NCBI GenBank assembly: GCA_947589395.1
Contig: CANQAA010000004.1
Coordinates: forward strand, 1 to 39,642
Direction: 5' to 3'
From: an uncultured Clostridia bacterium
Lineage (GTDB): Bacteria > Bacillota > Clostridia > Christensenellales > CAG-917
Length of the DNA stretch: 39,642 nt
Shown here: positions 1-39,642 of the stretch, in pieces
Position numbering within the stretch: position 1 is the first letter of the stretch
How the letters are laid out: each line of letters begins with the position of its first letter
Translations under genes and position numbers: made by a program
Notes under the pieces: generated by a model
What the model was told of the DNA's origin: nothing
Seen by the model: only the letters and a program-made list of their open reading frames with translations
Database searches by the model: none

Positions 1-22
1 CTTTCTTAGTGGCTCGCCCAAA

Positions 23-73
23 GGTGTATTCCGATAAAAAATTTTGTTTTTGTGATTCCCTATGGAATACACC
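23..73. repeat. Inverted repeat GGTGTATTCC (23-32) / GGAATACACC (64-73), possible terminator of the 91..444 gene or edge of a small element
   Basis: Perfect 10-bp arms separated by 31 nt of A/T-rich sequence. Confidence 0.5.
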
Positions 74-90
74 CATATGCGTCTTTTTTC

Positions 91-444
91 TTATCCTGTA
101 ATTCCCGATATCAACTCGGTCAGTTGATCTATCAACCCGTTGAGAACTCCGGTCTTGATGACGACCACGACGGCAACGATGGGGGCGGCAAACATCAACA
201 CGCTGATGATGATTCCCAAAACGGAGCGCACCTTGCCCTTGCCCTCGCAAAGACGCGCGTTTTTCAAGCCTATGATCGAGCAAATGAAGCCGATTATGGG
301 CACGAGAAACGACATTATCAAACCGCCTGTGGCGTACTCGTTGCGCACGCGCTTTTTGACGTACTTCTTTTCAAACTCCGCCCCGCAATTTGGGCAGACG
401 CGCGTGTGTGCCAGAACCTTTTCGTTACACAAACTGCAATACAT
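91..444 (-). CDS. Zinc-ribbon (CxxC...CPNCG) DUF4190-like small membrane protein
   Basis: MYCSLCNEKVLAHTRVCPNCGAEF N-terminus, two hydrophobic segments, SD-like GAGGT before the ATG. Confidence 0.75.
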   Translation of the reverse strand: MYCSLCNEKVLAHTRVCPNCGAEFEKKYVKKRVRNEYATGGLIMSFLVPIIGFICSIIGLKNARLCEGKGKVRSVLGIIISVLMFAAPIVAVVVVIKTGVLNGLIDQLTELISGITG

Positions 445-461
445 ATTTACCTCGCACTCTA

Positions 462-490
462 ATGATATGCCTCGAGCCCGATTTTGTCAA
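462..490 (-). promoter_or_regulatory. Sigma-A-type promoter for 91..444
   Basis: On the minus strand TTGACA-N17-TATCAT (TGTCAA at 485-490, ATGATA at 462-467). Confidence 0.6.
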
Positions 491-632
491 GCTAAATGCG
501 AAAACTGATCGCGTCAACTATTTTACGCACATTTTTCTTAATACTTTACATTTCTCTGTGTTTTCTGCTTTGTAAGCTCTTGACTTGATTTCTCATCGCA
601 TTGATCGAGAGTGGCGGCAACAAACTCGTCGT

Positions 633-1285
633 CTAAAGCCCCTTATATCGCCGCTTGAACTCACGCCGTCGCTGCTGCTCTTGCTCGAACTGCTCATGCT
701 CTCGGAGCTTTTGACGGCGAACAGCACGCAGTTGTAACTCATTCTTGTATAATGCTCGTTGCAATACATAGGACTTGATTGGATAATTTTTATAATCTTC
801 TTTTCCTTGCGCAATAAGCTGTCCTATAAGCCCGGGATATTGTCCTTTCCTATATGCGCTTAGATAGTTTAACAAATTACCTTTCAGTTATGCGCCCGTC
901 TTGTTATCAAGTATAAAATGCCGACCGCTTTTGTCATAATATTTACGGCAATATTTAGATTTGATGGGAATTGCATTATAATACATAGCAACCGATTTGT
1001 TTGTTTTATCCCCTGTCTTAAATAGATCCGTAAAAATATCCATCGCTTTAGGCGGGTTCTTTCTATCTTGTTCATTATAGAACAATTGTTTTTTTACCGA
1101 GCATTATAGCTATATTCATTGCTGTTCGGGTTTATAGAAGAAAGAGGAATAAGCCAATTGCGACCGGATAATTTTACACAGATAACTGGCCGACGAGGGA
1201 TTTTTAATTGCGCAAGTTTATTCTCATCAGCTAAGAATTCTCTCAAGTATGTACTCTTCACTAAATACGCGCCGAATTCTTTCAT
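633..1285 (-). pseudogene. Decayed or frameshifted single gene, about 215 aa when restored; possible ToxN/CptN/AbiQ-like type III toxin
   Basis: ORF 1094..1285, a -1 shift at a 7-A run, ORF 888..1085, then an in-frame TAA and ORF 633..875 in the same frame. The N-terminal segment RRPVICVKLSGRNWLIPLSSI resembles the RP...V.L.G..W.IPLSS strand region of ToxN-like toxins. Fold assignment is tentative. Confidence 0.4.
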
Positions 1286-1294
1286 GTCCTCTTA

Positions 1295-1326
1295 CAAAAA
1301 TTGAGCTCCCGCCTTAACAGGAGCTC
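1295..1326 (-). terminator. Rho-independent terminator between the candidate antitoxin RNA and the toxin-like ORF
   Basis: GAGCTCC-TGTTAAGGCG-GGAGCTC followed by AATTTTTG on the minus strand. Confidence 0.65.
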
Positions 1327-1377
1327 GTATACACCATATAGGTGTTCCGTCAATGTGCAAAGGAACTTCCCTTGCAC
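1303..1377 (-). ncRNA. Candidate short structured RNA, possibly a type III antitoxin
   Basis: Lies between a good promoter (1382-1410) and a terminator. Hairpins GTGCAAGGGAAGTTCCTTTGCAC (1355-1377) and ACACCTATATGGTGT (1331-1345); no ORF. Confidence 0.4.
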
Positions 1378-1381
1378 TCAT

Positions 1382-1410
1382 AGTATATGCAATAAAAGCG
1401 ATAAAGTCAA
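1382..1410 (-). promoter_or_regulatory. Promoter of the candidate RNA/toxin locus
   Basis: TTGACT-N17-TATACT on the minus strand. Confidence 0.6.
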
Positions 1411-1504
1411 CCCTTTTTCTGTTTTTTATAAATACCTCCCAAAGCCTCTCGGTAGCGCATAGACGGTTCGGCCGACCAAAATGAATGAAATATGGAAAAT
1501 GCGC

Positions 1505-1533
1505 TTGTGCAAAATCCATTCGCCTAATATAAT
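1505..1533 (+). promoter_or_regulatory. Promoter of the HAD gene, leaderless architecture
   Basis: TTGTGC-N17-TATAAT, then 6 nt to the ATG at 1540. Confidence 0.55.
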
Positions 1534-1539
1534 AGGTGT

Positions 1540-2208
1540 ATGAAAGTCGTGCTCATTGACGTGGACAACACCCTGCTTGACTTCAAGCTGTGCTCTTTTC
1601 ACTCCATGCGCTCTGCGTGCGAGGATTTTTCCATACCTTTTGAAAAGGGCATGTTCGACGCGTTTTACAGAATAAACACGGGGCTTTGGCATGAAATTGA
1701 AAAGGGCGACCTCACGGTGGAAAAACTTTTTGAGATACGCTGGAACGTCATCTTCAAGGAGCTCGGAGTGAAGGGCGTGGACGGCGTGGAGTTCGAAAAG
1801 GACTTTCACAAATATCTCAACGTCAGCGCCGTGAAGGTCGAGGGAGCTGATGACGCGCTTGACTATCTCTCAAAAAAGTACGAGGTCTGCGTGGCGTCAA
1901 ACGCGCCCGCGCGTCAACAACAAGAGCGCATGAGGCGCGCGGGGCTTGACAAATATATCTCCCGCTACTTCATCTCCGAAGAGCTCAAAGCCTCGAAACC
2001 GGACAAGGAATTTTTCGACAAGGCGTTTTCAACTCTCAATATCTCGCCAAACGAGGCGGTCATGCTCGGAGACTCCCCCACAGCAGACGTCGCTGGCGCA
2101 AAGGCGTACGGGCTGAAGACCGTATTTTTCGACGCGGAGAACGCCGGCAACATAGCGGGAGCGGACTTCGTCATAAAAAAGCTCGTCGAGATAAAGACTG
2201 TGCTGTAA
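1540..2208 (+). CDS. HAD-superfamily hydrolase (YjjG-like, subfamily IA)
   Basis: DVDNTLLDF motif I, VASNAP motif II, KPD and GDSPTADVAGAKAYG motifs. Confidence 0.85.
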   Translation: MKVVLIDVDNTLLDFKLCSFHSMRSACEDFSIPFEKGMFDAFYRINTGLWHEIEKGDLTVEKLFEIRWNVIFKELGVKGVDGVEFEKDFHKYLNVSAVKVEGADDALDYLSKKYEVCVASNAPARQQQERMRRAGLDKYISRYFISEELKASKPDKEFFDKAFSTLNISPNEAVMLGDSPTADVAGAKAYGLKTVFFDAENAGNIAGADFVIKKLVEIKTVL

Positions 2209-2215
2209 ACCGCCG

Positions 2216-2244
2216 TTGACAATTTGAAAAAAATAGCTTAAAAT
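2216..2244 (+). promoter_or_regulatory. Promoter of 2263..2625
   Basis: TTGACA-N17-TAAAAT, SD AAGGAGG at 2251. Confidence 0.6.
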
Positions 2245-2262
2245 ACACTCAAGGAGGCAATT

Positions 2263-2625
2263 ATGTACTGTCCAAATTGCGGAAATGAAATCAGCGACAA
2301 CGCGTCCGTCTGCCCCGAGTGCGGCAGGACCATATCCGGCGCGATAACAGGAAAAACAAATCAAGCCGCCATCGCGGGATTTGTGCTCGCTCTCGTGGGA
2401 AGCGGGCTTTTGGGGCTCATCTTTTCTTGTGTGGGATTGACAAGAGCAAACAGGGGCAGCGACTGCAAGGGCCTTGCGGTCGCGGGCGTCATCATCGGCA
2501 TACTCAAATTGCTCGTGTCGCTCATCTCTGTTATCGTGTTCTTCACGATCGGTATATCTTTCCTCGCGGCTCTCGGCGAGGCGATAGAACAAGCTGAAGA
2601 AGCAGCTATAATGCTGGCGCTTTAA
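2263..2625 (+). CDS. Zinc-ribbon DUF4190-like membrane protein
   Basis: MYCPNCGNEISDNASVCPECG plus two TM segments, strong SD. Confidence 0.8.
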   Translation: MYCPNCGNEISDNASVCPECGRTISGAITGKTNQAAIAGFVLALVGSGLLGLIFSCVGLTRANRGSDCKGLAVAGVIIGILKLLVSLISVIVFFTIGISFLAALGEAIEQAEEAAIMLAL

Positions 2626-2646
2626 CTTCGATTTGCTCCTTCCGGT

Positions 2647-2665
2647 GCAAAAGCAATGCTTTTGC
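2647..2665. repeat. Small inverted repeat GCAAAAGC-AAT-GCTTTTGC in a convergent junction
   Basis: Perfect 8-bp arms. Confidence 0.5.
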
Positions 2666-2684
2666 CCTTCTATTATGCAAACAC

Positions 2685-2711
2685 AAAAACCGCACTTTAT
2701 GTGCGGTTTTT
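2685..2711. terminator. Bidirectional rho-independent terminator
   Basis: AAAAACCGCAC-TTTAT-GTGCGGTTTTT between convergent genes. Confidence 0.9.
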
Positions 2712-2738
2712 GTTCATATAAACGTCGATTTTGTTTGT

Positions 2739-3677
2739 TTACTTCATTTTGATCGCCTCAAGCGCGGCGGATACGATGTCGCTTGTCGTGATGTGGTAGA
2801 CTTCGCTGAGATACGCATTTTTGCCCACCTGACCGAACTCGTCCTGCACGCCGACCATGCGTATGGGGGTGGGATGCGTCGTTGAAAGCGCCTCCGCGAC
2901 CGCGCTACCGAGCCCGCCGTAGACGTTGTGGTTTTCCGCCGTGACGATCGCGCCCGTCTTGATCGCCGAGCGCACGAGCAAGTCCTTGTCTATGGGCTTC
3001 CAGGTGTGAAGGTTGATGACCTCCGCGTCTATCCCCTGCTCTTTCAAAATGACTCTCGCCTCGAGCGCGCGGGCGACCATGATGCCGCTTGCAACGATCG
3101 TGACGTCCTTGCCTTCCTCAAGCAAAATTCCCTTGCCGAGTTTGAACTCGAGCGAATCGTCGTAAATTTTTTCCGCCTTTTTTCTGAACATCCTGATATA
3201 CACTGCGCCGTCATGCGCAAGGATGTCGGGGAGCGCCTTTTCCATCATTGTGGCGTCGGTGGGCTCAAAACAGACCATTTTGGGGATCGCCCGCATGATC
3301 GCCATATCTTCAAAGGGCATATGCGTGCCGCCGTTGGCTTCCGCCGCGACGCCCGGCTCAGAGCCGACTATCTTGACGTTGAGCCCGGAGTACGCAACGG
3401 AAATGAAGATCTGATCGTAGCATCTGCGCGTTGCAAACGGCGCGAAGCTGTAGGCAAACGGGATCTTGCCCATCGCCGCCATGCCCGCCGCGACGCCTAT
3501 CAAGTTTTGCTCCGCGATGCCCACGTTGATGAACCTGTTTGGAAACGCCTCTTTGAAGCACTTTGTCGCGTGGCAACTCATAAGATCCGCGTCCAAAACG
3601 ACGATGCGATCGTCCTTCTTTGCCGCTTCCACGAGCGCCTGAGCCAACGTAGCGCGAATTTCTCTATCGTCGGTCAT
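2739..3677 (-). CDS. Transketolase, C-terminal subunit
   Basis: Pyr/C-terminal transketolase domains: DADLMSCHAT, NVGIAEQNLIGVAAGMA, ENHNVYGGLGSAVAE. Confidence 0.93.
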   Translation of the reverse strand: MTDDREIRATLAQALVEAAKKDDRIVVLDADLMSCHATKCFKEAFPNRFINVGIAEQNLIGVAAGMAAMGKIPFAYSFAPFATRRCYDQIFISVAYSGLNVKIVGSEPGVAAEANGGTHMPFEDMAIMRAIPKMVCFEPTDATMMEKALPDILAHDGAVYIRMFRKKAEKIYDDSLEFKLGKGILLEEGKDVTIVASGIMVARALEARVILKEQGIDAEVINLHTWKPIDKDLLVRSAIKTGAIVTAENHNVYGGLGSAVAEALSTTHPTPIRMVGVQDEFGQVGKNAYLSEVYHITTSDIVSAALEAIKMK

Positions 3678-3678
3678 C

Positions 3679-4497
3679 TCAATACCTCCCCGTTTCTTTT
3701 CGCCACATCTCCTCAGATATGGACATGCTGTGGCAGTTCTTTGCGGCTTCGGCGAAACTGGCGCCCTTGCCCTTGACGGTGTTGAGCACGATCATGCTCG
3801 GCTTGTCGATCGAGGCTTTCGCGTTGTCGATGGCGTTTGATATCGCCTCGAGGTCATGCCCGTCGACGCTTTGCACGAAAAATCCGAACGCTTCCCACTT
3901 TTTTTCTACGGGCGCGAGGTCGTTTATCTCGGCAACTGGTCCGTCGAGCTGCATCTTGTTGTAGTCCAAAAGCACGATGAGGTTGTTGAGCTTGTGCGAG
4001 GCGCTGAACATGCTCGCCTCCCATATCTGCCCTTCCTGAGACTCGCCGTCGCCGATGAAGCAATATATCGTCGCGGGGTTGTTGTCCAGCTTTGCCGCGA
4101 GAGCCATTCCCGCCGCAGCGGACAAGCCCTGCCCAAGCGATCCCGCCGTCATATCTATGCCGGGAGTTTTGTTCATGTCGCAATGTGAGGGAAGATTTGT
4201 CCCGTTCTTGTTGAGGGTCTTGAGCCACTCGCGCGGAAAATAGCCGAGATCCGCAAGCACGACGTACATCGCGGGCCCTGCGTGCCCCTTTGACATGATG
4301 ACCCGATCTCTATCTGCTTTGCGCGGGTTTTTGCAGTCTATATTCTTGATTTTGGAATAATAAATAACCGTCAAGGCGTCCATCACAGACATCACGCCGC
4401 CGATGTGTCCCACCCCGAAGGTGCCGATCGTTTCGATCGCGTCGTCGCGAAGCTGTCGAGCCTTGCCGGTCAAAAATTGCAATTCGCAAGAGTCCAT
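3679..4497 (-). CDS. Transketolase, N-terminal (TPP-binding) subunit
   Basis: SKGHAGPAMYVVLADLG, MTAGSLGQGLSAAAGMALAAK, IGDGESQEGQIWEA...DYNKMQLDG. Confidence 0.95.
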   Translation of the reverse strand: MDSCELQFLTGKARQLRDDAIETIGTFGVGHIGGVMSVMDALTVIYYSKIKNIDCKNPRKADRDRVIMSKGHAGPAMYVVLADLGYFPREWLKTLNKNGTNLPSHCDMNKTPGIDMTAGSLGQGLSAAAGMALAAKLDNNPATIYCFIGDGESQEGQIWEASMFSASHKLNNLIVLLDYNKMQLDGPVAEINDLAPVEKKWEAFGFFVQSVDGHDLEAISNAIDNAKASIDKPSMIVLNTVKGKGASFAEAAKNCHSMSISEEMWRKETGRY

Positions 4498-4514
4498 ATC
4501 TTCCTCCTTTGAAC

Positions 4515-4543
4515 ATTATAGCACTTGCGAAACCAATTTACAA
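4515..4543 (-). promoter_or_regulatory. Promoter of the transketolase operon
   Basis: TTGTAA-N17-TATAAT on the minus strand, SD AAGGAGG before the ATG at 4497. Confidence 0.65.
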
Positions 4544-4705
4544 GAGTTTGAGAATAACTGTTCAAAAACCTTGCATGCCCTTGCGGGTTTATGCAAAGCC
4601 AAAACTCGCCACAAGAACAGCGCGGTTTTTTCGCTTACTCTTTATCTTATCAATTGCATTGTCGGTTTGGCAAGGTAGGTTGAGGGCGCGGCGTTTGGGA
4701 GCGGA

Positions 4706-5353
4706 CTAATGGGAGAAGAAGACGAGGGGCAATAGATCTGAAAGGGTTGAAAGCGCGTAGTCCGTGAGAGGGAAATTGGCGGCGGGACCGATTCCTGCGG
4801 TGGAAAATCCGCCGGCTTTACCCGCTTCTATCCCGGAGAGCGCGTCCTCGACGACGAGGCAGTCGCAAGAAGAAAGCCCGAGCATGTCCGCCGCTTTCAA
4901 AAACACCTCCGGATCGGGTTTGGAGCGCGAGATATTGTTGCCGTCGGATATGGCGTCGAAGGTCTGTTCCAATCCCGTTTGGCGAAGAATTATCCGCGCG
5001 TTTTTGCTGGATGAGCCAATGGCGATCTTCACTCCCGCCTCTTTGAGCTCAACAAGCGTCCGTCTCACGTCGTCGTCCACGTCCGACGGGCGCATTTTGG
5101 AAAGCAACTCGACATAGGTGGCGTTTTTTTCGGTGGCGAGAGCAATTTTCTCTTCTGCCGAATAAACTCTGCTTGCGCGCTCGAGCACGATGTCGAGGCT
5201 TTCCATTCTGCTTACGCCGCGAAGCCTGTCGTTTATCTTCCTGTCAAAATATATGCCCAACCTGTCCGCGAGGGCCTTCCAAGCGAGGTAGTGCAGGTCG
5301 TCCGTGAAGCAGATGACCCCGTCCAAATCGAATATTACGCCTTTGAATTTCAT
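4706..5353 (-). CDS. pgmB: Beta-phosphoglucomutase (HAD family)
   Basis: GVIFDLDGVICFTDDLHYLAWKALAD, RGVSRMESLDIVL, SSSKNA, VVEDALSGIEAGKAGGF; ATGA overlap with the upstream GH65 gene. Confidence 0.9.
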   Translation of the reverse strand: MKFKGVIFDLDGVICFTDDLHYLAWKALADRLGIYFDRKINDRLRGVSRMESLDIVLERASRVYSAEEKIALATEKNATYVELLSKMRPSDVDDDVRRTLVELKEAGVKIAIGSSSKNARIILRQTGLEQTFDAISDGNNISRSKPDPEVFLKAADMLGLSSCDCLVVEDALSGIEAGKAGGFSTAGIGPAANFPLTDYALSTLSDLLPLVFFSH

Positions 5354-7482
5354 AAAAACTTTGCTCCTTCCCGCGTTATTTTGACTTTTTTGCGCTCGCC
5401 GTTTTGGGTTACGGTGAGATACATCGCCCTTATCTTTTTTGGCAATTTCGGCAAAAACGCGACTTGTCCTTCGTCAAACGTCAGCCCCGCAAAGCCGTAG
5501 ACCGCCGTCAGATACGCTCCGCCTGCCGCCGCAGGGTGCGTGCCGCCGATATACACCTCGCCCGCCCACTGCTTTGACTTTCCGCTGAGATCCACCGTCG
5601 CCGTTTTGACAAACCACTGCCACGCCTCGTCCGGCTTGGACATGCGGATCGCGCTCATGGCGTACATCGAAGCGCTGAGCGAAGAGCCGTGCTCCGTGTA
5701 CGGCAAATAAAACTCGTGATTTTTTTGAACGACCGACGAGGAAAAACGATCGCCGAACAGCACGAGCATCGCTATGACGTCCGCTTGCTTTATCACGCGT
5801 GTTGCCGTCGCGACTCCCCCGCTGCCGCCCCAATATTCGTTTTTCTTCACAAGGCGGGAGCGGACCTCGTCCACTTTGACGTCTTCCAACCCGAAATAGC
5901 CGTCGAACTGTTCTATCACGCCGTCCTTTTCGTCGAAAAGATAGAGCTTATCCTTCCAATCCGCAAGTTTTTTTGCCAAATCGCAACCGAACTTTTTGTC
6001 CATTTCCGCGCCGAGTTCGGGGTTTGATATCCTGACTTTTTCAAGCCACTCGACCGCCGCGTCCGCCGTGAATTTTGCCATCATATTTGTGAAAGCGTTG
6101 TTGTTCACGCGCTCGTGATATTCGTCAGGTCCTATCACATCAAGCAGTTCATACCTACATTTTGTGTGGTTAAACCTGCTGTATGAGTAAAAGAAGCGCG
6201 CGCATTCTATCAGCTTTTCAAGCCCGCCGTCATAAAGTATTGAGATGTCCGAGCTTCTTGAAAGATACTTGATGAGCGCGTACGCGACGTCGCCGGATAT
6301 GTGTATTTGCTTATCTTTGAAATACGTTCTGACGGGTCTGTGCGTGAAGACGTCCGTCACGTTGAAATCCGAGCATGCGTCAAAGCCGTCCTGACTTTCC
6401 CATGCGTAAAACGCGCCGTCGTAGCCGTAGCTCGCCGCCTTTTGCCTCGCGCCGTCAAGGCACTTGATCCTATATTCGATGAGTCTGCGAGCGACGTCCA
6501 GATCGTTCACGGCAAAAAACGGCAACAGGAATATCTCCGTGTCCCAAAAAACCGCTCCCTTATATGTCTGCCCCGAAAGTCCGCGCGCCGCGATGGACTG
6601 ACCCTCAGTGCGCGGAGTGAGAATGAGAAGATGATATATGCTGTATCTGAGAGCGAGCTGCGCGCGCCTGTCTCCGACGAGGCGCACGTCGTGAACGTCC
6701 CATAAACGCTCCCAACTCTCGATATGCGACTTGAAAAATGCGTCGTAGCCCGCCGAAATATCCGCAAAAGCCGTATCTTCCGAAGGGGAGGAATGCTCCC
6801 CAAAGCCGACGTACGCAATTCTGTCAAGAATGAACTCCTCGCCCGCTTCAAGCTCCACGTCATAGAAAAACTTCGCCGACATCTCTCCCGACTCGACGGA
6901 AGTTGGCTTGAGACTGAAACAAAGCGAAGTTGAAAGCGGCACGCCGAGCTCTTGCGTTTTGCATTCGCAACGTATGCCGTTTTCATTAAAGGAAAATCGC
7001 ATATCCTTCAGATGCGGTCCGTTCAAGTCCCAAACGTCGCCGTTTATGCCCGCCTCCACGCGCAATTTGACCGCTTCGTCCGCGTGAATGACGACTCGCG
7101 AGCCAAGCTCCCGCATCCTTTCAAAATGCACTATGCGTTCGCTCTTTATGCTCACTCCGCACTTCTTAAAACACGTCCGCACGGTAAGGAGCGCGCGCCG
7201 CATATCGAGACTTTGCGAAAATTCGTCCGCCTCGCTCGCAAGAAGCGGCTCGCCGTCGCAATATGCGCGCAAAAAGAGAGGGTCCGGCGCGTTGACGGTC
7301 TCCCGCCATTTGCCTGCGACGCCGTCGTACAGCCCCGCAAGCGAAAGCGCGACGAAGTCATGCTTGTCGTCGCCGTCCAATGTGCCGCGATAGCCCATAT
7401 AGCCGTTGGCGAGCAAAAATTTGTTGCCTCTTGAGACTGCGCGGCTTTTGCCGAATTTGTTTTCCGAAATCGTCCAACTCAT
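5350..7482 (-). CDS. GH65 family glycoside phosphorylase (copy 2)
   Basis: YKGAVFWDTEIFLLPFF, VIGPDEYHERVNNNAFTN, GGTHPAAAGGAY; likely start MSWTISENKFG at 7482. Confidence 0.9.
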   Translation of the reverse strand: MSWTISENKFGKSRAVSRGNKFLLANGYMGYRGTLDGDDKHDFVALSLAGLYDGVAGKWRETVNAPDPLFLRAYCDGEPLLASEADEFSQSLDMRRALLTVRTCFKKCGVSIKSERIVHFERMRELGSRVVIHADEAVKLRVEAGINGDVWDLNGPHLKDMRFSFNENGIRCECKTQELGVPLSTSLCFSLKPTSVESGEMSAKFFYDVELEAGEEFILDRIAYVGFGEHSSPSEDTAFADISAGYDAFFKSHIESWERLWDVHDVRLVGDRRAQLALRYSIYHLLILTPRTEGQSIAARGLSGQTYKGAVFWDTEIFLLPFFAVNDLDVARRLIEYRIKCLDGARQKAASYGYDGAFYAWESQDGFDACSDFNVTDVFTHRPVRTYFKDKQIHISGDVAYALIKYLSRSSDISILYDGGLEKLIECARFFYSYSRFNHTKCRYELLDVIGPDEYHERVNNNAFTNMMAKFTADAAVEWLEKVRISNPELGAEMDKKFGCDLAKKLADWKDKLYLFDEKDGVIEQFDGYFGLEDVKVDEVRSRLVKKNEYWGGSGGVATATRVIKQADVIAMLVLFGDRFSSSVVQKNHEFYLPYTEHGSSLSASMYAMSAIRMSKPDEAWQWFVKTATVDLSGKSKQWAGEVYIGGTHPAAAGGAYLTAVYGFAGLTFDEGQVAFLPKLPKKIRAMYLTVTQNGERKKVKITREGAKFL

Positions 7483-7508
7483 TATATGTATTCGATTATT
7501 TTCAATTA

Positions 7509-9779
7509 TTAAAGCGCGCAAACGAGCGATATCTTGCCCTCAAGGCGCACTTTTTGCCCATATAACGCTATCTCGACAGGCTTGTCGGCGTCAAGCGTTA
7601 CGCCCTCGTGCGTGACGCGCACCGTGATGAGACTGCCACGATAATCTATCTTGAAACTGTAGCCGCTCCATCTTTCGGGAATGGAAGGCGCGAGGGACAA
7701 AACTTCCCTGTCGCTTCTCAGCCCGCCAAAACCGTACACCACGTTGAGCCACGCCGCCGCTATGGACGTCGTGTGCAGCCCCTCGCAAGTGTTGCGGTTG
7801 TAGTCGTCAAGATCGAGGCGGGTCGCAAAGCCGAAAAAGTCGCTCGCCATGCGCGATTTGCCTATCTCCGCCGCAAGTATGGAATGCACGGACGGAGAGA
7901 GCGAGGACTCGTGTATGCAACGTGGCTCGTAAAACTCGAAATTCGCCCTCTTCTGCTCCAAAGTGAAGTCTCCGCTAAAAAGAAACATGAACATCAAAAC
8001 GTCGGGCTGTTTTATCATGTCGTTGCGATATATTCTGTCGTAGCTCCAATGCGAGTACAGCGGAAAATCCGTCACCGGGATGGAGCCGACGTCGATATGC
8101 GGAAGATCAAAGTAGTTTTGATGCTGTTCGAAAAGCAGCGTTTTAGGGTCGTACAAAATGTACGTCTTTTCCATACACTCGCGCATTAGCGCGACGTCTT
8201 CGTCTGAAAAGCCCACCTTCTTGCGCGTAGCCAAAAGGGACTCGGGATATTTCGCTCCTACTTGCTCCATAGCTTCGAAGGCGAACTCAAACGTCTTTTT
8301 CGCCATAAAGTTGGTGTAGCAGTTGTGGTTTACCATCATCTGAAACTCGTCGGGCCCCATGACCGCGTAAAAGCCGAACTTGGTCCTGTCGTGATTGAAG
8401 TCTCCCCTCGACATCAAAAACTTGCAGATCTCAAGCAACATCTCAAGCCCAAAATCCCTCAAAAACTCCATATCGCCGCTCAGCAACATATAGTGCCTTA
8501 TCCCGTACGCGACGCCTGTGGAAGGCTGAAATTGCAGGCTCGCGTGTTGCCAAAGATCGCACGCCTCGTTGCCGTTGAGCGTGGCGATAGGATAGCACGC
8601 GCCCTTGCAATCGAGCTCCTCCGCCCTCTTTTTTGCGTTTGGCAGGGTGTTGTATCTGAACATAAGCAAGTCTCTTGCCGCCTTGATGTTGTTGAAAAGA
8701 TAATACGGCAAGCAATACGTCTCAGTGTCCCAAAACGCGTGACCGCTGTACGCCTCGCCGGTCAGCCCCTTTGCCCCGATATTGTTTTGCGGATCGTAGC
8801 CGTGATAGGTCTGTTGAAGTTGGAAAATGCAATAGCGTATGCCCTGCCCGTCCCGCTCGTCGCCTTCGATGACGATGTCGGCGCGCTTCCAGAAGTTTTC
8901 CCAGTAGCGCTCGAGCCGAGTCGCGGCGGCGTCGTAGCCGAGTTCGAATTGCGCCCTCACGCCCTCCGTCGCCCGCTTGAAATTTTCCTCTTCGCTTAAA
9001 GCCCGCTTGCTTGCTACGTTGAAGATATATTGCGTGAGCGTCTGCTTCCCGTCAAGCATAAAGCGGACGTCTTCGAACGCGCATTTGTCGCCTTTGCAAA
9101 AAGCCATCTTTGCGGGAGAGTCGAATTTCAAAACGCTTGCCGTCGCGACGCTCTGGCGCGTGGTCGCCGTGCGAGCGGAGATATACATTCCGCCGTCTAT
9201 CTCCCTTGCGCAAATATCCTGCCATCTGCCCTCTTTGCCCCAATGCTTCGTGCCGAAATCGAGATAGATTTTCAGTTCGATCTCTGCGGGCTCGTCGCTT
9301 TCAAAGCGTATGCGACGATACGCTCTCTCGCATTTTTCCATATCGAGAAAACGCTCAAAACACAACTTTATGCGATTGTTTTGACAATGTAAAGTGTACT
9401 TTCTTGAAAATATGCCGCTGCGCATATCCAAAACGCGTTCGAAATCGGATATGTCGTCTTTGCCAATGTCGACCCTATGCCCGTCGACATATATCTCCAT
9501 TTTGAGATAGTCGACGGCGTTGACCATGAAGTGCCCTCGCTTGATAATTCCTTTGTACGCCTGAAAATTTTCCTTTTCGGCAAGCTCGTATATGCCGTTG
9601 AAATACGAGCCCTGAAGGCTGTCTAAGGACGAGCCTTCGTCGATATATCCGCGCACGCCGCTATATTCGTTCGCAATCGAAAAGAGCGATTCCGCAACGC
9701 GGTTTTCCTCCTTGTGCAAGCCTTTTTCGACTACGCGCCAAGCGTCCGTCGAAATTATATTCTTTGCTTTCTTTGCCAT
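7509..9779 (-). CDS. GH65 family glycoside phosphorylase (copy 1)
   Basis: YSGHAFWDTETYCLPYY, VMGPDEFQMMVNHNCYTN, GLHTTSIAAAWLNVVYGFGG; SD AAGGAG. Confidence 0.9.
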   Translation of the reverse strand: MAKKAKNIISTDAWRVVEKGLHKEENRVAESLFSIANEYSGVRGYIDEGSSLDSLQGSYFNGIYELAEKENFQAYKGIIKRGHFMVNAVDYLKMEIYVDGHRVDIGKDDISDFERVLDMRSGIFSRKYTLHCQNNRIKLCFERFLDMEKCERAYRRIRFESDEPAEIELKIYLDFGTKHWGKEGRWQDICAREIDGGMYISARTATTRQSVATASVLKFDSPAKMAFCKGDKCAFEDVRFMLDGKQTLTQYIFNVASKRALSEEENFKRATEGVRAQFELGYDAAATRLERYWENFWKRADIVIEGDERDGQGIRYCIFQLQQTYHGYDPQNNIGAKGLTGEAYSGHAFWDTETYCLPYYLFNNIKAARDLLMFRYNTLPNAKKRAEELDCKGACYPIATLNGNEACDLWQHASLQFQPSTGVAYGIRHYMLLSGDMEFLRDFGLEMLLEICKFLMSRGDFNHDRTKFGFYAVMGPDEFQMMVNHNCYTNFMAKKTFEFAFEAMEQVGAKYPESLLATRKKVGFSDEDVALMRECMEKTYILYDPKTLLFEQHQNYFDLPHIDVGSIPVTDFPLYSHWSYDRIYRNDMIKQPDVLMFMFLFSGDFTLEQKRANFEFYEPRCIHESSLSPSVHSILAAEIGKSRMASDFFGFATRLDLDDYNRNTCEGLHTTSIAAAWLNVVYGFGGLRSDREVLSLAPSIPERWSGYSFKIDYRGSLITVRVTHEGVTLDADKPVEIALYGQKVRLEGKISLVCAL

Positions 9780-9785
9780 AACGCT

Positions 9786-10679
9786 TTACTCCTTTACGGC
9801 TCCCGCCGCCGAAGCGCCCATGATCTGCTTTTGGAATATGGCGAATATGAGTATCTGCGGCAATATGGAAATTGTGAGCACCATGAGCAACTTGTCCGGA
9901 CCGAAGCCCTGCACGCTACCCATCGTCGTCTTGAGGTTGAATATCTCGACCATGATGGTCATCATGTTGTTGTCTTTCAGCACAAGATACGGCAACAAAA
10001 AGTCCGACCACGCCGCCGTCATCGTGAATATCGCGACGACGCCTATTATCGGGCGGGACATCGGGACGACGATCCTGAAAAACGTGCCCCATTTGCTGCA
10101 TTTGTCCATTCTCGCCGCCTCGAACAGGGAGGGCGGAAGGGAGTCGAAATAGTTTTTGAACATCAAAAGATAATAGGCGTTTGCGCCGTAACACAGCATG
10201 AGCGGCGCATAGCTGTTGATCATGTTTAGAGCAACTATGTTTGAAAAGAGCGGCACGATCGCGGTCACGGTCGGGATCATATAGCTGAGCATGACGAGTC
10301 CGTAAAAGATCCTGTAGCCCTTTGGCTTGACGATGGAAAACGCGTACGCCAAAAGCCCGTTGAACACGACCGAGAACAGCACCGCGCCGATCGCTACGAC
10401 GATAGTGTTCAAAAAATATTTGCCGAAATCAAGCATCTGCCACACTTCGCCTATCTTTTTCAAGGAGAAGTTTTCGGGGAAGAGGCGATAGGGCACGGAG
10501 GTGAGCTCGCTTGCGTCCTTAAACGACGAAAGTATCAGCCACAGCACGGGCGTCACGGCGGTCAAAACAGCCACGACGAGAATGAACACCAAAACGAAAT
10601 ACAATATGGAATAGCCCGGTTTTTTGTAGTCGGAGTAATTCAAAATGCCGTTAGTTTTGTTTTTTAAGGCCTTAAGCAT
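9786..10679 (-). CDS. Carbohydrate ABC transporter permease (MalG-type)
   Basis: Six TM segments, EAARMDKCSKWGTFFRIVVPMSRP (EAA loop). Confidence 0.92.
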   Translation of the reverse strand: MLKALKNKTNGILNYSDYKKPGYSILYFVLVFILVVAVLTAVTPVLWLILSSFKDASELTSVPYRLFPENFSLKKIGEVWQMLDFGKYFLNTIVVAIGAVLFSVVFNGLLAYAFSIVKPKGYRIFYGLVMLSYMIPTVTAIVPLFSNIVALNMINSYAPLMLCYGANAYYLLMFKNYFDSLPPSLFEAARMDKCSKWGTFFRIVVPMSRPIIGVVAIFTMTAAWSDFLLPYLVLKDNNMMTIMVEIFNLKTTMGSVQGFGPDKLLMVLTISILPQILIFAIFQKQIMGASAAGAVKE

Positions 10680-11649
10680 TTTTCTTTTCCCTCCTTGCCT
10701 TTATCTTGTCAATCAATCTGTCGCCGTCTTTTTTGGGCATGCTGACTTTGAGATAGATTATGGTCAACAAAATGATTATCACTGACAAAAACAGACTGCA
10801 CGCCGCAGAAGCTCCCGCGTCTATCTGTCCGTTTGTGAACGCATATTGATACGCGAGCAAAAGAAGCGACACGCTCGCGCCGTCGGGGCCTCCGTCCGTC
10901 ATGACCATCGGCTCGTAAAACACCTGAAAGACCGAGATGACCTGCAAGATGAACAACAGCTTTATCGTGGGCATGATGTGAGGAAGGGTGACGTGTCTTA
11001 TCCTGCTCCACATGCCCGCGCCGTCCATTCTCGCCGCCTCATATTGGGACTGGTCTATATTTTGAAGCGCGGAAAGATATATGAGCGTCGTAGCTCCCGC
11101 GCCTCGCCAGGTCATCGTGAGCACGATGAGCGGGATCGTCAGCTTTTGATTGGACAAAAACAGGGACGCCGGAATGCCGAATGCGTCGAGCGCCTGATTG
11201 AGCACCGCGCCGGGATTGGGATCGAAAAGATACGACCACATGATGACGACCGCAATTCCGCTGACTATGGACGGAAAATATATGCCCAGCCTGAACAGCG
11301 CCTTGAAGTGCACGACTTCGCTGAGTATGAGCCCCAAAATGATCGGGATGAAAAAGCCAATCACGATTGACCAAAGCAAATACATGAACGTGTTGCGCAA
11401 CGCCTTCAAAAACAGCGGATCGGCAAAGATCATCTTGAAGTTGTCAAAGCCTGCCCAACCTATCGCCTCAAATCCGCGCGTATTTGAGAAGGCGAGCTTG
11501 ATGTTTTGCACAAGCGGAGCCCAAACGAAAAACGCGAACAGTATGAGGCTGGGCAGCATAATCAGCCACCCGCCCCAATTTTTTTTAAGAAAAGTTTTCA
11601 GCTTGTACCCAAAAGACGATCTGTCCTCGAGCAAATAGCGTGTTCTCAT
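10672..11649 (-). CDS. Carbohydrate ABC transporter permease (MalF-type)
   Basis: EAARMDGAGMWSRIRHVTLPHIMP EAA loop; start MRTRYLLEDRS chosen for the GGGAGGGG SD. Confidence 0.92.
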   Translation of the reverse strand: MRTRYLLEDRSSFGYKLKTFLKKNWGGWLIMLPSLILFAFFVWAPLVQNIKLAFSNTRGFEAIGWAGFDNFKMIFADPLFLKALRNTFMYLLWSIVIGFFIPIILGLILSEVVHFKALFRLGIYFPSIVSGIAVVIMWSYLFDPNPGAVLNQALDAFGIPASLFLSNQKLTIPLIVLTMTWRGAGATTLIYLSALQNIDQSQYEAARMDGAGMWSRIRHVTLPHIMPTIKLLFILQVISVFQVFYEPMVMTDGGPDGASVSLLLLAYQYAFTNGQIDAGASAACSLFLSVIIILLTIIYLKVSMPKKDGDRLIDKIKARREKKNA

Positions 11650-11676
11650 AGCCCCTCCCATTTTGCGGCGCAAAAA

Positions 11677-13089
11677 TCACATCTTGTCCAAAAACGTCCT
11701 TTGGAAGTTGCTGTTTTCGGTGTCGAGCAACGCCTGACAGTTCGCGTTCGAATTTGACAGGACGCTTTGGATCGCCCTGTCGAGGCAGGCGTACATATCC
11801 TGACAGAAGTTGGGCTCTTCGTCCTTTTTCATAGCGTCGATCGCGTCAAAGAAATCCTTGAAATAGTCCATATTGACGTTGACGTATTGCTGTTCGAGGG
11901 CGTTTGCGAGCTCGAGATAGTCGGAGTTGATCCAGGGCTTGATGGTGGGAATAATGGGCATGCCCTTTGCCTGCGCCGTCTGATTTCCCTCTTCCATAGC
12001 CATTTTGGAGATCTCGTCCGTCTCGGGTGATCTTCCCATATATTTCAAAAACAGCATTGCGCCTCTGACCTGCTCGTCGCTGGCGTTGGGAGCGAAGACA
12101 AAGGGAGTTCCGCCGTAGAGCGAATATCTGCTCGTGCCGTCGCCCGTAGGCATCGGGACGAACGCTATATCGTCTTTGGGGAAGTTGTAGTTTGTGACGG
12201 GCATCGCGATCGCGTCGCTGCCGGCAAACGCCATAGCGACGTTGTTTGAGCCTATCTTGCCGTACCAGTCCGCATACGAGAGGGACGCGCCGGGATAGAT
12301 GAGCTCCTCGTCCTTCATTTGCTTTATCCACTCGAGCGCCTTGACCGCGCCGGGATCGTTGAGATTTGCCTTCCATTTGCCGCCCTGTTGGACCTGCAAG
12401 TGCTCCGCGCCGAAGTTCCACGCCATATTGGTGAACTGCCAGCCGCCCTGCTTGTTTGCCGAAAGCACGACGAGCCCGTAGGTGTTGTCGCGATTTTCGC
12501 AAACTATGCGCGAGACTTCCGCTATCTCTTCAAAGGTCGTGGGATAAAGCGGCTCGTTGCTTTCGTCGTAAAGCTTATAAGAGCCGTCGTCGTTTTTGTC
12601 CAACACGCCTACTTCATACAGCATCTTCAAATTGATGAACAGACCCATGCCGTAGCCGTCGCGCGGGATGCCGTAAACTTCCCCGTCGCTTGTGAGCGCG
12701 TTGCGCATGGAGACGTCCATCTTGTCGTACCAGCCTAACTCTTTGAGCAGGGACGTGATGGGACGGATATAGCCGTTGTTGATGAGCTTTTGCGGCTCGG
12801 TGAAATACGTCTGGAACACGGTGGGCAGCGTCCTTGACATGGCGGCAGCGCTCACGGTATCCGGGCTGTAAGTGTAGGGCTGAGCGACTATCTCATATTC
12901 GGGATAATCCGCCTCGAAACGCTCTTTCCATTTTGTGAACATCGCCACGTCGCTTTTCAGCGTGGAGTCCGGCCACATGCCTATGGACACTTTGATCTTG
13001 CCGTTTTGTTTGCCGCAGCCGACGAAAATCGCCGAGAGCGAAAACGTGACGAGCACCAGGATCAGCAAGCGCGAAACGAACTTTTTCAT
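11677..13089 (-). CDS. Extracellular sugar-binding lipoprotein (family 1 SBP)
   Basis: Lipobox LSAIFVGCG, SBP_bac_1-like sequence, SD AAGGAG. Confidence 0.9.
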   Translation of the reverse strand: MKKFVSRLLILVLVTFSLSAIFVGCGKQNGKIKVSIGMWPDSTLKSDVAMFTKWKERFEADYPEYEIVAQPYTYSPDTVSAAAMSRTLPTVFQTYFTEPQKLINNGYIRPITSLLKELGWYDKMDVSMRNALTSDGEVYGIPRDGYGMGLFINLKMLYEVGVLDKNDDGSYKLYDESNEPLYPTTFEEIAEVSRIVCENRDNTYGLVVLSANKQGGWQFTNMAWNFGAEHLQVQQGGKWKANLNDPGAVKALEWIKQMKDEELIYPGASLSYADWYGKIGSNNVAMAFAGSDAIAMPVTNYNFPKDDIAFVPMPTGDGTSRYSLYGGTPFVFAPNASDEQVRGAMLFLKYMGRSPETDEISKMAMEEGNQTAQAKGMPIIPTIKPWINSDYLELANALEQQYVNVNMDYFKDFFDAIDAMKKDEEPNFCQDMYACLDRAIQSVLSNSNANCQALLDTENSNFQRTFLDKM

Positions 13090-13199
13090 AATATTCTCCT
13101 TTGGCTTTAGCGCCTAATACTTCTGAATATATTATAAATTGGCGCGCTTTCAAAAAAAACCGACTACCCTGTTAAATGGTTGAAAAAACTGCATTTATA

Positions 13200-13228
13200 T
13201 TGCCAAAAACGACGACATCTGTTATATT
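13200..13228 (+). promoter_or_regulatory. Promoter of the orphan sensor, leaderless architecture
   Basis: TTGCCA-N17-TATATT, then 6 nt to the ATG at 13235. Confidence 0.5.
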
Positions 13229-13234
13229 TTAGAT

Positions 13235-14218
13235 ATGAAAGCGTCGCTGCATTTTCCAACGCTGTTCAAGCGCATATTTTTGTGCCTGTTTTTGCCGTGC
13301 ATGCTCCTCATCCTGATCATGGTCGGGGTGTCGATCGGCGTTACGACGAGCACGACGGCGAAGACCTACGGCTCGTTGGTCAGCCAGCGCGCAAAAAGTT
13401 TTTCAAACGAGCTTGACATATATCTCAGCTCCGTCGACGCCTCGCTTTATCGCCTCTCTCACGACAGCAAAGTCGTGAGCGAATTGCTCGACGGGGGCGG
13501 TGTATCTTTGGGAGCCACTCTCAACACCACATGCGAATATTCCTTCCCCATATCCGGCATAACGCTGTACGCGCCCGACGGCAGGACGTACACGTCTTCG
13601 GGACTTGGCGGAGTCCCGTCGCTTGAAAGCCTGAAGCTCGCTCTGAGCGAATTTTTTGATAGCGACGAGCCTTCGGGACTTTTCATGCGCTTTAGCGAGC
13701 TTGCCGTCACCTACAACAACGTCTACTATCCCCCCGAAAACGGCGTTATAACGTATCTGAGGCGCATAAAGGGCGAGCAAGGGGACGTGGGATATATCGT
13801 TGCGGACATACTCCCCTCCGACCTATACGCCTCCTTTCTTGACGGAATGATCGAGGGCGGAAAAGCGTACATCACGAGCGGCGACAAATATCTCGCCGAC
13901 GACGGAAACGCCGCAGGGCGCAAAGCGGCGGAAAAATCGTATATCACGAGAAAGAGCGACTGCGCCGTCGGCGACTTCGGCGACGAGCTGTCCGTCCTTT
14001 TGATAGCCCCCAAAAAGCCCTATCGCTTGAGAGCCATGTGGATATCGCTCATCTTCGTCGCGACCGCGCTCGCTCTCACCGCCGCACTCGTCGCAGTCTC
14101 ATATAAGACGGCAAAACACGTCACAAAACGACTTGACGCACTTTACGACAGAATGGAAAATCAACAGCTCGCCCCCGAAGCGGCGAAAAAACAAAATTCC
14201 TCCGCCAAAGAGGAATAA
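13235..14218 (+). CDS. Orphan two-TM Cache-like sensor protein without a kinase domain
   Basis: TM (LFKRIFLCLFLPCMLLILIMVGVSIGV), about 230 aa extracytoplasmic region, TM (ISLIFVATALALTAALVAVSY), then a short tail and stop; no DHp/HATPase. Confidence 0.65.
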   Translation: MKASLHFPTLFKRIFLCLFLPCMLLILIMVGVSIGVTTSTTAKTYGSLVSQRAKSFSNELDIYLSSVDASLYRLSHDSKVVSELLDGGGVSLGATLNTTCEYSFPISGITLYAPDGRTYTSSGLGGVPSLESLKLALSEFFDSDEPSGLFMRFSELAVTYNNVYYPPENGVITYLRRIKGEQGDVGYIVADILPSDLYASFLDGMIEGGKAYITSGDKYLADDGNAAGRKAAEKSYITRKSDCAVGDFGDELSVLLIAPKKPYRLRAMWISLIFVATALALTAALVAVSYKTAKHVTKRLDALYDRMENQQLAPEAAKKQNSSAKEE

Positions 14219-14230
14219 AAACTACAGCAA

Positions 14231-14367
14231 TTTTCAAGAAGCGATCTTCAAACTCGTTTGCCGCGCCCAAAACGACGTTTTCAAACAAATTATAACATAT
14301 TTGGGCATTTTCAAACGTATGCGCCAATTTGCGGGAGTTTTCAAACGAAAGCCCGATCAAAGCAGTT
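14231..14367. repeat. Degenerate tandem repeat, 30-bp period, core TTTTCAAAC
   Basis: TTTTCAAAC at 14278, 14308 and 14338 (exact 30-bp spacing), degenerate copies upstream at about 14231 and 14245. Confidence 0.75.
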
Positions 14368-14378
14368 TGTTGAGCGCG

Positions 14379-16076
14379 CTATTCGGCGTCGCCCGCTCCG
14401 TCCTCAGGCAACTTTTTGACGCGTATCCTGCAAAGCGTGCCTTTTTTCGGCTCGGAAAAGATGCTGACCCCGTGATCCTCGCCGTACTCCAACTGTATGC
14501 GCTTGTGCACATTATAGACTCCGTAGCCGTGCAGCCCGTCCTCTTTTGGCAAGAGGATGTCGTCGGCGACTTCAAAGCCCACGCCGTCGTCCTCGACCTC
14601 GAACACTATGTCGTCGCCCTCTGAAAACGCGCGCACATACAGGTTTCCGCCCGTCTCGGGGAAGGCGTACTTCGTGACGTTTTCGACCATCGGCTGAAGA
14701 ATCAATTTGAGGACTTTCTCGCCCTTTATGCCCTCTTCGACCTCGAAAAATGCCGTGACGCGTCCGGGATGGCTGATCTTTTCTATTTGCAGATAGTGTT
14801 TGACGATGTTGATCTCGTCCTCGACCGTGATGAATTTGTCCCCTTTGTGCAGAGACAGCCGATAAAATCCCGCCAAGTTCAGCACGAGGGTCTCGAGCTC
14901 CGGCTGCTTTTTCATTTTGGCGATCCAGCTGATTATGTCGAGGGTGTTATACAAAAAGTGCGGATTTATTTGCATTTGCAAGGCGTCGAGCTCGAGCTTG
15001 CGTTGCTTTTCCATATCCTCGTTGTTTTGGGCGATGAGGGCGAATATCCTGTCCATGAGCATGTCGTATTGCACGCCGAGTTGGTCTATCTCGTCGTGTT
15101 TGACGTGCGGAGTCGCAGTGCCGTTTTCGATCATCTCGCCTATGTCGTCGTTGAGTCGGACTATGGGCGCGGACACGCGCTTCGTCTGCCATATGCCGAG
15201 CAAAATGAGAATGACGAACATCGCGAGAGCCACTCCGAGCAGTATGAGGTTCGAGGAGATTATCTCGCGATAAAACGTCGCGTAGTCCAGAACCGTCACG
15301 ATATAAAGCCCGAAGCCGTAGCGCAAATTGAGCTTGTCAAAGCCCTTGATCACGACGATGCTGCGCTTGCCGTCCACCTTTTTGATGGTGTAGCTCGGCA
15401 CTTTTTTCAAGTTGTACACGTCGCTATACACCGCGCTTTTTCCTATGTACGCGGGATCGAAATGCGCGATGAGATAGCCGTCCTCCCGCATGACGAAGGA
15501 ATAGCCGTCCTCGAAGACGCTGATGAGTTCGCCGATCGTCTCGCTGTTCATATAATAGAAGAAAACGCCGTCAAAGCTCGTTGAAACGTCCCTCACGCCG
15601 ATCGCGAGCGTGGGGCTGAGCTCGGAGCAATTGCCCAAAATGAGCTGATTGCGATTGGACGAGGCGGATCTCAAAAGTTCCGCGTCGATGCTGTTCTCCC
15701 CGTTCAAAAAGAAATATTCGTCGTTGATCTCGCAAGCGACGTTGACAAAATATCTCTCTCCCACGCCAACGTCGTTGAGCACCTGCTCGAACGCCTGCAC
15801 CTTTTCCTCCCGCGAGGCGGCGGGGTCGGCGATGAGATTGAGCTTTGAGATGTTGTCGCTCCCCAAAATTCGGGACTGCAAATATACGCACTCGTCAAAG
15901 ACGCCCGTCAATGTAACGTCGATGTTGCTTTGCGTGGAATATATATTTTGAACGATGTATCTGTCGAGAATGGTTGAGTTTGAAACTTGTATGACCGTAG
16001 TGAGCGCCGCAAAAACAAACAGCAGCGTCGAGGCGAAGATCAATATTATCTTTTTCGTCAAGTTTTGTTTCATCAA
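14379..16076 (-). CDS. YesM-type sensor histidine kinase
   Basis: Cache sensor, HAMP, His_kinase motif LQMQINPHFLYNTLD, HATPase VEDDGVGF...GYGVYNVHKRI. Confidence 0.93.
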   Translation of the reverse strand: MMKQNLTKKIILIFASTLLFVFAALTTVIQVSNSTILDRYIVQNIYSTQSNIDVTLTGVFDECVYLQSRILGSDNISKLNLIADPAASREEKVQAFEQVLNDVGVGERYFVNVACEINDEYFFLNGENSIDAELLRSASSNRNQLILGNCSELSPTLAIGVRDVSTSFDGVFFYYMNSETIGELISVFEDGYSFVMREDGYLIAHFDPAYIGKSAVYSDVYNLKKVPSYTIKKVDGKRSIVVIKGFDKLNLRYGFGLYIVTVLDYATFYREIISSNLILLGVALAMFVILILLGIWQTKRVSAPIVRLNDDIGEMIENGTATPHVKHDEIDQLGVQYDMLMDRIFALIAQNNEDMEKQRKLELDALQMQINPHFLYNTLDIISWIAKMKKQPELETLVLNLAGFYRLSLHKGDKFITVEDEINIVKHYLQIEKISHPGRVTAFFEVEEGIKGEKVLKLILQPMVENVTKYAFPETGGNLYVRAFSEGDDIVFEVEDDGVGFEVADDILLPKEDGLHGYGVYNVHKRIQLEYGEDHGVSIFSEPKKGTLCRIRVKKLPEDGAGDAE

Positions 16077-16111
16077 CCGTGTTCCCTGAAGGTATTTTTC
16101 AAAATGCGCGG

Positions 16112-16138
16112 TTTATATGCTTATTTTGTGCATATAAA
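16112..16138. promoter_or_regulatory. Inverted repeat between response regulator and kinase genes
   Basis: TTTATATGC-N9-GCATATAAA, perfect 9-bp arms. Confidence 0.5.
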
Positions 16139-16141
16139 AGC

Positions 16142-17332
16142 CTAATTTGCGGAAGATATGAATTCGCCCGCCGTCATCCCGGTGATCTCTTTGAACACCT
16201 GTCCGAAATATTTCACGTCCGAGTAGCCGACCATTAAAGCGACTTCGTTTATCCTGTATTTGCCCTCGAGCAAGAGCTCTTTGGCTTTTGATATCCTATA
16301 CTCCGTGAGCAAAACGTTGAAGGTCTTGCCCAAGTTTTCCTTGAGCTCGTGCATGAGGTGGGACTCGCTGACGTACAGCTCGTCCGCAACGCTTTTGACG
16401 GAGAGCTTTTTCATGTAGTCGCGCTCGATTATCGCAAGCACGTCGCGGCTCAATTTTTTGAGTTTGACGTACTGCTCGCTCATGAGGTGCACGCTGCTGA
16501 TGTGGCTGTACGGGAGGTTTTTCACGCGCTCGAGCACAGCCCGATATACCTCGCCGCGCGATTTTGCGTCGCAAAACTTGTCGCTGACAACGAGGCGGAA
16601 GCGCACGTCCCCCGTTTGTTTTGCCAAAACGTCGCTCGCAATATTTGCTATCCTTCTCTCGTCGAGTGCGGAAGTCACGCACAAAAAGTCCTTTGTCATC
16701 ACGAGGGACTGCGCCGCAGCGGGAGCGAGCGAGGCGTCAAGAGCCCTCAAAAGCCCGTCTATCGCCCCCACATTCGCCTCAGAAGCCGCGCCGTAAATTA
16801 TGCGTCCCATGTCGTACGGGCGGATGTTGACGACGGACAGTCTCTTCAAAAACTCAGGATCGTTTTCGCCGCCGAGCCATCTCAAAAATATCTGAGTGCG
16901 CAAATAGTCGCTGCTGTTTTCAAAAACGCCTATCTTTGCGCGCGCCTCGCGCTTGCTCTTCAGTTTCGAGAGGACTTCGAGCACTTTTTTGACGAGTTCG
17001 TTGTTGTCGATGGGCTTCAAAAGATAGCCGGCGACGTCGCTTTCGAGCGCGCGCCGCACATAGTCGAAATCGCGATATCCGCTGTAGATGACGACGGATA
17101 GATCCGCGCCCGCGTCAAACAGCGTTCGCGCCATATCTATGCCGTCCATGACGGGCATGCGAACGTCGGTGATGATGATGTCGGGCTTGAGTTCTTTTGC
17201 CATCATCAACCCCTGTTTGCCGTTGGCGGCCTCCCCGACAACTTCTATGTCGATGGCGTGCCAATCTATCGTGTCGCGCATGCCCATGCGCACGATATAT
17301 TCGTCGTCTACGATAAGCAATTTGTATGCCAT
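16142..17332 (-). CDS. YesN-type response regulator with AraC DNA-binding domain
   Basis: LLIVDDEYIVRMGMRD receiver, ITDVRMPVMDG, C-terminal two-HTH AraC domain (YFGQVFKEITGMTAGEF). Confidence 0.93.
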   Translation of the reverse strand: MAYKLLIVDDEYIVRMGMRDTIDWHAIDIEVVGEAANGKQGLMMAKELKPDIIITDVRMPVMDGIDMARTLFDAGADLSVVIYSGYRDFDYVRRALESDVAGYLLKPIDNNELVKKVLEVLSKLKSKREARAKIGVFENSSDYLRTQIFLRWLGGENDPEFLKRLSVVNIRPYDMGRIIYGAASEANVGAIDGLLRALDASLAPAAAQSLVMTKDFLCVTSALDERRIANIASDVLAKQTGDVRFRLVVSDKFCDAKSRGEVYRAVLERVKNLPYSHISSVHLMSEQYVKLKKLSRDVLAIIERDYMKKLSVKSVADELYVSESHLMHELKENLGKTFNVLLTEYRISKAKELLLEGKYRINEVALMVGYSDVKYFGQVFKEITGMTAGEFISSAN

Positions 17333-17338
17333 AATCTT

Positions 17339-17367
17339 ATTTTACCACAAAAATTAACTTCGTTCAA
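17339..17367 (-). promoter_or_regulatory. Promoter of yesN, leaderless architecture
   Basis: TTGAAC-N17-TAAAAT (extended TGG before the -10), then AAGATT (6 nt) to the ATG. Confidence 0.55.
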
Positions 17368-17404
17368 TATGCAGCTTTTTTGCGTTTTTGCCGTTTGTCG
17401 ACGA

Positions 17405-17422
17405 AATATGCCTTCGCATATT
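17405..17422. promoter_or_regulatory. Inverted repeat AATATGC-CTTC-GCATATT upstream of yesN
   Basis: Perfect 7-bp arms; same ATATGC/GCATAT half-sites as 16112-16138. Confidence 0.4.
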
Positions 17423-17455
17423 ATCGAAAAAACTCAATGCATGTCGCATTTCCAT

Positions 17456-17503
17456 CGCAAAAAAGCAAAGTTCGGCTCCGCCGGGATATGCGGCGGAGCC
17501 GAA
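17456..17503 (-). terminator. Rho-independent terminator of the surface-protein operon
   Basis: TTCGGCTCCGCCG-N7-CGGCGGAGCCGAA (13-bp stem) followed on the minus strand by CTTTGCTTTTTTGC. Confidence 0.88.
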
Positions 17504-17536
17504 TCGCTCAAATTTCAATTACGTTTTGACCCGCTC

Positions 17537-20419
17537 TCACGCGATCCTCTTCTTTTTGAGGACGATGAGCACGATCGCCACTATCAACGCAACGCCTGCC
17601 ACGCCGCCGACGACTCCGCCGACTATCGCGCCGACGTTGGTCTTCTTGTCTGCGGGCTTTTGATCGGAAGGAGCGGAGGGAGTTTGTCCGCCGGGTTGTT
17701 GCTCGTCCGCCACAGTGATCTGCTTCGTCACGGTCGTCTCGTTGCCATAGGCGTCCTGAGCGGTGACGGTGACCGTGTAGGTGCCCGCCTTCTCCGCCGT
17801 GAACTTGCCTTCTGCAAATGCGATATCCTCTTCGCCGAGCTTTACGCTCACTTCATAAGTCGCGCCTGCATACGCATTGTCCTTGACAGCCGCCTGCACC
17901 TCGACTTGCGCGCCCTTCTCTGCCGTTTCGGGAGCTGTAACTGTGAGTTCGGGAGCGGTCTCGTCGTTTGCCTCGAGATAGACTTCGTACGCGGTCTTGT
18001 ATATCCTGGTGTTTTTGAAGGTAACTTGATTTATCGCGTCCGCATGGATGTGGAAGTCGCCGGGCTTCACGCCGCTCTTTTCAAGGTCGATGACAAACGT
18101 CGCGGTCGTTCCCGCCTCAACGGTCAGATCCTCAAAGGGGTTGCCGTCCTTGTCGAGCAGTCTGCCCGCGTCGTTTGCGCCGAACCAACGCAGTCCGCCG
18201 CCGGCTGTGAACTCGAAGCGCACATTGGTCAGGTCGACGTCCTTCTCGCCCGCTTCAACTGTGACGGAGAGATATTTGCCCTGCGCTTTTGAGAGGTTGC
18301 CAGCATATCCGACGTAGGTATACGCTGTCGTGTCCGCAGCGACAACGAGATCGTCTTCGAATCCAAAGTACTCTTCCTCGTTGAAGCTGTCCGTCGCAAG
18401 CGCTCTGTTCAAGACCTCGATCCTCGTGACTTTGAAGGGTCCGGTCGCTGTGTTGCTCGTATGAACGTGGCATTCCTTTGCCTTTGTTATGCCGGAAGCT
18501 ACGAGGTCGATATAGACCGTCTGAGGCTCGTTAGTTACAAACGTGACGTCCGAAAGTTTTTGTCCGTTTGTGAGGATGATCATTTTATCGGTTTCGGTAT
18601 TGTGATCTCCGCCGCCCCAAATGGTGAGAGAGTCTACAAACGCAAGTCTCAAATTGTCAAAACTCGTGTCGTCATCAAGTTTTGTGAGCTCGAGCGCAAG
18701 CACGTTGCCTCTCATATCCGCGTCGTTGAGGAACCAATATCCCGCATACAAATAGTTGGGATCGCCCGCACTCGGATTGGGAGTGAATGTGAACAATGCC
18801 GCGCTTTCCTCGTTTTTGTAGACGGAAGTCTCGTTGTAGACGTCGTCCGCAAGCAGGATCTCGTCGATGTAGAGTCTGCCCGTACCCGTCCAATAGAGGT
18901 CGATGGTGTCCACAGCGCCGCCCGCAGAAAAGAGCTTGCTCTCGGCGATGTCGACGATGAGGTAGTCCCACTCGCCGCCCGTGTACAGCGTGCTCTCCTT
19001 GAGCGCGTTGACCTTGCGGGTGGAGTCACGCTTTAGGTCGTTATAATAAACTATGCTCGGGCTCGCCGTCGGCGTGGGAGTAAGAGAGAAACGGAAATTG
19101 TCGAGGGTCGCGCCGTTTTCGACCTTCATCTTGAGGAGGACGTATTTTGCGACCGTCAGCTCTCTCGCCTGTATCTTGAGGTTGATATAGTCCGTCGTTG
19201 CTTCAAACACCGCCGCGCCGTTTTCAACTTTGACGTTTTTGTCGGTGCTGTAGGAGAGGCGATAGAAAATGCCTGCGTCCTCAAGTCCCGGCATCGCGAT
19301 GGCGGCGTCATAATCGCTGCCAATCGTCGCTTGAGCAAGCGAGAAATCGTCAAGCACCTTTGCGTTTGCAAGGTCGGGGAGAGGATCGCCCGTCGTCGCG
19401 GGAACTTCGAGATTTGTGTAGAAGATCCTGTCAACTTGCGCGCTCGTTTCTCCGTCATATTCGAACTTGAACTGGCAAGTTTCTGGTTGAACTTCGATCG
19501 TTTCGCCGCTCACGACAGTCGCAGCCGCGCCAAACGCGTCGTCCGCCGCCGCAAATGAGACTTTGAGGTTTTCAACGTCGCCTGTCGCCTCAACAACGGC
19601 GTATCTGAAGTCGCCTGCGGTCTTGTTCGTGTGCTTGACGGTGAGGGTCGTGCCCGCCGTGAGGACGTTGGGTTGCACGATGTAGCCTCTGGCGCTACCT
19701 GCCCACCAGCCGCCGCTCATGGTCGCGTCGACCGTCTTGCCGCCAGTGAACCCGTTGATGAGGTTTGACGCCGCGTCGGTCTCTTCGTCGCCGCTCTCAT
19801 TTGAGGTCTTGTACACCTTGTTGATCTCGATCGTGCCGGAAGCTCCCGCCGCCGCAAAGAGGTGCACGCCGACGATCCTGCCGTCGTTCACTTTGTTTTC
19901 GGAAGGCGTTCCGTCGGTATTGTTGTACACTTCCTCGTCTTCATAGCTCAGCGCATAGTTGATGACGTACTTTTGCCACTCGGTCGTGAGAGCGGGAAGG
20001 TCGTCGCCGTTTGCGTCCTTGAGCTCGCTCAAAGGCTTGCTGTACACTTGATGCTGATCGCCATAACGGCTGCCGTACATGAGCTCGTCAAGCGTGACGT
20101 CGCCCTTTGGCGCGCGCATCTCAAACACGATGTTCACGACGGACGCGCTGTCCATGCCCTTGCCCTCTTTGAAGATGGGATCGTCTGCCGTGCCGCTGTC
20201 TGCCGCAGTAAATTCCACATGCAGATAGGGTTTTTCAAGCGTCATCCCCGTTGCGGTGATGTCGCCCGTCAAATCGCCGAACTCCTCGAAGGAAGAGTCG
20301 AATCTGTCGTCGAACACTCTATTCTCGGCAAAAGCGACGCCCATCGTCATGCCAAACGACAAACAGACTGCCATGATGACGACAACGCCCGCCAAAAAGA
20401 ATTTTGATGTCCTTTTCAT
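17537..20419 (-). CDS. Large secreted surface protein with repeated beta-sandwich (CBM-like) modules, an Ig-like domain and a C-terminal TM anchor
   Basis: Signal peptide; tandem modules; AYGNETTVTKQITV Ig-like domain; C-terminus VGAIVGGVVGGVAGVALIVAIVLIVLKKKRIA; SD AGGAGG. Confidence 0.8.
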   Translation of the reverse strand: MKRTSKFFLAGVVVIMAVCLSFGMTMGVAFAENRVFDDRFDSSFEEFGDLTGDITATGMTLEKPYLHVEFTAADSGTADDPIFKEGKGMDSASVVNIVFEMRAPKGDVTLDELMYGSRYGDQHQVYSKPLSELKDANGDDLPALTTEWQKYVINYALSYEDEEVYNNTDGTPSENKVNDGRIVGVHLFAAAGASGTIEINKVYKTSNESGDEETDAASNLINGFTGGKTVDATMSGGWWAGSARGYIVQPNVLTAGTTLTVKHTNKTAGDFRYAVVEATGDVENLKVSFAAADDAFGAAATVVSGETIEVQPETCQFKFEYDGETSAQVDRIFYTNLEVPATTGDPLPDLANAKVLDDFSLAQATIGSDYDAAIAMPGLEDAGIFYRLSYSTDKNVKVENGAAVFEATTDYINLKIQARELTVAKYVLLKMKVENGATLDNFRFSLTPTPTASPSIVYYNDLKRDSTRKVNALKESTLYTGGEWDYLIVDIAESKLFSAGGAVDTIDLYWTGTGRLYIDEILLADDVYNETSVYKNEESAALFTFTPNPSAGDPNYLYAGYWFLNDADMRGNVLALELTKLDDDTSFDNLRLAFVDSLTIWGGGDHNTETDKMIILTNGQKLSDVTFVTNEPQTVYIDLVASGITKAKECHVHTSNTATGPFKVTRIEVLNRALATDSFNEEEYFGFEDDLVVAADTTAYTYVGYAGNLSKAQGKYLSVTVEAGEKDVDLTNVRFEFTAGGGLRWFGANDAGRLLDKDGNPFEDLTVEAGTTATFVIDLEKSGVKPGDFHIHADAINQVTFKNTRIYKTAYEVYLEANDETAPELTVTAPETAEKGAQVEVQAAVKDNAYAGATYEVSVKLGEEDIAFAEGKFTAEKAGTYTVTVTAQDAYGNETTVTKQITVADEQQPGGQTPSAPSDQKPADKKTNVGAIVGGVVGGVAGVALIVAIVLIVLKKKRIA

Positions 20420-20483
20420 AAAATATCCTCCTGATTATAATTTTTGTTTTCCTTGCGCACTGTCGTGCGATAAGTTCGAAGTT

Positions 20484-23090
20484 TTATTCGCCGTAGACGT
20501 AAAGCTCGGAGAGTTGCGCGCCGTAGTTGCCGTTTGATTGGTTGGAATACCACTGCAACTTGACGTATCTTCCCCTCACGCCTGAGGGCAGCTCTATGGA
20601 GATATTGTTGCCCTTCATCGGATCGAAGAGATAGTCCTCCTTTGCGACGAGAGTTTCAAAATCGTTGCCGTTTTCGCTCACAAGGATCTCTATGCCCTGC
20701 GTGCGCGCCTCCCAAGTGAGAAGAGGGGGCAAGCACATCACGATGTACTTGAGCGTATACACAGCTCCCAGATCCACCGTGAACGTGGCGTTTTTGGCTT
20801 TTGCCTCCCAATATGTGTTGTCGTTGCCGTCGACAAGTTGGCTTGCGACATAGACGTCGTTGTGCTCGCTCGCGTCCAAAATGGCCTTGTTTGTGGAAAG
20901 CGAGTTGGGATAGAACTTCATTTCGCCTATTTCGAGTTTGTCCATTGCTTTCAGCCCTTCCGTCCTGAAGAAGCGGAGCTGAAGCTTTGTGTAGCCACTC
21001 GTAACAGAGCCCAACTTGAAGTCGACGTAGTTGCCCTTTGCGGGAGTCACCGTGACCGTCTCGGTCGAGCCGAACGCGAGATATTTGTCGTTGGACTCGT
21101 TATATCTGAAGGTTTTGATAGTATATTCCTTGACGTAAACGGAGCTTTCGGGCAGATACAGCCTCATCACGCCGGGCAGGACGCTCTTGCCGAAATCAAT
21201 CGTGAGCGCGATGAATTCGTCCGCCTCTCCCGTCCAATCTTTGGCGATGAAAGAGGCGTTCCTGTCGCCGTCAAACAGTTTGCTCGAGGGAGATTGCGCG
21301 TTGTCAAAATCCACGTCGTCCGCGTCGAGCGAGTCCGTCGTGCGCGTGCCGTGCCCGTGTCTCACGCTGACGGTCGCGTCCGCCATGTCGAGCTTAACGC
21401 CCATATATGTCTCGGTGATGTCCAAAATGGAAAACTCCGGCACTTCCAAGCCCTGCTGAGTGTGGGTCGGGACGTTTTTGGAATTCACTTGATCGTTTTG
21501 AAGCTTCAATTTGTACGGCAGCTCGAACAGCGACCCCGAAGCCGCGTTTCCGCCCGCGACCGTCACGTTGCTCACATAGTTTTCGGCGGCGAGGGAGAGC
21601 CCCGCTACGTCCGTCACGTTTTTGTCGCCAAAGGTGACGTTTGTGATCGCGACGTTGCTGACCACGCACTGATTGCTGTCGCCCATGATGTGCGATTGCA
21701 AGGTGTCGGCAAACTCGATGACTTTCACGTTGTCTATCTTGACCCCGTCCACAGTGCCGCGCACGCCCGCCGAACTCGTCCAATTGACGTTGTAGGCGAT
21801 CACGATGTCGATGAACAGATCGTCCGTGCCCTGAAGCTGGTTGTCGCCCCTGTTGAACGCCTGCTCAACGGTTATGTTTTGATATGTGACGTTGGTTATT
21901 GCGGCGTCGTCGCAGTTGTGAATGGACAAAGCCGCCTTGTGATAGTTGTGCAATATCGTTATGTTTTTGAAGGTGATATCCCTCATTATCTCGCCGTTCG
22001 TTTCATAGCCCACTTCGCAGCTCTGCGCAAGGTCCGTCCACACGGTGACGCCGTCAAAGACAACGTCGTCCGTCGTGCCCCTGTCCACGTTTTTGACGAC
22101 GAGCGAGTCGTCCCAAGTGCGCACGAAACCGCCCTTGACTTCGACGTCCGAGCAGGACTGCACCGAAATGCCGTCGCCGTTGCCGCGCGCGGTGATGATG
22201 TGCAAGTTGTCGACGTCCACGCCCTCGCACTTATATAGCGTGACCGCCCAGCCTGCGGGATCGAACAGGGATATGCCCTCGATCTTGACGTTTTTGCAGG
22301 AACGAAGCTCGATGGGCAATGTGTATTCGCTATCCTTCGTGCGGCTGTATACCTCGCCGGAAATTATGCCTCTGCCTCTGATGGTTATGTTTTCGAGCAA
22401 TTCCGCCCTCACCTGTCCGTAGATGTACGCGCCGCCCGCGAGATACAGCGTGTCGCCGCTCGTCATCGGGATCGCGCCCGCGTCGTAAACGCCGGGACCG
22501 ATGTATATCGTGTTCTCGGGAACGCTGTCGGATGATATTGGATCTTCCTCGATGGGGTTTGCAAAAATGTGCAAAGCGTTGTCCGCCGCAACTTCGTTTT
22601 CATCGGACGTCTTTTTGAATTCAAAAGTGTAGTTTGCGGGATATTCAAGCTCGAACTCGGCAATGTTTCCGTTGATATTTGGCGTGACGCCATATTCCAA
22701 CGGCCTCACGACGACGTCGCTTATCGCGCTTGTGCCCTTCACTTCCACCTTCATTTTCACTTTGCCTTCGAAGTCGAAAATGACGACGGGATTTTTCGTG
22801 GAGGGTTCGCCAAACGAGAAGGTCCTGTTGTGATTGACTCTCGTCTCGTACACGAACAGCTCCTCGTCGTTCACGCTAACGCTGACGTCTTCGGACGACT
22901 GCATGAGATTGGGGCCCTCGTACGTCACGAGCTTCGTTTCGGTGACCGTCCTGTCCTTGACGGGATGCTCCGAAGCGACGGGCGCGGGAGGCGCGGGGTT
23001 TTTGTTTTTGTCTGCGCCGCATGCGACCAAAACCGTCAAACAAAGCGCGAGCGTGAGCGCGATCAAAATTGCCGAAATTTTTCTTTTCAT
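20484..23090 (-). CDS. Secreted lipoprotein, right-handed beta-helix glycoside hydrolase (GH49 or GH28-like) with C-terminal F5/8 type C-like domains
   Basis: Lipobox LTVLVACG; N-terminal beta-sandwich, IYIGPGVYDAGAIPMTSGDTLYLAGGAYIYGQ, NGDGISVQSC, WDDSLVVKN; two F5/8C-like modules (SKLFDGDRNASF, SQLVDGNDNTYWEA); start MKRKIS at 23090. Confidence 0.75.
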   Translation of the reverse strand: MKRKISAILIALTLALCLTVLVACGADKNKNPAPPAPVASEHPVKDRTVTETKLVTYEGPNLMQSSEDVSVSVNDEELFVYETRVNHNRTFSFGEPSTKNPVVIFDFEGKVKMKVEVKGTSAISDVVVRPLEYGVTPNINGNIAEFELEYPANYTFEFKKTSDENEVAADNALHIFANPIEEDPISSDSVPENTIYIGPGVYDAGAIPMTSGDTLYLAGGAYIYGQVRAELLENITIRGRGIISGEVYSRTKDSEYTLPIELRSCKNVKIEGISLFDPAGWAVTLYKCEGVDVDNLHIITARGNGDGISVQSCSDVEVKGGFVRTWDDSLVVKNVDRGTTDDVVFDGVTVWTDLAQSCEVGYETNGEIMRDITFKNITILHNYHKAALSIHNCDDAAITNVTYQNITVEQAFNRGDNQLQGTDDLFIDIVIAYNVNWTSSAGVRGTVDGVKIDNVKVIEFADTLQSHIMGDSNQCVVSNVAITNVTFGDKNVTDVAGLSLAAENYVSNVTVAGGNAASGSLFELPYKLKLQNDQVNSKNVPTHTQQGLEVPEFSILDITETYMGVKLDMADATVSVRHGHGTRTTDSLDADDVDFDNAQSPSSKLFDGDRNASFIAKDWTGEADEFIALTIDFGKSVLPGVMRLYLPESSVYVKEYTIKTFRYNESNDKYLAFGSTETVTVTPAKGNYVDFKLGSVTSGYTKLQLRFFRTEGLKAMDKLEIGEMKFYPNSLSTNKAILDASEHNDVYVASQLVDGNDNTYWEAKAKNATFTVDLGAVYTLKYIVMCLPPLLTWEARTQGIEILVSENGNDFETLVAKEDYLFDPMKGNNISIELPSGVRGRYVKLQWYSNQSNGNYGAQLSELYVYGE

Positions 23091-23199
23091 AAATCTATCC
23101 ACCTTATCCCACTATTTATGCTAACAAAATACTTTCTCTCTTTAAACCTGTCAAAACTGCAATTATGTCCGAAAAATTGCATATTTTCAGGGTTTTGAG

Positions 23200-24870
23200 C
23201 TACTCGCCCGCATCGTACGCGAGCTTTGCTTGCGCGTTTTCGTCAAATTTTTCCCATTCCGATTTGGGAGTAAGTTTGAGAGTTGCGCCCGTCGCCGAGC
23301 CGCTTTTTATCGTCAGTCCTTCCACATACGCGACGGACTTGAGCGTCAGCGTCTTCGAGTCTGCCGCTATGGCCTCGCCCTTGTACGTCAAAGCCTCAAT
23401 TCTCACGCCGTTTATCGTGTGCACGGTGTAGTCTCGCGAGTCGTAACAGCCGTTCACGGTTATCTTGAGCTTGTTGTTGCCGCCTATCACGAGCACGTTT
23501 GATATCAAGACGTCCTCTATGCTGCCAAGCCCCGTCACCGCGTGCTGATCCGACCACGTCGCGGAATATAGGTTGCGAATGTCTATGAGCTCGCTGTTTC
23601 CGCCCGCGTCGCCCAAACCCATCGACGCGTCCTCCACCGTTATGTTTTCCCACTTGACGCGCTTTATGCGCGCGTTGTTGGCGTTGTGAATGCTCATCAC
23701 GGGCTTGTGCAGGGCGTGCAAAACCGTGACGTTTTCAAACGTCACGTCCTCGAAGACCTCGCCCACCGTCTCGTAGCCTATCTCCATTGACTGCGCAAGA
23801 TCCGTCCAAATGACGCAATCCTCGAACTTGATGTTCCTCGTCTCGCCGTAGACGCTTCGGTCGCTCCACTTGGGATAGTTTTTGACCACGAGCGAGTCGT
23901 CCCAGCTCCTCACAAAACAGCCCTTCACTTCAACATCCTTGCAGGATTGTAAAGATATACCGTCGCCGTTCGAGCGCGAGGATATTATTTTGATATTCTC
24001 TATAGAAGAGTTTTCAACAAAATAGAAGTTGACGCACCAGCCCGCAGGATCGAGACAGAACACGTCCTTCAAAGTCACGTTTTTGCAATTGTTGAACTCG
24101 AGCGGCACTGTCACGCGATAGTTTGTCCCCGCGTCTCTGATAAAAGCGCTGCCGTCTATCACGCCTCTGCCGTATATGACTATATTCGACGCGCCGTCCG
24201 CGATGAATTTTGCCCTGACCACAGCGCCTTCCTTGATGTGCACGGCAGTGTTGGAACTTAGCCGCACTTCGTTGCTTGAACTTATGCGCGGGTCGTTTTC
24301 ATGCGTGTGCAGACCCGGCTCGAACGTGATGACGTTTGATATGTCGCTCGGCGCGTCATAGTCGTAGTCGTTCACGAAAATGTGTATCGTCCTGTGCCTG
24401 TCCCCGCCGAGCTCGAGCGCGTACTGCCCGACGCTGTTCAGCGTGAACGTCACCGTGTTTTTCTCAAAGTCCGTGCTCGTTTGCACCCCTGCGGCGATGG
24501 GTCTCACGACAGATTCGCCGACAAGAGGCTCGTTGCAGACGACTTTCAGTTTTGCCCTTCCCTTGAGAGAAAAACTGAGCGCGCCCGCCTCCTCCCGTTG
24601 ATAGTTGGAGGCATTCCAAACCTGCGAGGAGTTGACCATGACTTTGTACACGCCAAGTTCGACGTCGCCCGCAAACACCCTCGCGCCCGAGTAGCTCTCA
24701 ACGCCGTCGGGCACGGGCATATAACCGAGAATGCTCTGCTCTTTTTCTTGCTCGACGATATCGGGCGGGGTCTCGGGCTGTTGGGGGCGAGACGAACACG
24801 CGACAAGCAAGAGAAGCGCCGCCGCCAAGACCATCGCCGTTATCACGATCCCAATAGCACGTTTTTTCAT
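23200..24870 (-). CDS. Secreted lipoprotein, right-handed beta-helix glycoside hydrolase, paralogue without F5/8C domains
   Basis: Lipobox LLLVACSS; NGDGISLQSC, WDDSLVVKN, WTDLAQSMEIGYETVGE shared with 20484..23090; start MKKRAIG at 24870 with SD AAAGGTG. Confidence 0.75.
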   Translation of the reverse strand: MKKRAIGIVITAMVLAAALLLLVACSSRPQQPETPPDIVEQEKEQSILGYMPVPDGVESYSGARVFAGDVELGVYKVMVNSSQVWNASNYQREEAGALSFSLKGRAKLKVVCNEPLVGESVVRPIAAGVQTSTDFEKNTVTFTLNSVGQYALELGGDRHRTIHIFVNDYDYDAPSDISNVITFEPGLHTHENDPRISSSNEVRLSSNTAVHIKEGAVVRAKFIADGASNIVIYGRGVIDGSAFIRDAGTNYRVTVPLEFNNCKNVTLKDVFCLDPAGWCVNFYFVENSSIENIKIISSRSNGDGISLQSCKDVEVKGCFVRSWDDSLVVKNYPKWSDRSVYGETRNIKFEDCVIWTDLAQSMEIGYETVGEVFEDVTFENVTVLHALHKPVMSIHNANNARIKRVKWENITVEDASMGLGDAGGNSELIDIRNLYSATWSDQHAVTGLGSIEDVLISNVLVIGGNNKLKITVNGCYDSRDYTVHTINGVRIEALTYKGEAIAADSKTLTLKSVAYVEGLTIKSGSATGATLKLTPKSEWEKFDENAQAKLAYDAGE

Positions 24871-24920
24871 ATTCGCACCTTTATCATATCGTTTTTGAGC
24901 GTTAAACACGCTATTTTGCG

Positions 24921-26861
24921 CTATGCCAACTTTATGTTGAGTTTGCTGTCGTACACCGAAACGCTTGTCATATCGATGCCCAAGCTCGCCTTTTGATCCT
25001 TGCAAAGCGAGGCGGGAATTGTGAGAGTCTTGTCAAGATATTTGCATCTGACAAATTTCTCTTCGCCAAAATCTATCTCTTCCTCGCACTCGGCCTCGAT
25101 GTCATCGCCCTCGATAAAGCGCTCCACTCTCAGCGTAAGCGGCACGCCGAACACCTTGCGGTCGCTCACTCCTATCAGCCTCTTTGCGAGCTCGTCCGGG
25201 CAAGGAACGCTCTTCCCTTCGAATTCGAACTCCAACGCGAACTTGAACCCCGCTCTCTTTTGCTCCTTGCTTGGGCTCACCTTTTTGAAGACTCCCTCGA
25301 GCTCGTTGACGGGATCGAACTTCGCCTTGACAAGCTCGTCGCCTCTATAAAAGTCCGCAGATTTCAAATCTATACTTATGGACTTCGGAAGTTCGCTCGC
25401 AAGCGCAAACGCGACTCCGCCTCCCGCTCGCAAGATATAGAGGTCGCCCTCTTTCACGCTGTCTATCAACTCCGCCTGCACGGGGATATCTCCGCCCGCG
25501 CTAACCCCAAAAATGGGAGCTCTCATCACATACTCGCCGGACAGCTCCTCAAGCGCCTTTGGCAAAGTAAGTTCCGCGCCCATGACGCAGAGTTTTCCCT
25601 CGCTCGCCACGACGTCGAACTCGCAAAATTCGGGCACTCGCTTGCAAACGGACTCCTCCGTCTCGGCGTCGAAGAAATGCAGGCTGCCTTTTTTGGGAAG
25701 CACGCGGATCTTGTCCCCGACGCGATATGAAAGCAGTCCCGCAAGTTTGACGATGAACGCGTCCGAGATGTCCTCGAAGCGCAAGTAAAGCAAGGTTTCG
25801 CTGCCCAAAAGCTCGATCTGCGTGATCGTCGCCTCAATTCCGTCCTCGTTCAGCTCGAATTCTTCCGGGCGAACGCCCAAGATCATCTTTTTGCCGTGCG
25901 CATACGCTCTTTCAAGCAATATGAGCTCGGACGAGTCGACAATGAGCTCCTTTGACAAGTCCTCGCCAAAGCGTATTTTGGCGCGCTCCCCCATTTCGGA
26001 TATCTGCGCCGCAAAAAAGTTCATGGGCGGCGTGCCGATGAAGCCCGCCACAAATTTGTTGTCGGGATATTTATACAAGTTTATCGGCGTGTCGATCTGT
26101 TGAACGAAGCCGTCCTTCATGACGACGATCCTGTCGCCCATCGTCATCGCTTCGGTCTGATCGTGCGTGACGTAGATGAAAGTGGTCTGAAGACGGCTGT
26201 GCAAAGCGGAGATCTCCGCTCTCATCTGCGTGCGCAACTTCGCGTCCAAATTCGAAAGCGGCTCGTCCAGCAAAAACACCTTCGGCTCTCTGACGATCGC
26301 TCTGCCAAGCGCAACTCTTTGGCGTTGACCGCCGCTCATCGCGCCCGGTTTTTTCTTGAGATAGTCGCTGAGTCCAAGAATTTCAGCCACAGCGAGCACT
26401 TTTTGAGCGTTGCGTTTTTTTGCCGTGCGCCTCAGCTTGAACTCCTCCTTGACGCGCTCGCTCTGCGCCTTTTTTTCCTCTTTGCCCGCCGTGCGCGAAA
26501 AAGCCATTGAAAGCCGCTTTTTGATTTGCATTTTGAGATCGTCGTTCGCGCTCATCTTGAGGGGAAACGCGATGTTGTCAAACACGGTCATGTGCGGATA
26601 AAGCGCGTAGTTTTGAAAGACCATCGCCGTGTCGCGCTCCTTGCAGTCCACGTCGTTGACGACGCGCCCGTCAATGAAAAGTTGCCCTGCGGAGATCTCC
26701 TCGAGCCCCGCGATCATTCTGAGCGTGGTCGATTTGCCGCACCCGGAGGGTCCCACGAACACCACGAACTCTTTGTCCTCGATGTTCATGGAAAAGTCGT
26801 TGACGGCCTTTGTGCCGTTTGGATAAACTTTGTAAATGTTTTTTAGTGTCACGTCTGCCAT
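24921..26861 (-). CDS. ABC transporter ATPase of the MsmX/UgpC type, enlarged (646 aa)
   Basis: Walker A GPSGCGKSTTLRMIAGLE, signature MSGGQRQRVALGRAIVR, Walker B VFLLDEPLSNLDAKLR; about 45-aa basic insertion before the signature and a long C-terminal extension. Confidence 0.93.
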   Translation of the reverse strand: MADVTLKNIYKVYPNGTKAVNDFSMNIEDKEFVVFVGPSGCGKSTTLRMIAGLEEISAGQLFIDGRVVNDVDCKERDTAMVFQNYALYPHMTVFDNIAFPLKMSANDDLKMQIKKRLSMAFSRTAGKEEKKAQSERVKEEFKLRRTAKKRNAQKVLAVAEILGLSDYLKKKPGAMSGGQRQRVALGRAIVREPKVFLLDEPLSNLDAKLRTQMRAEISALHSRLQTTFIYVTHDQTEAMTMGDRIVVMKDGFVQQIDTPINLYKYPDNKFVAGFIGTPPMNFFAAQISEMGERAKIRFGEDLSKELIVDSSELILLERAYAHGKKMILGVRPEEFELNEDGIEATITQIELLGSETLLYLRFEDISDAFIVKLAGLLSYRVGDKIRVLPKKGSLHFFDAETEESVCKRVPEFCEFDVVASEGKLCVMGAELTLPKALEELSGEYVMRAPIFGVSAGGDIPVQAELIDSVKEGDLYILRAGGGVAFALASELPKSISIDLKSADFYRGDELVKAKFDPVNELEGVFKKVSPSKEQKRAGFKFALEFEFEGKSVPCPDELAKRLIGVSDRKVFGVPLTLRVERFIEGDDIEAECEEEIDFGEEKFVRCKYLDKTLTIPASLCKDQKASLGIDMTSVSVYDSKLNIKLA

Positions 26862-27229
26862 AAAAGCCTCATTTCCGCATAGCGGCGGTCATTTTGTTCT
26901 CATAATAAAGTTTAACAAATCATTTTTTCTTAAACAATTGCACTAAACTGCTATTGTGGGGACTAAACTGCGCACTTTTTTGCAACTCCTCTTGCTCCGC
27001 GCAATTTACGGGCGGGAAGAGAGCGGCAAAAATGTGCGCCGCAAAAAACTCGAAAAGTAAAAACGCTTCCCCGAAAAAACTTGCTTTTGCTTTGATAAAT
27101 CTTTGTCGCAAAACAGGCGGATCTTTGCCGTTTTTGCAACCTGTATGCGATTTTTTCATTCTGAAAGGGACAAAAAACAAATTTCGCCCTGCCGACGGCT
27201 TTTTGAACTATAATAGATCGGAGGTGAAT

Positions 27230-28138
27230 ATGACGCTGAAAAATTATCTCGAGAATTGGCTGAAAACTCAGCGCGGGCTAAAAGAGAGGACTCTATCTCG
27301 CTACGCGCAGATAATCAGGATCAACATATCCCCCGTCTTGGGAGAAAAACCGCTCGACGCCGTCACGCATGAGGACTTAAAGCGCTTTTCGGACGAGCTA
27401 CTAAAGACGCACTCGGACAACACCGTGCTGCAGATCGTGGGCGTTTTGAAGCGCGCGCTGAATTGCGCCGTGCCCGATATCATACCCGCAAATCCCGCGA
27501 CCGGGCTTTCGCTCAAGCACAGGCAACGCAAGGTCGAGCCCTTCACGGAGCGCGAACAACAGAGGCTTGAGAGATACATCTTGAAATGCAAAAATCCGTA
27601 TTATTACGGCATTCTCATCGCCCTTTATACGGGTGTGAGGATAGGCGAGCTCGTCGCGCTCACCTGGCAGGACGTGGATCTTTCCTCCCGCACGATAACG
27701 GTTTTGAAGACGGCGAGTCCCATTGGAGGCGCGCTCACTTGTCCGAAGACGGAAGCGGGCAAACGCACCGTCCCCTACCCCAAACAGCTTCAGCCTCTCA
27801 TGTTGAAGTTGAGATCGCTTGGCGGCGAGTACGTCGTGAGCACACGCAAGGGCAAATTTATGACGATAGGCGGCTATCAAAAGGCGTTTTCGAGACTGCT
27901 TGCCCGCCTTGACATAAAACATCGCGGTTTCCACAGCCTTCGCCACACCTACGCCACCCGCGCGCTCGAGGCGGGAGCGGACGTCAGGACCTTGAGCGAG
28001 ATGCTCGGCCACAGCAGTCCCACCGTGACCATCGCCCGCTATTGCCACAGCACGGACAAGCAAAAGCTCAAGATATGCGAAAAGATAGGCGAAAATCTCA
28101 AAAAATATAAGTTGAACGAGCAAGACCCGACAAAATAA
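27230..28138 (+). CDS. Tyrosine-type site-specific recombinase / integrase
   Basis: SAM-like N-terminal core-binding domain, TGVRIGELVALTWQDV, HSLRHTYATRALEAGADVRTLSEMLGHSSPTVTIARYCH; SD GGAGGTG before the ATG at 27230. Confidence 0.93.
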   Translation: MTLKNYLENWLKTQRGLKERTLSRYAQIIRINISPVLGEKPLDAVTHEDLKRFSDELLKTHSDNTVLQIVGVLKRALNCAVPDIIPANPATGLSLKHRQRKVEPFTEREQQRLERYILKCKNPYYYGILIALYTGVRIGELVALTWQDVDLSSRTITVLKTASPIGGALTCPKTEAGKRTVPYPKQLQPLMLKLRSLGGEYVVSTRKGKFMTIGGYQKAFSRLLARLDIKHRGFHSLRHTYATRALEAGADVRTLSEMLGHSSPTVTIARYCHSTDKQKLKICEKIGENLKKYKLNEQDPTK

Positions 28139-28240
28139 AAAAATCGTCAAATGAAGCGCCGCTCTTTGAAACGCATTATAAAGTCCTTTGCCGTTTGTCT
28201 TAATTTATTTATCTGTCGGACTTTTGGCATGAACTTTTTT

Positions 28241-28346
28241 GCAAGCGTTACTTAAGCGTTATCCCCGATAAGTCATGCGGGCGCTGCTCAAGCGTTGTAC
28301 CCAATAAGACATGCAAGCGTTGCACTCAAAAATTCCCATAAACAAA
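28241..28346. repeat. Degenerate 36-bp tandem repeat downstream of the integrase
   Basis: GCAAGCGTTACTTAAGCGTTATCCCCGATAAGTCAT (28241-28276), GCGGGCGCTGCTCAAGCGTTGTACCCAATAAGACAT (28277-28312), partial GCAAGCGTTGCACTCAAA (28313 onward); 27/36 matches between the first two. Confidence 0.75.
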
Positions 28347-28374
28347 AAACGGCAAGCCGTTTGGCTTGCCGTTT
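28347..28374. terminator. Rho-independent terminator
   Basis: AAACGGCAAGCC-GTTT-GGCTTGCCGTTT. Confidence 0.88.
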
Positions 28375-28389
28375 GACGGGATCTTGAAA

Positions 28390-31980
<3,591 letters not shown>

Positions 31981-31986
31981 TCATAT

Positions 31987-32015
31987 ATTATAGCTTTATA
32001 AAAATTTTAAGTCAA
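31987..32015 (-). promoter_or_regulatory. Promoter of PFOR
   Basis: TTGACT-N17-TATAAT on the minus strand. Confidence 0.7.
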
Positions 32016-32083
32016 TAATTATGCGAGCATTTTTTATTTCCGGTTTTTGGATTTTTAATATTTTCTCAATAAGAAAAATTGCG

Positions 32084-32111
32084 TTGTAATCGGGCGCGGA
32101 GGTGGTATAAT
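32084..32111 (+). promoter_or_regulatory. Promoter of ispE, leaderless architecture
   Basis: TTGTAA-N16-TATAAT with extended -10 (TGGTATAAT), then ATCCAT (6 nt) to the ATG at 32118. Confidence 0.65.
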
Positions 32112-32117
32112 ATCCAT

Positions 32118-32870
32118 ATGCTGTTCGTAGAGGAAAAAATACCCGCAAAAGTCAACTTGTCTCTCGCCGTGACCGGAAAGCGCGGCGGCATGCACACGCT
32201 TTGCATGATCGTGGCGGAGTGCGAAGATCTCTTCGACGAGGTCTATCTCTCCCCCGAAAAAGGGAGCGATTTCAAGTTGCGCTTTGCTCAAGGGGACTAT
32301 AAAGAGCTCGACGAGGGTCGGTTTGCAAACTTTCTCGCCCCAAAACTCAAGCTCGTCTCCGACACGCTCAACATAGGAGGAGAGCTTACGATACGAAAAA
32401 ATATCCCTCTCGGAGGAGGGCTGGGCGGCTCGTCGGCGGCGATCGCGGGGACTCTCAGACTTCTCGACAAACTCGGCTACGACCTTCCCTTCGACCCCGT
32501 GCGCTTGGGCGGCGACGTCCCCGCGATGATGAGGGGCGGACTTTTGAGAGTGGAGGGCGTGGGCGAGATCCTGACCCCCTTGAGCTATCCAAAAAAACTC
32601 GAGTTCGACGTCCAAATAGCCGAAGGCGGCGTGGACAGCGCGGCGTGTTACGCCCTCTACGACAAGATGGCGAGCATGGGCGAATTCTTCCCCTCCCCCA
32701 TTCCGATGACCGTCAAGGAGGCGCTGTCAAGTCTCAGAAACGACCTCACCCTTCCCGCGACGAGGCTGAACCCAAATGTAAAGACCTTGCTTGAAAGCAT
32801 GAAAAAGACAAACTCCCGCGTCATCATGTCCGGAAGCGGCAGCGCGGTCGTCGCGATACGCGAACGCTGA
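32118..32870 (+). CDS. ispE: 4-diphosphocytidyl-2-C-methyl-D-erythritol kinase (GHMP kinase), short form
   Basis: IPAKVNLSLAVTGKR, IPLGGGLGGSSAAIAG, LGGDVPAMMRGG, MSGSGSAVVAI. Confidence 0.82.
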   Translation: MLFVEEKIPAKVNLSLAVTGKRGGMHTLCMIVAECEDLFDEVYLSPEKGSDFKLRFAQGDYKELDEGRFANFLAPKLKLVSDTLNIGGELTIRKNIPLGGGLGGSSAAIAGTLRLLDKLGYDLPFDPVRLGGDVPAMMRGGLLRVEGVGEILTPLSYPKKLEFDVQIAEGGVDSAACYALYDKMASMGEFFPSPIPMTVKEALSSLRNDLTLPATRLNPNVKTLLESMKKTNSRVIMSGSGSAVVAIRER

Positions 32871-32908
32871 AACCTTCATAGGCAACGCGCTCAAACAAAT
32901 CGCGTCGG

Positions 32909-33080
32909 GCGTTGCGCCAAAAAGTATGATTTAATGCATATAACAACAAAAAACGAATGTTGCGCCAAAAGTTTAATTCATCGAATAAACAACAAAAAAA
33001 ACGGACGGCGCGCAAAAATATTTAATTCATCACATAAAAAAAGCGTTGCTCTAAAAGTATAATTCACCCGCATAGATAAC
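32909..33080. repeat. Degenerate tandem repeat, about 48-bp period, four units
   Basis: Units start at about 32909, 32956, 33004 and 33043; consensus GCGTTGCGCCAAAAGTATAATTCATC..ATAAACAACAAAAAACG. Confidence 0.75.
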
Positions 33081-33107
33081 AAAAACGGCAGTTTAACTGC
33101 CGTTTTT
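33081..33107. terminator. Bidirectional rho-independent terminator
   Basis: AAAAACGGCAGTT-T-AACTGCCGTTTTT. Confidence 0.9.
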
Positions 33108-33126
33108 GCACATTTAATCATCGTTT

Positions 33127-34611
33127 TCAGTCAAGCGGGCGCATTGTCGGGAACAGCAACACGTCTCTTATCGACGGGCTGTTTGTCAAAAACATGACCA
33201 TCCTGTCTATGCCGATGCCAAGTCCGCCCGTAGGGGGCATGCCGTACTCGAGCGCCGTGCAGAAGTCCTCGTCGTAAGGCTGGGCTTCCTCGTCGCCCTT
33301 TGCCTTGTTGAGCATCTGCTGTTCGAAGCGCTTGCGCTGATCGAGGGGGTCGTTGAGCTCGCTGAACGCGTTGCCGCCCTCGCTCGAGCAGATGAAAAAC
33401 TCAAAGCGCTCGGTGAGACGGGGATCGCTCGGCTTCTTTTTGGCGAGAGGACTGACTTCGACGGGATAGTCCGTGATGAACACGGGGCCCGTGAGTTTGC
33501 CCTCTACGAGGTTGTCGAACGCCTCGTAGAGCGCCCTGCCCCAGCTCGTATCTTCCTTCAGTTCCAGCCCCATCGCGTTCGCCTTTTTTATGAGAGATGA
33601 GAGCTCTTCCGTCTCAAAATCGAGACCTGTATACTTTTTTACGGCCTGTTGCATGGTCAATCTCTCCCACGGGGGAGTGAGGTCGACCTCAGTGCCCTGA
33701 TAGACGAACTTGAGCGAGCCGTTGACCTTCATAGCCGCCGCCGTGAACAGCTCCTCCGTCACGTCCATCATCGTATGATAGTCCGCGTACGCCTGATAGA
33801 GCTCTATCGTCGTAAACTCGGGATTGTGGCGGGGGTCCATGCCCTCGTTGCGGAACTGCCTGCCTATCTCGTACACCTTTTCAAAGCCGCCCACGATGAG
33901 TCTCTTGAGGTGCAGCTCGGTCGCGATGCGCATGTACATGTCAATGTCGAGCGTGTTGTGGTGGGTGACAAAGGGTCTTGCGTTCGCGCCGCCCGCGAGA
34001 GTGTTGAGAATGGGAGTTTCGACCTCGATGAAGCCCTTTTTGTCGAGCACTTCCCTTATCGTCGAGATGATGGCGCTGCGCTTCAAAAACACCTCTTTGA
34101 CTTCGGGATTTGCGATGAGATCGACGTAGCGCTGACGATAGCGAAGCTCCGTGTCCTTGAGCCCGTGAAACTTTTCGGGAAGGGGCAACAGGGACTTTGC
34201 AAGCAGCGTGACTTTTGTCGCGTGAACGGAGATCTCCTCCGTCTTGGTCTTGAACACCCTGCCCGTCACGCCGATTATGTCGCCGACGTCCGTCTTTTTG
34301 AAGTCCTGATACTCCTCGACGCCAAGATCGTCGCGGCAAAAGTAAATTTGCAACTTGCCGTCGCAATCGAGTATGTGTCCAAAGCTCGCCTTTCCCATGA
34401 CGCGCTTTGAAACGAGCCTGCCCGCGACAGAGACCTCCGCGCCCTCAAGCGCGGCGAAGTTTTTTTGCACCTCGCCCGCCGTGACCGTGCGCTCAAAAGA
34501 CGTCCTCTCAAACGGATCTTGCCCGCGCGAAACAAGTTCGTTCAACTTTTCTATTCTGACCTTGCGCACCTCGTTGCTGTCAACTTCGGGCGCGCTCACA
34601 ACGTTATCCAT
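33127..34611 (-). CDS. lysS: Lysyl-tRNA synthetase (class II)
   Basis: [60 protein letters not shown]. Confidence 0.97.
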
Positions 34612-34613
34612 AA

Positions 34614-35090
34614 TTATTTGATTGATACGACTCTATAGTCCTCTTCTCCGTGAGGAGTGACGACCTTCGCCGTCTCGCCGCTCTTTTTGCCGATCAACGC
34701 CTTGCCGAGCGGGGACTCGTTTGAGATCTTTCCCTTGCTGTAGTCCGCTTCCGTCTCGCCGACGATCTGAATTTGCATGACCGCTTCCTCGTCTTCGTCA
34801 AGCTCGCCGAGATATTCCACCGTGACCACGTTTCCGATGGAGATCTTGTGCGTGCCGCTCTTTTCGATAATTACGGCGTTTTTGATGCGCTCTTCAAGAT
34901 CCTTGATCTCTTGCGCGACCTGGCTCTCTTCCTGCTTTGCCGCGTCGTACTCGGCGTTCTCGCTCAAGTCGCCGAGCTCTCTTGCGTGTTGCAACTTCTT
35001 TGCGACGTCGCCTCTCAAATAGACGATGAGATAGTCAAGCCTTTGCTTTAACTCCTCAAGACCTTCCTGAGTCAAATAAACCTCTTTCAT
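34614..35090 (-). CDS. greA: Transcription elongation factor GreA
   Basis: [50 protein letters not shown]. Confidence 0.97.
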
Positions 35091-35117
35091 ATTTACTCCT
35101 TTGCCAAAGGCAATATA

Positions 35118-36371
35118 TTATTCTTCATCTTTTCGGACGACATCCGCGTAGGGTGCGATCTCGTCCTCTTCGGGCATGAAATACGCCTCGTCCTCGACGG
35201 CGTTCTGCTCTTTAGCCGTCTCTTCGACCTCTTCCTCTTTGGCGGGCTCGCTTGACGGCTCTTCGACGGGCTCTTCTGCACGCTCTTCATAGAACTCGTT
35301 TGAGGGCTCGTCTGCGTTTTCATACTCTTCTACGGGCGCGTTTTCAAGCTCGTCTGCAGGCTCGTTTTCAAACTCGTCTGCGTTTTCAAGCTCGATACCT
35401 GCTTGCTCTTCTTGCTCGAGGACTTCCGTCCCTTCCGCCTCTTCTACCGCTTCCACGCCTTCTTCCCGAGCGGGTTTTTCCTCGATTGGTTCTTCCTCTA
35501 TAGGTTCTTCCTCGACCGACTTTTCCTCAACGACGGCTTCATGTTCCTCGCGCGCTTCGGGCGCTTCCGTTGTTTCTGGAGCGGGCTCGTCTTTGGGTTC
35601 TTCCGTCGCTTCTTCGACTCCCTCTGTCGCTTCCTCTTCGCGTTCCTCGTGGGCGGAATCTTCTATCGCTTCTTTTTCGGTCTCTTTTGAAATCGGCGCT
35701 TCCTCGACCTCTTCGGGGAGGGCGACGATCTCATGCTCCGCCTCTTCGGCGTCAAGTTTTTCGTCCTCCAATTTGTCCGCTTCGAGCTCCTTTTCCATTG
35801 CGGCTTTCTTGCGCGCCGCGAGCCTTTCGGCGACGATCGCCTCTATTTCCTCTTGCTCCGCCTTATACTTGGGAGTGAGCTCCATTATCCTGAACTCGAT
35901 GGTGTTGAACCTGAAGCCGAACTCCTTGTTGAACAAGTCCTCTATGAGAGTTCTCAGATACGTTTCGACCTCGACGACGTCCTTGTCGACGACGCGCACG
36001 TTGACGCGAAGCCTCACGCTGTAGTCGTCGGCGGAAACCGCGACCTTCTTGCACTTGACCCCCTCCACGTCGTGGCAGACGTCCTTGACGAGCTTGGTTA
36101 TGACCTTGACGGAGACGCGCAAAAGCGAGCCGCGATCCACATGCACCGTGACGTCCTTGATCACGTCGGTGTTGACAAAGAGCAAGACCAGCGTGATGAC
36201 GTCGAGAATGACGTACAAAACGGAAAGCGTGATGAACAACCCCTTGACGAGATGGCTGTCAAAATCCTTTTGGTCTATGCCGCCGAACACCGTCACAAGC
36301 AAGATCATGATGAGAATCAGCGCGACGACGATACCTGCGAGCGCAAAGACCTTCGCGAGATTTTTTTTCAT
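35118..36371 (-). CDS. Asp23/AmaP-like membrane protein with a long Glu-rich tail
   Basis: Two N-terminal TM segments, Asp23-like region (VHVDRGSLLRVSVKVITKLVKDVCHDVEGVKCKKVAVSADDYSVRLRVNVRVVDKDVVEV), then about 200 aa of acidic low complexity; start MKKNLAKV with SD GGAGG. Confidence 0.75.
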   Translation of the reverse strand: MKKNLAKVFALAGIVVALILIMILLVTVFGGIDQKDFDSHLVKGLFITLSVLYVILDVITLVLLFVNTDVIKDVTVHVDRGSLLRVSVKVITKLVKDVCHDVEGVKCKKVAVSADDYSVRLRVNVRVVDKDVVEVETYLRTLIEDLFNKEFGFRFNTIEFRIMELTPKYKAEQEEIEAIVAERLAARKKAAMEKELEADKLEDEKLDAEEAEHEIVALPEEVEEAPISKETEKEAIEDSAHEEREEEATEGVEEATEEPKDEPAPETTEAPEAREEHEAVVEEKSVEEEPIEEEPIEEKPAREEGVEAVEEAEGTEVLEQEEQAGIELENADEFENEPADELENAPVEEYENADEPSNEFYEERAEEPVEEPSSEPAKEEEVEETAKEQNAVEDEAYFMPEEDEIAPYADVVRKDEE

Positions 36372-36405
36372 TGCTGCCTCCAAGCATTAAAATTTGCCTT
36401 AATAT

Positions 36406-36432
36406 ATTATAACAAATAAAGTTTTTAGTCAA
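36406..36432 (-). promoter_or_regulatory. Promoter of the 35118..36371/greA/lysS operon
   Basis: TTGACT and extended -10 TGTTATAAT on the minus strand (15-nt spacer to TATAAT, 17 nt to the overlapping TAATAT). Confidence 0.5.
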
Positions 36433-36606
36433 CCTTATAACCGAAAAAGCGCAAAATATGTTGCGGCATATACATTGCGCTCAACAAGGCTCTTTGAAAT
36501 CGAAACAAAAAAAAGACTGAAAGCCAAAAACCCTATCGCGATAACACGCGTTTTTCGGCAAAAACTCGAAATTTGCGACTTGCATTTGAAATTTCGACAA
36601 ACTTCG

Positions 36607-37059
36607 TCATCTTTTGCGCTTTTTTTCGAAAAATTCCGAGAGGAGGAGGGCGCATTCCTCTTTCATATATCCCCCGCTCACTTTCACGTCGTGATTGAAA
36701 AGTCCCGCCTCAAAGAGGTTCACTTTGCTTCCCGCCGCGCCCGCTTTTTGATCGTACGCGCCAAAGTAGAGGCTGTCTATTCGGGAGTTGATCATCGCCC
36801 CCGCGCACATCGCACACGGCTCGAGAGTGCAATATAGCTCGCACCCTTCAAGCCACCAATTTCCGACCGCCTTCGTCGCGCCCTCTATCGCCACTATCTC
36901 CGCATGTCTTGTCGCGCAGCCTTCTCTCTCCTTTTGATTTTCGCCGACGGAGATGACTTTGCCGTCCTTGACGATGACTGCGCCGACGGGCACTTCGTCG
37001 CGCTTCGCGCACTCTTTTGCGAGCTCGATCGCTCTTTTCATAAACTCTTCTTGAAACAT
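36607..37059 (-). CDS. tadA: tRNA-specific adenosine deaminase
   Basis: RHAEIVAIEGA, LYCTLEPCAMCAGAMINSRI, GAYDQKAGAAGS. Confidence 0.93.
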   Translation of the reverse strand: MFQEEFMKRAIELAKECAKRDEVPVGAVIVKDGKVISVGENQKEREGCATRHAEIVAIEGATKAVGNWWLEGCELYCTLEPCAMCAGAMINSRIDSLYFGAYDQKAGAAGSKVNLFEAGLFNHDVKVSGGYMKEECALLLSEFFEKKRKR

Positions 37060-37107
37060 ATTCCGCTCTTTATATGCCGTTTTTGATGATATAAACTCCT
37101 TGTTTTG

Positions 37108-37566
37108 TCACTTGTGATATTTTGCTCCCGCGTTTATCGAAAACGCCCGATAGATTTGCTCAAGCAACATCACCCTGAAAAGTTGATGGGGAAATGTCGC
37201 CTTTGAAAAGGACAAAACTTTGTCCGCGTCTCTCCTCACGCTCTCGTCAAGCCCGTTGCTTCCGCCGATCAAAAACGAGATCTCGCTCTCGCCACGCGTT
37301 GCGCGCTCCTTGAAAAACGTTGCAAATTGCTCGCTGCTCATCTGCTCGCCGCGCATATCGAGGGCGATCGTGTAGCCCTTTGCCGCGCGCTTTAGCTCCT
37401 CGCTTTCTATCTCCACTTGCTCGGCGACAGTCTTTGAAGGCGGAGCTTCGCCAAGCTCGACGACTTTGACGTCCGCAAAGCGGGTGAGGCGCTTGAGATA
37501 TTCCTTGCAAGCGGCAACGAGGTAGTCCTCTTTGAGCTTTCCTATCGCGATCACGTTCACTTTCAT
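37108..37566 (-). CDS. rlmH: 23S rRNA (pseudouridine1915-N3)-methyltransferase RlmH
   Basis: MKVNVIAIGKLKEDYLVAACKEYLKRL, ISFLIGGSNGLDESV, LEQIYRAFSINAGAKYHK; ATGA overlap with the upstream gene. Confidence 0.95.
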   Translation of the reverse strand: MKVNVIAIGKLKEDYLVAACKEYLKRLTRFADVKVVELGEAPPSKTVAEQVEIESEELKRAAKGYTIALDMRGEQMSSEQFATFFKERATRGESEISFLIGGSNGLDESVRRDADKVLSFSKATFPHQLFRVMLLEQIYRAFSINAGAKYHK

Positions 37567-38516
37567 CGCGTGAGCCCCCAAATCAAGCTGAACACCGTAG
37601 CTCCAACTCCCACCGCGACTGTCGCGATGAAGGGCGCGTCCTTATACAGCGGTCTTTTGTCCTTTGGCGAGTCGAACGCGGGACCCGAAACGTTGCCGTC
37701 CTTCAGAGCCTGTTTTCTTAGCGCGATCATGATGAGCGCGACAAGCGCCGCCGCCGCGACGAAAGCCAACGCCGAGACTATCCTTCCCGTCGAAGTGCCG
37801 TCAAGCCAGTCCGCCGCTACGTTCATAAAGGATAGCGGGCCGCCGTTTTGCGCGACGTATTCGGACACGCACGAGTACGCGTTGTTCAAAAAGTGGATGA
37901 ATATGCCGGGAAACACGCTGCCCGTATAATACATCGCGAGCGCCATCACCAACCCGTCCGTGAACGTGTAGCCCGTCTGCACTATGTTTTGATGCATCAA
38001 AGAAAAGAGAAGCGCCGACACGAAGCAGAACTTGTAGCCGAGCTCCCTGTAGCCCGCGTATATCAAGCCCCTGTGAGCTATCTCCTCGAATATGCTCGGA
38101 AGAAGCGCGACGAGCGCCAATTGCTTAAACAGAACTGCGATCGAGGAATAGTCCGTAGGCGACGAGACGTGCGTGAAGCCCAAGATCACGAGCATGAGTT
38201 GCCAGACGTACGACACGCCGCTGCCGACGATTATCATGCACACGGCAAGCGGCAAAATGAGTAGCGCGGACTTTGGCCTCACTCTTTTCACGCCGAAGTC
38301 TAAGGCGAGCTTCCTCACCCCTCCCCTGTTTGTCAGCGCGTAAAGCGAGATGGGCAAGAGCCCGAATATGACGATCTGCACGATACAGGAGAAAAACGCG
38401 TCCGCGTCGGCAATATTAAGCGCCGAGTACACGTCGAGCGCGCTTGCGATCCTGAGCAGCAGCGTCATCATGACCACCGCAAAATAGATGTAGCCAACTT
38501 TATATCGTTTTGTCAT
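37563..38516 (-). CDS. CPBP family intramembrane metalloprotease
   Basis: EEIAHRGLIYAG...SLMHQN...HFLNNAYS motifs. Confidence 0.88.
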   Translation of the reverse strand: MTKRYKVGYIYFAVVMMTLLLRIASALDVYSALNIADADAFFSCIVQIVIFGLLPISLYALTNRGGVRKLALDFGVKRVRPKSALLILPLAVCMIIVGSGVSYVWQLMLVILGFTHVSSPTDYSSIAVLFKQLALVALLPSIFEEIAHRGLIYAGYRELGYKFCFVSALLFSLMHQNIVQTGYTFTDGLVMALAMYYTGSVFPGIFIHFLNNAYSCVSEYVAQNGGPLSFMNVAADWLDGTSTGRIVSALAFVAAAALVALIMIALRKQALKDGNVSGPAFDSPKDKRPLYKDAPFIATVAVGVGATVFSLIWGLTR

Positions 38517-38517
38517 A

Positions 38518-39600
38518 TCAGATCATATTGACGATGAAGGCGTAAAGCCAATATACGACGAGCAGTCCGAGCGAGAGATACACGCCCCACATGGGCTGAG
38601 ACTTGCCGATATACTCCACTCCGCTCACGTTGAACAGTTCCCCGAACGTGCGACGAAGCCCCTTGAGGGTGAAAAGCGAACCGAAAAAGGCGAAAAACTC
38701 CTTTGCAGGGTTGGGCTTTTGAATGTACGAATCCTCCGTCAGCCTTATCGAAAACTCGTCGTAGTCTATGCCGCCGCTCACCACTCTAAGTCCTTTTCCG
38801 CGCATTTTGTAGAGAACAAAAAAGCATAGGATCAACAAAAATAAGCCTATGACCACGCTCGCCGCTCCCGTCAGCCAATTGAAGTAGCCGAGCTTCATAA
38901 TGAGAGCGTCCACTTGAGGCAGATACGCCGTGAGGGTGACGCTGATGAAGTTGTTGAAAAAATGCACGACGACCGCCGCCCATATCGACCCCGTCAGATA
39001 CAGCGTGATCGCAAGCACGACCCCGAGCCCGAATTGATGCACCGTCTGCAAGGGATTGCCGTGCATAAGACTGAAAAAGAGCGCGGACATGAATATCCCA
39101 AACGCCGCCCCTCTCGTTGAAAGGCCGCTCAAGGTCATGCCTCTTAGCAGCAACTCCTCGCCGAGCGCGGGCAGAAGCCCCAAGAGGAAGAGCGCCAAAA
39201 AGTAGCTTCCGACGTTTCCGAACGCGGGCATGCTCGCGCTCGCGCCGTGATAGCCGATGATCCCCAAAAAGCTGCTCCAAAGGTTTGCAAAGGGCAAAAA
39301 CGTCATGATCGCGGCGACGCTTATCACAGGCAAAAGTAGCACCTGCTTTGGGTTTTTCGGAGCGTTCACGCGCGCAATGTATCTCAGATCAAGCCTTCTT
39401 GCCTTTGAATAGACGAGCACGACGGCGACGAAGCCAACCTGCATGAGGGGATAGCCTATCCAGCTATAGAGCGACATTCCGTCAAAATAGGTCGCAGATA
39501 GCGAGCGAATGAGGGACAAAAAAAGCGCGAGCACGCTGCTTGCGCACACTCCCAAAAGCAATATAGACGAGCTCTCGCCCGCGCCAAGCGTCCTTCTCAT
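38518..39600 (-). CDS. CPBP family intramembrane metalloprotease (paralogue)
   Basis: EELLLRGMTLSGL...SLMHGNPLQ...HFFNNFISV motifs. Confidence 0.9.
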   Translation of the reverse strand: MRRTLGAGESSSILLLGVCASSVLALFLSLIRSLSATYFDGMSLYSWIGYPLMQVGFVAVVLVYSKARRLDLRYIARVNAPKNPKQVLLLPVISVAAIMTFLPFANLWSSFLGIIGYHGASASMPAFGNVGSYFLALFLLGLLPALGEELLLRGMTLSGLSTRGAAFGIFMSALFFSLMHGNPLQTVHQFGLGVVLAITLYLTGSIWAAVVVHFFNNFISVTLTAYLPQVDALIMKLGYFNWLTGAASVVIGLFLLILCFFVLYKMRGKGLRVVSGGIDYDEFSIRLTEDSYIQKPNPAKEFFAFFGSLFTLKGLRRTFGELFNVSGVEYIGKSQPMWGVYLSLGLLVVYWLYAFIVNMI

Positions 39601-39642
39601 ATCTCAAAAACCTCGCTTCTTCTTCCTTGATGAGCCAAACTC

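Follow-up and report, generated by a model that had tools for sequence, protein, structure and literature searches.

Is the mRNA of the ispE-family gene in this window made without a leader? The window, by which is meant the whole 39,642-nt stretch of DNA that was analysed, carries a promoter whose -10 box lies just 6 nt before the ispE start codon. A sequence-only reading of the region had described this promoter as a near-consensus extended -10 element whose start site falls on the ATG, and had pointed to three more genes in the window with the same 6-nt gap. The ispE region is organized as follows.

32084..32089, + strand: -35-like hexamer TTGTAA of the ispE promoter (with the -10 hexamer at 16-nt spacing, 10 of 12 consensus matches)
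32098..32105, + strand: GGAGGTGG, an SD-like sequence that overlaps the spacer and the extended -10 element and is probably unused
32103..32111, + strand: extended -10 element TGG-TATAAT
32112..32117, + strand: ATCCAT, the 6 nt that separate the -10 hexamer from the start codon (-6 to -1 in promoter numbering)
32118..32870, + strand: ispE-family gene, 250 aa, whose transcript is predicted to begin with the A of ATG 32118

The ispE start region

Direct reading of the sequence bears out the promoter as it had been described: the arrangement TTGTAA-N16-TGGTATAAT-N6-ATG spans 32084-32120, with the TATAAT hexamer at 32106-32111 and a 16-nt spacer that ends in TGG. A promoter scan of 31900-32200 found this proximal promoter as the sole one on the ispE strand. 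Before the upstream in-frame stop there is just one alternative start codon, a TTG at -39, and the N-terminus MLFVEEKIPAKVNLSL shows the usual short lead-in of IspE proteins, which fits initiation at ATG 32118. The first 60 nt of the gene fold weakly (-6.2 kcal/mol, z +1.66); this is compatible with SD-independent initiation but settles nothing.

The product matches IspE models over nearly their full length (E 5e-26), and its GHMP kinase domains score above the Pfam cut-offs. Its best NCBIfam matches fall below the curated IspE cut-offs (NF011202, 91.6 vs 204; TIGR00154, 87.5 vs 138.7). Because these cut-offs are missed despite near full-length coverage and GHMP domains, the protein is called IspE-like, a divergent and short member of the CDP-ME kinase family.

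The ORF predicted for PFOR on the opposite strand probably starts too far upstream, at 31971 (- strand; window 31911-31971). At 31911 (- strand) there is an alternative ATG, preceded at 8 nt by a GGAGG, and the alignments of most homologs begin at approximately residue 18-21. The window PFOR is ~81-92% identical to PFOR of uncultured gut Clostridia MAGs, whose sources include rabbit, horse and ruminant; two of these MAGs are labelled Christensenella sp. (NCBI order Christensenellales).

The identical 6-nt gap is confirmed by sequence in the other three genes as well, and in each of them a TTGnnn hexamer precedes the -10 box at 17-nt spacing.

1505..1542, + strand: TTGTGC-N17-TATAAT-N6-ATG of a HAD hydrolase gene (1540-2208), conserved in genus orthologs
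13200..13237, + strand: TTGCCA-N17-TATATT-N6-ATG, with extended -10, of a sensor gene (13235-14218)
17330..17367, - strand: TTGAAC-N17-TAAAAT-N6-ATG, with extended -10, of a yesN-like response regulator gene (16142-17332)

The sensor gene product matches dCache weakly, with a score below cut-off, and lacks a kinase domain; its gene and one for a solute-binding protein are divergently oriented, and a yesM/yesN pair lies nearby.

Spacing of -10 boxes and start codons across the genome

The sequence-only reading had argued that a gap shared by four genes was unlikely to arise by chance, and had proposed that a sharp 6-nt peak among genes lacking an SD would support leaderless initiation. In the whole genome (1.32 Mb), TATAAT-N6-ATG occurs 41 times, compared with 9 occurrences of a reversed-pattern control and 12 of TATAAT-N8-ATG. 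Gene-level counts were made on 434 kb, or 33%, of the incomplete 1.32 Mb assembly, sampled as 16-20-kb stretches together with the window. Gene starts were called by a simple, home-made, hexamer-based finder that makes no use of upstream signals, and -10 hexamers with at most 1 mismatch were counted by their distance to the start. A -10 hexamer at gap 6 was found in 20 of 211 promoter-proximal genes, while each of the gaps 1-5 and 7-10 accounted for 0-4. Dinucleotide shuffles gave 2.8 +/- 1.7 at gap 6, with a maximum of 8 in 1000 shuffles. None of the operon-internal genes in the sample had a -10 hexamer at this distance. The proposed peak is thus present in a one-third sample of the genome, and the argument against coincidence holds.

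The hexamers at gap 6 have the company expected of promoters. Matches of at least 4/6 to TTGACA were found 16-18 nt upstream in 15 of the 20 gap-6 genes but in only 30 of 191 controls (Fisher P 7e-8), and a TGn preceded the -10 box in 9/20 and 16/191, respectively. An SD was absent from 19 of the 20; the exception by motif is ispE itself, with its GGAGG at 15 nt. TATAAT-N6-GTG is not enriched genome-wide (7, compared with 9 for the control). This specificity for ATG points to a role of translation, beyond a transcription-start preference alone.

With a looser definition of the -10 box, an excess of about 28 non-SD genes is seen at gaps 5-7, equal to 13% of the 211 promoter-proximal genes. Predicted leaderless genes make up ~13% of promoter-proximal and roughly 8% of all genes, and the SD mode is dominant, with 57% of starts. 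The gap 5-7 set includes ispE, dnaA and an SMC/RecF-like ATPase gene that adjoins dnaA and is divergent from it, together with genes for mini-RNase III, queH, Mur ligases, murB, glmS, DAP dehydrogenase, fumarase and HAD hydrolases. These functions are mostly ordinary housekeeping ones.

Control genomes and orthologs

Control genomes were run through the identical pipeline, with samples of 200 kb each. The gap-6 peak was seen in G011, from the same genus (7/113), and in G038, from the same order (12/85). No such peak was found in the samples of G032, also from the order (0/83), or G179, from the same class (1/107), and the signal was weak or unclear in G042 and G045, from the same family. Since two control genomes lack the peak and others have it, the peak is not created by the method, and the predicted leaderless trait varies within the order. 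Class-wide, the ratio of TATAAT-N6-ATG to TATAAT-N8-ATG counts is 41/12 in the genome of the window and, judged by eye, near or below 1 in most other members. Outside the order, N6 counts exceed N8 counts in G109, G178, G148, G131 and G154, which may be further users of leaderless initiation.

For ispE, the comparison covered 47 orthologs from the order with candidate starts, scored for a -10 hexamer with at most 1 mismatch and an in-frame start codon. A gap of exactly 6 nt accounts for 21 of the 47, and each other gap for 0-3; several further orthologs have TAATAT at 6-7 nt. Many orthologs in the genus read TTGAAA-N17-TGnTAAAAT-N6-ATG with no SD. Some orthologs lack the arrangement, for example those of G045, G049 and G021, where ispE has a GTG start behind GGAG or AGGAG. 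HAD orthologs in the genus mostly have gap 6, and two use GTG. For dnaA, TTGnnn-N17-TATAAT-N7-ATG recurs across the genus and in parts of the family and order; of 30 orthologs, 18 have a 7-nt gap, and no SD is evident. The sequence-only reading had suggested that leaderless initiation is a normal mode in this lineage; the 6-nt peak and the conserved orthologs favor that suggestion, but the mode is a minority one beside the dominant SD mode.

The start codon of glmS is fixed, as the catalytic cysteine (Cys2) must follow the initiator Met. In G000, G002, G006 and G038, glmS has a -10 box at gap 5-6 and no SD. Some copies within the genus read CATATATTG or CATATACTG, followed almost directly by ATG, while in others ~10 additional bases, which include an SD of the GGAGG type, stand between the same -10 box and the ATG. 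This contrast within one genus suggests that small indels convert glmS between leaderless and SD-led modes.

Alternative explanations

A feature on the side of conventional initiation is GGAGGTGG, a good match to the anti-SD located just 5' of the ispE -10 box, which the sequence-only reading had not mentioned. A farther-upstream promoter could give a leader in which GGAGGTGG directs initiation at ATG 32118, leaving TATAAT incidental. This would require the GGAGG to act from 15 nt, an outlier in this genome, where the distance from GGAGG to the start among 358 sampled genes is mostly 3-10 nt, with a maximum at 4-7. Moreover, most ispE orthologs in the genus lack GGAGGTGG and have no SD, yet keep the -35 and -10 elements at ~6 nt, and the only promoter that the scan of 31900-32200 found on the strand is the proximal one. 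SD-led translation of ispE is therefore improbable, and GGAGGTGG is probably incidental, because its spacing is outside the usual range and it is missing in most relatives. Chance sharing of the gap by the four genes, or sharing imposed by a high A+T content upstream and by short intergenic distances, can be given almost no weight. The upstream regions are indeed A+T-rich, and a few TATAAT matches occur at many gaps, but the shuffles fall far short of the observed count, two related genomes have no peak, and the spacing is kept in orthologs.

A third possibility refines the leaderless reading and is not exclusive of it. The ispE transcript may have a leader after all, though one of just 1-5 nt, with start-site choice varying by 1-2 bases. 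Small above-background counts at gaps 5 and 7 in the relaxed profile and the 7-nt gap of dnaA in most of the genus are consistent with this idea, but the profile peaks sharply at 6 nt, the gap at which transcription would normally begin with the A of the start codon; such a leader is the less probable variant. Taken with the spacing and ortholog data, ispE is very probably leaderless. It would exemplify a minority mode that is used genome-wide and whose conservation extends over the genus, much of the family and some of the order.

From these sequences we infer the exact transcription start of ispE, the lack of a leader and 70S-type initiation. In the proposed mechanism, a promoter of the sigma-70/A type (TTGTAA, 16-nt spacer, extended -10 TGGTATAAT) would drive ispE, and ATG 32118 would supply the first base of the transcript with its A. 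The mRNA would then have AUG at its very 5' end, or no more than 1-2 bases before it, and translation would start without SD pairing. Most likely, the 5'-terminal AUG and initiator tRNA would bind the 70S ribosome directly, like leaderless mRNAs elsewhere.

Comparison with known leaderless systems

Leaderless initiation itself is already known in bacteria. Zheng et al. 2011 (PMC3160421) described leaderless genes with a TA-like signal, in which, as here, a Pribnow box lies directly 5' of the start codon with no SD; as here, a TG element precedes the box in some low-GC genomes. Among Firmicutes, that study found leaderless genes (mean 4.2%, range 2.4-16.6%) for the most part in Lactobacillales and Mycoplasma, and its text does not mention Clostridia. 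In Deinococcus-Thermus, too, leaderless transcripts arise from a -10 element that lies a few bp upstream of the ORF, and a -35 box enhances expression (PMC12340547). About one third of D. radiodurans genes are involved, compared with roughly 8% here, where -35 boxes are common. GeneMarkS-2 is described in PMC9581028 as assigning leaderless transcription to 21.6% of bacterial species.

Leaderless transcripts of the same class and promoter type have been mapped in Clostridia (PMC9045289, PMC5171806, PMC7438776), at frequencies that agree with the earlier remark that they are less noted in this group. They amount to ~2-3% of transcripts in one study (PMC9045289) and to 15 genes in C. difficile (PMC7438776). 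In C. phytofermentans, 4% of intergenic sense transcription start sites are leaderless, generally with another upstream start site and an RBS (PMC5171806). By comparison, the set described here is predicted from sequence, lacks an SD and is conserved in orthologs. No report of leaderless initiation for this Christensenellales-like lineage was found in the literature searched, which covered the field in part.

Implications

What is new, and well supported by the comparisons above, is a predicted lineage-wide case of leaderless initiation in uncultured Christensenellales-like Clostridia, with apparent switching of glmS between leaderless and SD-led modes in one genus. Mapped Clostridia have been reported to be nearly free of leaderless transcription, whereas here it appears to be common, conserved and present on essential genes. 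It is likely that in this mostly uncultured order of gut Clostridia, leaderless initiation is a stable secondary mode for housekeeping genes, that dnaA is leaderless genus-wide, and that genes of the glmS type switch modes when an SD-bearing leader of about 10 nt is gained or lost downstream of a -10 box that itself stays conserved. Start-codon annotation is affected, as SD-based gene callers will misplace such starts. Kasugamycin is a drug that spares leaderless mRNAs, and the leaderless mode, if real, predicts differing sensitivity to drugs of this kind. Within one genus, glmS genes that have a short SD leader and glmS genes that lack it would offer a close-range natural comparison of how one initiation mode replaces another.
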